From a virus: a stretch of DNA of 64,000 nt. The notes beneath the pieces were generated by a model. The model searched no databases. It saw only the letters and a program-made list of their open reading frames with translations, and was not told the DNA's origin. Positions within the stretch are counted from its first letter, which is position 1. The number at the start of each line of letters is the position of its first letter. The stretch is from the IMG/VR virus record IMGVR_UViG_3300035670_011573, positions 113,933 to 177,932 of that record; one strand, written 5' to 3'. Positions 1-64,000 of the stretch are shown here, piece by piece. The translations under genes and the position numbers were made by a program.

Positions 1-116
1 TGAGAATTAGAAGTAAGCATACCGTTAGATAAATAATATTGGTGATCAGGATGCTCTACTTCTAGATCATAAGTATCCATCATCCCAACTTCTTTTACTG
101 ATTTAATTTTAGCCAA
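1..116 (-). CDS. dnaE: DNA polymerase III alpha, C-terminal half: split-intein C-fragment plus start of C-extein (partial)
   Basis: Reading the minus strand from a TTG at 114-116, preceded by a perfect AGGAGG at 121-126, gives a 37-residue peptide with an intein C-terminal splicing domain. Block F is TYDLEVEHPDHQYYLSNG and block G is MLTSN, ending in the catalytic Asn. It is followed by Ser+1 and a codon beginning CA (His or Gln) before the window ends. The N-terminal partner is the gene at 4792-7446, whose extein stops at YGFNR; joining gives YGFNR-SH, the conserved DnaE motif FxxYGFNKSH. The fragment has its own ribosome binding site, so it is translated separately and would be joined by protein trans-splicing. 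The stop codon of the methyltransferase upstream lies next to this ribosome binding site, so translation may be coupled. The rest of the polymerase C-extein lies outside the window. Confidence 0.88.
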   Translation of the reverse strand, partial: MAKIKSVKEVGMMDTYDLEVEHPDHQYYLSNGMLTSNS

Positions 117-124
117 AAAACCTC

Positions 125-931
125 CTAGTTTGGTTCTGGTGTCCCATTTATTTCTAGATTCAGAAATTCATCCATCTCTTCTGAACTAGTACTGGGTCCA
201 AAAATTCTTTCGTTAGCTATTTTAATATACTTCTCTTCTTGTTCAATTAAGATAAAATCTCTATCTAAATTCTTGCAGGCTACACCCGTCGTTCCACTTC
301 CCGCGCAATTATCTAAAACTATTTCCCCAGGGTTGGTATAAGTCTTTATTAAATATTCAAATAAAGAAACCGGCTTCACCGTAGGATGAGAACCGCTAGT
401 ATCGGTATTAAATTTCTGCCAAGAAGACGGGACCCTTAATTCTGGAACTTCGACAATACCACGGCCTTTGAATTTTCTATAGTTTTCAGACCTGGTGTTA
501 TGATCTTTACGATATCGCTTTGTATGCTTCTTACCAGTGGCAGATGTTCTTTCCTGCATCTGCTTGTTATAAGTCCATTTTCCTCTTGAAAAAATTAGAA
601 CCTGCTCATGCTCTTTGAAAGGTTCTCTGACTGTATTTGCAAAATTACTTCCACGATTTTTAATCCAAATCCATTCGTGACGAAACATCTTTGGGTTAGA
701 CATAACTAAAGCACTAGAAAAAGGTTGGGAAGCAGTCAGGGCTATAACTGCATTAGGTTTTGTAATTCTTTTATATTGTTCCCAAAGTTTATCAAAAGGG
801 ATTACTGTATCCCATTTGTTTTGGGTAATTCCATAAGGTAAATCACAAAGAATCATATCTATGGAACCATCATCTATCTTCTTCATTACTTCTAAGCAAT
901 CACCCTGATATATCTTGTTTTTTTCTAGCAT
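125..931 (-). CDS. DNA methyltransferase (N6-adenine/N4-cytosine, N6_N4_Mtase family)
   Basis: This 268-residue protein has the catalytic motif IV as DLPYG (residues 30-34, preceded by IDMILC) and the SAM-binding motif I near the C-terminus as VLDNCAGSGTTG (about residues 207-218), followed by an acidic strand (FILIEQEEKY). That order, catalytic motif first, is the beta-class arrangement of N6_N4_Mtase (PF01555) enzymes, which transfer a methyl group to adenine N6 or cytosine N4 in DNA. The variable middle carries a basic KKHTKRYRKDHN stretch likely to contact DNA. No cognate restriction endonuclease is adjacent, so it is probably an orphan modification enzyme protecting phage DNA. It sits between the two halves of the fractured dnaE gene. 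Confidence 0.9.
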   Translation of the reverse strand: MLEKNKIYQGDCLEVMKKIDDGSIDMILCDLPYGITQNKWDTVIPFDKLWEQYKRITKPNAVIALTASQPFSSALVMSNPKMFRHEWIWIKNRGSNFANTVREPFKEHEQVLIFSRGKWTYNKQMQERTSATGKKHTKRYRKDHNTRSENYRKFKGRGIVEVPELRVPSSWQKFNTDTSGSHPTVKPVSLFEYLIKTYTNPGEIVLDNCAGSGTTGVACKNLDRDFILIEQEEKYIKIANERIFGPSTSSEEMDEFLNLEINGTPEPN

Positions 932-948
932 TTCAAAATCCCGTAGGT

Positions 949-969
949 TAGGTATAGCTAGTATACCTA
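949..969. promoter_or_regulatory. inverted repeat upstream of the methyltransferase gene
   Basis: Eight-base arms TAGGTATA and TATACCTA flank a GCTAG centre, 18-38 bases before the methyltransferase start. It could be an operator or an RNA hairpin in the leader. The half-site GTATACCTAGA recurs just upstream of the next gene (2308-2318). Function is inferred from position only. Confidence 0.35.
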
Positions 970-1050
970 GAGCAATCCTAATATTACTCTATTTTTAGAA
1001 CCAAGTTTGGAAAACTTAAACCAACTTCATTTATACTCAAAAATATATTT

Positions 1051-2304
1051 TTATTGAACTATTCTTAGCTTAGTTGTGCTGACGTTAGTTATTTCACAAT
1101 CTTGTTCTTCATCACCACGAGGTACCTGGCTTGATAATCCAGAAGCTAAAGTAATGTTGTGATTGCCATTAGCGTTAATAACATCAGCAACTATAGAACC
1201 ATAAAAAGAAGCATTGCCATTTGGGTAGACTGTTGATTCTGGTGCATAAATGGTTCCATTAAAAGTGCTAGAGCCATTTATTCTAACTACTCTTTCACCA
1301 ATAACCCTTATCTCAAAACACTCCGGATGATCTGCATTGCCAGTAACACCACCATTTAAATTTACATTACCATTAACATATAAAATGGTTGGACTAGTAC
1401 ATCCATCAGATGTGCCAGAAATATTAATCATTTCTCTTGCCGTTCTTTGCTCCAAATCACCATCAACATAATAAACTTCACCTTCTTGAAGTGTAGTGAC
1501 TATAGTTGTATTAGAACCCCTACCCACACGAACACCATTAGGTAGGGCATGATAACTTTCAGGATAATCCACTGGACTGATTGGAATTTCCATACCCATA
1601 GGTGTAGAGTCGCCTGTGAAGTTATAAGCAGAACCCCTAGAGTCTATGCAAGGGGTTCCTACATCATATTCACAATCTGGACCCATATGAATATCTATTC
1701 CGTTTTGTACATTAAGACTACCGCCCAAAGTTATCCCACCGGAGTTAGTACAAGCAGATGCGCCGGCAGTTACCTCATCTATTCTTAGATCAAAATTTCC
1801 ACTTAGTTCCAATTGAGAATTGGCAAAGATTAAGCAGGGCCAATCACCATCGTTAGTAGGGACACACTCTTCTTCTAAGGTAGCAACCTTACCAGCAATA
1901 GAAGTTGCATGAACATGGTAAGTATAGTATCCAAACATTCCACCAAATATAGATGGAATATTGGATTCTGTAGTTATTTTTACATAATCACCATTATCCA
2001 TATCTAAGATCCACTCACCACCTTGATTAAAGGTACCAATTTCAGTGGTAACATTTTCAGAGGTTATAGTGGCTCCATAGACGGTATGGCTTGTAGCAAT
2101 AGAGGTTGCTTCTTCAGATACAGTAGTAGTGTTATTACTACCATCATCTTCACTGCCAAGATAGGCGGCGGAAGAAATTGCGGAAGTATCTGCGGCAGTT
2201 TGCAACTGCGCCTTAGAATAAGTCATAAGACCATAATCTATGGAAAGCGCTGCAAATCCAATAAATATGGGAAGTGAAATACTAAAATAAGTAGCAGTAG
2301 ACAT
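1051..2304 (-). CDS. TadG/TadE-like protein with extracellular-type C-terminal domain
   Basis: The N-terminus (residues 5-50) has a single hydrophobic segment (FSISLPIFIGFAALSIDYG) followed by SKAQLQTAADTSAISSAA. This is the pattern of the Tad/TadG pseudopilin-like N-terminal domain (PF13400-type), in which AADxxALSAA follows the membrane helix. The remaining 350 residues are Gly/Asn/Thr-rich with strand-like repeats (ITLGGSLNVQNG, TFNGTIYAPESTVYPNGNASFYGS) and about ten cysteines, suggesting a beta-helical surface or periplasmic domain. In bacteria TadG-like proteins are membrane-anchored parts of Flp pilus assembly; in a phage the role is unknown, perhaps surface modification or a captured host gene. 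It has no Tad partners nearby and lies in the gap between the dnaE halves. Confidence 0.6.
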   Translation of the reverse strand: MSTATYFSISLPIFIGFAALSIDYGLMTYSKAQLQTAADTSAISSAAYLGSEDDGSNNTTTVSEEATSIATSHTVYGATITSENVTTEIGTFNQGGEWILDMDNGDYVKITTESNIPSIFGGMFGYYTYHVHATSIAGKVATLEEECVPTNDGDWPCLIFANSQLELSGNFDLRIDEVTAGASACTNSGGITLGGSLNVQNGIDIHMGPDCEYDVGTPCIDSRGSAYNFTGDSTPMGMEIPISPVDYPESYHALPNGVRVGRGSNTTIVTTLQEGEVYYVDGDLEQRTAREMINISGTSDGCTSPTILYVNGNVNLNGGVTGNADHPECFEIRVIGERVVRINGSSTFNGTIYAPESTVYPNGNASFYGSIVADVINANGNHNITLASGLSSQVPRGDEEQDCEITNVSTTKLRIVQ

Positions 2305-2324
2305 TTTGTATACCTAGAATTTGT

Positions 2325-2332
2325 TATTTATA
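2325..2332 (-). promoter_or_regulatory. T4-late-like TATAAATA promoter candidate
   Basis: The minus strand reads TATAAATA about 20 bases before the start of the TadG-like gene, a spacing suitable for a T4-type late promoter. Phage late sigma factors such as T4 gp55 recognise this octamer, and the window encodes a divergent sigma factor. A single octamer in an AT-rich genome can arise by chance. Confidence 0.3.
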
Positions 2333-2362
2333 GTTACAATAAATATTGAAAAATATTCTTTT

Positions 2363-3577
2363 TCAAGATTTAATCTCTGTTTTCTGGGCAACAGGGACTA
2401 TACACTCCTGTTCTAAAGGTAACCAATAAAATCCTGTTCTATTAATCCCCTTTAATCGTTGTTCCCTGCTAATTGCAGGCAACTGAAGGGCAATATTCTG
2501 GGATGCATTTAAATCCGAGTTTCCTGTGTATCCACAGGATCTGCATTTAAATAACAATCCTTTCCTATTCCCCTTACGAACCCAACCGCACTGGAAACAC
2601 CTTTGACTTGTGTAAGTAGGGCTAACCTTAATAATCTGGACACCAGCATCTTTAAGTTTAGAATCCAACTTTTCAAATAGTTCCCTGTAATTCCAATGAG
2701 AAAGGTTGCGGCTTGACTTTCTTCCCTTTCTCATATTTCTAATGTTCTCCCTTCTAACTACCTTTATATTCTGTATATTCAGTCTGTTTACAGACCAATT
2801 TATGTAGTTAGTACGGTGTGCTTCTGCTCTCCTAAATCCCTTGGAACCCTTTTTCTTCCTTGCTAATTTTTGACAAATAGCTTTGTAATTGTGACCATGG
2901 TTATCCTTGTCAACTACTTGACCATTTGAACAAGACAAAATAGAATTTTGCCCTATATCTATCCCTAGGGTTTCCCCAGATTCCCTTTCTCTAGGTTCCT
3001 CCAATTCAAAACCAAACGTTATGGAATCTTTTGATAACCTAACTCCTGCTTTTAGTGTTCCTGAGGCTAACATTTTATTGAAGTGCTTTGTTTTCTTAAA
3101 AGGTATCTTTATAGTTAGCTTATTACCAAGAGAAGATAGGGTTACCCAACCATCGAAGATGGTATCATTATCCAAGTCTATTTTAACAAACCTAGAATCT
3201 AACTCTGGTTTAATATCTCCAACTAAAGGCTTTGAAGCAATATTTTTGTTATAGATTTGCTGAATTTTTCTGGCTTTCTTAAACATACCTTGAGCATTGA
3301 ACTTATTTATTTGCCAAAGCCTTCGGCTTTGTTTAGCTTTAGTTCCACGGACAATAGCAGAAGCCTGTTTACCAGCAGCTTGCAATGCTCTTGCAGATAA
3401 CCAAGTTTGAATCTGGGAAGTTATTCTCTTATCAAGCAGGGCAGGAATTTTATCCATATCCCAAAGGGGATCTATGAAAAGGGTAGTAACCCTCTGGTAT
3501 TCTGCAATAAAAAGGGAAAGGTTTTCCATTTTAACCTTTCTGCAGAATTTGGTAGTTACTTTAGTTGACTTTACCAT
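2363..3577 (-). CDS. tnpB: TnpB (IS200/IS605-family RNA-guided nuclease)
   Basis: A complete 404-residue TnpB. The RuvC-like acidic triad is intact: D207 in LGIDIGQNS, E277 in VVRRENIRN and D355 in NSDLNASQNIA. The four-cysteine zinc ribbon is CFQC (327/330) and CRSC (345/348). TnpB proteins cut DNA guided by an omega RNA transcribed from the 3' end of the gene and the element right end. No TnpA transposase is present, so this is a stand-alone tnpB. The 3' end is only 58 bases from the TadG-like gene, so any omega RNA must overlap the tnpB 3' end. A later start at 3529 has a better ribosome binding site (AAGG) than the ATG at 3577. It lies between the two dnaE halves. Confidence 0.93.
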   Translation of the reverse strand: MVKSTKVTTKFCRKVKMENLSLFIAEYQRVTTLFIDPLWDMDKIPALLDKRITSQIQTWLSARALQAAGKQASAIVRGTKAKQSRRLWQINKFNAQGMFKKARKIQQIYNKNIASKPLVGDIKPELDSRFVKIDLDNDTIFDGWVTLSSLGNKLTIKIPFKKTKHFNKMLASGTLKAGVRLSKDSITFGFELEEPRERESGETLGIDIGQNSILSCSNGQVVDKDNHGHNYKAICQKLARKKKGSKGFRRAEAHRTNYINWSVNRLNIQNIKVVRRENIRNMRKGRKSSRNLSHWNYRELFEKLDSKLKDAGVQIIKVSPTYTSQRCFQCGWVRKGNRKGLLFKCRSCGYTGNSDLNASQNIALQLPAISREQRLKGINRTGFYWLPLEQECIVPVAQKTEIKS

Positions 3578-3636
3578 GATTTATATAGAAATATTACTAT
3601 AATTTTAAATTTATTTTAATAAATAATATAAAGGAA

Positions 3637-4095
3637 TCAAATACATTCTTCAGAGCAGAAGTTACCCTCTTCACCACATACTATAAAAGTATTAGGAATT
3701 ACACCTTTACATTTATAAGTCTTCATTTTTTTAGTCCATTCCTCTTTGGTTTGGCATTCTTCTAAGGAAATTAATAAAGCCTCCACTTCGTTGGTTTCTT
3801 TTAAAATAAAAGTCATCCAGCCTTGGAAGTTACCAACCCGCCAAACATTTGCACCGAAATGGTAAGCATACAAATCTTCTTTTTGAAAGTGTTCCCTATT
3901 TAATTTTATTAAGCCACCTAATGTAGCATGGTCACTGAAGTCTGGAATGGCACCATCCGGTGGCAACAAGCCTTCATCATTAATCCTACCACAAATATTT
4001 ATATCAAGTGGAAAAAACCAACGCATACCTGGCAACCACTTCCAATTCTTACAGATTAAAGTTTTGAGTCCTAAATCTATTTTGTCTTGCAGCAT
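3637..4095 (-). CDS. hypothetical protein, Trp- and Cys-rich
   Basis: A 152-residue protein with no recognised family. It is rich in tryptophan (WKWLPGMRWFFPLD near the N-terminus, also WRVGNFQGW) and has a cysteine cluster at the C-terminus (CGEEGNFCSEEC). It has no membrane segment or signal peptide. It sits in a run of small minus-strand genes between tnpB and the dnaE N-half. Coding is supported by length, codon continuity and position in the tightly packed strand. Confidence 0.6.
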   Translation of the reverse strand: MLQDKIDLGLKTLICKNWKWLPGMRWFFPLDINICGRINDEGLLPPDGAIPDFSDHATLGGLIKLNREHFQKEDLYAYHFGANVWRVGNFQGWMTFILKETNEVEALLISLEECQTKEEWTKKMKTYKCKGVIPNTFIVCGEEGNFCSEECI

Positions 4096-4121
4096 GTTAT
4101 TTATCTTTTGTCCAAATTATT

Positions 4122-4442
4122 TTAGTTACTATCTAATGCTGCTCTAACTGCTGCATCTTTAGATTCTAGCAATTTTCTAAGTGCAACTTCTGTTTCAGGG
4201 CTATAAGGCGCTCGTCTAGCAACTTGTTCGGCCAACTCAGCAAATGGTCTTGAAACCTCTTGTAACTTTGGTGGTAAATGATCAAATTTGAAATATTTTA
4301 AAGTTGGTGATAATTGGTATTGACTATAAACAACCAAATCATTTAAAGTCGGTACTGGCATAGAAACCATAACCTCACCAGAACGAACCTTGGCACATCC
4401 ATTTGCCATACAATCTGGATTTGCACAACAGCATGTAATCAT
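4122..4442 (-). CDS. Acb2/Tad1-hairpin-like small protein (candidate cyclic-nucleotide sponge)
   Basis: The 106-residue protein begins with a cysteine cluster (CCCANPDCMANGC). It continues with a region resembling a widespread phage family: KFDHLPPKLQEVSRPFAELA followed by a second helix ending ALRKLLESKDAAVRAAL. The two-helix layout (HLPP...FxxLA...P...ALxxLLExKDxxVR) resembles the Acb2/Tad1 hairpin fold. Acb2 proteins block CBASS anti-phage defence by sequestering cyclic di- and tri-nucleotides. The family resemblance is from memory of the motif, not from a search, and many homologues have no tested function. The Cys-rich extension is an oddity. Confidence 0.45.
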   Translation of the reverse strand: MITCCCANPDCMANGCAKVRSGEVMVSMPVPTLNDLVVYSQYQLSPTLKYFKFDHLPPKLQEVSRPFAELAEQVARRAPYSPETEVALRKLLESKDAAVRAALDSN

Positions 4443-4487
4443 ATAAACTCCTCCCTTTAAATTGTTTTACAAATTAAACTAAGATTT

Positions 4488-4784
4488 TCATCCATAATGT
4501 TCGCTATTTTTAATTGCTGTAATTATATCTTCATAAGCAGCAGCGCACAGCGGAATGTCAGCAGATTCCATTCTTTTGTTGAGAAATTCTAAGATTAATT
4601 TTCTCTCTCGCATTTCTCCCAAAACCTCACTGGCTTCTGGTGGTGGCCAAGACGATCTTGCTTCATAATCCTGAATTATATTATCTGCTTTGCTTACTAG
4701 TTGCCAGACCCATTCTGCTGCAAACTCTTTATCCTCCAGCCTAAGAAAAAACTCCTCAATAAAATCATCTTTTGTGTACAGCAT
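4488..4784 (-). CDS. hypothetical acidic helical protein
   Basis: Starting at the ATG at 4784, which follows GAGGGTGTT, gives 98 residues beginning MLYTKDDFIEEFF. An upstream in-frame start at 4805 would overlap the dnaE N-half more deeply and lacks a better ribosome binding site. The protein is predicted helical and acidic, with a mid-protein SSWPPPEASEVLGEM segment reminiscent of linker plus helix. No family is recognised. It follows the dnaE N-half with overlapping reading frames near its stop. Confidence 0.6.
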   Translation of the reverse strand: MLYTKDDFIEEFFLRLEDKEFAAEWVWQLVSKADNIIQDYEARSSWPPPEASEVLGEMRERKLILEFLNKRMESADIPLCAAAYEDIITAIKNSEHYG

Positions 4785-4791
4785 AACACCC

Positions 4792-7446
4792 TCACTTATT
4801 AACAACTATTTCTAATTTATCTTCTAAAATTTTCCAGAGCGGCAACATTTCGCCTGTATTAGTTCTAAATTTATGATTGATTGTACAAACTGTTTTTGAG
4901 CCATCGTCTAATTCTACTTCAAATACTTTTAATTTTCCGTGATAATGATTATCCTTGACAGGGATCATAATATCTTGTCCCGTTTCTTCATTTCTGCTAC
5001 GAACCCAACAGCCTGGTTCAACATTTCTGATTGGAATATCTTTCCACTCTCTAGCATCAGAATCTCTGTATACCCGGATTAATTCATCAAACTTCAAGGA
5101 GCGATTAAAGCCATATAATCCGAATGGTTCGATTTGCTCATCCCAAATTCTTTTGGCTTCTTCATATTTCATACCAGATACTTTCATGCAGTCAGCAATA
5201 AAGTTAGCCTCTGTTTTTAAAACTAGATCTGGATCTTTACCTTTTAATTTTGTAATTTTCCTTAGTGCATCTGCTTGGTTAAGATCCCAACCTGCACAAT
5301 CCTTGGCAATGGTCATCATGCCTTCTTCATAAAGAGAAACACCATAAGTCTTCTTTAATGAATTTTCCATTTTAGGATGGATGTATTCGATTTCTTCTAC
5401 TCCAAGTTTTCTGTTGATATAATCGTTCCTCTGTTCTGGTGAACAAGAAGGTCTGCCTAGTGCATTAATGTCAGAAATTTCTTCAATATTTTTTGGCTTA
5501 ATCTTCATACAAAGTGGGGTAAGTGATGACTCCAATTGAAAGACGCCGGCAGTTTCACCACGTCCAATCATTTTAAAAGTTTCTGTATCACCTAAGGGAA
5601 TATCTTCAATAGTTATTTTTTTACTTTTGGTTTCTTGAATTATATTAAAGGTATCAGTAATTACGTTTAATGTATTTAGACCAAGAAGATCCATTTTAAC
5701 TAGACCGAAATCTTCGCACCTAGTTTTCTCCCATTGGGTAACCACCAAGCCGGTTTCTGCATCAATTCTAAGGGGGACAATCTCGTATAGTGGACGATCA
5801 CTAATTACAACCCCAGCGGCATGAACACTCCAATTCCTTGTCAGTCCTTGAAGCTTGCAGGCATTTTCATATAGTTCTGGATATTTCTTCATATATGAAG
5901 CAAACTCTTTACTTTCTTTCATTGCCTGTTCTACTGTCTCTGTATCTGGCATGATAGAAGTTAAATGATTTGCAATTTTAAAGGCTTCTGATTTATCACC
6001 ACCTAGCTCTAGACTTCTAGCTACGTCTTTAATAATCACCTTTGGTGACAGTGTAGACCAATTGCTGATGGAAGCGACTTTATCTTCCCCATATTTTTCT
6101 TTCAGATATTCTTTCACCTTGGCCGGGTCTGCGAAGTCTGAGTCAATATCTGGAAAGCTTTTCTTTTCTTTATTCTGAAATCTTTCAAACAGGAGGTCGT
6201 ACTTAATGGGGTCAACTGTAGTGATGCCAGTTAAAAATGCAACAATAGAGCCGGCACAACTTCCTCTTGCAGGCGAGCAAGGCATTCCTTGTGACTTAGC
6301 CCAATTTACGAAGTCTGCCACAATAAGCATATAAGAAGAAAAGTTTTTCTCTTCCATTACACTTAATTCTTTTTTAACCCTATCCCAGTATTCTTTCTTC
6401 TGTTCATCTTCTAGATGGCCTAATTTTTCTTTAAATCCGGCCATACATTTATATCTCAAATAGGACTTATCTTCTTCTATATCAGGACAAACCTTGGAAG
6501 ACCAACCCTTAAATTTTTGATATTCGTTTTCTTTTTGAACTGGAAACTTAGGAAGAATCGCACCCTTTGGTTCAATATAGGTAGGATTATCACAGGCGTT
6601 TAAAATCTTGATAGAATTCTCCATGCCTTTCTTGGCAACATCTGGACCAAAGAAGGATGTAATTTCTTCATATGTTTTAAGGTACATATCTTGCACGCCA
6701 TAACGAAATCTATCAGGATCGTTGATTGGCTTTTTGTCTTTAATAGCTAACATAAAATCGTGATACTTGGCATGGTCTTTATCTCGATAGTGGGCATCAC
6801 AAGTAATAACATAGGGGATGCTCTTATCATGCGATAGTCGAATCATTGCTTCATTTAGCTTTCTCTGGCTAACTTCCTTGCCAGTTTTGCCTGTAGCCTG
6901 GAGGTCATGTGGCTGGATTTCAAGAAAGAATCTATCTTTAAAAATAGCATTAAATCGATCAAGATAACAAAGAGCTTCTTGCTCATTTCCTTCTGTAATT
7001 AAAGTTTTGGCAATCAAACCATTAGAACAAGCGGTAAGGGCAATAACACCCTGGTTGAACTGCTCGATATGTTCCCAAGAAATTCTGGGCGTTTGTTTAC
7101 CCATATACCCAGAGACTTGGTTGCGGTAAGCCTCATAATTTAGTCGTAGAATATTTCGATAACCTACTTCATTTTGTGCAAGTAGAACAAGGTGATAATT
7201 CTTCTTATCAGATAGATCTGGTGCGAAGTACGCCTCCATACCTGGAATTAACTTAACGCCATGCTTCTTACTTGCTTTCCAAGCATCAAAAATAGCTGTC
7301 ATAGTACCATGATCTGTGACTGCTACGCCTGGATGATCTACTTCTTTAGCGCGAATAAAAAGGTCTTCCACATCATTCATACCATCCAAAGGTGAACCCA
7401 ATTCAGTATGGTTGTGCAAAGACACAAATGGTCCTGAAATACCCAT
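4792..7446 (-). CDS. dnaE: DNA polymerase III alpha, N-terminal half, with N-terminal split-intein fragment
   Basis: Residues 1-782 are a bacterial replicative polymerase alpha subunit. The PHP domain opens with FVSLHNHTELGSPLDG (7-22) and VTDHG (43-47). The nucleotide-binding loop ARGSCAGSIVAF lies at 393-404, and the catalytic palm motif SFPDIDSDF (430-438) carries the two metal-binding Asp residues. The extein stops at FGLYGFNR (about 775-782). The last 102 residues are an intein N-fragment starting SLKFDELIRV, with a block-B motif CTINHKF, then stop at 4792. The other half is at 1-116. The start follows TCTGGAGGAAAT. The insertion lies inside FNKSH, three residues after the cyanobacterial DnaE split site (EY|CFN). 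Active polymerase requires trans-splicing of the two products. Confidence 0.95.
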   Translation of the reverse strand: MGISGPFVSLHNHTELGSPLDGMNDVEDLFIRAKEVDHPGVAVTDHGTMTAIFDAWKASKKHGVKLIPGMEAYFAPDLSDKKNYHLVLLAQNEVGYRNILRLNYEAYRNQVSGYMGKQTPRISWEHIEQFNQGVIALTACSNGLIAKTLITEGNEQEALCYLDRFNAIFKDRFFLEIQPHDLQATGKTGKEVSQRKLNEAMIRLSHDKSIPYVITCDAHYRDKDHAKYHDFMLAIKDKKPINDPDRFRYGVQDMYLKTYEEITSFFGPDVAKKGMENSIKILNACDNPTYIEPKGAILPKFPVQKENEYQKFKGWSSKVCPDIEEDKSYLRYKCMAGFKEKLGHLEDEQKKEYWDRVKKELSVMEEKNFSSYMLIVADFVNWAKSQGMPCSPARGSCAGSIVAFLTGITTVDPIKYDLLFERFQNKEKKSFPDIDSDFADPAKVKEYLKEKYGEDKVASISNWSTLSPKVIIKDVARSLELGGDKSEAFKIANHLTSIMPDTETVEQAMKESKEFASYMKKYPELYENACKLQGLTRNWSVHAAGVVISDRPLYEIVPLRIDAETGLVVTQWEKTRCEDFGLVKMDLLGLNTLNVITDTFNIIQETKSKKITIEDIPLGDTETFKMIGRGETAGVFQLESSLTPLCMKIKPKNIEEISDINALGRPSCSPEQRNDYINRKLGVEEIEYIHPKMENSLKKTYGVSLYEEGMMTIAKDCAGWDLNQADALRKITKLKGKDPDLVLKTEANFIADCMKVSGMKYEEAKRIWDEQIEPFGLYGFNRSLKFDELIRVYRDSDAREWKDIPIRNVEPGCWVRSRNEETGQDIMIPVKDNHYHGKLKVFEVELDDGSKTVCTINHKFRTNTGEMLPLWKILEDKLEIVVNK

Positions 7447-7504
7447 ATTTCCTCCAGAATATTCTTTTGAAATTATTGCAATATTCTCTTTTGTTTAGAA
7501 ACAA

Positions 7505-7531
7505 ATGGGCCGCCTTATTTTGGCGGCCCAT
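7505..7531 (-). terminator. hairpin terminator after the 7544-7960 gene
   Basis: Arms TGGGCCGCC and GGCGGCCCA (7506-7514 and 7522-7530), extended by one A-T pair, enclose a 7-base loop. On the minus strand it follows the stop at 7544 and is trailed by TTTGTTT. It separates the coiled-coil gene from the dnaE N-half. Confidence 0.75.
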
Positions 7532-7543
7532 ATTTTATTTGTT

Positions 7544-7960
7544 TTAATCTACCAGATCGGCAATGTTAGTGTATACTTCTGTAGTAATTTTAGGATCGAT
7601 ATCCTGTTTTAGCATCTTAATGGCTGCATCAATTTCTTTCTTTGGAACACCATTTTGCTTTGCATCAGAAATTAGCTGACGCTTTTCATCTACCGCCTCT
7701 TCAACTTGTTCTACATAACTTTGGATGGTGGTGCTATTTTGGATTAAGGCTTTTCTCTCTTCCTTTAAGGATTTGATTTGCTCATCAATATTTTCAATCT
7801 CACTGTTGGAAAGGATAGCCTCGCGCAAATCTGCTTTAGCATCACGAATTTTATCTCCCAATTCAGAAAGACTCTTTACAAACTGTCTAACGGTTTCCTT
7901 GTCTGCTACCTTGGGCTCGGTAGCCAATGGATTAAAACTAGCCACAAATTCACTTGACAT
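7544..7960 (-). CDS. hypothetical coiled-coil protein
   Basis: A 138-residue, strongly charged, helical protein with heptad-like spacing from about residue 22 to 110 (LGDKIRDAKADLREAIL, IKSLKEERKALIQ). No enzymatic motif is seen. It ends before a strong hairpin terminator and directly follows the 2675-residue gene (22-base gap), so the two are probably co-transcribed. It may be a partner of the giant protein, but this is inference from position. Confidence 0.65.
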   Translation of the reverse strand: MSSEFVASFNPLATEPKVADKETVRQFVKSLSELGDKIRDAKADLREAILSNSEIENIDEQIKSLKEERKALIQNSTTIQSYVEQVEEAVDEKRQLISDAKQNGVPKKEIDAAIKMLKQDIDPKITTEVYTNIADLVD

Positions 7961-7982
7961 TCAGCCTCCTCAAACATTTATA

Positions 7983-10900
7983 TTACAGAAAATTGGGGTT
8001 GATCCTCACATCTTCGAGTCCGGGCAGCCCCAACGATATTATCATACAAAGTAGCTCTTTCTTCCTCAAATTTACTTTATTAAAATCTTCGCTGTAGCCT
8101 AAGAAGTCATTTGCTTCATTTTCATTATCTTCATCGTCTAGGGTAGCAATTATATAATCAATATATGCTCTTAAGTTTTTTCCCATAGTAGTGTAAAAGG
8201 TACCTACCGTTTTTAAAAGACTACCCGGTTTGGTGGGTGAGGTACTTCTTCCAGCATTAGCAAAGTCATTTATATTAGCAATACGACCCCCTGAACCGGC
8301 TGGATTAACATATCTTATCACTGTGCCGGCATCATTATCATCATTTTGGATAATATCAAAATATTTTCCTGGTGATCTAAACCATTTTTTAAGTCTATCA
8401 CTTACAGAGCTCAACTCTGGCGGGGTTCTTTCTGCAAAGATTGAATTTACTGTATTTTGTATATAAAACTTTCCTTCTGGAACACCACCCTCTGCTTCGG
8501 AACGTGGAACCATTTTTTCAAACAGATCTTCAACTGTTAATCCGGTACTGGATCTTTTTTCTTTTACACTTGGAATCTCGCTAAAAATACCAGCAAGTTC
8601 ATCTAGTCCAAATACAGAAACAATAAATCTTAGCAATCTTTGTTTTTCATCATCATCTAGTTCTGCTCCACGAATAATTGGATTTTTGATTATCTTATAA
8701 CAAGTAATCGGATCCTCTAGTGTAACTCTTACATGTGGATATTTTATTTTGGGATCTTCTTTCTTAAAGAAAGATTCGCCACTAATGATGCTGGCAGGCA
8801 TATTTTTGATAAAACTTACTGTTTTATCAAGCTCACTTTTAATTTCTTTATATAAATCAGTCTCTGCTGCTTTCTTATCCCTTTGAAGCATCTCCTCTAA
8901 TTGTTCAGAATGCTCTATAATTAGATCTTCTAGGTCGGCAACAGAATAAGAATATAGGCTTTGCTCACCTGAACTTCTACCTATTCTGATCAAAATAGAA
9001 ATATCCAGTGGTTTATCTTCAAAATTCACTACAATACGCCTGCCTGTTAGAATGACACCCTTGGAATCGCCAAGATTAGTCTCTTTCTTTTGTACATCTA
9101 AGGGTATATTAAAACCTACCCAATTCCAAGTTGTTTCACTGCGAGTAGGTGGCCAAGCAATTTGTGTTGATGCCCTAGGTGTTCTTGTACCAATTTGATG
9201 TCGGCTGGTATTTAGCCCAGTCATTGGGGAATCTGGTGATTCCTTATTAGTATAAAAGTTTAGTTTTTTAAACTTATACTTCAGGCCTTCGGCTGTAAAG
9301 TTATCATTAATAAATTTTAAATAGTTCAAGTCCTCGGAGTTAGTGTCAAGTTGATTGTACAGACCAATAAAATTATCTATTTTAGTTTTAAATATACTAT
9401 CTATAAGTCCCTTTAATTTTGTAGAAAGATCATCAAGTATAATATCATGATAACGTTTTATTTCAGCATTATCGCTAGTATTCATATAATTTATTAATTC
9501 TGAAAATGATTCTTCCCCACCTTTTTCAAATAATTCAAACACTTTCTCTTTAAATGCTTCTGTAAAAATAATATTCTCATCAGCAAGTAATTTTTTAATA
9601 GCAAAATCAAGCAAATTATTATCTTCATCCTCTTCCAAACCCAGGGCCAATATTAGCTTTTTTTGATGTGATGGATTTTGAGAGATTGCCATTAAACATT
9701 CAAAAATATTATTTTTATGTGCTGCTACATCTTTTTCTTCACTAGAATCATCAAGCTTCATATAATGTTCTATTAGCTTTGACCATCCTACCGAGGTAAC
9801 GCCAAGCTCATTGTTTAGATGATAGTCAATAGCGCTTCTGCGATCCTCAAATATTTGATATTTTCCTTCTGAGCCGTAAACAGTAAAGCGCTCCTCTTGC
9901 TTTAGATAATCCAATATACTTGACGGATTTTCTCTGTCTACAAAAGGAATCCAATCCCAACCAAAGACTGTTTCGCTATATTCGCCTGGAATAAAATTCA
10001 ACGTTGTAACTGGCATTATGCTATTAACGGTATTTAAGGCGGTTGATACCAGTGCGCTTTGTGGAGCCTCAGAATTCATCGCCCTTAATCTTCCCAAAAT
10101 ATATTCTTTTGCAGCAAGCAAATTATCAGTATCAAATATCTCTGTATTGATAACATCCACTATGTTGTTAGTCGTTTCAGTAGGAGGTGATATTGATTTG
10201 CTTAGCTCAAAATAAGCCATATCTAGGTTAGTGCAATATTTTCTATATTTATTGGTTAATTTTCTTAATTTAGAATTATCTTTTTTCTTTTCATTAATAA
10301 GCTCATTATGTTGATTTCTCAATTCATTAATAGCAAGCTCTAGCTCTCCCTTAATATTCTCGAGCGATTCCTTAACAAGAGTCTCTATTTCTTGTGATGT
10401 TTTATCACCACTTAAAACAGTTAAAATATCATTAACATAATCATCTGGAATACTTATTCCACAATAATAATTCGACTCCTCATCGTATCCAAAATACTTA
10501 GAGATAATTTCATTTAGTTTCTTAATTATATTTATGACATAGACAACAGAAAGTATGGCATTGTTTTGTCTAGCAGTCTTAATCGCAGGCAATGCCTTGG
10601 CTTTATCATGTGTACCTTGTAAGAATTTTGTGAATTTATTCTTATCTAAATTTAAAGTTGTCAATAACAAGGAGGTTGCTTCTTGTAACACATTAGAAGA
10701 CTCTATTTCTTGTATACTTATCTGTTCTAAAAAGGTAACCCAAGACCTATTTGGGTCACCCTCATCATTGGTAACAGAGTCAATATTTTGTATGACCTCA
10801 TTGACTGCAATAATTGCTTTTTTAATTGCAGTAGTCAAAATTAACTTTGACATAGATTCATCAAAGGTAAAGCTACTGATATCAAAAATATTTTGCTTTA

Positions 10901-13900
10901 TCCAGATTCCAATCTCACCAGTTATTTTTTCAATCTCTTCTATAATTTTATTACCAAAGAATTGATTGTAAAAATCAACCTTTGATTTTTGAGGCATTCC
11001 TTCTTTAAATTTAAAGACCTTACCATCAAAAGCCCTTCTTAAAGTTTGCTTTAGTGAGATCTTTATTTCATCGGGAATGGAGCTATTGACAGAAAAGCCT
11101 TCAATAAGTTCATCTAGTAAGTTTGTTGATAATGCTGAGCGACTGTACGCTTCAAAAACATGAATTACAGCAGACATTACTTTACTAAAATTTTCTAATT
11201 TTTCAAAATAAATGGGTCCTGTAACAGGAGAGGTGGATTTTATCGTACTTTTAGTACCAGGGACTGCAACATTACTCTCTTGGAGTTTCTGCGCGGCTTT
11301 TGCATAGACATCCAGTCTTCCAGTTTCCTCCCTGTCCCCTTCCCCTGATGGTGCCGCACCAAATATATCACCTCCGCCATAGTCATCAGGGCTGCCCATA
11401 CTTCCCATACTTTCCGCACTCTCTAAGGCTTTACGCATGGTTATGTCACCACGACCGCCACCACCATCCTCATCTTGTTCTTCACCGCCATCTATACTTA
11501 GAGTTGCTGCGCTTGCCTCCGTTGCAAAGTAAGTATATTCTTCATGGGTGCTGGGATGCTCATAGCTAAATCCTGAAGGCCAAATACTTGCTAACGAGCC
11601 GGGCGGATACTTAATAAAGATATATGGCTGATTTGTATCATCAATAAAAAACTTTAAGAGATATTTTACTTGGTTGTTTTTAACATTTGGAAAAACAGTA
11701 CGCTCTCTTGGATCTTTACTAACCCATTCGCTATACAAAAGTCTATTTTCCATCGGAAATTTTTCCATTAATGCAGTGGTATCCGCAAGAGCCAACCAGC
11801 CTTGATTTAACACTTCCTGACTGTTTTGCTTACCAGACTTCTGTGTCAAAAGAATATTGTTTGAATCGTTAGTCTCATATGCAGCATTTCCCTCACCAAA
11901 CTTAAGGCTATGACCTACATTAAAAATATGTCCAAATGGGCACTTTAGATTTAGGCTTTGTAATATGCTACCTTGTGCTATCTGTCCAGCCGCAGTTTTG
12001 AGAAGCATTTCTTTAATCTTCTGAATTCGAATTTTATTAAAGCTAGTCTTTGCTAACTCTAACTCACTATCTTTTGCAGCTTTAAAATTAACAAAATCTT
12101 GATGTAAGGTCATTGCATCTTGAAAGTCCAGACCGTTTGAGACTAATTCATTAAATAATTCAGTATACTGTCCTTCATCCTGGCTAATCACTTCAAGAGT
12201 TTTTAGAATAAAGAACTCACTATTGTCATCTTTAACGAATGATGACAAAGAAGTAGGTGCGCCACAGACCCTAAATGTAATAGTTCCTGGCTCCAAATCT
12301 TTTAAAGTTCCATCAGGATTTGTTGGCTTGATGAAGCTTTCTGTACCTGCCGGACCTAATTTGGAAAAAGCCATTTTAGGATGTTTATACTCAGTTAAGT
12401 TAGTTACATTTTCAATATGAGCTGTACAGGCAAAATTAGTTTTAGAAAATTTAAATCCACCACGTAGAAAGCTTTTTGCTAATTCAATCTGCGCAGCACT
12501 CCTTTCATTAGACCAAGCTTCTGAACCAGGTATAATTACATTCTTACTTGCTTCAGTAAAATTATTGATTCTTTTCTTGGCGTCAGTTGGGTGTTCTACA
12601 CCACTCCAGCCAAAACTCACACCGACGTTATCTGAAAGGTATGTGCTAGAGTTTGGCTCTACCTTTGCTCCGCAAAAAGAACCGGAAGTGCCTTCAGAAT
12701 CAAAAGGGCACTCAACAAACCTGTCCCTGATAAAGATAGGGCCGCTAAGTTTTTCTGCGCCCACAGCAAACAAAGCCCCAGCTCTGCGATGCCAACCTTC
12801 CTCTTGAAGTTCTGAATTATTACTTTGTAATAAAGTATTAATTTCACTCCAAGTTTTGTTGCCAGTGTAGTTTCTAACTTTGTTCCTTTCTCTTTCACGG
12901 TCATAAAATGATTCATTAAGTACTGGCCAGCCTTCCTCCTTATTTAATAAATTTAAATCAACTAGGTTACCAGTTTTTTTATCAAAAATAGAAAAAAGTG
13001 GGACCTTAATGCCCTCTACACCAGCATAGTCTTCCTTTTTCTTCATCCGATTGGCTGTCTCAACCCAAGCAAAGCATACAGGGCATTTCTTTTTTGTAAT
13101 CGTTTCATCTTTGTTTGCAATAGCACGAATAGAGTTTCTCTTTAAGATTAAGTCATTAAGTTTGACGCTGTCAAGATAGTTATTTGATCCAGAAGGATTA
13201 TCTAGGTTGAAGAAGCTTTCATTTTTAGCATTTAAATATGAAAAAGCACTGTTCTTAAACGAACCTAGAAAGAACTCTAAGTTTTTTTTGTTGACAATAG
13301 TCCTACCAGGAAGATTTGATAATCTAACTAGCTTGTCATTATCTTCACCAGAATCATCCGCCTGAGTTAAAACCCAGGTATTATAACTTGCAAGTAGTAA
13401 GGCTACGTTTTGAAAGTTTTTAGCTATCGAGTTGTCTTCAAATATTTTTCTTGAAACACAAGAGTTTTTGAATTCAATTATTAACTTATCTAAGCTTGGG
13501 TCTGAACTCTTTTTTCTTAATTCAAGAAGTATGCTGTACGCTTCTAAGTCTAAGGTTTTAATTTTAAAAACCAGATTATTAACCCTGCGCTGGTATGAAT
13601 AAAGATCGATATTATAAGCTAATGTTTTAAAGCTACTTCTCCCTTGCAAAGCAGCCACTAGTTCTTGATTAATGCTAGAAATTTCCTGACCAAAAGAGAA
13701 TACCATATTAGATATATTTTCTTGAATAATTCCAATTGGCTCAGTCCTTATGTAGGCATTATTAAAATTTTGAATAGCATTATTCAACCGTGGGTTGTTT
13801 TCCAATTCTTTTTTAATATCAAGAAGGCCAATTCTGGAGGTAATATCGTCTTCTTCCGTTGTCTTTGATGCTATTTGTGGCAGGTTTAACTTATCTCGCA

Positions 13901-16010
13901 TCAAATTAAACTGCTGAACCATATCTACTTTGTAGAGGCCCATTTCAGCAAAATTCTTTAACCATTGTGGAATTGATTCAGTCTCCCGTTTACCTGCAAG
14001 CAATTCTATGATCATAGAAATTTTCTCATCCTCTTCTACGGAGGAAGGTGAACGTCCGCTAACTTGTAAAATCTCATCTACTTTTTTAATGTATTCAAGA
14101 TATGAATCATTAAGCCTAATTGCCTCCCTAAACTTATTTTTCAATTCTTTATTAAACTCATTAGGCACAGTATTTTCTGGTTTAGAAGAGGTGTGATCCT
14201 TACTGTATTGTCCAATCCAGTAGGGATACTTCTCACCACTGAGGCCATCATTCTTAACAATTTCAAGGCATTGATTAGGAAAGTTAAGCCCGCTACTAAT
14301 CCCGTATGAACTTAGTTTCTCATCAAACTTTTCCTGATTAGTAACTCTTTTACTTCTTTGAATTTCTCTATACTCTTCCCTCGGCCCCTGGGTGTTAAAA
14401 TCTTCTGGATTAAACTTTAGTTCTATAAAATATTGAGATTTTTCTCCGCCAGAATCTTTTATTCTAGAAAATGCTTTATTATAGATCTTATCTTTTAATA
14501 ATGAATAAACATCTTTAAAATCTCCAGCCAAAGAATCTAGCCATACTGGAACTTGTTTATTTGCACAACCCAAGATAAAAAAGATGGCTTCTAGCATCTT
14601 CTCTTTATTATCTTCAGACAGCGCAACTGTAATATTCTCAATAAGTGTTTTAACAATTGTCCGGGTGTCATCGCTATGTTGTGCTTTAAACTTTTCAATA
14701 AATGCACTTAATTTACTAAAATCCCCCGCAGGCTTCTTCCTTGTAGCCCTTCCTCTTCCAGATGGTCTACTCCCTGCTGTTTCTTGTCCACTTGGTTGAG
14801 GTATTGTCTTCTTTATTTTTTCAACCAAGGGAGCATTTCTATTTGTATTTAAAATAAATAATTCTTCTGGTGCAAGCCCAGCCGCTTCCCCCTTGGCTTC
14901 CTCATATTCTGAATTTATCTCTTCTGTATTAATCTGCTTATCCCTAAGCCTATCAATAATTTCTAAAAACCAACCTGGTTTTTCTGGAGTGGTTGACATG
15001 GCAATAATCTTTGCTGCAAACTTCATTTTTTTAACAACAAAGCTTAATCTTTCTGATTCTATCTTTGAAGAAATGCTGTTGCTAGCAATCTCTCGTATAT
15101 CATCTGGCAAGCTAGAAATATCTTCACCACTAAGCACCTCGGAAATAAGATCCTCTAAATATCCATAGAGTTTATTGTCACCAACCTTTTCTTCAACGAC
15201 AATGGTTTCTGGTACGGCCTGACTAGTTTGTCCTTTAAGTGGATTAAAAGTAAGGCTCTTGCCCTTGGTCCTTGCTTTATCAGCAGTTAGCGGCTGATCA
15301 CCTGGCTTATCGGATTCAATTTTTCCATTGAAGTGAAGTTCTGATAGGGCATTTTTACACCAGGTAAGTGCCGATTCTGTTTCTTTTTTCAAGAACTTAT
15401 TGCTAGATTCCGAGATGATTTTAATATGCTTCTTCATATCTTCCAAAATTTTACTTGCTTCTCCAAGAAGTCCATCTTCAAACTTCAAGGATTCATAAAA
15501 CTCCAAGTCCCTTCCTCCAAGTGCGTTAGCCTGACCTACGTATTCTAAAGGTTCCTTTACTCCATATAGGTCTTTTAGTCCCGCAACCTGTGCAGCCCGA
15601 TCTTTGCTTTTAGTTAAAAAGTCAATAACGTCTATATATTCAGGTTTTTTTTCTGGGGTTACAGCGGGTGAGATTGGTGCAGGTGCTTGAGGTGTAGCCT
15701 TTGAAGCCCTGCTTGGTAATGCACCAAGCGCATCTCTTATAGAGGCTTCTGTTTTTTGACGTAAAGTTTCTTCACCAATAAAATCTTTTGAGATTGTTAA
15801 AAACGTACGAACCATAGGTGGGTCGTCTTCTAAGACTTCAGAAACAGCCTGTTCAATTGTTTTGTCAGAACCTAAATTATTTTTGATTTCAATAATGGCT
15901 TGAATATATTCTGATTTGTCCGATTCACTCAGCCTAGCAAATGCACTTGCTAGGGAACCTGAGTCTTTAAATCCAATAACTTCTTCTGTTGCCATCTTGT
16001 AAAAATTCAT
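7983..16010 (-). CDS. giant protein of 2675 residues, unknown function (candidate virion component)
   Basis: One uninterrupted frame of 2675 codons, starting with ATG after AGGGTGAATAA. No polymerase, helicase or peptidase motif is recognised. The N-terminal 450 residues contain low-complexity Pro/Lys linkers (KATPQAPAPISPAVTPEKK; GRGRATRKKP). The middle third has cysteine pairs that look like zinc sites (KKCPVCFAW, VECPFDS, SFCGAK, LKCPFGHIF). About residues 1480-1540 are an acidic, Gly-rich disordered segment (EDGGGGRGD, YGGGDIFG). The C-terminal half is helical and lysine/glutamate-rich. There is no signal peptide or obvious membrane helix. Size and position in the late-looking run suggest a structural or injected virion protein; this is inference. 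Confidence 0.85.
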   Translation of the reverse strand: MNFYKMATEEVIGFKDSGSLASAFARLSESDKSEYIQAIIEIKNNLGSDKTIEQAVSEVLEDDPPMVRTFLTISKDFIGEETLRQKTEASIRDALGALPSRASKATPQAPAPISPAVTPEKKPEYIDVIDFLTKSKDRAAQVAGLKDLYGVKEPLEYVGQANALGGRDLEFYESLKFEDGLLGEASKILEDMKKHIKIISESSNKFLKKETESALTWCKNALSELHFNGKIESDKPGDQPLTADKARTKGKSLTFNPLKGQTSQAVPETIVVEEKVGDNKLYGYLEDLISEVLSGEDISSLPDDIREIASNSISSKIESERLSFVVKKMKFAAKIIAMSTTPEKPGWFLEIIDRLRDKQINTEEINSEYEEAKGEAAGLAPEELFILNTNRNAPLVEKIKKTIPQPSGQETAGSRPSGRGRATRKKPAGDFSKLSAFIEKFKAQHSDDTRTIVKTLIENITVALSEDNKEKMLEAIFFILGCANKQVPVWLDSLAGDFKDVYSLLKDKIYNKAFSRIKDSGGEKSQYFIELKFNPEDFNTQGPREEYREIQRSKRVTNQEKFDEKLSSYGISSGLNFPNQCLEIVKNDGLSGEKYPYWIGQYSKDHTSSKPENTVPNEFNKELKNKFREAIRLNDSYLEYIKKVDEILQVSGRSPSSVEEDEKISMIIELLAGKRETESIPQWLKNFAEMGLYKVDMVQQFNLMRDKLNLPQIASKTTEEDDITSRIGLLDIKKELENNPRLNNAIQNFNNAYIRTEPIGIIQENISNMVFSFGQEISSINQELVAALQGRSSFKTLAYNIDLYSYQRRVNNLVFKIKTLDLEAYSILLELRKKSSDPSLDKLIIEFKNSCVSRKIFEDNSIAKNFQNVALLLASYNTWVLTQADDSGEDNDKLVRLSNLPGRTIVNKKNLEFFLGSFKNSAFSYLNAKNESFFNLDNPSGSNNYLDSVKLNDLILKRNSIRAIANKDETITKKKCPVCFAWVETANRMKKKEDYAGVEGIKVPLFSIFDKKTGNLVDLNLLNKEEGWPVLNESFYDRERERNKVRNYTGNKTWSEINTLLQSNNSELQEEGWHRRAGALFAVGAEKLSGPIFIRDRFVECPFDSEGTSGSFCGAKVEPNSSTYLSDNVGVSFGWSGVEHPTDAKKRINNFTEASKNVIIPGSEAWSNERSAAQIELAKSFLRGGFKFSKTNFACTAHIENVTNLTEYKHPKMAFSKLGPAGTESFIKPTNPDGTLKDLEPGTITFRVCGAPTSLSSFVKDDNSEFFILKTLEVISQDEGQYTELFNELVSNGLDFQDAMTLHQDFVNFKAAKDSELELAKTSFNKIRIQKIKEMLLKTAAGQIAQGSILQSLNLKCPFGHIFNVGHSLKFGEGNAAYETNDSNNILLTQKSGKQNSQEVLNQGWLALADTTALMEKFPMENRLLYSEWVSKDPRERTVFPNVKNNQVKYLLKFFIDDTNQPYIFIKYPPGSLASIWPSGFSYEHPSTHEEYTYFATEASAATLSIDGGEEQDEDGGGGRGDITMRKALESAESMGSMGSPDDYGGGDIFGAAPSGEGDREETGRLDVYAKAAQKLQESNVAVPGTKSTIKSTSPVTGPIYFEKLENFSKVMSAVIHVFEAYSRSALSTNLLDELIEGFSVNSSIPDEIKISLKQTLRRAFDGKVFKFKEGMPQKSKVDFYNQFFGNKIIEEIEKITGEIGIWIKQNIFDISSFTFDESMSKLILTTAIKKAIIAVNEVIQNIDSVTNDEGDPNRSWVTFLEQISIQEIESSNVLQEATSLLLTTLNLDKNKFTKFLQGTHDKAKALPAIKTARQNNAILSVVYVINIIKKLNEIISKYFGYDEESNYYCGISIPDDYVNDILTVLSGDKTSQEIETLVKESLENIKGELELAINELRNQHNELINEKKKDNSKLRKLTNKYRKYCTNLDMAYFELSKSISPPTETTNNIVDVINTEIFDTDNLLAAKEYILGRLRAMNSEAPQSALVSTALNTVNSIMPVTTLNFIPGEYSETVFGWDWIPFVDRENPSSILDYLKQEERFTVYGSEGKYQIFEDRRSAIDYHLNNELGVTSVGWSKLIEHYMKLDDSSEEKDVAAHKNNIFECLMAISQNPSHQKKLILALGLEEDEDNNLLDFAIKKLLADENIIFTEAFKEKVFELFEKGGEESFSELINYMNTSDNAEIKRYHDIILDDLSTKLKGLIDSIFKTKIDNFIGLYNQLDTNSEDLNYLKFINDNFTAEGLKYKFKKLNFYTNKESPDSPMTGLNTSRHQIGTRTPRASTQIAWPPTRSETTWNWVGFNIPLDVQKKETNLGDSKGVILTGRRIVVNFEDKPLDISILIRIGRSSGEQSLYSYSVADLEDLIIEHSEQLEEMLQRDKKAAETDLYKEIKSELDKTVSFIKNMPASIISGESFFKKEDPKIKYPHVRVTLEDPITCYKIIKNPIIRGAELDDDEKQRLLRFIVSVFGLDELAGIFSEIPSVKEKRSSTGLTVEDLFEKMVPRSEAEGGVPEGKFYIQNTVNSIFAERTPPELSSVSDRLKKWFRSPGKYFDIIQNDDNDAGTVIRYVNPAGSGGRIANINDFANAGRSTSPTKPGSLLKTVGTFYTTMGKNLRAYIDYIIATLDDEDNENEANDFLGYSEDFNKVNLRKKELLCMIISLGLPGLEDVRINPNFL

Positions 16011-16026
16011 TTATTCACCCTGTTTT

Positions 16027-17391
16027 CTATTTTAGTAACTTAAAGTCTTCTTTTATTTCTGATATTTTAGAGTTGATTATACTAAAAATTTCTGAAAGTC
16101 CCTCTTCCTCGGATCTAGTTTTTGCGGATAGGATTCTAGAATTAGGCGAAATATTAATAAAATCTGTTTTGTGGTTATTTATCTTTTGTATTATTTCTTG
16201 ATTATTCAAATCTATTTCTTTATCCAAAGAAAGATTTAGACCAACCAAATCAAACAAAAGTTTTCTATCTAAATTATTTTTGGTTAAAGATAACAGCTTC
16301 CAGAACGGATACATTAAAATAGATTTATAATAGATTTTTTTCTTACCCAACATTGCTTTGGTGTTGGAGAAGGAATTATCAAAAAGATAACTAATATCTC
16401 TTCCATCAACTTGAATATCCTTATAAAGCAAGGTCATCTTTTCGTTACCCTCTCTTGGTATAGGTAATAAGATTCCAAAAACTTTATTTTGTATCATCCT
16501 TTCTTCATCTTTATGAGGGCTAATTACTATTGTTTTTTTAGAATCAAAAAGTAAGTTACCTAATAATGGCCTGGATAGGAGTATTCCAGAATCATGGGCT
16601 GGTGAAGGAAACTTTCTCCTATTAAATTTTGAAAAATCTAAAACATTCTGCAATGGATGAAGCTTATTAAGATAATAATTCTCGCCCATAGTTCCCTTTG
16701 TTAAGGATGGTAGTATATCTAAGGACTCATTATAATAAGAAAAAATTTCTTCATGAAGCTTTTCAATAAGAAGATCCAAATCAGATTCTTTTAATCCTTC
16801 TAGGCTTTGAATAGTTGATAATTTTCTCTCAAGCACTTTGCCGATACAATATAATGTGGTTTGGATCCTTGCTCGTTTTTTTGCAAGGGTCACCGGTTCT
16901 ATCTCCATTAGACTATGAAGATTTTTCTTATCTAAGATTTTCTTTTCTACTTCAAAGCTGGTTCCGTTCTTTACCGCTTGTTTTTTTGCTAAATCATGAT
17001 AAATTTCATAATTTTGCACGGGATTAACTTCTTGTATTTTGGTGGTGGTATAGTCCAAGACTATTTTTTTTAGATACTCAACCTTAGACCCGATCCTAGA
17101 AGCTATTTCAGCCTTATCATTTTCTAGATGATAAGGCTGAGGAATATTATAAGTTTCATAAAATTGTTTTCTCGAAGTGCGATAAATAAGTATGGCTGCA
17201 GCAACATCTGCAGCATCTTCAAAATTCATATCTTCTAATGGTAAGTTAACAAACTCTCTTTCGATATCCAAAATTCTTTTGTGAGAATTGTTGGGTGATT
17301 TATGTTTTTCTAAGATTGATATTTTATAAAAAGATATATTCTTTTCATTCTCTATATATCTTAGTACTTCACCCCTGGCCTCTTTCAACAT
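16027..17391 (-). CDS. hypothetical protein, 454 residues
   Basis: No family is recognised. The protein is mixed alpha/beta and basic, with one region, about residues 265-370, containing alternating hydrophobic strands (GILLSRPLLGNLLF, KVFGILLPIPREG). It has no signal peptide or zinc site. It overlaps the sigma-factor gene by 23 bases and is followed after 16 bases by the 2675-residue gene, so the three form one transcriptional block. It may work with either neighbour, but nothing in the sequence says how. Confidence 0.75.
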   Translation of the reverse strand: MLKEARGEVLRYIENEKNISFYKISILEKHKSPNNSHKRILDIEREFVNLPLEDMNFEDAADVAAAILIYRTSRKQFYETYNIPQPYHLENDKAEIASRIGSKVEYLKKIVLDYTTTKIQEVNPVQNYEIYHDLAKKQAVKNGTSFEVEKKILDKKNLHSLMEIEPVTLAKKRARIQTTLYCIGKVLERKLSTIQSLEGLKESDLDLLIEKLHEEIFSYYNESLDILPSLTKGTMGENYYLNKLHPLQNVLDFSKFNRRKFPSPAHDSGILLSRPLLGNLLFDSKKTIVISPHKDEERMIQNKVFGILLPIPREGNEKMTLLYKDIQVDGRDISYLFDNSFSNTKAMLGKKKIYYKSILMYPFWKLLSLTKNNLDRKLLFDLVGLNLSLDKEIDLNNQEIIQKINNHKTDFINISPNSRILSAKTRSEEEGLSEIFSIINSKISEIKEDFKLLK

Positions 17392-18139
17392 CTAAATACT
17401 CCGGTTCAGATTCTTCATTGCCAAATTTCTCTGTTCCATCATCCACACCAAAGATTGTCCGAAAGGATCTTTTGTTTGCCAGCTTTTTCAACCGCATAGA
17501 AGCTGCCCATCCAGATAATCCAACCTCATCCGCGGCGTCCTTAATCGAATAATCCTTAAAATAAACAAGCTCAATAATCTTGCGAGTTTTATAATCTAGT
17601 TTTGCACAAATTTTCTTAATAGAAGATTCAAATTCTGATTTATCATATCTAGTTTTAAAAACTGCACTATCTGAGCCAGGGGTGCCTTCTTCTGCAATAG
17701 TATTTTCAAAAAGGACAGAATCTGCTTCACCCTGACCTTGTGACTTATTGGCTTGAAATTGGCTAAAATTAATTTCTTCTCTAATTCTTTTTATCTTGGC
17801 TGTACCTTCATCTTTTGCTTGAAGCGCGAAGGCATCATTAGACATCTTATTTTCACTACGCAAAAAAGAAATCTTCTTATTATGAATATGCTTGTGCAAG
17901 AAGGTACTCAGCTTTACATCCCGGTGTGGATCGAATGCTTTAATCCCTTCAATTGCAATTATAGATAATTCGCTTTTTGCATCTTCAAATTTAAAACCAG
18001 GAATATACATGGTAGACGCATACTTGTTAAGTAAGGGATCAATCTTTGCTAGAATCTTGTCAAAGCCTTCACCTGTATTCGTATCTACATAGAAGGTATC
18101 ATCATAAACATCAACATATGCTCGATATCCTCTTTCCAT
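17369..18139 (-). CDS. RNA polymerase sigma-70 family sigma factor
   Basis: The 256-residue protein has a region-2-like segment (about 30-98) with EDAKSELSIIAIEGIKAFDP and STFLHKHIHNKKISFLR, which corresponds to core binding and -10 recognition. A region-4 helix-turn-helix (about 170-225) has LDYKTRKIIELVYFKDYSIKDAADEVGLS. Regions 1 and 3 are essentially absent, replaced by an acidic, Gln-rich linker (about 105-165), as in phage late sigma factors such as T4 gp55. It would redirect host RNA polymerase to phage promoters. It overlaps the following 454-residue gene and follows the Fe-S nuclease gene by 10 bases. Confidence 0.88.
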   Translation of the reverse strand: MERGYRAYVDVYDDTFYVDTNTGEGFDKILAKIDPLLNKYASTMYIPGFKFEDAKSELSIIAIEGIKAFDPHRDVKLSTFLHKHIHNKKISFLRSENKMSNDAFALQAKDEGTAKIKRIREEINFSQFQANKSQGQGEADSVLFENTIAEEGTPGSDSAVFKTRYDKSEFESSIKKICAKLDYKTRKIIELVYFKDYSIKDAADEVGLSGWAASMRLKKLANKRSFRTIFGVDDGTEKFGNEESEPEYLDVERGQG

Positions 18140-18149
18140 TCAGCCTCCA

Positions 18150-18881
18150 TTAAACATCCCAACTGTTTTGACACAAACTCTGATAATCACACCAATTACA
18201 CAATATAGATGGTTTCTTCTCCCATTCAATATTGGTATCAATAGATTTACCAACACTTAAAACTTTTTTTACGGTATTCTCATAATCTTTTTCGGCAAAT
18301 TCATAGTCCAACGTGTCACACTTGTGCTTCAATAAAACATAAGCACCACTAATTTTTTCAGCATCAGGATAAATTTCCTTTATTGCTAAAGCATATAATA
18401 ACAATTGAAAATTAGATAAATATTTTGGATTTTTATTGGTTTTGTAATCTACAACCTTATATTCGCCAGGTCCAACTTTATCGATCCTGTCAATAAAACC
18501 ACGAACTGTATATTCGCCAATTTTAAAATCAAAGTTTAACTCATTAGCAATAACTTGTGGTAATCCTGTTGCATTAATCTTGTCAAGATATGACTTTAAG
18601 ACTTCTTTAAGCTCAGGTAGTTCTGGTTTTAAAATATCCATATCAAATTCTGACAAGGCCAACTTAAAACAATCCCTCATAATTGTAGGGTACTCCGTTG
18701 GGCCTCTTACGTTTTCACATAAGTCTTTATGGAATAACTCTAAAACACGATGGGCGCATTTTCCAAACTCAAGATGGCTCCAATCTTGTTCAGCCACCTC
18801 TGGCTTTTCAATATATTGATAGTGGTATTTTTTGGGGCACTTTTCGTAAGTACCGATTGAAGATGCGGAAAGTTTTATCAT
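18150..18881 (-). CDS. PD-(D/E)XK nuclease with Cas4/AddB-type Fe-S cluster
   Basis: The 243-residue protein starts with SASSIGTYEKCPKKY (C15). It has the nuclease core FGKCAHRVLE (motif with catalytic-site His), VRGFIDRID and the DYKT signature (VVDYKTNK), then a QLLLYALA motif typical of RecB-type nucleases. It ends with three more cysteines, CNWCDYQSLC (228, 231, 237). C15 plus these three is the 4Fe-4S arrangement of Cas4 and AddB. The family degrades single-stranded DNA ends. No CRISPR array or other cas gene is present, and its neighbours are the sigma factor and SbcCD, so a role in phage recombination or DNA processing is most likely. Confidence 0.9.
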   Translation of the reverse strand: MIKLSASSIGTYEKCPKKYHYQYIEKPEVAEQDWSHLEFGKCAHRVLELFHKDLCENVRGPTEYPTIMRDCFKLALSEFDMDILKPELPELKEVLKSYLDKINATGLPQVIANELNFDFKIGEYTVRGFIDRIDKVGPGEYKVVDYKTNKNPKYLSNFQLLLYALAIKEIYPDAEKISGAYVLLKHKCDTLDYEFAEKDYENTVKKVLSVGKSIDTNIEWEKKPSILCNWCDYQSLCQNSWDV

Positions 18882-18889
18882 TATAGCCC

Positions 18890-19768
18890 CTAATAAATTT
18901 TGGATTGTGTTCTATGTTCAATCCATCTAAATACAAAGCTGTTGGGTGGGCCAGCGGTAGCAGTTAGGTTTAAGCCCTTACCCTCTATCTTCTGCGTTGA
19001 TCTAATCCAGCGATTATCCCTACTATCTCTATAATAAAAACTAATTTGACCAGTCGCCGGATTAATCATGTGCCTAACATAGTTAGATGTATTTAATTGG
19101 TTAATTTGTATATTTTGAAATTGAAATGGACTGACTGAATCCATTGTACCATGCGGTCGATTGATTATCTTTACAACCTGATTTTCTTGCGATTCCTTGG
19201 TTGTTCCATCAATTATAATATAAAAAGCCTTGGGATCAAAATTTATATTGTTATTTGGAGTTGATATAGGCGGCTTTTGTGATGGGAACTTCTTAATCTC
19301 AAAGTTAACAAAGTCAAGTGTGGTATCGCCAGGAATATCTTCACCACGATTATTGGTAGTAGAACCCTTTAAGTCTAAGTCTTGAAAGGGAATCGAACTG
19401 GCTTGTGCGATATTACCATTGGCATCATAAGATAAGTGATCTACCGGAACACTATCTGGCGGAAGTAAATTGATACCTTCTTGTTCCGTTAACCTAGTTC
19501 TGTCTAAAGCTGTTTGATCGGTAAACCAAGTCCGCTCCAAGATAGAAGTGTATTCTATACCTGATTTTGCAAATGCCTTCAAAACAGTTGTTTTGCCCGT
19601 AGTTGGTAGCACAATTTTATCAACATAAATTGTAGAATCCTCTGTGGGGATTGAACCATCTAATGTATAAAAAATTGTTGCTGGCTTGTTAGCAGATAAA
19701 TATACAAACTCTGGAAAGCCAGCAATCACCTGATCTTCACTTTCTTCTAAAAAAAGAACTATGGCCAT
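18890..19768 (-). CDS. chitobiase C-terminal-domain protein, probable virion protein
   Basis: Residues about 20-85 match the chitobiase/beta-hexosaminidase C-terminal-type domain: ATIFYTLDGSIPTEDSTIY is the diagnostic pattern, followed by TVLKAFAKSGIEYTSI. The remainder (292 residues in all) is beta-rich with polar linkers and no catalytic motif. Such domains occur in phage fibres, decoration and baseplate proteins, where they act as surface Ig-like modules. It is 8 bases from the Fe-S nuclease gene. A structural role is inferred. Confidence 0.7.
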   Translation of the reverse strand: MAIVLFLEESEDQVIAGFPEFVYLSANKPATIFYTLDGSIPTEDSTIYVDKIVLPTTGKTTVLKAFAKSGIEYTSILERTWFTDQTALDRTRLTEQEGINLLPPDSVPVDHLSYDANGNIAQASSIPFQDLDLKGSTTNNRGEDIPGDTTLDFVNFEIKKFPSQKPPISTPNNNINFDPKAFYIIIDGTTKESQENQVVKIINRPHGTMDSVSPFQFQNIQINQLNTSNYVRHMINPATGQISFYYRDSRDNRWIRSTQKIEGKGLNLTATAGPPNSFVFRWIEHRTQSKIY

Positions 19769-19825
19769 ATCTCCCCCTGTTTTGATATAACAAACAATAT
19801 AATTATTAGATTTATACTTGCAATA

Positions 19826-21931
19826 TCAGAGGGCGATATAATTAATGGAACTTTCGCCATTAACTTTTGTAATATCTAAAATATTATTAAATCTTTCTTT
19901 TAAAGAATCGTTGTGTGTGATTACTAGAATCTTATACTTCTTTTCAAGTGCCTTAATCACATTTACAAAGAGTGACTCAGTACCCTGACGATCCAAAGGT
20001 GAGTTGATTTCGTCTAACAACAAGAACTCTAAGGAAGATCCTCCATGCCTACTTGAAATCTCACTCAAAGCGATTCTAAGTGCCAATGAAATTCTAAACT
20101 TCTCCCCACCACTTAATGACTTAAAGTTTTGAACCACGCCTTCTTTTTTAACCCGTAGATCCAAAGTATCTACAACAGAAACACCATCCGAACCAACCCG
20201 CTGTGTATCTAGGAAAATCTGGAATGGCTCATTGCAAATAGAGTTTAGAATTTCATTAGAAGTCTTTTCCAAGTCTTCAATTAATGCATTCAATAAAATA
20301 GTTTGAATTCCATTTTTCCCAAGCAACTTTACCATCTTTTCTAAGGTCGAAATTGATTTTTGTTTTTCTAGGAACTTCTTCTTAGTTTCTTCGCCTTCAG
20401 AGATTTTATTGCCAACATTAGAAATCTTTTCAGTTAAAACACCAATGTTGTGATTGTTCTTCTCAATAGACTTACTTAGTTCAGCCTTCTCCTCTTTTTT
20501 GTTCGCAATATTTTTCTGTAATTCTTTAAAGCTATCATCCTTTAAAGATTCTAAAATAGACTCATTGGCGGAAATTTCAGCAGTTAACTTTAACAACTCT
20601 TTTTCTAAATGTGAATTGTCAGTAGTTAATTCCAAAACTCTTTCTTCTGAAATCTTAGACTCAGCCTCCAAGGTCTTGATCTTAGATAAGTATACTTCCT
20701 TCTTTCTCTTGTTATTTTTTGCAACTTCTAAGTTTAGAATTTTTTCTTCAACTTCTTTGACCTTATTCTGACAATAGATAAAGGTTGACTTATATTCATC
20801 TAGTTGCTTTTTCTGCTCATTAAGAAGGTGGTTGTATAATTCGTCATGAATAGCCTGTGAGCAAACATAGCAAGAATCTTTGGCAATCTTTCTTTCAGCG
20901 ACGGCTTTCCCAAGTTGCTTAGAAATCTCCATCTTTGCCTTGTATTCAATTGCCTCTTGCGATAGGGCAGTCAGCCTTTCTTCTGCGTCTTCTATGATTA
21001 TAAGCCCGTCAATCTTACTATTAAACTCTTTTGCCTCCTCCGCTTTGGTGGCTAAATTATCCTGATGCTTTTTTAGATTATCTTGGTTAGATTTAAATAG
21101 TCGATTTGCCTTGTCATAATCTTTTCTGATGCCCTCTAAAAGAGCTACCGTCTGGTCCCATTTTGCTGTATCTAGACTGGACTTTAGCTCCTGGTATCTT
21201 GTATTTAAGCTTTGCAAGACATGATCTAATTCGTCACGCGACTTAAGCTGTGCCTCTAGATTGGAAGATTCATTATTTAAAAGTAAATTCAAAGATTCTA
21301 ATTCTACAACGTTTTTATCATAATCCTCTATCTTAGATTCTAAAAGCTTTGACTCTGCCCTTAACTCTTTGAGAGAAAACTTGATTTTTTCCTCATACTC
21401 ATCCCACTTAGAGATATCCATAATAGATTTTAAAATCTCTTTTTTTCTGGAAGCATCGGTTTCTGTAAACTCAGAAATGTCATTCTGACGGAAATAAGCC
21501 GAATTTATAAAAGTCTTATAATCGAACTTAATAGCTTTTACAATTTCATCATTGGTTAAGCTGGGTGTAGAACCAGATATATCTACCCAATTATTATTAG
21601 CGTCTTGCTTTAAGAATTCAACGTTAGAAGTTGAACCAGAACGCTGACGCTTCCTTACTACACGATAAGTTTCACCACCATGTTTGAAAGTAAAGGTAAC
21701 CCTGCAATTACTCTCACCCCAAAAAATTACATCATCCATAGAGGCAACTCTAGCTTTATTAAACAAACACCATAAGATAGATTCAAAAACTGCGCTCTTA
21801 CCAGAGCCATTGGAAATGTCATAATTACCTTCTACGTTTCCAATTAATAAGGCAGAATCAAATTGTGAAAAATCAACGGTGCTGTCTCTGTGAGAAAAAA
21901 AGTTTTTAATCTCTAAACTAACTGGAACCAT
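19826..21931 (-). CDS. sbcC: SbcC/Rad50-type recombination ATPase (T4 gp46-like)
   Basis: The 701-residue SMC-like protein carries Walker A NGSGKS (41-46), a zinc-hook CYVC (354-357) at the middle of a long coiled coil, the ABC signature LSGGEK (606-611) and Walker B EFLLLDE (635-641). It would pair with the Mre11-like nuclease of the adjacent gene (9-base gap) to resect DNA ends in recombination-dependent replication. It is shorter than bacterial SbcC (about 1000 residues), as is usual for phage versions, because the coiled coil is reduced. Confidence 0.96.
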   Translation of the reverse strand: MVPVSLEIKNFFSHRDSTVDFSQFDSALLIGNVEGNYDISNGSGKSAVFESILWCLFNKARVASMDDVIFWGESNCRVTFTFKHGGETYRVVRKRQRSGSTSNVEFLKQDANNNWVDISGSTPSLTNDEIVKAIKFDYKTFINSAYFRQNDISEFTETDASRKKEILKSIMDISKWDEYEEKIKFSLKELRAESKLLESKIEDYDKNVVELESLNLLLNNESSNLEAQLKSRDELDHVLQSLNTRYQELKSSLDTAKWDQTVALLEGIRKDYDKANRLFKSNQDNLKKHQDNLATKAEEAKEFNSKIDGLIIIEDAEERLTALSQEAIEYKAKMEISKQLGKAVAERKIAKDSCYVCSQAIHDELYNHLLNEQKKQLDEYKSTFIYCQNKVKEVEEKILNLEVAKNNKRKKEVYLSKIKTLEAESKISEERVLELTTDNSHLEKELLKLTAEISANESILESLKDDSFKELQKNIANKKEEKAELSKSIEKNNHNIGVLTEKISNVGNKISEGEETKKKFLEKQKSISTLEKMVKLLGKNGIQTILLNALIEDLEKTSNEILNSICNEPFQIFLDTQRVGSDGVSVVDTLDLRVKKEGVVQNFKSLSGGEKFRISLALRIALSEISSRHGGSSLEFLLLDEINSPLDRQGTESLFVNVIKALEKKYKILVITHNDSLKERFNNILDITKVNGESSINYIAL

Positions 21932-21940
21932 TGCAAACTC

Positions 21941-23104
21941 CTAAATCATAATCTTTTTGGCTTCAATTAAAATCAGATTTTTTTCAGAAGGCTCTATGCT
22001 AGATTGATCATTTAAAAAAGCCTCAAACATAGTGTAATCATCTTTATGCTTGAGAATTGCTTCATCCCTTACCATCCTGTTGAAAATAGGCTCTATGATA
22101 ATTTTAGAGACATAGAAACAATCAAAGCTATAAGCTATTTTTTCTAATTCACTTTTCTTAATAAAAGAAGTCATATTTTCTTTTATAATAACTTTTATCC
22201 TAATAATCTTATCTTTTATCTCATACTCTGAAACCTTTTTCTTAAAAACATCTAAGAAATTAACATGATCAGAGTCTTCCATATTTACAGATACTTCTAA
22301 CAGTTGTCTAGATGGGCACTTTAAAACTTTAGTTTTTTTAGTGTTGGTATCATAATCAAAAAAGAACTTATCAATGTTTTCATCACCAAAGTTTAACTTT
22401 TCCATAGAGCCGGTATAAAGGGCAATCGGCTCTTTTCTTTTGATAATTTTAAACTGATGATAATGCCCCATAGCAACAAGATCACAACCAGAAAAAGCTT
22501 CTGGTCTAGCCAGCACTTCGGCACCACCATAATCTTGATAACTTCCGGTATGGAAAAAGTTATGACCAATTGCAATCCTTGGATTATCATCGCACTGGTC
22601 AATGAGTGCCTTAATTTCCTTTTCAAAAAGGATAGAATCTTCTTCTGTATTCTTGCCAAGATACATTCTTCTATCACGGTATGGAATTAAAATCAGATTG
22701 GCCCCATCCTTACTTCTACTGTGAAACTTAATAACCTCAGGATTTAAGACCAATCTAACATTAGGATAATCTTTGGCTGCCAAGGATGAAATTGAGCTAG
22801 TAAAAGTATCACCCACTTTTCTATAATCATGGTTTCCCATAATAATTATAGAAGTGATATTTGCCATAGATAATTTCTTAATCGCTTGATTTAGAACGTT
22901 CATATGCTCAGGTGCTGGTGTCCTTGAATCAAAGGCATCGCCAGTTTGCACAAAGGCATCCGCACCATTATTAATAGCATAATCTACAATATAATTAAGC
23001 GTTCTTTCATAATCTTCGATACGGGTATTCCCACCAGTCTTGGTAGAACGTCCTAAACCAAAAACTGCGCCAATATGCGTATCACCACAAATAATAACTT
23101 TCAT
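21941..23104 (-). CDS. sbcD: SbcD/Mre11-type nuclease (T4 gp47-like)
   Basis: The 387-residue calcineurin-like phosphoesterase has all five motifs in order: GDTHIG near residue 8, QTGDAFD, IMGNHDYR, IGHNFFHTG and MGHYHQFK. These coordinate the two catalytic metals. The C-terminal 130 residues form the capping/partner-binding region. It processes DNA ends together with the Rad50-like protein encoded just downstream. The start codon overlaps the stop of the CHC2 zinc-finger gene, indicating coupled translation. Confidence 0.96.
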   Translation of the reverse strand: MKVIICGDTHIGAVFGLGRSTKTGGNTRIEDYERTLNYIVDYAINNGADAFVQTGDAFDSRTPAPEHMNVLNQAIKKLSMANITSIIIMGNHDYRKVGDTFTSSISSLAAKDYPNVRLVLNPEVIKFHSRSKDGANLILIPYRDRRMYLGKNTEEDSILFEKEIKALIDQCDDNPRIAIGHNFFHTGSYQDYGGAEVLARPEAFSGCDLVAMGHYHQFKIIKRKEPIALYTGSMEKLNFGDENIDKFFFDYDTNTKKTKVLKCPSRQLLEVSVNMEDSDHVNFLDVFKKKVSEYEIKDKIIRIKVIIKENMTSFIKKSELEKIAYSFDCFYVSKIIIEPIFNRMVRDEAILKHKDDYTMFEAFLNDQSSIEPSEKNLILIEAKKIMI

Positions 23105-23640
23105 CCGGCATACCTTTCTTCAATTATTGAAGTTATCTTGTTAAATAGTTTTTTGGCCATAACATCATCTTGTGGATCAATATCTAATATGTATTGATCT
23201 GTATATTTCATTAATTCAGAAATCCATTTTAAATCTTCTTTATGCTCTAACATGGTATTTCTAAATAGATGAGATATCTGTAATAATGTATAAAAATTAT
23301 TAATTTCAATATTAAAACTTCTACTATTGGATGATGGTTCCACCCTATTTCTAAGAATAGAAACCGCCTCACCAAAAGTAATACCAGTACATAGCATATA
23401 AAAATCTATGGAGTTAGAACTGGCACCACACCCAAAGCAATAAAAATTATTTCTAATGCTATCTATATAGAGGGAGCCAGTTCTTTCCCCACCGCTTTTA
23501 TGATTTGCAGATGGGCATTTGCATCTTTTATTAAAGTTTCCAGAAGATACATCTTCGGTATCAATTCCAAACTCCTGAGCAACATCTAAGATTAGAACGC
23601 CAGAAGTAATATCTTCTTTCGATATATATCCACTTTTCAT
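23101..23640 (-). CDS. stand-alone CHC2 (DnaG-type) zinc-finger protein
   Basis: Residues about 35-85 are a CHC2 zinc ribbon like the N-terminus of bacterial primase: RCKCPSANH, then SLYIDSIRNNFYCFGCG and a helix FGEAVSIL. No TOPRIM catalytic domain follows, and the remaining 90 residues are of unknown type. In DnaG the CHC2 module recognises the priming template, so the protein may act as a primase accessory factor or DNA-binding module. It precedes sbcD with a 4-base overlap. It could be the zinc-binding part of a primase encoded elsewhere. Confidence 0.85.
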   Translation of the reverse strand: MKSGYISKEDITSGVLILDVAQEFGIDTEDVSSGNFNKRCKCPSANHKSGGERTGSLYIDSIRNNFYCFGCGASSNSIDFYMLCTGITFGEAVSILRNRVEPSSNSRSFNIEINNFYTLLQISHLFRNTMLEHKEDLKWISELMKYTDQYILDIDPQDDVMAKKLFNKITSIIEERYAG

Positions 23641-23664
23641 ACAATTCCTATTCAGATAGAGTGG

Positions 23665-23853
23665 TTACTTGTTAAGTTTTAAAATGTCTCTTAGCATCTG
23701 CCTTTGAGCACAAACAGCAATATATAATTTTTCATCTTTAATATTGATATTGTTAGTCTCAGCAAAATTTTCCATATCCCTAATGAAAGTGTTTAAAGAC
23801 CTCAATCTAAGTAACATTTCTGATTTAAGGTCTTTGATTTCAAAGTCATCCAT
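23665..23853 (-). CDS. small hypothetical helical protein
   Basis: A 62-residue charged helical protein with leucine-rich spacing (LKSEMLLRLRSLN) and no recognised family. Its start overlaps the stop of the next gene upstream, so the two are translationally linked. It leads into the CHC2-sbcD-sbcC block. Confidence 0.5.
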   Translation of the reverse strand: MDDFEIKDLKSEMLLRLRSLNTFIRDMENFAETNNINIKDEKLYIAVCAQRQMLRDILKLNK

Positions 23854-24233
23854 TATTGCTTTTCTTGTCTTCTAAGTTTCTTTTCAAGCTCCCTTACTTT
23901 AACCTCTAAGGTAAGGTTCTTGTCTTTTAAAGCAATGCTTGCGCGCAAGGCCAAGATAATCAACCCAAAGACACCTGCCCCTGGGTCATGTGAATCTAAT
24001 TCGTCTGCGGCCACCATGAGCCTGTTGAATATAGAGATCGTATTCTTATCATACGCAGAAGTTCTGTTGTCTGGGTGAGTTTTATCTTCCAGCAAGGCCT
24101 TATATTCTTCCACCGCGCGTTCGTATTTTGCGAGCGGGGTTTCTGGTTTGTCGGAATTATGACGGTTTCGATAGTTTGCAGATATCTTTGGCTTATCCTG
24201 ATTACTTCTCTGTTGGTTTTCTTCTTCACTCAT
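23853..24233 (-). CDS. hypothetical protein with charged tail
   Basis: The 126-residue protein has a disordered polar N-terminus (about 1-35, Gln/Asn/Lys-rich). A helical core follows, with AKYERAVEEYKALLEDK and one hydrophobic stretch (GVFGLIILALRASIAL), then a strongly charged helix (VRELEKKLRRQEKQ). No family is recognised. It overlaps both neighbouring small genes by a few bases. Confidence 0.55.
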   Translation of the reverse strand: MSEEENQQRSNQDKPKISANYRNRHNSDKPETPLAKYERAVEEYKALLEDKTHPDNRTSAYDKNTISIFNRLMVAADELDSHDPGAGVFGLIILALRASIALKDKNLTLEVKVRELEKKLRRQEKQ

Positions 24234-24567
24234 AATTAAAGTCCTCTTTTAAAATTAAGGCAATCCAGATGCCACAATCCTTATGTATTCTAATAAATGA
24301 TTGGATATTATTCAATATATTTTTATCATATGCGTTGTAATTTCTATAAAGAAGCGAAAGTGTATTCACACATTTGTTATAATCATTAATTGGAGAATCA
24401 AAAAGTTCGCAAGCAGAATCAAAAAAGTTTAGCAAGGTATTGTATAAGTCTTCGGATATCTGTTCTAAATCTATAATAGGATTTTGAACAGATTTACAAA
24501 TAACAAACTCCCCATGTTTTAGTCCATTACACCCTAAAACAAGGTATGCCTTAAGGCGATTACCCAC
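24226..24567 (-). CDS. hypothetical protein, 113 residues
   Basis: Unrecognised. It starts MGNRLKAYLVLG and contains LYNTLLNFFDSACELFDSP and several aromatic-rich helices, with no enzymatic motif or membrane segment. It overlaps the following gene by 8 bases and follows the fibre gene by about 30 bases. Confidence 0.5.
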   Translation of the reverse strand: MGNRLKAYLVLGCNGLKHGEFVICKSVQNPIIDLEQISEDLYNTLLNFFDSACELFDSPINDYNKCVNTLSLLYRNYNAYDKNILNNIQSFIRIHKDCGIWIALILKEDFNYE

Positions 24568-24596
24568 AAAAACTCCAGCATGGATTTATAAAATTG

Positions 24597-26645
24597 TTAT
24601 ACGTATCTGACTAGGCTTGCTGTCATGGCGGCTACCCAACGAATATTGGTGGCTGCAATACCAGTTACATCCAGCCTCAAGCTGCCGTTAGTGGTATCTG
24701 CGGATACTGCTGCCGTTATACCAACCAATGCAGGGTCAGAATCCACTGTCACAACTGGTGTGCCAACTATACTGGTAGTCCCAACTAAGTTGGCCCTCTT
24801 TATTATACCAGATATAGTTATTCCGCCCGAATTATATGTAGATGACATGGCGGAAACTTCTATCGTAAATTTTAAGGTGGTATAGCTTAATAAAGTATAT
24901 TGTTCAGAAACATTATTTAAAAAGATTTGTGTTGCAGCACCGCTATTTGTTTGGCCAAACCAAGTTGCCACTACACGCTGTGCAGTTCCCCCAACAAATC
25001 CTGGATATGGGTTAAAACTTCCAGAAGATTGTGCTGATTCGGCAAAGTTTCTTGCCACGCCAGAACTACCACCAGCTATGGAACTATAAGTTCCAGAGGC
25101 TTCATTAGATTGTCCACCACCCACGAAGGAAATAATCCCAGAAGCTGTATTATCATTACCACCAGCTATTGTTGCATAGTTTCCAGTTACATTATTTCCC
25201 GAACCACCCCCAACTGTAGCTATAATTCCGGAAGCTTGATTATTGCTACCACCAGCTATAGTAGATGCAGAACCGGTGGCTGTATGACCAACGCCACCAC
25301 CAATAAAAGAAGAATCACCATATGCCTTATTTAGTAACCCACCAGATACTACTGCATATTGTACAGTGGCCTCATTTTGGCTGCCACCAGATATTACCGT
25401 GTATTGATCAGATGCTTGGTTGGTATTACCACCACCTATAAAGCTATATGCACCAGAAATCGTATTGCTAAATCCACCAGAAATAGTTGAGTAACTTTTT
25501 GATATTTCATTATCCCTGCCGCCACCAACAAAAGCGTAATCTGTACCCAACCCACTCCCATCTATTAGGTTGGATCTTCCGCCCACGATGGTGCTATAAT
25601 CTGCATAAGCACCAGAAATTTCATTATCTATTCCGCCACCAATAAGGGCTGCGCCATAGTAAGCAGTTGGCGGCCTAGCTCCAACACCATCTAGGTTTAT
25701 TTTATTTCCCAAGCCACTATCTTTTCCACCTCCACCAATAAATGAAGATTTGGATGCTGGACCAGATATGTAATTCTCTACACCACTTAGAATTCCAGAC
25801 TTCTCAGAATTATCAATTTCATTTTTATATCCAGAACCAATAAAAGACTTGATGCTTCCAGCTTTCACCTGGTTAAGTTCGCCGCTAATTATAGAAGAAT
25901 CATCAGCCGAACTAACGTTATCATGACCACCACCAATATAATTTCTGGAACCAGTGGCTTGATTATTTTCGCCACCAGAAACTGTACTTGATTCACCAGA
26001 AGAAAGATTTTCTTTTCCGCCAGTTACAGAAGACTTATCACCAGAAGAAATATTATCCAATCCTACGCCAAAGGAATAAAGGCCCCGATTGGAATCGTCC
26101 CATTGTGTTGAGTTTGTTTTACCGCCCCTAACGGCACCTTTTACCTTGTCAAAAATAAACCTAGAACTATATTTTGGATCAGGATCCTTTTCTAATGAAG
26201 GTGCCCCAACAACATAGCTATATTCCAGAAACTCAGGGGCTGGTTTAATAATTTCTTCTGTATAATCTACTGCAGCAGGAATTTCGCTTCTTATTTGCGA
26301 AAGATCTAAATAATAATAAGTATCACCATCTATCACTTCTGACTCTGGGATTGCAGAATCTTGGTCTAAGAATGGCTGAACATTTCTGACAGTAATCGCA
26401 TTATCTGCTATGTTGGAATTTTGAATTTGCCCAGTTACATGACTAACCAAATCAATTTTTTGTGCAGAACCATCTTTGTGTAGTCCATCATGCTTATGGC
26501 CTGCAACAAGTGGATCTGTTGGTTCATATAGATCACCTTCGGTGCTTCCATATAAACCGCCAAACATAGCGTTGGCAGATTCGGCGGTAAATACGGTTTG
26601 TGACTCAACATACTTAGTTAACTTATTGCGAATTTTTCTGGCCAT
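24597..26645 (-). CDS. tail-fibre/adhesin with YadA-head-like repeats
   Basis: The 682-residue protein has an N-terminal attachment-like region containing VAGHKHDGLHKDGS, a motif common in phage fibre proteins. From about residue 190 to 560 it has some twenty short repeats built on the pattern xSxIxGGxxNxAxG (for example IAGGSNNQASG, VGGGSGNNVTG). These match the left-handed beta-roll repeats of trimeric autotransporter adhesin heads such as YadA. The C-terminal ~120 residues are a beta-rich domain that may fold as the trimer tip. No peptidase S74 chaperone motif is visible. It is likely a trimeric receptor-binding fibre. Confidence 0.85.
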   Translation of the reverse strand: MARKIRNKLTKYVESQTVFTAESANAMFGGLYGSTEGDLYEPTDPLVAGHKHDGLHKDGSAQKIDLVSHVTGQIQNSNIADNAITVRNVQPFLDQDSAIPESEVIDGDTYYYLDLSQIRSEIPAAVDYTEEIIKPAPEFLEYSYVVGAPSLEKDPDPKYSSRFIFDKVKGAVRGGKTNSTQWDDSNRGLYSFGVGLDNISSGDKSSVTGGKENLSSGESSTVSGGENNQATGSRNYIGGGHDNVSSADDSSIISGELNQVKAGSIKSFIGSGYKNEIDNSEKSGILSGVENYISGPASKSSFIGGGGKDSGLGNKINLDGVGARPPTAYYGAALIGGGIDNEISGAYADYSTIVGGRSNLIDGSGLGTDYAFVGGGRDNEISKSYSTISGGFSNTISGAYSFIGGGNTNQASDQYTVISGGSQNEATVQYAVVSGGLLNKAYGDSSFIGGGVGHTATGSASTIAGGSNNQASGIIATVGGGSGNNVTGNYATIAGGNDNTASGIISFVGGGQSNEASGTYSSIAGGSSGVARNFAESAQSSGSFNPYPGFVGGTAQRVVATWFGQTNSGAATQIFLNNVSEQYTLLSYTTLKFTIEVSAMSSTYNSGGITISGIIKRANLVGTTSIVGTPVVTVDSDPALVGITAAVSADTTNGSLRLDVTGIAATNIRWVAAMTASLVRYV

Positions 26646-26658
26646 AGAATACTCCTAA

Positions 26659-26955
26659 TCAATCTTCATTAGAAGACAAATCTTTTAATAGTTTTTTAAC
26701 TACATTACTAGTTTTAAACCTTAAAGATTTATATGATTTTAAAATCATTTCTTCCTGTGTCTTAGGATTTCTAACTGGACGTGGTTCATGCTCATAAAGA
26801 TAAAATCTTCCGAATCCTACAATAGAGATTTCTTGCCCTGCTTTAAGTTCGTCTACCATAAGCTTAAACAATTCTTCTAAAATAACATCTGCTTCTTTTT
26901 GATTAAGAAATGTTCTTTTTGCTAACTTTTTAGACAAAGTTTTTTTATTGATCAT
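26659..26955 (-). CDS. HU/IHF-family DNA-binding protein
   Basis: At 98 residues it has the full HU length and pattern: two N-terminal helices (KTLSKKLAKRTFLNQKEADV), then EISIVGFGRFYLYEHEPRPVRNP, the beta-arm with the conserved R-NP tip, and a C-terminal helix. It would bend or coat phage DNA. The gene is 13 bases upstream of the fibre gene, and its start overlaps the end of the HNH gene. Confidence 0.93.
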   Translation of the reverse strand: MINKKTLSKKLAKRTFLNQKEADVILEELFKLMVDELKAGQEISIVGFGRFYLYEHEPRPVRNPKTQEEMILKSYKSLRFKTSNVVKKLLKDLSSNED

Positions 26956-27389
26956 TCTTTTCCCTTTTGATAAAGGTAAATTTTAGAAACATGTTCTAAA
27001 AACTTCTCCTTATCATTCTTATGTTTTAAAAAATTACAACTAGTGCAACAAGGAACTAGATTGCTTTTAAAGTAGCCTAGAACATTATCTACCCTATCTA
27101 AGCTAATTCTATATAACTTGTCACCGCAGTAATGACAGATAGAATCTTTAAAAGAAAAAAATTCTTTCTTGGTTAATTTAAATTCAATATTTCTTTTGGC
27201 GGCACTTCTTTTGCATTCTCTGTATAATCTATCAGGATTAGACTTCCAAGAATCATCCCAATTTTTTCTTTTATTATTTCTACAAAGACTACAAATTCTG
27301 TGCCGCCCTCTAGAGCCGTTCTTATGAAAATTCTGTATAGCTTTTGTTTGAGAACAAGAATTGCATTTTCTTTCGACTTCTTCATTCAT
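26952..27389 (-). CDS. HNH endonuclease
   Basis: From the ATG at 27389 the protein is 145 residues. An N-terminal Cys4 module (CNSCSQTKAI, CSLCRNNK) precedes the HNH core CHYCGDKLYRISLDRVDN followed by NLVPCCTSCNFLK, with the CxxC pairs that hold a structural zinc. The DRVDN motif fits a beta-beta-alpha-metal active site. Free-standing HNH genes of this type are usually homing endonucleases in phages. It sits between the HU gene and a small gene. A longer frame to 27431 is unlikely because it reads through an alternating purine-pyrimidine tract (27399-27421). Confidence 0.85.
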   Translation of the reverse strand: MNEEVERKCNSCSQTKAIQNFHKNGSRGRHRICSLCRNNKRKNWDDSWKSNPDRLYRECKRSAAKRNIEFKLTKKEFFSFKDSICHYCGDKLYRISLDRVDNVLGYFKSNLVPCCTSCNFLKHKNDKEKFLEHVSKIYLYQKGKE

Positions 27390-27398
27390 TATTACTCC

Positions 27399-27421
27399 GT
27401 ACACGCGCGTGTGCGTGTGCA
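27399..27421. repeat. 23-base alternating purine-pyrimidine tract
   Basis: Strictly alternating purines and pyrimidines for 23 bases, GC-rich inside an AT-rich genome, just upstream of the HNH start. Such sequences favour left-handed DNA under superhelical stress. The nonamer GTGCGTGTG within it recurs at 31238 and 31968. Confidence 0.5.
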
Positions 27422-27423
27422 GT

Positions 27424-27636
27424 CTAACCAACTATATCATCAGAAAACTTTCCCCTATATTTTTCAGATTCTTTAAGATCATCATCTATATTTTTACCAG
27501 AAGAAATATAGGCTTTGCCAAGTCTTTCAAACTCATCATCTTCCATGCTAGAAGTATCTATGCCATAATTTTCATAAAGCCTTTCTAATTTCTTAGAAAA
27601 TTCGCTTCTTTCTTTTTCTGGCTTAGTATTCTTCAT
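27424..27636 (-). CDS. small hypothetical charged protein
   Basis: A 70-residue hydrophilic protein (KKLERLYENYGIDTSSMEDDEFERLGKAY) with no recognised family. Its start overlaps the stop of the KH-protein gene by one base, placing it in the same operon. No structural signature is visible. Confidence 0.5.
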   Translation of the reverse strand: MKNTKPEKERSEFSKKLERLYENYGIDTSSMEDDEFERLGKAYISSGKNIDDDLKESEKYRGKFSDDIVG

Positions 27637-27896
27637 TATTCTAATGGTTTGTTCATTACATTTATTAGTACCCTAACACCATTCTTGGCACCAGAGGCTT
27701 TTGAGATAGTACGAAGGGCACTTGCTACACGGCCACCCTTTCCGATTAACTTGCCTACATCATCTTTTGCAACTGTAATCTCATAAAGAACACCCTTCTC
27801 GGATTGCTCTTCCGTAATCTTAACATTTTGCACATCATCAACAATGGATTTCACCATTGTTTCAACTAACACCTTGATCTCTTTCATCTTTCCCAT
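27636..27896 (-). CDS. khpA: KH-domain RNA-binding protein (KhpA-like)
   Basis: The 86-residue protein is a single KH domain. The diagnostic GKLIGKGGRVASALRTI loop (about 45-61) includes the GxxG motif, preceded by an EITVAKDDVG strand. It matches KhpA/YlqC-type bacterial proteins, small RNA-binding regulators usually about 75-85 residues long. It overlaps the Hsp20 gene by 35 bases. The role in the phage may be RNA chaperoning or host-RNA control, by inference. Confidence 0.88.
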   Translation of the reverse strand: MGKMKEIKVLVETMVKSIVDDVQNVKITEEQSEKGVLYEITVAKDDVGKLIGKGGRVASALRTISKASGAKNGVRVLINVMNKPLE

Positions 27897-28398
27897 CCTT
27901 AATTTTAATAGTTAAAAAATCTACTTTTACTTTTTCTGGAATCATAATATGAAGCAATCCATGCCGCATGGTTGCAGAAGATTTAAAGATATCAAATTCT
28001 TCACTAATAAAGAGCCTGACACAAAACTTTCTTCTGGCGATTCCACGCGAAATGGTGCCAATATGAATTCTAGGCCGGCTCTCTTTAGAATACTCCTGAA
28101 AAGAATCATCAGGCTCTACGTTTGGGGTGCTGGATTGTGAGATACTATCCAAACCATTACCCTTTACAATTAAAACACTGTTTTCAACTTCTACCGAAAT
28201 ATCTTCGGGGGCATAACCTGCAAGAGCAAAAGAAATGTTAAATCCATTTTGATCCCGCCACTCATCTGTCTTGGGAAAGTTAGTAATGGATCCTTTGTTG
28301 AGTTTTACAACTTCATTAAAGTAATTATCATTACTAAATAACATTTCAACAACCTTTGCAGGCAAGGAATACCTTTTTTTATCCATCGGTGTCTTCAT
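27862..28398 (-). CDS. Hsp20/alpha-crystallin family small heat-shock protein
   Basis: The 178-residue protein contains the alpha-crystallin core from about residue 50: FNISFALAGYAPEDISVEVEN, then VLIVKGNG, and later FCVRLFISEEFD and GLLHIMIPEK, which is the conserved GxLxIxxP-like end. This is the IbpA-type layout with an N-terminal arm of about 48 residues and an insertion of polar sequence between strands. Small heat-shock proteins hold unfolding proteins. A second, more canonical Hsp20 lies at 61268-61771. It overlaps both the KH gene and the membrane-protein gene. Confidence 0.85.
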   Translation of the reverse strand: MKTPMDKKRYSLPAKVVEMLFSNDNYFNEVVKLNKGSITNFPKTDEWRDQNGFNISFALAGYAPEDISVEVENSVLIVKGNGLDSISQSSTPNVEPDDSFQEYSKESRPRIHIGTISRGIARRKFCVRLFISEEFDIFKSSATMRHGLLHIMIPEKVKVDFLTIKIKDGKDERDQGVS

Positions 28399-28726
28399 CC
28401 TCTTCTGTCTTCATATTTGATTCAGTTTTCTCTAACTCTTTTGCTTTTAGAGCAATAATCATGTCAAGATAGTCAATAATATAACCAAGCTTATAAGCTA
28501 AAAGACTAATAGTGGCACCCGCAACAACTGGGTGAATTCCAAAAATAAAACTTAAAATTAACCCAACCCAAAAGCCAGAACACATCATGCAAGATATTAA
28601 TTTCCCAAAAAATCCTGATTTCGCAGTAATGAAATTTCTGATTTTGTCAAAAATTGATGCATTGACCACTAAATTCGTTATACCAACACCAGACAATAGA
28701 AACAATAAAAAATTGATAATTGTCAT
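28379..28726 (-). CDS. small membrane protein (DUF1360-like)
   Basis: The 115-residue protein has three hydrophobic segments (about 3-22, 45-65, 66-90). The second contains LISCMMCSGFWVGLILSF, the CxxCxGFWVG signature of the DUF1360 family found in phages and Bacilli. The C-terminus is charged and helical. No function is known for the family. It overlaps the Hsp20 gene by 20 bases. Confidence 0.7.
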   Translation of the reverse strand: MTIINFLLFLLSGVGITNLVVNASIFDKIRNFITAKSGFFGKLISCMMCSGFWVGLILSFIFGIHPVVAGATISLLAYKLGYIIDYLDMIIALKAKELEKTESNMKTEEDEDTDG

Positions 28727-28732
28727 AACGAT

Positions 28733-29311
28733 TTACCTCTTTCCATTGAAAAAACTGATTTGACCAAGGTTATCAGCATCAATATATTCTACACAGTCTT
28801 CGCCCATAAACTTAATTCTATATCTAGCCATCTTATCAGGATCCTCATCGCTAGGCTTTTCTACAAACTGTCCGTTAATAGAAGGGCTGATTTTAATGTA
28901 ACCGCCATGACCACCGTTGTGAGTATTTAACTTAATCCACAGATCCTTCTGATCGTATTCTATATCAGAAACCAATTTTAAGACACCCTTACCTGGTGCA
29001 ATCCTTTTTTCTAAATCCAGTACGTCTGGCTTGTAAGTAATAAAACCAGTTACAACTACACCTACATAGGATGCAAACAAATCTTTAAGTGGCTCCAGCA
29101 TAAACTGCTGAGGTTCTTCTGGCGGAACAACAATCATAACCTCATTAACTGTCGCTACCTTTTCTGGTGGCGGTGTCATTTCATTTGTAGCCACAGTTTC
29201 TTTTGATTCCAAATCCGATAATTCTTCGGATAGAATCTCTTTAATCTCTAAGATATTCTTCCAAAGTTCTTTGCATTTGTTGACTAATCCAGATGTGTTC
29301 AGTTTGCGCAT
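28733..29311 (-). CDS. hypothetical protein, 192 residues
   Basis: Its first 23 codons overlap the end of thyX; the start ATG at 29311 follows AAGGAATTCACGAC. The N-terminus is helical (CKELWKNILEIKEILSEELSDL), then a proline-rich linker (MTPPPEKV). A C-terminal beta-rich domain of about 100 residues has GVVVTGFITYKPD and a Gly/His-rich LNTHNGGHGGYIKIS. No family is recognised. It could have been read as two unrelated segments, but the frame is continuous. Confidence 0.55.
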   Translation of the reverse strand: MRKLNTSGLVNKCKELWKNILEIKEILSEELSDLESKETVATNEMTPPPEKVATVNEVMIVVPPEEPQQFMLEPLKDLFASYVGVVVTGFITYKPDVLDLEKRIAPGKGVLKLVSDIEYDQKDLWIKLNTHNGGHGGYIKISPSINGQFVEKPSDEDPDKMARYRIKFMGEDCVEYIDADNLGQISFFNGKR

Positions 29312-30191
29312 GTCGTGAATTCCTTAATGGTAAATAGTTATTGTAGAAATCATCAAGATAGAATGTTACATACATCTCTGTCATTCTACCCTCTGGTAAT
29401 ACAAATCTAGCAAATTCCCTAAACCTTTTATACTCATCGTTAGAAATTAATCCTTCGTCTTTTGCTTTCTTTGCAGATGCCATAGCACCTTCGTACTTTT
29501 CAATTATAATGTTAGTAGAGTCTAAATACTCACCCAAGTCCATTCCGATTTTTCTGGCAATTTGGGTGCAATCATCCACAGGCGGAATAACCTCTTGATG
29601 AATTGTTTTATACCTTCCAGATACGGCATTGAAGCTGCCTTTTCTGTGGCGCAGGGCTTGAGTGGCGATTGAAAGCGGCATTTTCAGACGCCACGTTGCT
29701 CGACTTAATGAACGTTCAGATTCAGGATGCACACTCACCAATTCAACCGACATACCATGATTACCCAAAATATGATCTACAGAAGGTGGGTAATCTTCTT
29801 CAAAATAAGTCATATTGGAACACAAGGCGGATAGCTCTGGCCTTGCTTGGCAAAATAACTTCCACGGCTCACGCGCATACAAATTTTGTGTACGTGTGAT
29901 CTTAACAAAGTTTAAAAGATCCAGAGTACATTTAGCACCACTAACCCTAGACCACTTATTCTCAAAATAGAGAACCCCACCAGTATCAATAATCTCTCTA
30001 GAATCTTCGTCATCATATTCTAGAGTAAGAGTTACTGATTCTAGTGGAGAGGTGTGGTGATTATCTATCAGAAACTTAACCACTCGCAACGCGTCTTGAT
30101 CTGATCTGCTGGCCGCTTTTACTTCTGACATGGTAGAAATCCATGCAGAATTAGCTACGTCACGATAATCACCCGTAATCTTAAGCTTCAT
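29241..30191 (-). CDS. thyX: flavin-dependent thymidylate synthase ThyX
   Basis: The ThyX signature RHRxxSxNxxSxR is intact as RHRKGSFNAVSGR at residues 181-193. The 316-residue length is longer than most bacterial ThyX (about 220-250) because of inserted segments around 100-160 and the C-terminus. The C-terminal ends LRNSRHAQTEHIW has the conserved substrate-binding Arg/His region. The enzyme makes dTMP from dUMP using FAD, NADPH and methylene-tetrahydrofolate. It follows the M16 peptidase gene with a slight overlap and is likely driven by the promoter at 31413-31441. Confidence 0.95.
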   Translation of the reverse strand: MKLKITGDYRDVANSAWISTMSEVKAASRSDQDALRVVKFLIDNHHTSPLESVTLTLEYDDEDSREIIDTGGVLYFENKWSRVSGAKCTLDLLNFVKITRTQNLYAREPWKLFCQARPELSALCSNMTYFEEDYPPSVDHILGNHGMSVELVSVHPESERSLSRATWRLKMPLSIATQALRHRKGSFNAVSGRYKTIHQEVIPPVDDCTQIARKIGMDLGEYLDSTNIIIEKYEGAMASAKKAKDEGLISNDEYKRFREFARFVLPEGRMTEMYVTFYLDDFYNNYLPLRNSRHAQTEHIWISQQMQRTLEEYLRD

Positions 30192-31386
30192 TTTTAACTT
30201 CCTCGCGACAGATCAAAGTTAGCTTTTGTTCTGGATTAAAATTGCGTCGGGCTGCAAGCAAAATATCTGCCACAGTTACATCCGCAATCTTTTTCTCTAA
30301 TTCTTCTAAACTTTCTTGACCATAAAATGCTCTGACAGAAGAATCCATAGCAAGTGAACGACTACTTTCTGTCAAGCTGTAAATATGTGTTCTATACTTG
30401 TTTTTTGCTCGCTGCAATTCTTCTTCGGTCACTTCTTCTGACTTAATTCTCTCAATCTCCTTATCAATTAGCAATAACATCTCTTCCACATTTTCATCAC
30501 GAGTAGATGTAACAATAGATGTAAAACCATAATCACGATAAGCACTAGCACCGGCATTAATGCTATAGCATAAACCACGCTTTTCTCGAACCTCTGTAAA
30601 TAACCTAGAATCCATGCCTTCACCCAAGATGGAGAATAGCACGTCATCTACAACAGTATGCGGTGACTTAATAGACTCACCTGGAAATACTGTCCATACA
30701 TAAGTATGCTCTAATTCTGGGCGAGTAACTTCTACACGTCGTGTTCCCTTCCACTCTGGATTGTAAGAATCTTCAAGGTGACGCATCTTTCCATTTGCAC
30801 TTCCAAAGTACTTACGCAACATCTTCTTTGCTTCACGCTTGGAGAAATTGCCACTAAAAGAAACTAGGGCGTCCTTTCGCTTATAGAACTTCTTATAAAA
30901 TCTTACAAGTTCCTTATGGGTAAATCCAGAAATAGACTCCTGTGTACCAATAATAGGCACCCCATAACGTCCCTGCCACATATCCTTACATAAGGCGTCC
31001 CACATAAAACTTTGAATATCATCCTTTGATGACATTTCTTCTTCCTTCACTACCTCTCGTTCCTTCTTAAATTCATCTTCTGGAAGTACAGAATTAAAAA
31101 CAATATCAGAGAGAATTTCCATAGCCTTCTCTGTGTTTTCATAAGGAACGGAAATGTAAAAAGTTACCTTTTCCATAGAAGTAAAGGCGTTAAAATATCC
31201 GCCAAGAAAACCTACTTCCTTTGGGATATCCAAATACGTGCGTGTGGGTGTACCCTTAAAAATCATATGTTCCAACATATGTGCTAGACCGGGTGAGAAT
31301 TTTTCACCCTCTGCTCGGGCACCTGCATCAAAGGTTACTGTTACGGTTGAAATACGGCTCTGAACCTTGTCAAAAATTTGAATCAA
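30181..31386 (-). CDS. M16-family zinc metallopeptidase
   Basis: The inverted zinc motif HxxEH is present as HMLEH at residues 36-40, with downstream glutamates (REVVKEEEMS) giving the third ligand region. Later features include GMDSRLFTEVREKRGLCYSINA, which is the family's conserved C-domain arginine/tyrosine region. At 401 residues it is a single-unit M16 protein, as in bacterial YmfH/PqqL-like peptidases. The start is TTG after TTGGAGGAAAG. The likely role is processing of small peptides; the phage function is unknown. Confidence 0.93.
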   Translation of the reverse strand: MIQIFDKVQSRISTVTVTFDAGARAEGEKFSPGLAHMLEHMIFKGTPTRTYLDIPKEVGFLGGYFNAFTSMEKVTFYISVPYENTEKAMEILSDIVFNSVLPEDEFKKEREVVKEEEMSSKDDIQSFMWDALCKDMWQGRYGVPIIGTQESISGFTHKELVRFYKKFYKRKDALVSFSGNFSKREAKKMLRKYFGSANGKMRHLEDSYNPEWKGTRRVEVTRPELEHTYVWTVFPGESIKSPHTVVDDVLFSILGEGMDSRLFTEVREKRGLCYSINAGASAYRDYGFTSIVTSTRDENVEEMLLLIDKEIERIKSEEVTEEELQRAKNKYRTHIYSLTESSRSLAMDSSVRAFYGQESLEELEKKIADVTVADILLAARRNFNPEQKLTLICREEVKNEA

Positions 31387-31412
31387 CTTTCCTCCAATTT
31401 AATCTATTGATA

Positions 31413-31441
31413 ATCATACTATAATTTTGAATGAAAAACAA
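31413..31441 (-). promoter_or_regulatory. sigma-70-type promoter for the M16-thyX operon
   Basis: On the minus strand TTGTTT (31436-31441) and TATGAT (31413-31418) are separated by 17 bases, about 30 bases before the TTG start of the M16 gene. The -35 overlaps the T-tract of the preceding terminator (31442-31479). Confidence 0.55.
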
Positions 31442-31479
31442 AAAAGCCTACCCACCGATTTTTCAGCAGGTAGGCTTTT
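31442..31479 (-). terminator. intrinsic terminator downstream of the VWA gene
   Basis: Arms AAAAGCCTACC (31442-31452) and GGTAGGCTTTT (31469-31479) form an 11-base-pair stem. On the minus strand it is followed by TTTTTTGTTTTT, a classic intrinsic terminator, 11 bases after the VWA stop. Confidence 0.9.
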
Positions 31480-31489
31480 GAAGCTAAAA

Positions 31490-32728
31490 CTACTTATCCT
31501 TGATTTCTACCACCACACGCTTACCAAATGGCGGATTTACACTTGCACCTGCTGGACTCAAGGCCCATAGAACACGATTACTGGGACGATAATCAAACGG
31601 TGCGCAACCATCAGTAAAGATAACTACACCATCATACTTATGTTCATCAGAGTATTGAAGTAGCGGTGTGAAGTTTGTACCACCACGACCCACAATCTCC
31701 ATAGTCTTAATCTTCTTCTTGATTTCTACTGGCTCACCCAGAAGTGCGGTATCAAACATAACAACATCACAGTGAACTTTTTCAGCGACCATTCCGTTAA
31801 TCTCGGACAAGAAAATCTCGATTTCTTGGTCTGTAATTGATCCCGATGTATCAATTCCTACAAGTAACTTCTGTGTATAATTTCGACGTTGCCCTGGCTG
31901 AATATACACATTTCGTAGTTCATCTGTACGATTAGAACGAATAGCCTGTTCACGACGATTAATGCGCGTGCGTGTGGTCCTGTGTCCTGCAAGAATCAAC
32001 TTGTTGATAAACCAACGTAGTTCTCGCTTCCAATTAACCACAGGCTTGTTTGCTTCAATAATTGCCTTAGCCAGACCAGAACCAATATCTGACCAACCCT
32101 TCTCTTCCTGAGCCTTGATACACTTGTCAGCAATACTCCGAATCTTTTCCTTGACTACATCACTTTCACACTCACCCCAACGACCGTGACTATCTACAAG
32201 CTCACCCTTGCCTTCAGTATATCCATTCACATCCTGCTGATTCTTCTCAGCTTCCTTCTTCAGATTTTCATAGTACCATTCAGCCGCTTCGAACTCTGGC
32301 ATCTGAAAAGTGCTAGGATAAAAACATCCAGCCGGAAGATTTGAAACGTGACAATTGATTGCCATATCTGCAGCAATATTGTATCCACGCTTGTTGTAAT
32401 CAAAATGATCAGAACGAGTGATGTGATGAAGAAGAACGTGCAAAGCCTCGTGCTGAAGAACTGCACGCAACTCACCACTAGTAAGTGTCATAATCCACTC
32501 AGGGTTGTAGTAAAGGCCAAGATCAACCTGCTTCAAAATACCTACACCCATCGTCGGAAGATCCCGAACCTGTCGCTTATTAAGGAACATAAAGACAGTT
32601 CCGAAAATAGGCTTGAAAACAATCAACTTTGAGATTGCCGAATCAAGACGATCTTGAGCTTCTTTGTTATGCCCCAAAATCGCTGGCTGCTCCACCTTCG
32701 GTGCTTCCTTGTTTTCTTGAATGGACAT
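31490..32728 (-). CDS. VWA-like metallopeptidase-fold protein, partner of MoxR ATPase
   Basis: Residues about 85-115 contain a zincin-type motif LQHEALHVLLHH (HEALH, 93-97). The C-terminal third has a von Willebrand A-like MIDAS site GIDTSGSIT with the later VVIFTDG strand. This two-part layout is the DUF2201 family, which in bacteria pairs with MoxR ATPases. The ATPase at 32788-33843 lies directly upstream, separated by a hairpin. Such pairs remodel or insert cofactors into protein complexes. At 412 residues the length fits the family. A role in virion maturation is speculation. Confidence 0.9.
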   Translation of the reverse strand: MSIQENKEAPKVEQPAILGHNKEAQDRLDSAISKLIVFKPIFGTVFMFLNKRQVRDLPTMGVGILKQVDLGLYYNPEWIMTLTSGELRAVLQHEALHVLLHHITRSDHFDYNKRGYNIAADMAINCHVSNLPAGCFYPSTFQMPEFEAAEWYYENLKKEAEKNQQDVNGYTEGKGELVDSHGRWGECESDVVKEKIRSIADKCIKAQEEKGWSDIGSGLAKAIIEANKPVVNWKRELRWFINKLILAGHRTTRTRINRREQAIRSNRTDELRNVYIQPGQRRNYTQKLLVGIDTSGSITDQEIEIFLSEINGMVAEKVHCDVVMFDTALLGEPVEIKKKIKTMEIVGRGGTNFTPLLQYSDEHKYDGVVIFTDGCAPFDYRPSNRVLWALSPAGASVNPPFGKRVVVEIKDK

Positions 32729-32757
32729 TCTTACTCCTAATATTTTAAGGTAAATAA

Positions 32758-32784
32758 AATGGGGCCGGTATATCCAGCCCCATT
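32758..32784 (-). terminator. hairpin between moxR and the VWA gene
   Basis: Arms AATGGGGC (32758-32765) and GCCCCATT (32777-32784) with an 11-base loop, just after the moxR stop. On the minus strand it is followed by TTATTTACC, a short T-rich tail, so it is probably a partial terminator or attenuator within the operon. Confidence 0.6.
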
Positions 32785-32787
32785 AGA

Positions 32788-33843
32788 TCAGCGGCAGTAT
32801 ACGCTACGAATGAATCCTGCAAAGTCCTTATCAGTCTGCCACTTGAGAATAATCTTCTTCATCTTGCTGATTTCAAGAAGATCAGTCCAGAACTGCGAAG
32901 CCACATCCTTTGGCAACATCTGCATAAATGCCTTGATGTTATCCTGCTGCTCTTCCTGTAGTGAAGCAGCAGTTCGCTTATCAATAGTCTTGCTTACAGA
33001 ACGTGAAAGTGCTGCAATACTTTCAATATCATTTGCGGCAGCCTCAACCTTGTGCTTAACTTCAGCAAGATTGTCCAGAATATCGTCTGGCTTGAGTCGG
33101 GCAAAGTCGTTCATAAAGAACTTGGGGAAGGTGATTGATACAGTAGAACCTAACCAACCCTTAGTAATCTGAGTAAGGAATCCTTCATCCATATCATCCC
33201 AAAGACCAAGTGCCTGCACCGTGTCATTAAACTGAACCCAAGAACGACGGGAAGGATAAACCTTACCTGCTTCCAAATTACCTACAGGTGGATCTAGATG
33301 CTCAGGATTCTGTGCAATATAATCTACAACGGCTGGATGCACACCCGCGCTCGTAGCCCAGTTCATCCATTCCTTTGCAGTTGGATCGAAATCAATAAAG
33401 AACCAACGATCCAGAAGCGCAGGGTCAAGCTCCACAACGTCGTAATCATCAGAACCGTTGATTGCTGCAACCACTCGCCAACCAGCGGGAAGTGCCTCAC
33501 CATCCAAACGACGATCCAAACAAATCTCGAAAACTGCCTGAAGAACATCCTTTGAAGCTCGGTTCAACTCATCAAAGAATAGAATCCCGCGAGACTCTGG
33601 ATCACGAGGCCACCAGTAAGGCTTGAGGAATTCAGTACGGTTAGACTTTTCGTTGAGAAATGGTAGCCCCTTGATATCCCCTACTTCACACTGAGAGAGG
33701 CGAACATCGAAGTATCCGATACCCTGCTCCTTAGCAACCTGCTTAACAACCGATGACTTGCCGACACCGTGTTTTGCAACAAGCATAACAGACTTGTCGG
33801 TTGGAATGTCACGAAGGATTCGCTTGGTTTGTGATGCGTTCAT
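32788..33843 (-). CDS. MoxR-family AAA+ ATPase
   Basis: The 351-residue protein has Walker A KHGVGKSS (24-31), Walker B GILFFDELNR (86-95) and a sensor segment (AAINGSDDYD), then an arginine-finger-like DPALLDRWFFIDF. This is the MoxR order. It pairs with the VWA/metallopeptidase-fold protein encoded 59 bases downstream. MoxR-VWA pairs act as ATP-driven chaperones in complex maturation. Its start follows GGAGAATCC; a 5-base-pair hairpin lies in the leader (around 33930). Confidence 0.92.
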   Translation of the reverse strand: MNASQTKRILRDIPTDKSVMLVAKHGVGKSSVVKQVAKEQGIGYFDVRLSQCEVGDIKGLPFLNEKSNRTEFLKPYWWPRDPESRGILFFDELNRASKDVLQAVFEICLDRRLDGEALPAGWRVVAAINGSDDYDVVELDPALLDRWFFIDFDPTAKEWMNWATSAGVHPAVVDYIAQNPEHLDPPVGNLEAGKVYPSRRSWVQFNDTVQALGLWDDMDEGFLTQITKGWLGSTVSITFPKFFMNDFARLKPDDILDNLAEVKHKVEAAANDIESIAALSRSVSKTIDKRTAASLQEEQQDNIKAFMQMLPKDVASQFWTDLLEISKMKKIILKWQTDKDFAGFIRSVYCR

Positions 33844-34009
33844 TTTGGATTCTCCTATTCAGCAGTTACAATTTTGAATTCTTGGTGGAAGATTTTTATT
33901 CTTCATACCGCTTTTAGTTACCGGGGGAGGGGTTTCATCCCTCACACCATAGATATAGCAGGATAGATTTTGATATTAAAACTTTTTTGTTAGATAGAAC
34001 AATAAGGTT
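33844..34009. other. intergenic leader before moxR
   Basis: A 166-base gap with a small GAGGG/CCCTC hairpin around 33930 and an A/T-rich stretch. No clear -35/-10 pair with good spacing is seen. Confidence 0.3.
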
Positions 34010-35563
34010 TTATGTTTTAAAAACATATAATCTTTGTCCAGCGTCCCAGATCTTGTGCAAACCTAGCTCTTTGGCATGTTCTTTTTCTGAAAGCCCCCTG
34101 TTATCCATGTTGGCACGACATTTAAGCCTATTAAAAGTAGTTTTATAATCAGTCCATTCCCAACCTTGTGTTTCTTTATCTAAGACAAAACTATGATTCA
34201 ATAAAAACTTTCCCGTTCCATATCTTAAATCTACCCAATAATGTATAGAAAGATTTCCAACGAGGTTAGTGATTCCTTTCAATAGTTTTGAAAAAGCACC
34301 AACCACATTAGTATTTATTTTGGAGCAAAACCTTTCTACTTTAATAATCTTAGATTCTTGAATTTTATAAGACATTATAGAAATTAGCTCTTCATTTAAG
34401 AAAAGTCCAATATGCTTAGCGGGCTTATAGCCTTTAATATGGTGTTGTTCTAAGAATGATTTAGCAAGTGCAGTAGTGACTTCTTTTAAGGTTGTTTTTC
34501 TAGCTCCTATTTTGCCTTGAGAATTTCCTATAGCGTTATTGATCATAGATTTTATGATAGGCATTTTAAAGTAAATTTCATCTGCACGAAATTGAAAAAG
34601 CCTAAGATTTAGGTCTTCATATTTTTTTCTCATTACAAAATGATAATCAGCAGGTAGCTTTTCTTCTGAATGCCAATATAGCCCATCAGCATTTAAATAT
34701 ATAGTATCAGTAATTTTAAAATCAGGTCGATATGAAAATCCGGCAATAGGTTGCTTGTTCCAAAGTGTTAGGCCTAATGAATTTGAAACAAGGTTTTCAA
34801 TATCAGAAATCTTATGCACATAATTCTGACAGAATTCTTTGAAGTCTTCTTCTGCAAACTCTTTATTAATCTGTAGCCATTTATAGATTGCCATATCAGA
34901 AATATTATATTCTTGCGACCAAAAAGCTGGTGTTTTTCCGCAAACCAACGTTATCTGTCCGTTGTTGGCTTGTGTCTCTTGGATCTTCTTTCTTATTTCT
35001 TCAGATTGAAATGGATTTAGAACACCATATCTTTCAAGAAGTGTTGCCTCAGCTTTTGCTTTAATTTCTGGATTTTTAAGAGTGCAATCAGAGCCATATC
35101 TTTCTCTTACGGTTTCAGAAAACTTTTGAAGTATGGCTTCACTTTTTAATGGTGAATCTACACCATAATTTTTAATGATGGTTGCCATTTTTTTGTCTTT
35201 AACTTCTTGGGATTGGGATGGATTTTCTACACCATATTTAGATAGGTTTGTTTGCTTTATCTTTTCTTTAACTTGACTATTTTGAAATTGGTTTTCTGTG
35301 CCATATTTTTGAAGGTTAGTTTGCTTCTTTTTCTCTATGGCAGTTTTACTATGTGCAGCATTAACTACGCCATGATTTTGCAACATAGTTTTTTCTCTGG
35401 CTTCTTTAACCTTGTTCGATTCTTTTTTGAAGCCATACATTTTAACCATTTTATTAATAAAGTAGGGGCTGCATCCTGCCAGTTGAGCTAACTCAACCCA
35501 GCTTAGATTTTCAACAATATATTTTTGATAAAGCCAATCTTTATCCAAATTTGTTTTTTTCAT
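34010..35563 (-). CDS. repeat-bearing endonuclease with Vsr-like core (homing-nuclease type)
   Basis: The 517-residue protein begins with a helix-turn-helix-like segment (about 10-45). Six imperfect repeats of about 30 residues follow, built on xKKKxTNLxKYGVxNPxQSxEVK (residues ~60-205). The middle (about 265-345) has a Vsr/EDxHD-like nuclease core: YRPDFKITDTIYLNADGLYWHSE then MRKKYEDLNLRLFQF. A third region has HHIKGYKPAKHIGLFL. The repeats resemble DNA-binding repeats of phage homing endonucleases (DUF7487-type proteins). The gene lies between moxR and the IMP dehydrogenase C-half, so it is a probable mobile nuclease that spreads by DNA cutting. Its neighbours are not interrupted by it. 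Confidence 0.75.
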   Translation of the reverse strand: MKKTNLDKDWLYQKYIVENLSWVELAQLAGCSPYFINKMVKMYGFKKESNKVKEAREKTMLQNHGVVNAAHSKTAIEKKKQTNLQKYGTENQFQNSQVKEKIKQTNLSKYGVENPSQSQEVKDKKMATIIKNYGVDSPLKSEAILQKFSETVRERYGSDCTLKNPEIKAKAEATLLERYGVLNPFQSEEIRKKIQETQANNGQITLVCGKTPAFWSQEYNISDMAIYKWLQINKEFAEEDFKEFCQNYVHKISDIENLVSNSLGLTLWNKQPIAGFSYRPDFKITDTIYLNADGLYWHSEEKLPADYHFVMRKKYEDLNLRLFQFRADEIYFKMPIIKSMINNAIGNSQGKIGARKTTLKEVTTALAKSFLEQHHIKGYKPAKHIGLFLNEELISIMSYKIQESKIIKVERFCSKINTNVVGAFSKLLKGITNLVGNLSIHYWVDLRYGTGKFLLNHSFVLDKETQGWEWTDYKTTFNRLKCRANMDNRGLSEKEHAKELGLHKIWDAGQRLYVFKT

Positions 35564-35577
35564 GCAGCCCCTAATTA

Positions 35578-35946
35578 TTAAGAAGTTAAACCATCAAGAA
35601 TTAAGCTATAGGCCCCATTGATCTTTTCTAGATTTTTAACCATTCCGGGTAAAGATGGGTGATATTTTTCTCCCACTTGAATTTGGGCAACGGCTTGAAT
35701 ATTGGCTCTGATTTGAGAACCAATATCTTGAAGGATTTGCATTCTACGATCTAATTCTAGAACGGCAGATTCTTCTTTGGCCTTTATGGTTTCTTTTTGT
35801 TCTGCAACCTTTCCTTCCATCATATTTAAAGTTGCTTTTAACTGGGAAAGGCGATCCATTAACTCTTGACGCTTTTCCTGGGTAATCAGTTGGCTAACAA
35901 CTTGCTCTGGTGGTTGTGTAGAATTAACTAGGTTCTGCTGTGACAT
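35578..35946 (-). CDS. hypothetical coiled-coil protein
   Basis: The 122-residue protein is helical with heptad spacing from about residue 28 to 80 (DRLSQLKATLNMMEGKVAEQK). It has polar ends and no recognised family. It is 8 bases after the IMP dehydrogenase C-half and 14 bases before the repeat-bearing endonuclease gene. No function can be assigned. Confidence 0.6.
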   Translation of the reverse strand: MSQQNLVNSTQPPEQVVSQLITQEKRQELMDRLSQLKATLNMMEGKVAEQKETIKAKEESAVLELDRRMQILQDIGSQIRANIQAVAQIQVGEKYHPSLPGMVKNLEKINGAYSLILDGLTS

Positions 35947-35954
35947 ATTTCTCC

Positions 35955-36629
35955 TTATTTTTTGGTGCCATAAGCATGTGATTCATTTAGGCTAGACTGG
36001 GTAATGACAATGTAGGTATCAAACTTCTGTAACTCTGCAATGGTTCTGGTATTGGTATAAGACATGCCTGACTTAAGACCACCCACAAACCCATCATCAC
36101 CGTAGAGAACTTCTTTTAAGGATCCTACGTATGGAATATGGGTAGTTACACCTTCGGAACAAGTACCTTCTTTTAGGCCGCCACGAAGATCTTTTTGTAC
36201 TGATGCTGAGGCCATACCTCGATACATCTTTTTGGGAACTTCGTCAATATAAACTAAACTTGAGGGTGACTCATCTGTTCCAGCAAAAACGCCACCACAC
36301 ATAACAGCATCTGCCCCACCAATAATTGACTTAACAACGTCGGATGGATAACGGATTCCACCGTCTGCAATAATTGATGGATATTTCATGTTGGGATTAT
36401 TTTTATTATAATATTTGAATTTATGCCTTGCTCTAGCGCAATCGACCACAGAGGATAAAGTCGGGATTCCAACGGAGCTTTGGATGCGTGTTTTGCAGAT
36501 TGAGTTGTGTAAAAATACACCATTTGAAGAAAATGAGTGTGAATTTTCTACTGTGATATCATAGACCATTCCTGAAAAATGGAATCTCTTAATATTCGAC
36601 GGCTTGGAGAGTTTGTATTTCTTTAGCAT
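35955..36629 (-). CDS. guaB: IMP dehydrogenase, C-terminal half with split-intein C-fragment
   Basis: Residues 1-42 are an intein C-fragment: block F VYDITVENSHSFSSNG and block G VFLHN ending in Asn42. Ser+1 begins the extein at SICKTR, where C45 is the catalytic cysteine of IMP dehydrogenase. The remaining 182 residues continue the TIM barrel (SSVGIPTLSSV, IADGGIRYPSDVVKSI, GGLKSGMSYT), the GGLKSGM loop being typical of IMPDH rather than GMP reductase. The partner is at 37730-38572. Joined exteins give about 360 residues lacking CBS domains. The intein position is the known IMPDH split site (GGG|SICTT). The start follows AGGAGTTAAAAG. Confidence 0.95.
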   Translation of the reverse strand: MLKKYKLSKPSNIKRFHFSGMVYDITVENSHSFSSNGVFLHNSICKTRIQSSVGIPTLSSVVDCARARHKFKYYNKNNPNMKYPSIIADGGIRYPSDVVKSIIGGADAVMCGGVFAGTDESPSSLVYIDEVPKKMYRGMASASVQKDLRGGLKEGTCSEGVTTHIPYVGSLKEVLYGDDGFVGGLKSGMSYTNTRTIAELQKFDTYIVITQSSLNESHAYGTKK

Positions 36630-37665
36630 CTTTTAACTCCTGAATTATTTTCAGCAATACGTATGTTTTTTCATAATCTTTAGATTCTGACTCTCTAATT
36701 CTATAAATAACAAAGTTATGTTTTTTTGCTAATTCATCTTTGTAGGCATCATTATTTTTTATTTTTAAAATTTTATCCACTGATAATATCGGATGGTTAT
36801 CTTCTTCTGGGTGCCAAAAATCTCCATCAAATTCGACCAATATTTTATCAAATAAGCAGGCATCATAATAACGGTCACCCAGTCGATATGTTCTTTTTAT
36901 ATTGTTTGGACCAACAAAGTATGATAACATATCAAAATATTCTGTTTCTGGTTTTGAGGCAATTGAATCTTTGAAAATATCTGAGTAATCATTTACTGCA
37001 AACTCATTAATTCTTTTTTTCAATACCCACGAAGAGATGTTTAATTGATAAAGATCAATAATTTTTTGATATGAGGTTGTTTTTCCTTCAGACTTTATAT
37101 AGTCAAGATATTTTATAACGACATCCATTGTCTCCTCAGGGACTTTTATATAGCAACCATTTTTTTCTCCAAGGTTGGAATAAACTAACTGATGCTTTTT
37201 CGCATTTGAATCTATAGTTTTCTTAGATGCTATCTTTAATTTAATCCACCAATTCTTAATGGTTCTAAAGTCATGACCAGATATTTCTGATATCTTGTAT
37301 GCGGGATACTTTGGTGATTGGTATTTTTCCCAGTAATCTTCTAGCGATTCTTTTGTTAATCCAATTTTTGTATAATTATCCTTGAAAGTTTCTAATAATG
37401 ATTCTGAAATTTGCTTCTTTCTTTCTTTTGGAACTGCACAATATCTAACGTGATCTCCTACATATTTTAGATATTTTCCTTTTTCAAATTTAGTTTCATT
37501 TCCACAGCCACAACCACAAGTTGGTTTTACGTCATTATGTGTATATTTTAAAACGTAGCTTTCTAAAGTTATAGAGTGATCTTTTTTAAGATGAAATGAA
37601 AATTGAGCATATCTTCTTGAATCTTGATAATGAGAAAAATCCTTGTCACAAAGTAAGCATTTCAT
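36589..37665 (-). CDS. Vsr-like endonuclease between the IMP dehydrogenase halves
   Basis: The start at 37665 follows GGAGGGCTAGTCGC; an in-frame ATG at 37683 includes the ribosome binding site and is not used. The 358-residue protein has an N-terminal C2H2-like zinc finger (CLLCDKDF...HLKKDH) and a CGCGC zinc module. Helical linkers follow, then a C-terminal nuclease core: YYDACLFDKILVEFDGDFWH, then a helix with DAYKDELAKKHNFVIYRIRE. This matches the Vsr/EDxHD fold. Free-standing nucleases of this type between split-intein gene halves are known in phage fractured genes. Its 3' end overlaps the IMPDH C-half by 41 bases. It would act as a homing nuclease for the intein locus. Confidence 0.85.
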   Translation of the reverse strand: MKCLLCDKDFSHYQDSRRYAQFSFHLKKDHSITLESYVLKYTHNDVKPTCGCGCGNETKFEKGKYLKYVGDHVRYCAVPKERKKQISESLLETFKDNYTKIGLTKESLEDYWEKYQSPKYPAYKISEISGHDFRTIKNWWIKLKIASKKTIDSNAKKHQLVYSNLGEKNGCYIKVPEETMDVVIKYLDYIKSEGKTTSYQKIIDLYQLNISSWVLKKRINEFAVNDYSDIFKDSIASKPETEYFDMLSYFVGPNNIKRTYRLGDRYYDACLFDKILVEFDGDFWHPEEDNHPILSVDKILKIKNNDAYKDELAKKHNFVIYRIRESESKDYEKTYVLLKIIQELKDAKEIQTLQAVEY

Positions 37666-37729
37666 GCGACTAGCCCTCCGCATACTATGCTTTTGTATTA
37701 GCAGATTTGGCTAGAAAAATTAAAACATG

Positions 37730-38572
37730 TTATTCATCACCATGGCCCACCAACATGTGATTATCGTTAATTTCTCCTGCTGGAAGCCAAAATGCAAAAT
37801 TATGAATATTTTCATCTGTAAGCTTATCAATATCCTGCACATTAACAACGTAGTATTTGTGATCTGTTGTGGTTTCTATTCCGTTGATAGAAATAACTTC
37901 TTCATTTTTAAGAGAAGTAATTATATCAGTTACAGAATTCCATTCTCCAGAGTGGGTAAGAACTACATCTCCCAACTCAATTTCTGAAATGGGAATGTCA
38001 CCACGCTTCGTCAAAACGGTGGTTGTAGGCATTAAACAACCGCCTCCTATCCCTACCCGTACCGCATCGACACCTAATTCAATCATAAATTCATAGCCAT
38101 GAAAAGTAGCAATATTTCCTGCCATGATTGGTAGTCCTGGATAAGTTGCCTTTACCCAGTCTACCATTTCTTTCATTAGAATAGAGTGTCCATTAGCAAC
38201 ATCAATAGATACCATATGGATTGGAATTGCTGCTTCCATTAGAGTGGTGAGTCTTTTTCTTTCAACCTCTCCCACTCCGATTGCCGGCACTACCCATTGA
38301 TTTTCTTGGGCGACTTTTTGACATTCTTCTACTTGACGTTGAGGATCCATAAACCTATGGATAATGCCTAGACCTCCAAGCCTTCCTAATTCGATAGCCA
38401 TATTGGATTCTGTAACAGTATCCATAGGCGAAGAAATAAAAGGAATTTTTAGCTCTAGGGGTCCAACTTTTGTAGAGGTATCTGGTTCGGAACGAGAACG
38501 AATATCGGAATAAACTGGTGGGATAAGAATATCGTCAAAAGACAAACCTTTGATTCTTTTGTGTTCAATCAT
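37730..38572 (-). CDS. guaB: IMP dehydrogenase, N-terminal half with split-intein N-fragment
   Basis: Residues 1-178 are the IMP dehydrogenase N-terminal barrel half: LSFDDILIPPVYSDIRS and PFISSPMDTVTE, then VRVGIGGG. The intein starts at C179 (CLMPTTTVLTKRGDIPISE) and continues 102 residues with block-B TTDHKYYVV, matching the known IMPDH-1-type split intein pattern (DENIHNFAFW). No CBS (Bateman) domains are present between the barrel strands, unlike most bacterial IMPDH. The enzyme oxidises IMP to XMP, feeding GTP synthesis. Product requires trans-splicing with 35955-36629. The frame ends at 37730 without a C-extein. Confidence 0.95.
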   Translation of the reverse strand: MIEHKRIKGLSFDDILIPPVYSDIRSRSEPDTSTKVGPLELKIPFISSPMDTVTESNMAIELGRLGGLGIIHRFMDPQRQVEECQKVAQENQWVVPAIGVGEVERKRLTTLMEAAIPIHMVSIDVANGHSILMKEMVDWVKATYPGLPIMAGNIATFHGYEFMIELGVDAVRVGIGGGCLMPTTTVLTKRGDIPISEIELGDVVLTHSGEWNSVTDIITSLKNEEVISINGIETTTDHKYYVVNVQDIDKLTDENIHNFAFWLPAGEINDNHMLVGHGDE

Positions 38573-38575
38573 ATT

Positions 38576-39151
38576 TCACCTTCTACTTTCTAAGTAATAC
38601 AGTTCAAATTGTTCAGCAAACAATTCAACTTGATAGTTAAATTGTGTACCCAGGCAAAACCTATCATACCAAAAGTGACCCATTTCGTGAGCAAAGATTT
38701 TGTTAGTTTGAAATCCTCGATCTATCAGTATAATTGCTGAGACACCAGACTCTTCATTTCTGGCATCATACAGCCCCACGATATTGGGTATTTGTTGATA
38801 ATTTGCCTGCCATTGATTAAATAGTTCATGATCATTGAGAACACTATCAGGAACCATAAAGATTTCTAAATTAGAATTATCTTTACATTGAACTAACTTA
38901 AAGTTTCTTTCTTCTGCGAATTGAAAAAATAAGTTAGAATCATATCTAATTTGCTCCGCTATAGTTTGTGGTGAGGTATACTCATTAAAGGAGCAATATT
39001 GATAAGTTATTTTGTAATTATAGCTAGCATCTGGATAAAAAGAAGACCGATAGCAACTGGACCAAGGATAGTCTTCTAGTGGTTTGTATGTGGTTACTAA
39101 GGGGGTATAAGGTCCGGCCCCCAATAGTAACCACAACAAAGCTTTAGTCAT
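38576..39151 (-). CDS. secreted zincin-like metallopeptidase
   Basis: From the ATG at 39151, which overlaps the stop of the previous gene (ATGACTAA), the protein is 191 residues. An N-terminal signal-like segment (TKALLWLLLGAGPYTP) is followed by several cysteines. The zinc motif HEMGHFWYD (155-159) is followed about 20 residues later by VELFAEQFE, whose glutamate could be the third ligand. It resembles small exported zincins, and its own signal-like segment suggests export to the periplasm or envelope. The function may be cell-envelope or host-protein cleavage; this is inference. Confidence 0.7.
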   Translation of the reverse strand: MTKALLWLLLGAGPYTPLVTTYKPLEDYPWSSCYRSSFYPDASYNYKITYQYCSFNEYTSPQTIAEQIRYDSNLFFQFAEERNFKLVQCKDNSNLEIFMVPDSVLNDHELFNQWQANYQQIPNIVGLYDARNEESGVSAIILIDRGFQTNKIFAHEMGHFWYDRFCLGTQFNYQVELFAEQFELYYLESRR

Positions 39152-39344
39152 CTTTAGTCTTTGGTCTACGCTTCTTATCAAGGCTGTATTCTAGAACTTC
39201 TACGTCTAGATTGGAATTGCATTGAATCCAAGAAACATCTTCTTTAGATAGATTCTTGTGAATATCAACTCTTCCACAGACCTTATTGGTGACTTTGACG
39301 GTGATATTTTTATCACTCCACTTTTTTGGTGCTTTACTATCCAT
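39144..39344 (-). CDS. small hypothetical protein
   Basis: About 66 residues from the ATG at 39344, which follows GGAGGAAATC; a second start at 39356 also has a ribosome binding site, so the start is ambiguous. The protein is basic with a KKRRPKTK tail and no recognised family. Both ends overlap neighbours (DHH gene and zincin gene), suggesting translational coupling. Confidence 0.5.
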   Translation of the reverse strand: MDSKAPKKWSDKNITVKVTNKVCGRVDIHKNLSKEDVSWIQCNSNLDVEVLEYSLDKKRRPKTKDD

Positions 39345-40203
39345 GATTTCCTCCATTCAAATCCTCCAAGCTTTTAACACTAAATCCTGCGGCGTTTCTA
39401 TGTCCACCGCCTCCGGGAAACTGCTTTGCAATTTCGGAAACATCTAAGCCTTCATCTGTTGATCTCAAGGAAAAGACGAATTCTTCTCCATCATAATGAT
39501 ACCCGGCAGAAAAAGATTCGCCAACTGCTAAATCACCCAACATTTCAGAACGAAAGAACGGTGTGTTTAAAATAGGAACTTCAAAACCTTTGATCTTGGC
39601 ACGATATGTATTTTTAATAATTGAGTTTATCAAAGTTTTGTTATATCTAAGGATTGCAGCTCCTTCGTTTAATAATTTTGAGAAACCCTCTGGTGTTTCT
39701 ATCAGGTTATTTAATTTATCCCAAGTTTCAAAGTTTTTGGGATAAGAATCTATTGCGGTTAGCAATTCTCTTGCATAAGGTAAAATGCAATTTTGTGGAC
39801 CATGCAAATCACGATCCTCGATATATTGAAGTAATTTTGGTGTCTCGTCATCAGGAAAGCAATAATCCCAGGCCAAGATAGCACCGGAATGATCCATGTC
39901 AAAATGGGTAAAGCTTAGATCGCCAAGTAATTTCTGTGCAGATAAGTGGTGATCTAAAATAAGAAACTTTTTAGCAATTTCATTTATAACAATGGAGTCT
40001 TCTCGTTCCAAGGAAAAATCTACCATAATAACTTCCCGATCTCTTAAATCTTCGGGATTCAAACCTTTGAAGGGAGCAAGAATATGGGCTAATGGCTGGT
40101 AGTCTATTGTGTCACTATATTTCTTCCAAAAGGAAAAAGCCGCACCAAACCCATCAGGACATTCATCATGATAAATTAAGATTGGCTTGTTAGTGGTTGT
40201 CAT
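39337..40203 (-). CDS. DHH-family phosphoesterase (NrnA-like)
   Basis: The 288-residue protein has the DHH motif LILDHHLSA (about 81-89) and the C-terminal DHHA1 motif GGGGHRNAAGF. Upstream YHDECPDGFGAA and VDFSLERED supply metal-binding acids. It matches the NrnA-type nanoRNase/phosphoesterase family, which degrades short oligonucleotides or pAp. It lies in the nucleotide-metabolism cluster, overlapping purA by 4 bases. A role in recycling nucleotides is plausible. Confidence 0.88.
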   Translation of the reverse strand: MTTTNKPILIYHDECPDGFGAAFSFWKKYSDTIDYQPLAHILAPFKGLNPEDLRDREVIMVDFSLEREDSIVINEIAKKFLILDHHLSAQKLLGDLSFTHFDMDHSGAILAWDYCFPDDETPKLLQYIEDRDLHGPQNCILPYARELLTAIDSYPKNFETWDKLNNLIETPEGFSKLLNEGAAILRYNKTLINSIIKNTYRAKIKGFEVPILNTPFFRSEMLGDLAVGESFSAGYHYDGEEFVFSLRSTDEGLDVSEIAKQFPGGGGHRNAAGFSVKSLEDLNGGNHG

Positions 40204-41219
40204 ATTGTCTCCGGAGAGAATGAATATTCTATCGCTTTAACTAAATGACTTCTTTCTGATACCTCTTGTGATATAAAATTTGTCATTTGTTTTAAATCTT
40301 TAAAATCCTGTAAGGTTTGTTTATAGAATAACTTATAAACCCCTACTTGATCAAGTATATCACATTTACTAATAATTAAATTAGTTGTTCCAGAAATATT
40401 AACCGCCTCAATTAAGTAATCCAAATTTAACCAGTTAACAACCCTTCTTCTCCCCGTTGTAACACCATACTCTTGGCCTAAACGACCGATTTCAGATAGA
40501 ATGGGATCTTCCAACAATGACTTGGGGAACAATGGGTCTTCACCGCTCCTTGTATCATAAATTTTAGCCGCACCATAAATATTTTTAATTTTTTGTGGTG
40601 GGAAACCTAAACTACAAGCAGCATAAGGAAGTGTATTACTAGAGGTTACATAAGGATAATTTCCTTGATCTAAGTCAAGCCAGAATCCCTGGGCACCCTC
40701 GCATAATATCCTACCTTGAAGGTCACTTTGCCACAATAAATTCTTAGAAAGAACTTCTTTGGCTAAGACACCAGTTCTTGCAGCTTTATCAGCATAAACT
40801 GGTGCAATCCCTCTTGAGGTGGTTCCTAATTTGGCAGCTAGATTTTGTTTATCTTGCTCAATATGCTTTTCTTGAATAATATGACAATTAGGATGAACCT
40901 TAACCAGCGAGATATCAAATCCATTATCTGACAGATAATCCAATTCTTTGTTAAAGGATTCTGGATGCAAAACACAACCTGGCCCGACTAATGATTGGAC
41001 GCCATAAAAAACGCCAGAGGGAACTAGGTGTGTTTTGTATTTTTTACCATTAACAAAAACTGTATGTCCCGCATTATTTCCACCGCCCCACCTAGCCACT
41101 AATGAATAATCACCTGAGCTTGCTAGTTGGCTTGTAATTTTTCCTTTTGCTTCGTCGCCTGGGGTTTAACCCCAAGCTAAACCAACAACGATATCTACGC
41201 TGTCAATCTGCTTGGACAT
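40200..41219 (-). CDS. purA: adenylosuccinate synthetase PurA with in-frame stop-containing insertion in the GDEGKGK motif
   Basis: The true start is the ATG at 41217-41219, with GGAGG at correct spacing. Codons 9-17 read DIVVGLAWG, then codon 18 is TAA, and in the same frame ACC CCA GGC are followed by GAC GAA GCA AAA GGA AAA (DEAKGK), then GGNNAGHT. Removing codons 18-21, or hopping from the Gly codon GGT to the Gly codon GGC, restores WGDEAKGK, the essential IMP/GTP-loop motif of this enzyme. Later motifs (GTTSRGIAPVYADKAARTG, YGVTTGRRR) are intact. Length after bypass would be 335 residues, like archaeal-type PurA. It makes adenylosuccinate from IMP. A GTG-initiated product at 41099 would lack the motif. 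It could instead be a pseudogene or a sequencing error; see findings. Confidence 0.8.
41160..41174. other. stop-containing palindrome in purA, candidate translational bypass element
   Basis: A 15-base palindrome (arms TGGGGTT and AACCCCA around one centre base). Read on the minus strand it can form a 5-base-pair UGGGG/CCCCA stem with loop UUAAA. The loop holds the in-frame UAA at 41166-41168. It lies between the glycine codons GGT and GGC of the WG-DEAKGK junction and is 12 bases long in reading-frame terms, so the frame is kept. Confidence 0.6.
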
Positions 41220-41263
41220 TAAGCACCTCCTTTATTTTAAGGGTTGTGGTTCTAGCTTTAATC

Positions 41264-42409
41264 TTATACGTAATCTTCTTTCCAAGTAACTTCTTTTGAT
41301 TCACCCTCTCCACGAGCCAACCTACCTTGGATTTCAACAAAGTTTTTTACTTCTTCAAGAACAGAGGGTGTGGTGGAATTCAAGAATGTGAAAATATAGT
41401 TTTCGTTAAAATATTCCATGCTAATTAAATCTTTAAAATGAAACAGGAAGTTATTTACAACATTAGATAATGTCTCCCTATCCATTGAAAAAATTGTCCT
41501 TCCGTAAGCATCCTCAACCTCAACTACACTTTTTGAAATTTCTAAGTCAGCTTCCTTCCCAGACTTAATCTTTTTATTCAAGTCTTCTGCTTCATAGAAA
41601 ATTTGGGTAATTTCTTCGCAAGTGTTTTTGTCAAACTGTAGCTTATATCTCTTGGAATATTTAAATGCCCGTTCGGCAGCCCAAATTTTGCCAATAACAG
41701 AAGAATTTCTACGAACATTTCCAAAGGCAAGTAGCCGTTCTTGAAACAATTGTTCGAGTCCGTCCGCGAAATAGAAGCTTCCATTATAGTACGCAGCACA
41801 ACAATTTAAGATATCAAAAGTATCAAATAAAGTTTGAATATCCTTGATTTTCTTTTTAATTGCTTGGATCGGCTTGCAGAAACCATTTGTTTTTTTAGAA
41901 CGAAAGGTGTTAGCCCAAGAAGTAGAATTTGAGATAGAGTGAATTGAATCTAAACCAAGAACATCCATCCTATCCTTATAGAATGCTCCTGACTGATAAA
42001 AGGTGGGCGCACAACCATAAATTTTATGGTTCTTGGAAGGTGGGTCTACTTCATGATCACCTACCAAGAAATAGAATGAATTGCCTGCATCCCAGATTAC
42101 ATTATCTTCCATAAACCAAAGATCAATATCACCAAACTTAAAAGATTCTGTTTTTTCAATTTGGGTATTTCCAGGCGTAGTAGTGTTGTTAAGAATTTCA
42201 AAAATCTTAAAATTATCAAAAGAAGCTTTGTTATCAGAATTTAGAATCTGCTCTAGCTTTTCTTTGACAGCCGGATTTTTAAGGCACATAATATCCTGAT
42301 AAAGCGAAACAATAAACCCACCTGCAATAACTGGATTTAGCTTGAGGATATTTTCGGGCACAAACATTTTTAGAATTTTTTCTGCATTCTCATGCTTAAC
42401 AATGTGCAT
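41264..42409 (-). CDS. nucleotidyltransferase-superfamily-like protein
   Basis: From the ATG at 42409, preceded by CGGAGTTTAT, the protein is 381 residues. LNPVIAGGFIVSLY and FKFGDIDLWF supply the G-G and DxD metal-binding motifs of nucleotidyltransferase-fold proteins; TFDILNCCAAYYNGSFYF resembles the later acid strand in phage members of this group. No substrate can be named. It lies before purA in the minus-strand order and may modify nucleotides, RNA or a protein. An earlier start at 42439 is unlikely. Confidence 0.6.
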   Translation of the reverse strand: MHIVKHENAEKILKMFVPENILKLNPVIAGGFIVSLYQDIMCLKNPAVKEKLEQILNSDNKASFDNFKIFEILNNTTTPGNTQIEKTESFKFGDIDLWFMEDNVIWDAGNSFYFLVGDHEVDPPSKNHKIYGCAPTFYQSGAFYKDRMDVLGLDSIHSISNSTSWANTFRSKKTNGFCKPIQAIKKKIKDIQTLFDTFDILNCCAAYYNGSFYFADGLEQLFQERLLAFGNVRRNSSVIGKIWAAERAFKYSKRYKLQFDKNTCEEITQIFYEAEDLNKKIKSGKEADLEISKSVVEVEDAYGRTIFSMDRETLSNVVNNFLFHFKDLISMEYFNENYIFTFLNSTTPSVLEEVKNFVEIQGRLARGEGESKEVTWKEDYV

Positions 42410-42521
42410 ATAAACTCCGGGGCATAGCTCGGCCCACAAAAAGTATAGCGCATTCTAATTTAATATTAAAGCAAATAGCTTGAGGCAAAAATTAAATAAA
42501 ATAAAAATAGTCTATTTCTTT

Positions 42522-44033
42522 TTATTTCTGCCTAGATTGCTTATAAAGAATACTAATCAAATCCCTTCTTGATGCTTTCTTGTCTTCAGCATTATTACGG
42601 CGCCTTATTCTTCTTCTAGACCTGGATTCATTTGGACTAAATAATCCACTGTCTTGCCTTCTCTCCCTGCCTAACTCTCTTGCTATCCCCCTATCAAGGT
42701 CCAGAGCCTTTCTTTCAGCTCTTGTAAGTGGCATGGCAATCCATTTCTTTTCGGCCTCATCGAAAACTACACCATCATACCTCAGATCCGTTGGTAAAGC
42801 TAGCTCTATATCTGGACCTTGATCCAATCCATAACTCAAATCTGCGACGCCAACTTTTCTACCTTGTGGGCCTGTCATTTCTTTTATGATAGTAATATTT
42901 TGATTGTTATCCCACCTAGAGACTAATCTTCTATATAAGTCTCTTGCTTGGTTTACGGTATTCCCTCTATCAATATAATAATTTATAATTTCATTTCTTT
43001 TTTCTTCACGACCTTCCTCTGGAATAATAACAGTTACACTTCCGGTTTCTGCACTATTAGGTGGTGGAACTACTTCTTCATTAGATGGGGTGTAAGGAAT
43101 TCCAGTAAACTGCTGTTCGTTAGCCATAAACATGGCTGATAGCTCATCAAACGTCATAGGTGTATTTGTATTATCTACACTTGGTGCTTGATTTATGACT
43201 GGTTCTGGTGTTGTAAGTGCAGGTGGTGAGGATACTGGAGGTACTGGTGGTACCGGAGGTGTATTACCTGGTTCTGGTGTTGGAACAGTAGGTGGTGAGG
43301 ATGCTGGTGGCAAAGCAGGTGGTGGAGGCGTTGTGGTTACAGGGTTAGAACCATCCATCCATTCTTTTGTTGCTTCGTTCCAAGTCAAAGAAGGGTCTGG
43401 GACTATACCCTTAAGCTTTGTTGGTTCCTTATAAAAGAATGCTACTTTATTTGTTGTACCCCAAGAATTTCTGGTGTTAAACAAACCGCACTTTAAAGCT
43501 TTAATAGCTTTTTTCATGTCAGTAACTTTAGTTTCTTTATCATCTTCATCATACGCATATAATGTAGAGCCAACTATCGCATAATACTCAGTGGGTGTAC
43601 AATACCAATAGCTTGTAGTTTCGCCACCGGGACTTTCCGCATGGATAGATTGTGATAGAATATTGGGTGGTGCATCTGGGAAAAGTATTTCTGGATGCTC
43701 GATATAATACTGCAAATACTTTTCTTGATCCCTTGGCGCTTTTTCTATCATCTTTTTAAGGATTTCTTTTCCCTGCTCTTTATCTACAATCCTTGTATCA
43801 TAGCTTGTAGAAAACCAATACCTATCATTTGCATACAATTCATTATTTTCAATATAATATTCAATGCCATCAATAAATATATCTTCAATAGCATAGTTAG
43901 GTGGAGGTGCCACAGCGGCTATTGTGGCGTTATTTTGATCAGCCATTCTAATCAAGAAAGCTATTTTTCTTTGATATTCCTTCTTGTTATGTGACTTAAG
44001 GAATCTTTCTAGTTTTAGAAGTTCATTTTTCAA
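42522..44033 (-). CDS. hypothetical modular protein with Pro-rich linker and Arg-rich tail (paralog A)
   Basis: The 503-residue protein has an N-terminal helical unit (LLKLERFLKSHNKKEYQRK), then short beta modules with YxxxTxxYxx patterns. A long Pro/Thr linker (about 245-285) is followed by a conserved C-terminal unit with IPEEGREEKRNEIINYY, the segment GRKVGVADLSYG and PTDLRYDGVVFD, ending in an Arg-rich stretch (SRSRRRIRRRNN). The C-terminal 180 residues align clearly with the next gene (44057-46408). It is probably a virion or virion-processing protein, but no family is recognised. Confidence 0.65.
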   Translation of the reverse strand: MKNELLKLERFLKSHNKKEYQRKIAFLIRMADQNNATIAAVAPPPNYAIEDIFIDGIEYYIENNELYANDRYWFSTSYDTRIVDKEQGKEILKKMIEKAPRDQEKYLQYYIEHPEILFPDAPPNILSQSIHAESPGGETTSYWYCTPTEYYAIVGSTLYAYDEDDKETKVTDMKKAIKALKCGLFNTRNSWGTTNKVAFFYKEPTKLKGIVPDPSLTWNEATKEWMDGSNPVTTTPPPPALPPASSPPTVPTPEPGNTPPVPPVPPVSSPPALTTPEPVINQAPSVDNTNTPMTFDELSAMFMANEQQFTGIPYTPSNEEVVPPPNSAETGSVTVIIPEEGREEKRNEIINYYIDRGNTVNQARDLYRRLVSRWDNNQNITIIKEMTGPQGRKVGVADLSYGLDQGPDIELALPTDLRYDGVVFDEAEKKWIAMPLTRAERKALDLDRGIARELGRERRQDSGLFSPNESRSRRRIRRRNNAEDKKASRRDLISILYKQSRQK

Positions 44034-44056
44034 ATTTCCACCAGTGATATTAATTG

Positions 44057-46408
44057 TTATCTGTGGGCTTTCTTATGTATCAAGGCCACCAAATTTCTTC
44101 TGGCAGTTCGCCTATCTGATAGATGGTCTGTGGCTGTAGATGTAGATGTAGCTGTAGCTGCCGCTTCGTTTCTACGACTTTCTCTTCTTCTAATTCTTTT
44201 TCTGGACCTACCTTCATTAGGTGGTAAAATCCTTCTGCCTCTTCTTCTCTCACGCCTTAGCTCTGCAGCTAATGGTCCAGATTGTAGAGCGCGAATTTCT
44301 TTTTTGGATAATCTTCCGGCAACCCAGGCGTTTTGACTTGTATCAAAATAAGCTCCATCATACCTTAGGTCCATAGGAAGGCCAAAACTACCATCTTTAT
44401 CAAGGTCCATGATGCCAATCTTTCTACCATCGGGACCATCCTTTTCATCTTTGATGATGGTATTGGTTCCAGTTTTCCAAGCTTCAAAGACTTTTGTTGT
44501 CTCTTGCTGTGCAGTATTGGAGTCTTTAGAGTTATAATAAGCAAGGATCTCATCAAATTTTTCTTTCATACCTTCTTCTGGAATAAGAACTTGGTTTGGT
44601 GCTGTTGTTGTATCTTCTGGACGTGCTGCACCACCAGAAACACCACCTGGCGGTGTTTCAGCTGGTGGTGCTGATGCTGGTGCTGTCTGCCTGCTAGGAT
44701 CAGGGTGACCTGATCCATAGGCTTCGGTAAGTAGGTAGTCATAAACAGTTTTCACTGCTGCTTCAGTAGAATTTTTACAATACTCTTTTCCTTTGGGGTA
44801 GATGTCGCTATCCGTAGTTTTTACCACAAAGCATTCAGTAGTTGTATTATAAATATAACTAAAGGTTACACCTGGGACACCTGGTATGGTAATAGGGCCA
44901 GGTGTGGTTTCATCTGATTGTGTTGTCCCACCGCTTGGTGATGGTGGTACTGATGGTGATGGTACTGGTGATGGTGGTGTTTGACCTGGTACTGCCAAAC
45001 CGGCCCCAGCAGTCTCCATTTGTTCTCTAGTTATGTTCTGGTTTGCAATACTTCCATCTGACCTGCGATATGCTGTAAATGTGGTGCCATTTGGGTCGTT
45101 TGGTTTATAGGCATATGTTTCATCACCATTAATAAATATATATCCTGCTGCTGCTCTTTGAATTGGTCCACTAACTGCTGGTGCTGCTCCGCCACCTGAT
45201 GTTTGTGTTCTGCCACCCATTGGTGGAGATGAATTTTGTTGGGTGTCTGTAGCAGGAGAGGATGGTTGACTACGATAATAAGAAATTACCTTTTGAATGG
45301 CGTCTATAACTCCTTGCGTTCCAACATCAGGAGGGTGGATTTTGTATTCCTCAAGCAATAAGTTGGCTTCAAACGCTGCATCTTCTCCAACAACCTTGGT
45401 AAAAGAACTTCCTACATCAGGACGGTCATAAACTTCAGGATTGGCATCATTTATTATCACAAGCAATATTTGGCTCTTATTATAGATACGTGTTCCATTA
45501 GAAGGCACAAAATTGTCTGTTAATATAGTTTTGCCAGTACCAATGTCTTTTCTTTTTACCCAATAAACTATATTATTATTAGTTAATACTGGATATAATT
45601 CATCCTGTTGTGCGTCGGATGTTGCCCCCCTTCCTAGTAGTGAGTTTTTTTCTTCTTGTGTCAAATCAAGAAGATTTAGTAATTCACCAAAGTCGTTTGT
45701 ACTACTAGGTATATGCAATCCGCCTGACATAAAACTAGGTCCACGATTGTCTGAGTAAACTTTGCTATCGACTATATAGATATCATAACCAAAAGTATAG
45801 ATCTGATTATTTTTCTCAAGAAAACTAAAAATTCCCCTGGGTATATCCCCATATTCTATATGCTTACTTGGTTTATTTACTTTGTCAGAAGAACTTGGTG
45901 GCGTAGTATTTCCCGCAGTTATTGCTAACTTAACCAATTCTGCGAGCCTTAGAGCTTGCTTTTCTTTTCCGGCATACTTTAAATAAGCTTCCAATTTTGC
46001 AATTTCAGTCTTCATTTTTCCTTCTCCATTTTTTTTGTTTGCAGGTGGCAACTCATCAAAATTGCCTGTGGCACCATAAAAATCGGCCTCTTCATCATCA
46101 CCCAGCTCCCTAGCTAAACCCGGATTCTGTTTGGTACCCCTAAAATTAGCAACTTCAAAAGTATCCTCATCACCAAATTCACCTATACCTGTAGGTACAT
46201 CCAATAATCCCATCCCTATCTTTTTGTTTAAATTTTTTTTAGCACTCTTAACATCTTCTTCCAACAAATCTTCCTCTCTATACTCCGAGATAACTTCATC
46301 ACTAATATTACTATTTTCTCCAGACCAAACCGTACTAGATACCATATGCTGACCCGAAGCCACATCAGTACCCGTATTCAAAGCTCCAATTGGAATTTCT
46401 TGCTTCAA
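44057..46408 (-). CDS. hypothetical modular protein with Pro-rich linkers and Arg-rich tail (paralog B)
   Basis: The 783-residue protein starts at TTG (46408), preceded by AGGTGATAA. It shares with the previous gene an N-terminal helical unit (EIAKLEAYLKYAGKEKQALRL), Pro/Ser-rich linkers and repeated beta modules, and the C-terminal IPEEGMKEKFDEI, GRKIGIMDLD and PMDLRYDGAYFD segments before a basic tail (RRERRRGRRI). An internal TATAAATA octamer precedes the start by 10 bases. No enzymatic motif is seen. The pair appears to have arisen by duplication. Confidence 0.65.
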   Translation of the reverse strand: MKQEIPIGALNTGTDVASGQHMVSSTVWSGENSNISDEVISEYREEDLLEEDVKSAKKNLNKKIGMGLLDVPTGIGEFGDEDTFEVANFRGTKQNPGLARELGDDEEADFYGATGNFDELPPANKKNGEGKMKTEIAKLEAYLKYAGKEKQALRLAELVKLAITAGNTTPPSSSDKVNKPSKHIEYGDIPRGIFSFLEKNNQIYTFGYDIYIVDSKVYSDNRGPSFMSGGLHIPSSTNDFGELLNLLDLTQEEKNSLLGRGATSDAQQDELYPVLTNNNIVYWVKRKDIGTGKTILTDNFVPSNGTRIYNKSQILLVIINDANPEVYDRPDVGSSFTKVVGEDAAFEANLLLEEYKIHPPDVGTQGVIDAIQKVISYYRSQPSSPATDTQQNSSPPMGGRTQTSGGGAAPAVSGPIQRAAAGYIFINGDETYAYKPNDPNGTTFTAYRRSDGSIANQNITREQMETAGAGLAVPGQTPPSPVPSPSVPPSPSGGTTQSDETTPGPITIPGVPGVTFSYIYNTTTECFVVKTTDSDIYPKGKEYCKNSTEAAVKTVYDYLLTEAYGSGHPDPSRQTAPASAPPAETPPGGVSGGAARPEDTTTAPNQVLIPEEGMKEKFDEILAYYNSKDSNTAQQETTKVFEAWKTGTNTIIKDEKDGPDGRKIGIMDLDKDGSFGLPMDLRYDGAYFDTSQNAWVAGRLSKKEIRALQSGPLAAELRRERRRGRRILPPNEGRSRKRIRRRESRRNEAAATATSTSTATDHLSDRRTARRNLVALIHKKAHR

Positions 46409-46415
46409 TTATCAC

Positions 46416-47999
46416 CTATTTATACTTTGCGTTAGATCTTCCAAATGGTGTCTTTGAACCAAAAATAAAAATTTGTGATAAGTCTTTTTTATTGGCTGCT
46501 TTGCCCATAGAATCTTCACCTTTATCAGCGCTGGAAGTTTGCTCTGGAATAACACCCATAGATTCATAAAGTTCTTCTTCGGTAATTTCTCCAGGATGTG
46601 AAAAATAACTTGCTTCACCTAAATATTTATTTATCATAGAAACATCTGAACGACTAAAATCTTGTCCATGAATTCTCATTGCTCTTTGCAAATAATTTCT
46701 ATATTCTTCGCTGTTTTTATCTATCTCTTCAAATCCTTCCCATGGAGCACCTGAACTCGTTGATGTTTTTCCCTCAGTGTCAGAAATAAACAGGTGGCCG
46801 TTAGGGTTGAGCCAGAAAAAATAAGCAGGGGTTCCTTCCGGAGCATCATTATGTAGTGGGGCTCCAGCATGAGATTCTACCCAACCCACACCAGTAGTAT
46901 CACCAACAGGATTTGCTATAAGGCCATGAATCCTTGCTTGTTTTACCAAGGTCTCATATCCGGGCCCACCTGGCTTAATTTGTATGCCAACAAAACTTTC
47001 TAAAGCTCTTCCATCTGGTGTCTTTCCACCTTTTCTTTCTTCGACCACGCCCTGAATTTTGAAAGTCTTGGTTGCGGCATCATAATAATAAATGAATGGA
47101 TCGCCAGCCTCTCCATATAATTCGCCAGAACGACCTGTCCAGCCAGGATTCTTCTTTGTTGAAGCAAGCGGTGCCCTCTGCACATAGACACTCCTCGAAA
47201 GATCTGGAGGCACCATAAGTGGAACAGTAATATCTGGACCAGATGGGGTAACTTCTATACCCTCCACCCTTGGCTGTTGAGAAAGCGATGAGCGTTCACC
47301 CAAGTTAAAACCAGCAATTTCACGATCATCTGCTTTTTTAATTTGAGCTGCATGTTTTTTAATTATTGCATCCACAACGCCAGCTAATTTTTTATTTTCT
47401 GACTTTGCTAGATTTTTTCTTAAATCTTTTAAAATTTGTTCTATTTTAGTATCTTCTGCGCTCATAATTCCTCTCTTATTTTTCTGAATATTATTTAAAT
47501 TATTAGTAGCTCCCACCTTGCTTTGAACTACTGATTCTTCAACGAAAGGACTCCTTCCTGATTCCAGGTCTTCTTTCTTTACAACTAATTTTGGTTGCCC
47601 ACCAAAGTGTTCGTATTCATGAACAATAATTTGAGCCAAAGTTTCTAAAGCGTAAGCAGTTTCTTGTGGTGTTAGCCCAAAAATATTGTTGGGTTGAATA
47701 TTGGAACCCTGTAAGCTTCTTTCAATGACTGGTGCTACCAAGTGGATTTTATCTATTGTATTATTATCATCCATGTCTTCGCCAATAACATATCCTGCCG
47801 CATCAGGCTGGTTTTTTAGAGGCGTGGTTTCCCACTTAATATTATCAAGATTGATTCCAGACATCATTGTTCTTAGCTGCTTTATATTGGGATAATTTGC
47901 AATATTATTATTTATCTCTGTGGCCAGCAAACCTTGTGGATGCAAAATATTATTATATATCCTTACCTTCTGAGATTCTAAAAATGCTTTTTTATTCAT
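46416..47999 (-). CDS. zincin-motif protein upstream of the two paralogs
   Basis: The 527-residue protein has the HExxH-type motif LAQIIVHEYEHFGG (HEYEH at 127-131) followed by VEESVVQSK, whose glutamates could supply the third zinc ligand. The C-terminal half is beta-rich with GVGWVESHAGAPLHND and a helical unit (MRIHGQDFSRSDVS). A helical unit like those of the next two genes (QILKDLRKNLAKSENK) occurs about residue 188. It could be a phage maturation or host-targeting peptidase; this rests only on the motif. Confidence 0.6.
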   Translation of the reverse strand: MNKKAFLESQKVRIYNNILHPQGLLATEINNNIANYPNIKQLRTMMSGINLDNIKWETTPLKNQPDAAGYVIGEDMDDNNTIDKIHLVAPVIERSLQGSNIQPNNIFGLTPQETAYALETLAQIIVHEYEHFGGQPKLVVKKEDLESGRSPFVEESVVQSKVGATNNLNNIQKNKRGIMSAEDTKIEQILKDLRKNLAKSENKKLAGVVDAIIKKHAAQIKKADDREIAGFNLGERSSLSQQPRVEGIEVTPSGPDITVPLMVPPDLSRSVYVQRAPLASTKKNPGWTGRSGELYGEAGDPFIYYYDAATKTFKIQGVVEERKGGKTPDGRALESFVGIQIKPGGPGYETLVKQARIHGLIANPVGDTTGVGWVESHAGAPLHNDAPEGTPAYFFWLNPNGHLFISDTEGKTSTSSGAPWEGFEEIDKNSEEYRNYLQRAMRIHGQDFSRSDVSMINKYLGEASYFSHPGEITEEELYESMGVIPEQTSSADKGEDSMGKAANKKDLSQIFIFGSKTPFGRSNAKYK

Positions 48000-48010
48000 A
48001 ATAATTCCTA

Positions 48011-48373
48011 TTAAAGCTTTATTTTTTCAGGGTCTTTAACAACGTATTTGGGCTTAAACCAATCATTTCTAATAGTCAGAACATCTATGTAACCATCTCT
48101 AAGTGCAGAAACAAAAATAACGCCTCTTGAATCTACTCTTAACTCGCCCAACTCTCTTTTTCCTTTCTTATCTAATCTAGTGTAATGCCTAACACCAGAA
48201 CCACCTCTGGTAAATTGCCTTCCGATTTCATTACTCAAAGTTTTATTATCCATACCACCATATAGGTCTGGTGCTAATTCCCTATAATATTCGCGAACAG
48301 TATGACTTGTTCTAATTTTCCTTCCGCTGGTTGCAGTATCTGCAATTCCAGCTTCGATAAAGCTTGATGACAT
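48011..48373 (-). CDS. hypothetical protein, 120 residues
   Basis: Basic in the middle, with a Gly-rich turn (RQFTRGGSGVRHYTRLDKKGKRELG) and beta-strand-like C-terminus (GVIFVSALRDGYIDVL). No recognised family. It is 11 bases upstream of the zincin-motif gene, the next gene transcribed, and follows a strong terminator at 48426-48453. Confidence 0.55.
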   Translation of the reverse strand: MSSSFIEAGIADTATSGRKIRTSHTVREYYRELAPDLYGGMDNKTLSNEIGRQFTRGGSGVRHYTRLDKKGKRELGELRVDSRGVIFVSALRDGYIDVLTIRNDWFKPKYVVKDPEKIKL

Positions 48374-48425
48374 ACTATCCTCTGGTTTAAAATAAAATAT
48401 TATATGATTTAGAAGAAAATAAAAA

Positions 48426-48453
48426 ACCCCATCCTAAAAAAATAGGATGGGGT
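48426..48453 (-). terminator. intrinsic terminator after the 48469-48756 gene
   Basis: Arms ACCCCATCCTA (48426-48436) and TAGGATGGGGT (48443-48453) form an 11-base-pair stem. On the minus strand a run of TTTTTT follows. It ends the groEL-side transcription unit. Confidence 0.88.
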
Positions 48454-48468
48454 CTAGATTTTATTTTT

Positions 48469-48756
48469 TTAAGTTTCGCTAAGGGGTGTCAGAATTGCCA
48501 GCAGTCTAAAAAAATCTTCTTCATTTTTTACCGGAAATTCTCTCGGCATTTTTTTAATGCCATATCGGTAAGCTCTAACTTCTGCGTCTGAAAAGAATTT
48601 CTGAACAGCATCCCTCTTCACACCCACAATAGAACCGTCAATAGTTAAAACCAATTGCTCTAAAATGTGAGCACCTTCTTCTGACTCCAAGGAAAGTAAA
48701 CCTGAAAAACGATTAAGATGAATTGCTTTATCAAGAAAAACTTGGTCGTCCATCAA
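48469..48756 (-). CDS. small hypothetical protein
   Basis: A 95-residue mixed alpha/beta protein (LVLTIDGSIVGVKRDAVQKFF) with no recognised family. Its start overlaps the end of the 288-residue gene, and its stop precedes a strong terminator, marking the end of the operon. Confidence 0.55.
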   Translation of the reverse strand: MMDDQVFLDKAIHLNRFSGLLSLESEEGAHILEQLVLTIDGSIVGVKRDAVQKFFSDAEVRAYRYGIKKMPREFPVKNEEDFFRLLAILTPLSET

Positions 48757-49607
48757 ACCTCCGAAACTTCCATTCGACGTTCCAAAATCTTCAAGGCCAT
48801 ACTATCTTTAATTCCCATTAGGAATGGAACAAGATTCATTGGCATATTCATAGCAATATACCGTGCCACCCACTTATGCTTGGTATCAGCAAACTGTGTT
48901 ACCAGATCCTGAAACTCTTCTTCCTTGTAAAGATTACGATTTTCAAACAAGCAAGCGAGAACTTCTGCTGAAAGTGAACCGCTAGAATCCGAACGAATTC
49001 TTCTTGCAATCTTCACATCCAAAAGCCCTAGCTTAACTAACTGCTTATACAGCTTAGATTTTAGTTCTGATGGATAACTTTTTGTTTCTGTCTTGTAAAG
49101 AAGATTCTTTAGATTTTGCGGATCTGATTCAACCAGCCAATCCAGTACCGTTGTAAAACCACCGCATTGAATACCTGTCATAACCATTGCTTGGCTTAGC
49201 TGAGATAAAATATCATGCCAAGAAACTTCTTCTCGTAAATCTCGAACACGATTTAGCAAAACATAAAAAGCACTATTATTTGCCAAATAAATTGTATCTT
49301 GATTCTTAAAGTTACCTAGAGTCTTTTGAATATAAGACCACCAAGATTCTTCTGTGACCAAGGTGTTAGGATTCTCTGAAAGAACAGCCTCCACTACGCC
49401 AGACTGAATCTCCATAGTGAGAAGATGAAGTCTTGGCAAAACTAATTCTGGATAAGTGTTTAGAATTTGTGCTTTAAGTTGTCGGCTGACTGGATCAATA
49501 CGAGAAATAATCGTATTAAGCCCCTGAACCAAAACAAATTCCATAGGATTCATTGGCTCTGGCTTTGCAGCTTCTACCATAGTTTGGACACTATTTTCTT
49601 CAGACAT
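48753..49607 (-). CDS. hypothetical helical protein, 284 residues
   Basis: From the ATG at 49607, which follows GAGGCAAGCA, the protein is 284 residues; a TTG at 49619 is a less likely start. It is almost wholly helical with many leucines and no recognised family. Its ends overlap both neighbours, showing a single transcript with groEL. It may work with the chaperonin, but this is inference from position. Confidence 0.6.
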   Translation of the reverse strand: MSEENSVQTMVEAAKPEPMNPMEFVLVQGLNTIISRIDPVSRQLKAQILNTYPELVLPRLHLLTMEIQSGVVEAVLSENPNTLVTEESWWSYIQKTLGNFKNQDTIYLANNSAFYVLLNRVRDLREEVSWHDILSQLSQAMVMTGIQCGGFTTVLDWLVESDPQNLKNLLYKTETKSYPSELKSKLYKQLVKLGLLDVKIARRIRSDSSGSLSAEVLACLFENRNLYKEEEFQDLVTQFADTKHKWVARYIAMNMPMNLVPFLMGIKDSMALKILERRMEVSEV

Positions 49608-49881
49608 TGCTTGCCTCAATCTTGTTTTTTAGGAAGTTCTCAAAATCTGGCATGTATAACTTAAATACATAAAATTTAATTTTATCATCCAGCATATCCC
49701 AACAGGGAAATACCTTGTCAAAGGACTCTGTGATAAACTTATCCAAAAGATCCTTGTCTGGCCCCTTGCTGTAGGTTGCGGTAGAAACCAAGGAATTAAG
49801 ACCAGCAGCCAAAACCTTATTTAAGACTTTCTGCTTTTCGGTCAATTCATCAACTCTAACAACTGCTTGTGAATCCATCAC
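49600..49881 (-). CDS. small hypothetical helical protein
   Basis: A 93-residue helical protein (KQKVLNKVLAAGLNSLVST) with no recognised family. It is 49 bases downstream of groEL and overlaps the next gene, so it is likely co-expressed with the chaperonin. Confidence 0.55.
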   Translation of the reverse strand: MMDSQAVVRVDELTEKQKVLNKVLAAGLNSLVSTATYSKGPDKDLLDKFITESFDKVFPCWDMLDDKIKFYVFKLYMPDFENFLKNKIEASNV

Positions 49882-49930
49882 CGTCCTCCTAGACTAGATA
49901 TAACCCATGCTAACTAAATATTAAAGCCTT

Positions 49931-51550
49931 TTATTTTTCTTCTTCATCACAAATTGTAACTTCTGTAGTGAGCAAAGTTCCGCTGGCAGAAGCTGCATGT
50001 TCTAAAGAAGATCTAACTACCTTAGTTGGATCTACAATTCCACGTTCCAACATATTAGAAACATATTCTAATCTTAGGGCATCAAATCCTGCAAAAGAAC
50101 CAGCTTCCAAAACTCTCCTTAGATAATCAGACCTTTCCTCTTCCAATCCTGCGTTTGATAAGATCTGATTAAAAGGTGCCTTGAGGGCGGCCTTCACCAC
50201 CTCAATACCTACAACCTCTTCTGGTAGTAAGGTGTTTTTATCGAGGGTTTCTAATGCTCTTAGACAATGAATCAAAGCACATCCACCGCCAGGAACTACG
50301 CCTTCTGATAGGGCTGATTTAACAGCATTAATAGCATCTTCTACACGGTCCTTCTTCTCACGCATTTCACTTTCTGATGTGGCACCTACCTTAAAGATAG
50401 CAACACCACCACTTAATCTTGAAATTCTGGAGCGAATTAAATCCCTTTGCTCATCAAAGATGGTGGACTCTGAGGCTCTATTTTTAAGCAACCCAATAGC
50501 CTTTTCTAGCACTTCCTTAGATTGCTTGCCATTAATAATATTTGTATTGGTGGTACTAACGACTACCTTTCTGGCGGAACCTAAGTCTGTAATTTTTGCG
50601 TCCTTTAATTCTCTACCGTCTGAATTGGTGAATAATTTAGCGCCGGTAATAATTGCCAAATCTTCCATTAAGGCTCTTCTATGATCCCCAAAGCCAGGTG
50701 CCCTAACTACACAGCATCTAATCACTCCCTTCATCTTGTTTAGAACTAGGTGTGTTAATGGCTCAGGATCAATAGACTTAACGATCATTAAGATCTGGCG
50801 ACCTTCTTGAATTACTTGATTCAAGATTTCTACCAACATATGAACATTCTTTACGTCGGCATCATAAATAAGAATATAAGGATCTTCCATTTCGCAAGTA
50901 TTTCTTGCGGGGTTGGTAATAAACTCCTCGCTAATCCAGCCTTTCTCCAATTTTAAACCGTCGCTATATTGCACTTCGGTTACATTACCGGCTGCTTCTT
51001 CTACTGAAACAATTCCATCATTTCCAACAGCGGAAACTGCTTCTGCAATCATTTTGCCCAAAGTAGGGTTATTGTTAGCAGAGATAGTAGCTACGTGCGC
51101 TAAGGTTTCTTCATCAGAAACCTGAATGCTCATCTCTTTAAGTTTTGCGACCACTTTCTCTACGGCCAGATCAATTCCGCGCTTTACTAAGACAGGATTA
51201 TTTCCATTGGCTACAAATTTAAGACCACGTCCATAGATTTCTTGTGCTAGAACTGTAGCCGTAGTAGTTCCGTCACCAGCCTCCATATTAGCGTCTGCTG
51301 CGACTGACTTAATTAATTGGGCACCCATATTTTGGATTGGGTGATCTAGATTAATATATCTTGCTACCGTTACACCGTCTTTAGTGATTAGAGGCGGTCC
51401 CATTTTTCTTTCAATAGCTGCGTGCCTGCCTCTTGGACCCAAAGTAGCCTTAACAGCATTGGCTAAAATATCCACACCTTCTTTCATCTGATCTCTGGCG
51501 TCTGAACCAATAACAACCTGTTTTCCCACTTTACACTCCTTATGTCTCAT
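49931..51550 (-). CDS. groEL: GroEL-type chaperonin (Hsp60)
   Basis: The 539-residue protein is a full-length group I chaperonin: [17 protein letters not shown] (about 35-51), the ATP-site motif [11 protein letters not shown] (92-102), ISEEFITNP and the C-terminal [12 protein letters not shown]. It lacks the Gly-Gly-Met C-terminal tail (ends [12 protein letters not shown]). No groES gene is in the window, as in other phages that encode a lone GroEL. It folds phage proteins such as capsid or large enzymes. Its start overlaps the end of the preceding methyltransferase gene by 11 bases. Confidence 0.97.
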
Positions 51551-52178
51551 AAACGTTTGTATAAACCTCCTTCATTTTGTTCTGTAAGGAGGCGTTATTT
51601 AATACAGCAGCCCTCATTGGATTGGAACCGGCAAAGGGATCCGCACAAATTTCATTATTTTCCGCACCTAATAGCAATATATCTTCCCAAATTTGGTAAG
51701 GCTTTGGTGAAGTACCTGTTGGGGAATAGTTGATGGATGGAATGGCATCTGAAATAGTAGGTTTTTTATAATTAAAAATATTGCTTCTGGATTTAACATA
51801 AACTTTTGGATTACCCTTTGAAGCATAAACAATATACTCTGCTTGGTTTCTCCAGTGATAACCACCACCAAAATGTTGTTTGTCCCAGATTAGAATATTT
51901 AAAAATTTAAAACCGGCACCTTCGACAGAGGCCAGGGTATTAAATAATCCATCTCGATTACAAAAGATATAAGCTCGACCACCCTCCACCGTCTTATTAT
52001 ACATCTTCTTGATTACATCATCAATTTTATTCCAAGTAAATCTTTTGTACATTCCATTATATCTTCCCGTACCATTCTGTGAAGAAAATGGATAAGGTGG
52101 ATCAGTAATCCAAATATCAATATTTTCTTTTAATTGATTAAACCAATCATCAATATCTAGATTGTCAACATGAATCAT
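51540..52178 (-). CDS. DNA methyltransferase with DPPY motif
   Basis: The 212-residue protein has DPPYPF (26-31) near the N-terminus and the SAM-binding motif CADPFAGSNPMRAAVL near the C-terminus, the beta-class order of N4-cytosine/N6-adenine DNA methyltransferases. The tryptophan-rich middle (LNILIWDKQHFGG) is usual for this type. It is shorter than the 268-residue enzyme at 125-931 and is not its paralog by sequence. No partner restriction enzyme is adjacent. Its stop overlaps the groEL start. Confidence 0.88.
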   Translation of the reverse strand: MIHVDNLDIDDWFNQLKENIDIWITDPPYPFSSQNGTGRYNGMYKRFTWNKIDDVIKKMYNKTVEGGRAYIFCNRDGLFNTLASVEGAGFKFLNILIWDKQHFGGGYHWRNQAEYIVYASKGNPKVYVKSRSNIFNYKKPTISDAIPSINYSPTGTSPKPYQIWEDILLLGAENNEICADPFAGSNPMRAAVLNNASLQNKMKEVYTNVYET

Positions 52179-52508
52179 TTAAATCTCCAATGGCTTTTCA
52201 ATTTTTGCAGGACCATCCATCTTAGACTCTTTAGTCTTAGCCTTGGCTCGCTCTTGCTGGTCTCGAATTGCCCTACGCTTTCCAATAACTGTATTTGTGG
52301 CCAAATCAACTTGCTCTCGGTCTAAGCCCATTGCAAAAAACCAAAAGGCTGCTCTCTTACCTTCTGATAGACCTTCTTCTAATTTTTCGATTTGTTCCTT
52401 CATGTTTTGAATAGCAATCATATCTCGCAGTAAGCCTTCTGCTACTGAAAGCAATTCTTCATCCTTAATATCATTAATTAAATCCTGAAATTCCGTTAGA
52501 GAACTCAT
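52179..52508 (-). CDS. hypothetical coiled-coil protein
   Basis: A 109-residue helical protein (LTEFQDLINDIKDEELL and a coiled coil EQIEKLEEGLSEGK) with a basic C-terminus (KRRAIRDQQERAKAKTKE). No recognised family. It abuts the methyltransferase start and faces the plus-strand gene across a 51-base gap. Confidence 0.55.
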   Translation of the reverse strand: MSSLTEFQDLINDIKDEELLSVAEGLLRDMIAIQNMKEQIEKLEEGLSEGKRAAFWFFAMGLDREQVDLATNTVIGKRRAIRDQQERAKAKTKESKMDGPAKIEKPLEI

Positions 52509-52559
52509 CGTGCCTCCTTTTCGACTAATATTTTGTTTTTCTGTAGTTAGGGGTATTTC

Positions 52560-53729
52560 ATGAAATATTTAAACAACAATTATGAAATTGAAGATTATTT
52601 TTATAAAAATTTTTATAAAAAGGCATCGCAAGATACCGCAGCATGGGAAAACTTACAGGAAAAAATAAGCAACATACCTGTCAATAAAAACGTTTCCGCC
52701 CTAGCAAAACAATCCGCGGAACAAGCTCAGGTTTTAAAAAGCAGTCTGTCTAAAGCTGATGAGGGCGGGCTTATGGAGTTGGGTAGTGAATTTATATCAG
52801 ACTCCATTAGCTTTATCATTAAGTATACCGGTATTGATGTTGGATTACAATCTACTTGGGAATCTATAAAATCTACAGTAATGGGTTTTATTGAATATAT
52901 AAAAGAAGTTATTGAGAGATATACACCCATAAAGATGGGTAATCAATATATTTTTCCAGATGAGGCTTTGATTAAGGAAGCAAGCACCTATAGCTTTTTC
53001 TCTGATCTAGGGAAACTTTTTACTAAGTACGGTGGGAAAAGATTACTAACTGCAATCCCCTATCTTGGTTATGTTTTCCAAGCTTTTTTTGCCTTCAGAA
53101 GCTTGTATGCCATATATGCCGCTTATAAGGCCGCACTACCTTATATAGAAGAATTAGGAATTCCTTGGATGGATACTTTGCAGCCAACTGCAACCACCTT
53201 AAACAATAAATTTGAAGAATATAAAGACGATCCGGTTAAGTTAGAAAAACTACTTACAATATGTGAGACTGCCAGAATTTTCATAACAGAAGGATTCTTC
53301 TTAGCTGCCGTTACACTAGATACCATAAAGGATTTGGTTTTTGACTTTATTATTCAGCCCGGTTCAGCCTTATCTGGATTCTTCTTAGTTGTTGTACTTG
53401 GTGCTGCAATTGCAATTAATATGGCAATAGCTTTAGCAATTTATGTTGCACTTGCAGAAGCAGGCGATGCTTATGCAGCAGGTGTTGTTGGAGTTAGAGA
53501 AAAAATAATACAACGCACTAAGGAAATTTTAGAACCTCCTGCACCAGAAGCACCAGAAGCATCGGCTGGAGGTACCGAAACTAGAAATTATGATCCAAGC
53601 AACCCTGATGATATTGAAGCTTATTTTCGTGATAATGCACCTAAGCCACTACCAAGCTCTGATAGTAATGATCTGTTACTTCAGGATATTACAGAAGATT
53701 CTATTGCTAATTATTTTGGCGTAAGATAA
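52560..53729 (+). CDS. plus-strand protein with hydrophobic segments
   Basis: One of only two credible plus-strand genes in the window. The 389-residue protein is helical and has several hydrophobic segments, notably AIPYLGYVFQAFFAFRSLYAIYAAY (about 165-190) and SGFFLVVVLGAAIAINMAIALAIYVAL (about 270-297); these were read from the sequence. The N-terminal 60 residues are polar and helical. The C-terminus (about 330-389) has proline/alanine-rich linker PEAPEASAGG and ends in an acidic tail. No signal peptide cleavage site is clear. Start follows TAGGGGTATTTC. It may be a virion or membrane protein acting early, as it is divergent from the groEL block. Confidence 0.65.
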   Translation: MKYLNNNYEIEDYFYKNFYKKASQDTAAWENLQEKISNIPVNKNVSALAKQSAEQAQVLKSSLSKADEGGLMELGSEFISDSISFIIKYTGIDVGLQSTWESIKSTVMGFIEYIKEVIERYTPIKMGNQYIFPDEALIKEASTYSFFSDLGKLFTKYGGKRLLTAIPYLGYVFQAFFAFRSLYAIYAAYKAALPYIEELGIPWMDTLQPTATTLNNKFEEYKDDPVKLEKLLTICETARIFITEGFFLAAVTLDTIKDLVFDFIIQPGSALSGFFLVVVLGAAIAINMAIALAIYVALAEAGDAYAAGVVGVREKIIQRTKEILEPPAPEAPEASAGGTETRNYDPSNPDDIEAYFRDNAPKPLPSSDSNDLLLQDITEDSIANYFGVR

Positions 53730-53738
53730 AGGATTGTT

Positions 53739-53766
53739 ATAGGCCGTATTTTTACACACGGCCTAT
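53739..53766. terminator. hairpin between convergent genes
   Basis: Arms ATAGGCCGT (53739-53747) and ACGGCCTAT (53758-53766) form a 9-base-pair stem, extended by one T-A pair. It lies between the end of the plus-strand gene and the small minus-strand gene, and could terminate both, though no strong T-tract follows in either direction. Confidence 0.55.
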
Positions 53767-53772
53767 ATTAGA

Positions 53773-53898
53773 TTAATTAATTTCCTTAATCTTATTAACT
53801 CGATGCCACCAATCTAGCCATGATCGCTCCCAATCTTGTTGAGAAACCATGATCTGACGACCATTGTGATACAAAAAATAAAATACTTGATTTTCCAT
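53773..53898 (-). CDS. 41-residue hypothetical protein
   Basis: A short frame beginning MENQVFYFLYHNGRQIM and ending at TAA, with a strong AAAGGAG ribosome binding site 5 bases before the ATG at 53898. It is Trp-rich (WERSWLDWWHRV). It is too short for confident family assignment, but the ribosome binding site and clean framing between genes support it. Confidence 0.5.
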   Translation of the reverse strand: MENQVFYFLYHNGRQIMVSQQDWERSWLDWWHRVNKIKEIN

Positions 53899-53908
53899 TT
53901 TCACTCCT

Positions 53909-54271
53909 TTAAATTAAGGCATAACATTTCTTGTTATCCATATAAACTTTCTTAGCATTATAAAATGGCGTTCCTGAATTGTCTACAAAGGTGGAGCTTT
54001 TATAAGGATTATAATGTAATTCCACCCAGGTATTTGGAACTAAAAAGTCTAGCTTATCATGGATGATTAAACTTTTACATCTAACAAAAGCGTGTACATT
54101 CTTTCTCTTTGTTTCGAGAACCCTCCTTCTTCCGCCTGGTTGAACTACTAACTGACAATCTTCTGCCAGAATCTTTAGAGGATGTAAAATCACCCTGCCT
54201 TTGTCTTTAACACTCCAGCAACCCAGGTGCAGATTCCAATAAATATCTAATTTTGAACCTTTGGAACCCAA
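53909..54271 (-). CDS. hypothetical protein, 120 residues
   Basis: The sequence resembles a conserved phage/plasmid protein in which YWNLHLGCWSVKDKGRV is followed by HPLKILAEDCQLVVQPGGRRRVLETKRKNVHAFV. A basic, beta-rich core and a tail (NKKCYALI) are all that can be described. The function is unknown. It overlaps the Fpg gene by 25 bases. Confidence 0.6.
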   Translation of the reverse strand: MGSKGSKLDIYWNLHLGCWSVKDKGRVILHPLKILAEDCQLVVQPGGRRRVLETKRKNVHAFVRCKSLIIHDKLDFLVPNTWVELHYNPYKSSTFVDNSGTPFYNAKKVYMDNKKCYALI

Positions 54272-55074
54272 TGTGTTGTCCTCCCATCCTCTGTTTCTTC
54301 ACGAATTACCTTATTACCTAGAGGATCTGTTTCTTGACCATAAACCATAAATCGACTCGTAAAATTGCCGACCTCACCATTGAAATCCTGATAGGTTCGG
54401 AAGGTGGAGCCACCAGTTCTATAACTCTCCCGAATTATACATGAAACTGCTTTATTTAGTGTGTTGATTTCCAAGTCTGATAGACTAGACATTTTTCTAT
54501 GTGGTGATATCTTGGCTAGATATAATGCCTCTGCTTTAATATAATTGCCTACCCCAGATAAAATAGACTGATCCATTAAAAACTCTGGAAGGGTTTTCTT
54601 TCCATGTTTTTTAACCTTGGATCTAAAATCCAAATCTGAAACATCTTCTACTAACACATCTGGCCCTAGTGATTTAAGCTTTGCATTTAATTCTTTTTTA
54701 GAATTAACAAACTTAATAGTTCCAAAGTTTCTAATGTCTTTAAAGTGAACTGTATAACCATCATCGAAAGTTAATGAAAGCCTAAGATGTGTAGCATCCG
54801 GGTCTGTAACAGCTGATTCTTTTTTTAGCCAAGAACCCGACATACCTAGCGTATTCCAAATGTTCCATTCGCTATCTGTAAGAAAATAAATAAACTTACC
54901 CTTGCATTTAATCTCTTCTATCTTTAGGGGTAAGGCTTTTTCAAAGTTAGCTAAGCCTTCTGGCGGTTTTTTAAGATATCGACCGCTCAGAACTTGAATC
55001 TGAGTTAAGGTTTTCCCCACCAGAACCTTCGACATTTGATCCACAATCTTCTTTACTTCCGGTCCCTCTGGCAT
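54247..55074 (-). CDS. mutM: Fpg/Nei-family DNA glycosylase with zincless finger
   Basis: The start at 55074 makes the catalytic proline directly after Met (MPEGPEV), as required by the family; an upstream start would extend it wrongly. P1 and E2 (after Met removal) and the KCKGKFIYF lysine are in place, with H2TH-like FLMDQSILSGVGNYIKAEALY. The C-terminal finger is not zinc-binding: the usual cysteines are replaced in VYGQETDPLGNKVIREE and RTTHWVPKVQ, resembling zincless-finger members such as plant Fpg, NEIL1 and mimivirus Nei. It would excise oxidised bases from phage DNA. Confidence 0.93.
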   Translation of the reverse strand: MPEGPEVKKIVDQMSKVLVGKTLTQIQVLSGRYLKKPPEGLANFEKALPLKIEEIKCKGKFIYFLTDSEWNIWNTLGMSGSWLKKESAVTDPDATHLRLSLTFDDGYTVHFKDIRNFGTIKFVNSKKELNAKLKSLGPDVLVEDVSDLDFRSKVKKHGKKTLPEFLMDQSILSGVGNYIKAEALYLAKISPHRKMSSLSDLEINTLNKAVSCIIRESYRTGGSTFRTYQDFNGEVGNFTSRFMVYGQETDPLGNKVIREETEDGRTTHWVPKVQN

Positions 55075-55420
55075 CTTTACCTCCAACCCAACTCGGCATT
55101 TCAAAGTTTTTGAAGATTTTCCAACTATCTCTTACTTTAACAGCAGTTATTTCCGTACATTCCTGCTTGTCATAAAAAGCATATACAATTTTTGTAAACC
55201 CTGCCTCAGAAACCTTTGCTTCTATAAGATTAATGGTGCCAATACCCCGATAGAAACCAACCGGCAGTTCTTCTAAAGAAATAACATCCCAGCCTTTTTG
55301 TGGATGTGGCACCAAAACATTATTTTTATCTAAGCATAGAATGTGTTTATGACTCACATAGTTTTGTCCTGGCTTCCAACAGAAAATAGTTTCGCCAGGA
55401 TTAGGCTTAGAATATTCCAT
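54971..55420 (-). CDS. hypothetical protein overlapping the Fpg start
   Basis: A 149-residue protein whose last 34 codons overlap the start of the Fpg gene. The first part is beta-rich (GETIFCWKPGQNYVSHKHILCL) and aromatic; the tail (GGKDARGTGSKEDCGSNVEG) is Ser/Gly-rich and lies in the overlap. No recognised family. The overlap size makes the true end worth checking. Confidence 0.45.
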   Translation of the reverse strand: MEYSKPNPGETIFCWKPGQNYVSHKHILCLDKNNVLVPHPQKGWDVISLEELPVGFYRGIGTINLIEAKVSEAGFTKIVYAFYDKQECTEITAVKVRDSWKIFKNFEMPSWVGGKDARGTGSKEDCGSNVEGSGGENLNSDSSSERSIS

Positions 55421-56124
55421 CAGGGAATGACAATTCCAAAACGATATGTTAGTGGTGTGTCTAGATTCCAGTTGTCTGCTGCCGCAACCTTAAGGATTGC
55501 AGTAACACGCTCTGCGGATCTTTGAACTAGAGGATTTGGATAAGCTTTTAGCCAAGAATATCTAGCATTCAGAAATGCTTTTGCCCAAGCCTTCTCTTCA
55601 CCGCCAGTAGCAGGGGGACGCTCTGGAAATACTTTTCTGAGTGAATCAATACGACCGGGTCCAGAGTGAATAGAAGTATCATACAAAGCCAGATAGGTAA
55701 ATGGCAAAGTTAACTTCATGGCAGTCCCTCTCTGAAGAACAGGAACCCAATATAACTCTTCAAAAACCTGGTCTTGTGCTTGTTGCATTAAAGGATCTTT
55801 TCCAGCCAAAGATAGAAGCTGCATTAATTCTTTAACTTCTGCAGGAGGATTTTTCGGGTCCACCTTGGAAGAGAAATTGGCAGTTAACTTTGGCAGAAAC
55901 TTATCAAACTTATCAGAATGTGCCCCGCCAAGATCTAAATAGCGCATTACAATAGCATCTAAGGAGCCGCTTCTGTCAGTAGACTGATGTTTGCCATAAG
56001 AAATTCCTGCACCATCTGCTAGAACTGTAACAGTGGAATAAGCAGTAGGCGAAGGAAGCTTGCCAGTCTCGTTAATAGATAAGACGGAATCAATAACCCT
56101 TTTTTGTGTGGCACTAAGTTGCAT
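55420..56124 (-). CDS. GH46-like glycoside hydrolase (chitosanase/lysozyme-type, candidate endolysin)
   Basis: Start at 56124 follows AAGGAGTTTTTA. The 234-residue protein opens LSATQKRVIDSVLSINETG, with the likely catalytic E19, then VTVLADGAGISYGKH with D37, the arrangement of family-46 chitosanases and related lysozyme-like enzymes. Helical remainder with no signal peptide, so it would need a holin or spanin to reach the wall if it is the endolysin. No adjacent holin is recognised. The preceding gene encodes a virion-like protein. Confidence 0.65.
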   Translation of the reverse strand: MQLSATQKRVIDSVLSINETGKLPSPTAYSTVTVLADGAGISYGKHQSTDRSGSLDAIVMRYLDLGGAHSDKFDKFLPKLTANFSSKVDPKNPPAEVKELMQLLSLAGKDPLMQQAQDQVFEELYWVPVLQRGTAMKLTLPFTYLALYDTSIHSGPGRIDSLRKVFPERPPATGGEEKAWAKAFLNARYSWLKAYPNPLVQRSAERVTAILKVAAADNWNLDTPLTYRFGIVIP

Positions 56125-56134
56125 TAAAAACTCC

Positions 56135-56866
56135 TTATTTTCCAGCAGAATTAGATGTATAGGTAATTCTTGCGCCATATAATTTTGTGTTTCCAACCGA
56201 GTCATCTGTGATCGATACTTGGATCACATAACTGTAATCTTCATAGTCTATCGTTACATTTGTTCCCAAGACAATCTCTGCATATTCAACCGTTCCTACT
56301 ATATTGAAAACACCACCACCACCAACGGAAGTAAAGGCACCAGTTGTATTATTAATCTTTCCAATGGCTACGCTAAACACATCGCCGGTATCTGACCTCT
56401 CATAAGTAAGTCCTACAGTAGAAATAACAGAGCCATCTGGAAGATCTGTAATCGGTGCCCAAACCTTTCTAGTTGTAGTGGAACGAATTTGTAAGTAAGG
56501 TGGATCTTCGATCCTAAATGAAGTGGCACCATATTCTGGCACAAAAGCAACAGCAGGATAGCTTTTATATCTAGTAACTGCATCGCCAGGTGAAATAACC
56601 GTAGGAATTCTTTCAAAGTTAAGCGCCTGTCCTCCGATCAAAACACCTTGTGCTTCGATGGTGATTGCACTATAAGCTAGAATATCTATCTCACCACTAG
56701 GGTTGACAGCATTAATTTCTAAAGTAGAATCTGTGCTAATTAACTCAGTCTTAACTTCAGGTGAGGTGACCAAATCAGAAACTGATAAATTATCTTTAAT
56801 ATTTACAGTTTTAGTATCACCTACCACCTCTAGCGTGTGATCATCTGAATATCTATCCTTTGCCAT
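56135..56866 (-). CDS. hypothetical beta-rich protein, probable virion component
   Basis: The 243-residue protein is almost all beta-strand with Asp/Ser/Thr repeats and an N-terminal short helical segment (TVNIKDNLSVSDLV). A mid-protein aromatic PAVAFVPEYGATSF and a C-terminal domain (GTVEYAEIVLGTNVTID) resemble tail-fibre or decoration proteins. It has no catalytic motif. It ends just before the GH46 gene, with the glycosidase ribosome binding site lying inside its final codons. Confidence 0.55.
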   Translation of the reverse strand: MAKDRYSDDHTLEVVGDTKTVNIKDNLSVSDLVTSPEVKTELISTDSTLEINAVNPSGEIDILAYSAITIEAQGVLIGGQALNFERIPTVISPGDAVTRYKSYPAVAFVPEYGATSFRIEDPPYLQIRSTTTRKVWAPITDLPDGSVISTVGLTYERSDTGDVFSVAIGKINNTTGAFTSVGGGGVFNIVGTVEYAEIVLGTNVTIDYEDYSYVIQVSITDDSVGNTKLYGARITYTSNSAGK

Positions 56867-56880
56867 TCATTCTCCTGGGA

Positions 56881-57102
56881 TTAAAAAATCTCTCCTTTAT
56901 ATTTAATATTAGCATTATATCCCTCAGGAAAGATTTTAACTGACAAGTTGTTTCCCCAACATTGTCTTGCATCAAAGATCACTTGCGCAATCTTTTGATA
57001 AGAACCGCCAAGATTCCTAACCCACTCTACGCCATTAAAAAGATCTGCTGTCCAAAGACAGCTGTTTTTAGGATCCAAGCTAACACAAATCCAGTTCTTC
57101 AT
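56881..57102 (-). CDS. small hypothetical protein
   Basis: Starting at 57102 after AGGAGTTAAA gives 73 residues (MKNWICVSLDPKNSC), with several cysteines and tryptophans and no recognised family. An in-frame upstream start at 57144 lies inside the methyltransferase gene and is less likely. Confidence 0.5.
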   Translation of the reverse strand: MKNWICVSLDPKNSCLWTADLFNGVEWVRNLGGSYQKIAQVIFDARQCWGNNLSVKIFPEGYNANIKYKGEIF

Positions 57103-57103
57103 T

Positions 57104-57643
57104 TTAACTCCTATTTGCATATTGACGGCAATATTCATTAACAAAGGCAGTTCCAGTCTGACTTGTATTTAGACAAAAGCCTAAACCCCACATCGGGATA
57201 TGAATCTTGTCAGAATTCAAAAGAATCTCTGTTGGAACACCAGACGTCTCGTTTCCTAATACAATACAATTATGGGTTTGAAAATCAAAACTATAATCGT
57301 AAAGACTTACCGAACCTTCTGTTAGCTCAGCAGAAACCAACTGCCAATTAGATAGTTTAGCTAAAGCTAAAAAATCTGAAGGTTTGTTGTACTGCCTAAG
57401 TTCAACAAAGTCAACCAAACTACCTGAGGAATTAAACAAGGCTTTTCTAGAAGGAATTGAACCAATAACATGAATTGTACGAATACCATAACATGCTGCA
57501 GTTCTAATCAAAAAAGCTAAGTTTTCATCCAGTTGAAAGTTTACAGTAACTAGTGAGGCTGGTAAAGTTACTGCTTCTTTTTGCTTACCTAAGTATCTCT
57601 CAATTCTTGTCTCTGACCGCTTCAGCCTGCTCGCTTGCAACAT
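57104..57643 (-). CDS. SpoU-family RNA 2'-O-methyltransferase
   Basis: The 179-residue protein carries the three SpoU motifs: motif 1 NLAFLIRTAACYGI, motif 2 NCIVLGNETSGVP and motif 3 HIPMWGLGFCLNTSQTGTAFVNEY. The motif-1 Asn/Arg and motif-2 Glu are kept. It should methylate ribose in tRNA or rRNA using SAM, through the trefoil knot. It overlaps the 149-residue gene by 44 bases. Phage copies are rare; the target cannot be named. Confidence 0.85.
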   Translation of the reverse strand: MLQASRLKRSETRIERYLGKQKEAVTLPASLVTVNFQLDENLAFLIRTAACYGIRTIHVIGSIPSRKALFNSSGSLVDFVELRQYNKPSDFLALAKLSNWQLVSAELTEGSVSLYDYSFDFQTHNCIVLGNETSGVPTEILLNSDKIHIPMWGLGFCLNTSQTGTAFVNEYCRQYANRS

Positions 57644-58049
57644 TTACAACCTCATAGCTAAACTCACCCTTTTTAAAGTGGTGAGAAAATCCTTTGCCCT
57701 CTTGGATTAATGAAGCTAATTTAATCATAAACTCATGAGTACCCTCTTCCGCCTTAGGTTGGTTAGAATACCAATATAAGCTAAGCTCTCTTGGTGAAGG
57801 CAACCATCGCTTTAAAAACTGCTCTGGTGTCATTGAGGCTAAGCTTGTAAAGTATCTTTTATAATCAGATAATAAAGTAACATTATCAAATTCAGAATTG
57901 CCCATCTGCCTAGCAACAACCAAAGGTTTTGTATAATCAATCAAATCGGAAGGAATCCATCCATATTCAACCACACCCTTTTCTTTGACAACCTGATGAT
58001 ACACATACGATTTACTTACACCAAGCTTGCTTTTGTAACCTTCCGACAT
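57600..58049 (-). CDS. hypothetical protein, 149 residues
   Basis: The N-terminus (SKLGVSKSYVYHQVVKEKG) looks like a DNA-binding helix pair but lacks a full helix-turn-helix signature. The rest is helical with several tryptophans (RELSLYWYSNQ). It directly precedes the SpoU methyltransferase gene and abuts the SohB/SppA gene. No function can be assigned. Confidence 0.5.
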   Translation of the reverse strand: MSEGYKSKLGVSKSYVYHQVVKEKGVVEYGWIPSDLIDYTKPLVVARQMGNSEFDNVTLLSDYKRYFTSLASMTPEQFLKRWLPSPRELSLYWYSNQPKAEEGTHEFMIKLASLIQEGKGFSHHFKKGEFSYEVVNVASEQAEAVRDKN

Positions 58050-58958
58050 TTACATCCACCTTGCATAAAAGAAATTGCTCCATGCTGTATGAAACTGTTT
58101 AACCAAAACCTCGGCTAAGGTGGTAACAAAATTAGAACTAAGCTTGTCTACAAAGCCCCTCTTTTCGCCCAAGTATTTAATCTTAACAATCTCATATTTA
58201 CTAATGTTCTCTAAAATATATTCATCAGAAGTCTTTAACTCATCCACAAGCTTTAGCCTAAAGGCATCTAATCCATTCCAATGCTCACCAGTAGCAATCT
58301 CGCTAATATGCTCTGTTAAACAAGGTCGATTATGAATGATATGTTGACAAAAAGCTTGATATACGCCTAACAAATTTTCTTTAAACTTTGCTTCGCCTTC
58401 TTGCGTCAAAGGACCAAGTGGTGAAACAGTTCTTTTAAAGGCACCTGCGGTATATTGCTTATATTCCACACCTAAATTTTGCAATAGCTGAAAAAAGTTA
58501 GGAAATTCAGAAACCACACCAACCGAACCAATAATGGCCCAAGGTGAAGCTAAAATCTTGTCGGAAACACAAGCCATTAAGTATCCGCCAGATGCAGCGA
58601 TTTTATCAACAGCGATAACCAACGGAATCTTGGCATTTTTAATTCTAGCAAGCTGAGCGGCAGCATAACCATAAGTATGTGCTGCACCACCGGGAGAATT
58701 TAATCTAACAAGAACCTGATCCCCATCTTTAGCATTACAGATTACTGCTGTGATCTCGGAGGCTAGTGCAGAAGCCTGACTAGCTAGTGTATCACCCTCA
58801 AAGTCTAATACAAAGATCCTGTTAGCTTTATATTTACGACGCAAGAACTTAGGTTCTTCCCCAAGAGCTAAGCTTACATCATTAACAGTAGAAGCATAAA
58901 TATCATTTAGACTAGTTACAGAGATAAAGTTCTTTTTATATTTTCCCCAATTAAACAT
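58050..58958 (-). CDS. SohB/SppA-type serine protease (S49 family)
   Basis: The 302-residue protein shows S49 features: FVLDFEGD, VLVRLNSPGG (about 83-92), the catalytic serine in KIAASGGYLMAC (S123) and GSVGVVSEF. The likely Lys partner is K175 in AGAFKR, giving a Ser-Lys dyad. Unlike SppA there is no clear signal peptide or transmembrane segment at the N-terminus, so it may act in the cytoplasm or capsid. Relatives serve as phage prohead proteases. A near-consensus promoter lies just upstream. Confidence 0.9.
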   Translation of the reverse strand: MFNWGKYKKNFISVTSLNDIYASTVNDVSLALGEEPKFLRRKYKANRIFVLDFEGDTLASQASALASEITAVICNAKDGDQVLVRLNSPGGAAHTYGYAAAQLARIKNAKIPLVIAVDKIAASGGYLMACVSDKILASPWAIIGSVGVVSEFPNFFQLLQNLGVEYKQYTAGAFKRTVSPLGPLTQEGEAKFKENLLGVYQAFCQHIIHNRPCLTEHISEIATGEHWNGLDAFRLKLVDELKTSDEYILENISKYEIVKIKYLGEKRGFVDKLSSNFVTTLAEVLVKQFHTAWSNFFYARWM

Positions 58959-58976
58959 AACCTATCTCCTGTTAGA

Positions 58977-59005
58977 ATTATAGCCGTGCCAAATTTTTTT
59001 CTCAA
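58977..59005 (-). promoter_or_regulatory. near-consensus sigma-70 promoter for the protease gene
   Basis: On the minus strand TTGAGA (59000-59005), a 17-base spacer and a perfect TATAAT (58977-58982) lie about 20 bases before the protease start, preceded by A-tracts. This is the best bacterial-type promoter in the window and would work with host RNA polymerase. Confidence 0.75.
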
Positions 59006-59125
59006 ATATTTTTTACATTTTTTTTCAAAAATAAAATTGTTCAAGAAAAAACTGGAAAATTAAACGGCTAAATTTATTTTAAAAATTTTGCTTGCAAAAA
59101 TGTTGCGGTGCTAGTACTAAGCAGA

Positions 59126-59189
59126 CACCAGTAATCCCCGACTGGTGAAAAGGCCAGGGATGATAGTTTTCCCCACCATCCCTGGCCTT
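59126..59189 (-). ncRNA. candidate structured RNA or terminator pair in a 380-base gap
   Basis: Two adjacent hairpins: a 13-base-pair stem AAGGCCAGGGATG/CATCCCTGGCCTT (59150-59162/59177-59189) and a 7-base-pair CACCAGT/ACTGGTG stem (59126-59132/59141-59147). On the minus strand both loops carry GGGG. The first could be a terminator for the 59342-59548 gene, but a possible TATACT -10 just upstream (around 59208) would also allow a transcript that begins here. The rest of the gap holds another 5-base-pair hairpin (59300-59327) and no gene or tRNA. Confidence 0.4.
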
Positions 59190-59341
59190 AAAAAGCGAAT
59201 CACTAAGTATATCAAAGTTGGATGGACCTGGCTGAGATTATCCTAGTAGTCGCAGAACTATTTGTTCTATTTTTTTATAGGGTTTTTGTTGTATTGGTGC
59301 CCGAGTTTAACCACCAAAATCACGGGCGGTGGGTTTCAGAA

Positions 59342-59548
59342 TCAGCCTAGATTGTTGTTTAGGAAGTTCTGAAGTGCGCGGGCTTGACGAAGGGTTAGCC
59401 GAACCTCTACATCGGAGCGATCACCGGGAACGCGGACGACTAGGCAGTTTGATAGCATCTGCTTACGTTTTGACCCTGTGGTTAGCGCAACTTCTAGACC
59501 AGAATAATTCTTTGACTTCTCACTTGATGTTTTTGATGATGTCATCAT
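59342..59548 (-). CDS. small hypothetical protein
   Basis: A 68-residue basic protein with a conserved-looking C-terminus (GDRSDVEVRLTLRQARALQN). The start sits in ATGATG, after AGGAGGTAA, overlapping the stop of the next gene upstream. The plus-strand frame over the same bases is a shadow. Function unknown. Confidence 0.55.
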   Translation of the reverse strand: MMTSSKTSSEKSKNYSGLEVALTTGSKRKQMLSNCLVVRVPGDRSDVEVRLTLRQARALQNFLNNNLG

Positions 59549-59841
59549 TTACCTCCTAGGTTAAATGGGTTGATTGAATTTGAAAAATTCTTCTTTTTAG
59601 TTTGTTTTGGTAGTTCTTTGCACAGATCTAATTCTGGCTTTTGCATTACTGGTCGGGGAGGGCTTAAAAAAACGTCAACTGGTGTTCCCTCTGCGATTGC
59701 TTTTTCTCTCAGGGTTGGGTGTAATAAGACTGCTACCGGAAGTCCATCTTGCCCTACCCAGGTTACTATCTCGCCCATCTTTTTATAGTGATAAACCTTT
59801 GTGCCATTTTTAACTGATGCTAAAACTTGCGAAATGCTCAA
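59545..59841 (-). CDS. small hypothetical protein
   Basis: A 98-residue protein with a beta-rich N-terminus (GTKVYHYKKMGEIVTWV) and a proline/lysine-rich C-terminus. No recognised family. Its stop overlaps the start of the 68-residue gene (ATGA), so the two are coupled. Confidence 0.5.
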   Translation of the reverse strand: MSISQVLASVKNGTKVYHYKKMGEIVTWVGQDGLPVAVLLHPTLREKAIAEGTPVDVFLSPPRPVMQKPELDLCKELPKQTKKKNFSNSINPFNLGGK

Positions 59842-59915
59842 TCCGCCCTCCGATGCTAGTAGTATAACACTTGCAATTTTTTTATTAAAACAAATTCTGT
59901 ATATAAGTTGGTAAA

Positions 59916-60257
59916 TTATGTTTTTGTTTTTTTGAATTTTTTCTCAAGTTCGTTTGCTAAACTTGTGAAGTCCATTTTTAAATTGTCATTATGAACTATC
60001 AGAAATGCTGTGATGCTGCTACACTCTGAATCGGAAATGCCAGCCCATTCCCTTACCTTTTGGGGTAGGTAGTTCACTTGGTTTAGATAAACCATTTTGT
60101 TGGAATAAGGATCTTGTTCCCAACTTCCCAACTCAGAAATATCGCATAGAACTCCCAAAGCACAGTAGCAATCACCGACCCGTAAAGCACCTCTTACTTT
60201 TTTATACTTTTGTGAACGTAAGGCTTCTAGCCATTTTTCAAGGCAGGATTTTTTCAT
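59916..60257 (-). CDS. hypothetical phage protein, 113 residues
   Basis: The sequence contains CLEKWLEALRSQKYKKVRG followed by GDCYCALGVLCDI, a pattern recurrent in phage hypothetical proteins of unknown function. Two cysteine pairs may bind metal. Its start codon overlaps that of the plus-strand gene at 60256 inside a CATG. Confidence 0.6.
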   Translation of the reverse strand: MKKSCLEKWLEALRSQKYKKVRGALRVGDCYCALGVLCDISELGSWEQDPYSNKMVYLNQVNYLPQKVREWAGISDSECSSITAFLIVHNDNLKMDFTSLANELEKKFKKTKT

Positions 60258-60552
60258 GGATGACTCTAAGAATTATATTTATATCATAACTAATGGTGAA
60301 GATTATAAAGTTGGATTTAGCAAGAATCCTAACAAAAGATTAAAGCAATTACAGACTGGCAATTCTAAAAAACTAAAATTGATAAACGTATATCAAGTGC
60401 CAGATCGATTAGTTAGGATTATAGAAAAAGAAGCACATCGAGAAATTCGCATCAGATATGAAAAACGTGGCGAATGGTTCAAGGGTGCTTCTGAATTTTA
60501 TGTTAAGCTTTTGGTAGATATGGTCTGTGAAAAATACTATCCACAGACCTAG
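60256..60552 (+). CDS. GIY-YIG-like protein (T5orf172 type)
   Basis: The 98-residue protein begins with YIYIITNGEDYKVGFSKNPNKRLKQL, the T5orf172/GIY-YIG-type start (YIYxxxNG...KVGxSxxPxxRLxxLQTG), and continues with RIIEKEAHREIRIRY and a helix. The GIY-like strand and Arg are present, but the full catalytic set is short. It is on the plus strand, divergent from the 113-residue gene, with shared start bases. It may be a nuclease or a DNA-binding remnant. Confidence 0.75.
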   Translation: MDDSKNYIYIITNGEDYKVGFSKNPNKRLKQLQTGNSKKLKLINVYQVPDRLVRIIEKEAHREIRIRYEKRGEWFKGASEFYVKLLVDMVCEKYYPQT

Positions 60553-60581
60553 TGCATTATCTACAATAAAAACGTTGGGGT

Positions 60582-60893
60582 TTAGGCAGCCGAAATGTTT
60601 TCAATTTGCGGAAGTGACTTAACCTTTTCAATCGTATCTTTTGGAATCTTAATCTTGATTGTAGGTTGAAACATTCTATATTCAGAGTCTAGGGTGTATT
60701 TATCTAAACAAAAACTTCCGCCTAGATCCACTACCGCATTAAGTACCTTAAAGAAGTCAGTTTCATAAATCTTCTTTAATTCTTCGGTTCTTTTTTGACG
60801 AAGCTTGTAGTCTGAGCTGTAATTATAGGGGACTTGCTCCTGCTTGATTCTAATGGTGCAGTAGACGTACTTCTGCTCAATTTCTTGTGTCAT
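60582..60893 (-). CDS. small hypothetical protein (related to next)
   Basis: A 103-residue protein with a beta-alpha-beta look (VLNAVVDLGGSFCLDKYTLDSE) and a C-terminal KIPKDTIEKVKSL. The same layout, with GG then LDxxEL, occurs in the overlapping next gene, which suggests a duplication. No known family. It overlaps that gene by 4 bases. Confidence 0.55.
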   Translation of the reverse strand: MTQEIEQKYVYCTIRIKQEQVPYNYSSDYKLRQKRTEELKKIYETDFFKVLNAVVDLGGSFCLDKYTLDSEYRMFQPTIKIKIPKDTIEKVKSLPQIENISAA

Positions 60894-61147
60894 TGTTTAA
60901 TCACTCCTAGTACTAGTGGGTGTGCCAGAACAACATCAGTTTCTTCGTTAGTTAGCTTGGCGTAAAAAAATGGGGCGATGAAAATATTTAGTTCCCAAGA
61001 ATCAAGCCAGGCGGTTCCACCAATTGCTACAATTGAATTTGTAATATTTAAAATTGTATTCAATCTATTATCTAAAAATTCTTCATAGTTTGGGGTTAGC
61101 TTTGATTCTTCTAAAATTTGGATGATATAGCAATTGCGTTCAACCAT
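60890..61147 (-). CDS. small hypothetical protein (related to previous)
   Basis: Starting at 61147 (an upstream in-frame ATG at 61159 adds MGGG). About 85 residues with NSIVAIGGTAWLDSWELN, similar in layout to the previous gene. A hairpin at 61222-61252 lies upstream. No function can be assigned. Confidence 0.55.
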   Translation of the reverse strand: MVERNCYIIQILEESKLTPNYEEFLDNRLNTILNITNSIVAIGGTAWLDSWELNIFIAPFFYAKLTNEETDVVLAHPLVLGVIKQ

Positions 61148-61221
61148 CCCGCCCCCCATGCAATAGGTATAGCAACATGGAAATAAAAATTAAAGCATTT
61201 TATCACCATGCTTCATTAAGC

Positions 61222-61252
61222 AAGAATGGGCCAGATTTGCTGACCCATTCTT
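61222..61252. terminator. hairpin with T-tract between small genes and hsp20
   Basis: Arms AAGAATGGG (61222-61230) and CCCATTCTT (61244-61252) form a 9-base-pair stem. The T-tract (TTTTTTTT) follows on the plus strand; on the minus strand only TT follows. It probably terminates transcription from both directions, mainly downstream of hsp20 on the minus strand. Confidence 0.55.
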
Positions 61253-61267
61253 TTTTAGGATTAAAAA

Positions 61268-61771
61268 CTAAGAGATTTTAATCTGTCTTGGTCTTGGCGA
61301 TTCTTGTGGCTTTAGCTTTGGGATGGTTAAATACAACATTCCATCCTCAAATTTGGCCGAAATATTGGTAGCGTCTAATGTTTCAGTTAGGGTCCAAGAC
61401 CTTCTAAAAGAAGACCTCTTTAATTCCCGATACAAATAGGAAGCACCACCTTTGGCCTGATCACCACCTCGCTTTTCGCCAGAGATAGTAAGTACACCTT
61501 CATGCACATCAACCGAAATATCTTCTTTCGACATTCCGGGTACTGCTGCTTCAATTACCAAAGATTCTTTGGTTTCTAAAATATCTACCTTGGGGTAGGC
61601 ACCTTTTTCAAAGAAGTCTGCTCCAAATTTAGTTTGAAGACCGGGAAACTTTGATCTTACAAACTCATCAAAGATTCTATCAAACGGCATCATAAATTCA
61701 ACAAACAGATCATCTCTTTTGGTATTGTTTAGTTTATTTTGACCTCTTTGAATATCATTTCTTACTGACAT
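61268..61771 (-). CDS. Hsp20/alpha-crystallin small heat-shock protein
   Basis: The 167-residue protein has the canonical alpha-crystallin domain: YPKVDILETKESLVIEAAV, then PGMSKEDISVDVHEGVLTI, SGEKRG and SSFRRSWTL with GMLYLTIPK at the end. The N-terminal arm (1-50) is typical. It would keep proteins soluble under stress. It is distinct from the diverged Hsp20 at 27862-28398. The start follows TAGGAGTAAAA; an inverted repeat at 61837-61860 lies 66 bases upstream. Confidence 0.96.
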   Translation of the reverse strand: MSVRNDIQRGQNKLNNTKRDDLFVEFMMPFDRIFDEFVRSKFPGLQTKFGADFFEKGAYPKVDILETKESLVIEAAVPGMSKEDISVDVHEGVLTISGEKRGGDQAKGGASYLYRELKRSSFRRSWTLTETLDATNISAKFEDGMLYLTIPKLKPQESPRPRQIKIS

Positions 61772-61836
61772 TTTTACTCCTAATTACCTCTTTTGAGTGT
61801 AATTTAGCTACACCATCACTATGATTGGTTCGCTAT

Positions 61837-61860
61837 TTTCGTGCCATAATGGTCACGAAA
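61837..61860. promoter_or_regulatory. near-perfect 24-base inverted repeat before hsp20
   Basis: Outer arms TTTCGTG (61837-61843) and CACGAAA (61854-61860) and inner CCAT/ATGG pairs make an almost complete palindrome with one extra base. It lies between the MT-A70 stop and the hsp20 start. It may be a transcription-factor operator for hsp20 or a terminator for MT-A70; the latter lacks a T-tract. Confidence 0.45.
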
Positions 61861-61868
61861 GTTTAATG

Positions 61869-62492
61869 CTAGTCTTGGACTTCTACCACCTCAGATTGCT
61901 CTAATAGCGGTTCTGGGACGACTGGATCATCTGGGGTTCCATCACCCCAAGCATCCCATCCCTCAGCCCTCTGCCTAGCAAATAATTCAATCCTGGGCAG
62001 ATCCCCAAACAGCTTGGTTATCCGCTCCCTTGTAATAGGTGGCTTAACGCTATGTCCACGTCTTGGCTCCATCATAATCTGTGGAATGGTTTTATCCACC
62101 GCTTTAATATGCCCCCTCATTCCAAGCAAACAAATCTCTATATTGGATTTGGTATAGCTGCCCATTCCATTTAAGGGTTGACCATCCTTTTTAACCTTGA
62201 CCCAAGTAAAGGCACAAGTCTTATATTTAAAGCCCCAAGACTTCATAACCTCAATAGAATCTGGTAAGGTTGGCATTGTTGCCCATAAAAATAAGGCGCA
62301 GTTTTTATCCCTTAAATCTTTGATGGGTAAATTGCAAATCTGCTGCGTAGTCATGGTATTATAATGTCTTTCTGGTGCAAAGTTTCCACCATCCTTTCCG
62401 GTTCCCCATAGGTAAGACCAAGGTGGATCTGCATAGATAATGCTATATTTGTTAGTTATTTTGCTTAGATCTTTATATCTTTTTCCTGACAT
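61869..62492 (-). CDS. MT-A70-family DNA N6-adenine methyltransferase
   Basis: The 207-residue protein has the DPPW motif (DPPWSYLWG, 22-30), LFLWATMPTLPDSIEVM and CAFTWVKVKKDGQ, then EPRRGHSVKPP, which is the MT-A70 core. Prokaryotic MT-A70 proteins mostly methylate adenine in DNA. No cognate nuclease is seen, so it is likely an orphan modifier. It precedes hsp20 and follows a 100-residue gene by one base. Confidence 0.92.
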   Translation of the reverse strand: MSGKRYKDLSKITNKYSIIYADPPWSYLWGTGKDGGNFAPERHYNTMTTQQICNLPIKDLRDKNCALFLWATMPTLPDSIEVMKSWGFKYKTCAFTWVKVKKDGQPLNGMGSYTKSNIEICLLGMRGHIKAVDKTIPQIMMEPRRGHSVKPPITRERITKLFGDLPRIELFARQRAEGWDAWGDGTPDDPVVPEPLLEQSEVVEVQD

Positions 62493-62493
62493 T

Positions 62494-62796
62494 TTACACC
62501 ATCTTTTTTATCTTTATTAATAAATTACTATCGCCTGATATGATACGATGCCAAGTTAATTTATTAATAAAGATTTCTTCACCTTGAATAAGTAATCTTG
62601 GAACTTGGTTGTCAAACTGAATTTTCCATCCACCTGGCTCCACAATAGTAATCAGCCTGTCTTCAAAGTCAACATGCCACTCTAATTCTTGTTCTTGATT
62701 ACCAGGAAGAAACAACCTAAAACTTCCATATTCTATATATGGCTCAGTCTCGCTTGGAGTGACTATCCCTAATTGGTTTTCTTCCCTTTCCTTCAC
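62494..62796 (-). CDS. small hypothetical protein
   Basis: A 100-residue beta-rich protein (IEYGSFRLFLPGNQEQELEWHVD, GGWKIQFDNQVPRLL) of cupin- or jelly-roll-like pattern. No known family. Its start lies 53 bases inside the end of the intein-bearing gene, so the two reading frames overlap. Confidence 0.5.
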   Translation of the reverse strand: MKEREENQLGIVTPSETEPYIEYGSFRLFLPGNQEQELEWHVDFEDRLITIVEPGGWKIQFDNQVPRLLIQGEEIFINKLTWHRIISGDSNLLIKIKKMV

Positions 62797-64000
62797 TTTT
62801 TCTTTTCCTTTGTTTTCTTCTTTTTTGTGATATTGCAGACTTCTTCTCTTTGGCCGTCATTTCTTTGGTAGTCTGTGGTGTTTTCTTATTAACTCTTTTA
62901 GAGGGCCTACACTTAGGATACTTGCCAGGTTTAGCATCAGATCGACCACAGGGAGCATATTTACCAGATTTATCCTTTCTAGAAATATCAACCCACTTTT
63001 CTTTAAACCAGCGGCCTAATCCACTATCCTTATAAACTGCAGTTTTTAAGAAATCATCTGATAGATATTCGCTCCATCTTTCTAAGAAGTAATCTATTGG
63101 GTTGTGAATCTTTGATGCTTTCTTGTGATGGTGACCATGATTCATATAATCTAGAACGTGACCAATATCACTTACCATATCAGATATTAATGATTCTACC
63201 CACTCTGGAACTTCTTCTTCTTTGAGGGCATTCATTATATCTAATAGCATTCCAGAAGATTCTATAAGTTCTGAAAGTTGTGATAGATACATTTCATCGT
63301 TAGATTCATTTCTATGCTTCATGTAGTCAATCACATGAGACATATCTCTAGCCACTTGTGAAATAAGCGACTCTACCCATTCTGGTATTTCATTTTCGCT
63401 AAGTGTTTCTAGGTTATCATAAAGCTCTTCAGAAGACTGTTGCAAATTAGATAACTGTCCTAAAAACATTCTATCTTCTGCTTTGTTACGCTTCTTTTTA
63501 ACCTTTGATTTTCGCCATTTACCGCCTCTTTCCTTATACCATCGGCTTGCCCACGCATTGCTGTTGCCAGTGATTGTTACAGTATGCCCTTGCTTCATAA
63601 CCCAAGTACCATATTCAGTCTCTGGGCACCAAACATCTCTAAGTCCTTCCACCTCACTCTTCTCTAATTTACTACATAAAATAATCCTTCTAGATTTTAT
63701 GTGGAGAGGCTTACAACTACTGCCCTTAATAATATCGCCCTCAGAAACCATATGTCCAGTTAAAAATCCAGCAAGCCTAACCGCTTCTAGGTTTGATAAA
63801 TCTTTTTGACTAAATCCATAACTACAAGAATATTCTGAGTCGTTAGTTTGCCAACCATCACACATTATTGCGGAATATAAAAATGATTCAAGCTGGCTGT
63901 AAGACATAGATAGGACCATCTTTACAGGATCTGTTTTGTATTTTATATATCTATCCAAAGATGAATTTTCATATTTTTCATCAAGCTTCGCAGATACAAC
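62744..64000 (-). CDS. intein-bearing gene: LAGLIDADG-like intein C-part and Arg/Lys-rich C-extein with duplicated repeat (partial)
   Basis: The frame is open to the right edge, so its 5' end lies outside the window. Residues up to about 131 from the TTG at 63958 look like an intein with LAGLIDADG-like segments (FLYSAIMCDGW, VRLAGFLTGHMVSEGD) and a C-terminal splicing motif VWCPETEYGTWVMKQGHT...TITGN. Ser+1 follows (SNAWASRWYKERGGKWRK). The C-extein of about 270 residues has two copies of a ~60-residue unit with EWVESLIS, then DUF5872-like YPKCRPSKRV and a very basic tail. The extein function is unknown, perhaps a virion or DNA-packing protein. Confidence 0.85.
   Translation of the reverse strand, partial: VVSAKLDEKYENSSLDRYIKYKTDPVKMVLSMSYSQLESFLYSAIMCDGWQTNDSEYSCSYGFSQKDLSNLEAVRLAGFLTGHMVSEGDIIKGSSCKPLHIKSRRIILCSKLEKSEVEGLRDVWCPETEYGTWVMKQGHTVTITGNSNAWASRWYKERGGKWRKSKVKKKRNKAEDRMFLGQLSNLQQSSEELYDNLETLSENEIPEWVESLISQVARDMSHVIDYMKHRNESNDEMYLSQLSELIESSGMLLDIMNALKEEEVPEWVESLISDMVSDIGHVLDYMNHGHHHKKASKIHNPIDYFLERWSEYLSDDFLKTAVYKDSGLGRWFKEKWVDISRKDKSGKYAPCGRSDAKPGKYPKCRPSKRVNKKTPQTTKEMTAKEKKSAISQKRRKQRKRKSEGKGRKPIRDSHSKRD

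What the first reader, a model, noticed from the sequence alone, without database searches (positions are those of the whole stretch)
1..7446. Fractured dnaE with a split intein at a site three residues from the cyanobacterial one
The N-half ends YGFNR then S(LKFDEL...) intein with block B; the C-half at 1-116 ends LTSN then S followed by CA. Joined, the extein reads YGFNR-S-(H/Q), matching DnaE. Known split DnaE inteins interrupt EY|CFN in the same motif, so this is a different insertion position. Six genes (about 4.7 kb) separate the halves on the same strand.
Basis: partly seen in the sequence, partly recalled or inferred. Interest (0 to 1): 0.85.

Follow-up and report, generated by a model that had tools for sequence, protein, structure and literature searches.

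The report
Phage DNA polymerase split by intein
A large phage encodes its only detected DNA-copying enzyme as two separate genes whose ends carry the two halves of a self-splicing protein (a split intein) that should join the pieces; about 45 other phage contigs share this break, but here the usual homing nuclease between the halves is gone and six unrelated genes sit in the gap.

Summary
DnaE is encoded in two pieces: an N-half (782 residues plus a 102-residue IntN) and a C-half (37-residue IntC plus 307 residues) that starts at window base 116 and continues beyond the window edge. Joined, they read YGFNR-SHSVSYS, as in uninterrupted relatives. The record has no second dnaE and no family A or B polymerase. 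Neighbouring genes are in the same order as in intein-free relatives, so 4.68 kb and six genes were inserted into a fixed locus. The site lies four residues, not three, from the cyanobacterial Y|CFNK site; one phage (L120) carries inteins at both. The split is not unique: 44 non-redundant loci carry this intein split at the same K/R|S site, most with an ExDGxxH homing-endonuclease gene in a gap of about 1 kb. Presence is patchy on the DnaE tree. In one pair the cassette is 88% identical while flanking dnaE is 76-79%, so it moves between phages. In the window lineage the endonuclease is absent, yet both intein halves remain under purifying selection (IntN dN/dS about 0.14), so trans-splicing is very probably still needed. 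This is a new variant of the known fractured-gene/split-intein arrangement; splicing itself is untested.

The parts
5101..7446 (-). DnaE N-extein (782 codons): PHP, polymerase and finger domains, ending EPFGLYGFNR
   Evidence: Pfam PHP, DNA_pol3_alpha E 5e-78, DNA_pol3_finger; junction matches uninterrupted relatives, e.g. L032 FGSYGFNKSHSVSYS
4792..5100 (-). IntN, 102 residues from Ser1 (SLKFDEL...CTINHKFRT...VVNK) plus stop codon
   Evidence: block-B-like T..H motif conserved in all aligned family members; matches Npu DnaE intein sequence; the family member L051 folds as an intein
6..116 (-). IntC, 37 residues (TTG start; ...TYDLEVEHPDHQYYLSNGMLTSN)
   Evidence: TSN ending in 49 of 51 sequences at this site
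1..5 (-). start of C-extein (Ser+1, then His); the rest lies outside the window down to G000:C1:113014
121..126 (-). AGGAGG Shine-Dalgarno-like sequence 4 nt before the C-half TTG start, overlapping the stop codon of the upstream methyltransferase gene
   Evidence: sequence
4488..4805 (-). gap gene 1, 105 aa, unknown; homologue in the L006 gap
   Evidence: no Pfam or PHROG match
4122..4442 (-). gap gene 2, 106 aa, phrog_1761 (unknown function); homologue in the L006 gap
3637..4095 (-). gap gene 3, 152 aa, unknown; homologue in the L006 gap
2363..3577 (-). gap gene 4, TnpB-like protein (Cas12f1-like TNB domain), absent from the L006 gap
   Evidence: PF07282 E 1.5e-19; no guide-like match at the dnaE site
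1051..2304 (-). gap gene 5, TadE/G-like pilus-type protein, 417 aa; homologue in the L006 gap
   Evidence: Tad, TadE, DUF7305
125..931 (-). gap gene 6, N6/N4 DNA methyltransferase, absent from the L006 gap
   Evidence: PF01555 E 2e-31

Best explanation
This is a fractured dnaE of a large phage. The two half-proteins are translated separately, IntN and IntC associate, and a class-1 split intein with Ser1 and Ser+1 excises itself and joins YGFNR to SHSVSYS, giving an intact DnaE of about 1,089 residues. The fracture descends from a mobile cassette (IntN, a free-standing ExDGxxH homing endonuclease gene, IntC) that homes into dnaE at the FN(K/R)|S codons in many phages. In the window lineage the endonuclease is absent, so the split is probably vertically inherited and no longer self-mobile. 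The gap between the halves, tolerated because joining happens at the protein level, has collected six ordinary genes. Shown by sequence: both halves, junctions, motifs, synteny, family, patchy distribution, lateral transfer in one pair, purifying selection. Inferred: splicing, homing activity, order of events.
For: Domains split exactly at the junction; sole DnaE and no family A/B polymerase in the record. Best solved relatives are DnaE split inteins (Npu 2keq E 1e-13; gp41-1 6e-6). AlphaFold model of the family's continuous member L051 matches inteins, NpuDnaE first. Conserved gene order around dnaE in relatives with and without the intein. dN/dS against L006: N-extein 0.03, IntN 0.14; IntC and C-extein have low dN with dS saturated. 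44 split loci plus cis L051; endonuclease family in the gap of most; at least 6 gains or losses on the DnaE tree; cassette 88% identical L028/L008 versus 76-79% in flanks, with L010 an empty site. Shine-Dalgarno-like AGGAGG before the C-half.
Against: No splicing or ligation experiment exists. The penultimate His is Ser in this family, though cyanobacterial DnaE inteins also have Ser or Ala there (PMC5874633). Ser1 is in principle a weaker nucleophile than Cys1 (own knowledge). The endonuclease could lie elsewhere: one search of the record found no homologue, and the record may be incomplete. The AlphaFold model is moderate (pLDDT 72) with the last 25 residues unreliable.
Confidence: 0.88

Rival explanations
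1. The halves work as a two-subunit polymerase without covalent joining; the intein pieces are remnants.
For: Some distant phage DnaEs (L036, L038) are split into two ORFs with an exonuclease-like gene between and no intein seen at the break.
Against: Both intein halves keep their catalytic motifs across the family (TSN in 49 of 51, T..H block in all aligned) and are under purifying selection. In L036/L038 the break is at a different place.
Confidence: 0.06
2. Decaying gene: dnaE was broken by insertion and the phage uses the host polymerase.
For: Gap genes accumulate; the endonuclease is absent.
Against: No stops; N-extein dN/dS 0.03 and low dN in the C-extein against L006; it is the only polymerase found in the record.
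Confidence: 0.03
3. Assembly chimera joined two loci.
For: The record is a metagenomic contig.
Against: L007 repeats it with one mismatch in 12.8 kb (it could share a sample); L006 shows the same arrangement at 92.6% N-extein identity with four shared gap genes; synteny outside the gap is intact.
Confidence: 0.01
4. TnpB in the gap has replaced the lost homing endonuclease and cuts empty dnaE sites with a guide RNA.
For: A TnpB-like gene sits inside the fracture with RuvC-like motifs visible by eye; no TnpA-like gene was noticed among the gap ORFs.
Against: No 16-base stretch near its 3' end matches joined dnaE at the insertion site; the best 14/16 hits are AT-rich and elsewhere. It is absent from the gap of the sister L006.
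Confidence: 0.02

Closest known systems
Cyanobacterial split DnaE inteins (Npu, Ssp)
   Same: Same host protein; similar size (102 + 36 residues for Npu; PMC11766414); nearest solved sequences; Ser or Ala as penultimate residue is known there (PMC5874633)
   Different: Insertion four residues downstream; separate clade in the tree, 98/90; Ser1/Ser+1 instead of Cys1/Cys+1; same-strand halves 4.7 kb apart in a phage
Fractured genes with split inteins and free-standing Vsr/EDxHD-type homing endonucleases (Dassa et al. 2009; paper not held, recalled)
   Same: Gene broken by a split intein with a separate endonuclease gene in the gap in most relatives; ExDGxxH motif and a PHROG 'homing endonuclease' match
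   Different: The window member has no endonuclease and carries six other genes; whether the 2009 set includes this DnaE site could not be checked
gp41-1, gp41-8, NrdJ-1, IMPDH-1 split inteins
   Same: Split inteins of metagenomic origin with Ser+1 (PMC11766414)
   Different: Those have Cys1 and other host genes. The window's second fractured gene (guaB) resembles IMPDH-1 (recalled, not tested)

Membership tests
Split intein (class 1) | two polypeptides each carrying part of the intein fused to part of one host protein | tested here: met
Split intein (class 1) | nucleophile Cys/Ser at position 1, Asn at the end, Cys/Ser/Thr at +1 | tested here: met
   Ser1, Asn, Ser+1
Split intein (class 1) | block B T..H motif; intein (HINT) fold | tested here: met
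   invariant T..H; fold of relative L051 matches inteins, not folded for the window protein itself
Split intein (class 1) | penultimate His (common, not strictly defining) | tested here: not met
   Ser in this family; Ser/Ala are recorded in cyanobacterial DnaE inteins (PMC5874633)
Split intein (class 1) | protein trans-splicing activity | not testable with these tools
   needs expression
Cyanobacterial DnaE split intein allele | insertion at Y|CFN | tested here: not met
   R|SHS, four residues downstream
Cyanobacterial DnaE split intein allele | common clade with Npu | tested here: not met
   separate sides of a 98/90 branch
Fractured gene with homing endonuclease | free-standing endonuclease gene between the halves | tested here: not met
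   met in most relatives, absent in the window and in L006
Fractured gene with homing endonuclease | cassette mobility | tested here: inconclusive
   supported by sequence for L028/L008 and by patchy distribution, not for the window copy

The most novel reading that the evidence does not exclude
Once the endonuclease is lost, the gap of a fractured essential gene becomes a protected landing place for accessory genes in phages: anything inserted there is tolerated because the halves rejoin as protein. The window (4.7 kb), L006 (3.5 kb) and the Y|C-site phages L115, L120, L123 (3.4-4.0 kb, virion-like genes in the gap) would be instances, and phages would be the reservoir of both DnaE intein sites including the cyanobacterial one.
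Probability: 0.3. Interest if true: 0.65.

Novelty: new variant of a known kind. Interest (0 to 1): 0.5.

Why it matters
It adds a phage family of split DnaE inteins with mostly Ser1/Ser+1 nucleophiles (a rare type, useful for labelling under oxidising conditions; PMC13014065) four residues from the textbook cyanobacterial site, with a natural series from empty site to occupied site to lost endonuclease to re-fused gene. It makes the history of split DnaE inteins directly testable in phages: the single cyanobacterial sequence used (Npu) falls among phage Y|C-site inteins.

Tried and rejected
TnpB guide against joined dnaE: no credible match. Missing endonuclease elsewhere in the record: none with L055's protein as query. 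Phage-isolate collection: only a distant continuous intein at the same site in a gut contig, L041. Bacterial/archaeal genomes: three hits, in metagenome-derived assemblies, probably phage contigs but not proven. T4-like late promoter TATAAATA: no excess in the window. A mixed N- and C-fragment alignment (A3) was misaligned and not used. Dassa 2009 not held; no paper found describing this site. The viral fold-library search was started but not collected.

Full report
Setting. The window is bases 113,933-177,932 of a 177,932-base virus record. The C-half of dnaE begins at window 116 and ends outside it, so the region G000:C1:104000-121500 was fetched as L002.

Observation. The N-half (window 7446-4792, -) holds PHP, polymerase and finger domains and ends EPFGLYGFNR|SLKFDEL...VVNK; the C-half (L002 10049-9015, -) begins with IntC ending NGMLTSN|SHSVSYSHISYY and continues with HHH_6 and a weak OB-fold match. 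IntN is 102 and IntC 37 residues. Only one DnaE and no family A or B polymerase was found in the record. A separate record, L007, is the same over 12,774 bp with one mismatch; it might come from the same sample.

Locus. Genes upstream of the N-half and downstream of the C-half keep their order in relatives with and without the intein, through 176-aa, 97-aa, 195-aa, SSB-like, RuvC-like, GroEL-like and RecA-like genes (these names are mine, from the translations). The halves are therefore in place and 4.68 kb was put between them. The C-half has AGGAGG four bases before its TTG start, overlapping the methyltransferase stop.

Gap genes. Three small proteins (one matches phrog_1761, the others nothing), a TnpB-like protein, a TadE/G-like protein and an N6/N4 methyltransferase. 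In L006 (N-extein 92.6% identical) homologues of four of these lie in its 3.5 kb gap; TnpB and the methyltransferase do not.

Family. Scans with the DnaE halves and with the intein alignment A2 gave loci with uninterrupted dnaE and many with the same split intein. After removing duplicates, 44 split rows and one continuous row (L051) of this family were used, plus three more distant split rows at the same site (L098, L099, L101). Gaps: 36 bp continuous in L051; 47-462 bp without an intact endonuclease in about ten; about 850-1,430 bp with one endonuclease family in most; 1,987 bp in L088; 3,529 in L006; 4,681 in the window, the longest. The endonuclease family carries an ExDGxxH motif in most members and has PHROG homing-endonuclease and weak DUF559 matches. 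Position 1 is Ser in 31, Cys in 10, Thr in 3; TSN ends 49 of 51 sequences.

Mobility. On the DnaE tree presence of the intein needs 7 changes, at least 6 forced by well-supported branches. L028 and L008 share a 1,400-bp cassette 88% identical while the 960-bp flanks are 79% and 76% identical; L010 is a close relative with an empty site. This is the pattern expected of homing; nuclease activity is untested. L051 (continuous) lies beside split L057 within the split clade, which suggests re-fusion.

Function. Between window and L006, dN/dS is 0.03 for the N-extein and 0.14 for IntN; for IntC and C-extein dS is saturated and dN is 0.15 and 0.14. Fold: the continuous relative L051, modelled at pLDDT 72, matches NpuDnaE first and inteins generally. 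The sequence search of solved structures also gives DnaE inteins first.

Relation to the cyanobacterial site. A further scan found phage dnaE with inteins at Y|C (L111/L119, L115/L124/L132, L120-L123; others with IntN only seen). L111 IntN with its flank is 60% identical to Npu. L120 has a Y|C split intein and, after CFNK, a continuous intein at K|S with an HNH-like segment. In the tree the two site groups are separate (98/90), with Npu among the phage Y|C rows. The gp41-1, gp41-8 and NrdJ-1 sequences were also from memory.

Judgement. The finding is real and the reading largely right, but it belongs to a known arrangement. What is new, as far as I could check, is the phage DnaE family at this site, its mostly Ser/Ser chemistry, and the endonuclease-free, gene-filled gap.

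Noticed in passing
window 35955-38572: Second fractured gene: guaB (IMPDH) in two ORFs with a split intein (GGG|CLMP... FLHN|SICK) and a 364-aa ORF with EFDGDFWH between, resembling the known IMPDH-1 split intein.
   Followed up: partly
G000:C1:95694-96692 (L003): Continuous intein in what looks like the large terminase gene, inserted at a FYDE motif.
   Followed up: no
L120:3412-11899: Phage dnaE with a Y|C split intein and, four residues later, a continuous K|S-site intein with an HNH-like segment.
   Followed up: partly
L028:6416-12560: DnaE in three pieces with two split inteins (PARG|C...HN|SSAGS and FNK|S) and one ORF in each gap (323 and 360 aa).
   Followed up: partly
L115, L120, L123: Y|C-site fractured dnaE with 3.4-4.0 kb gaps holding virion-like genes.
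   Followed up: partly
L036:6076-10414, L038: DnaE in two ORFs with an exonuclease-like gene between and no intein seen.
   Followed up: no
window 1051-2304: TadE/G pilus-like protein in a phage.
   Followed up: no
L067, L087, L091: Family members with Thr at intein position 1.
   Followed up: no
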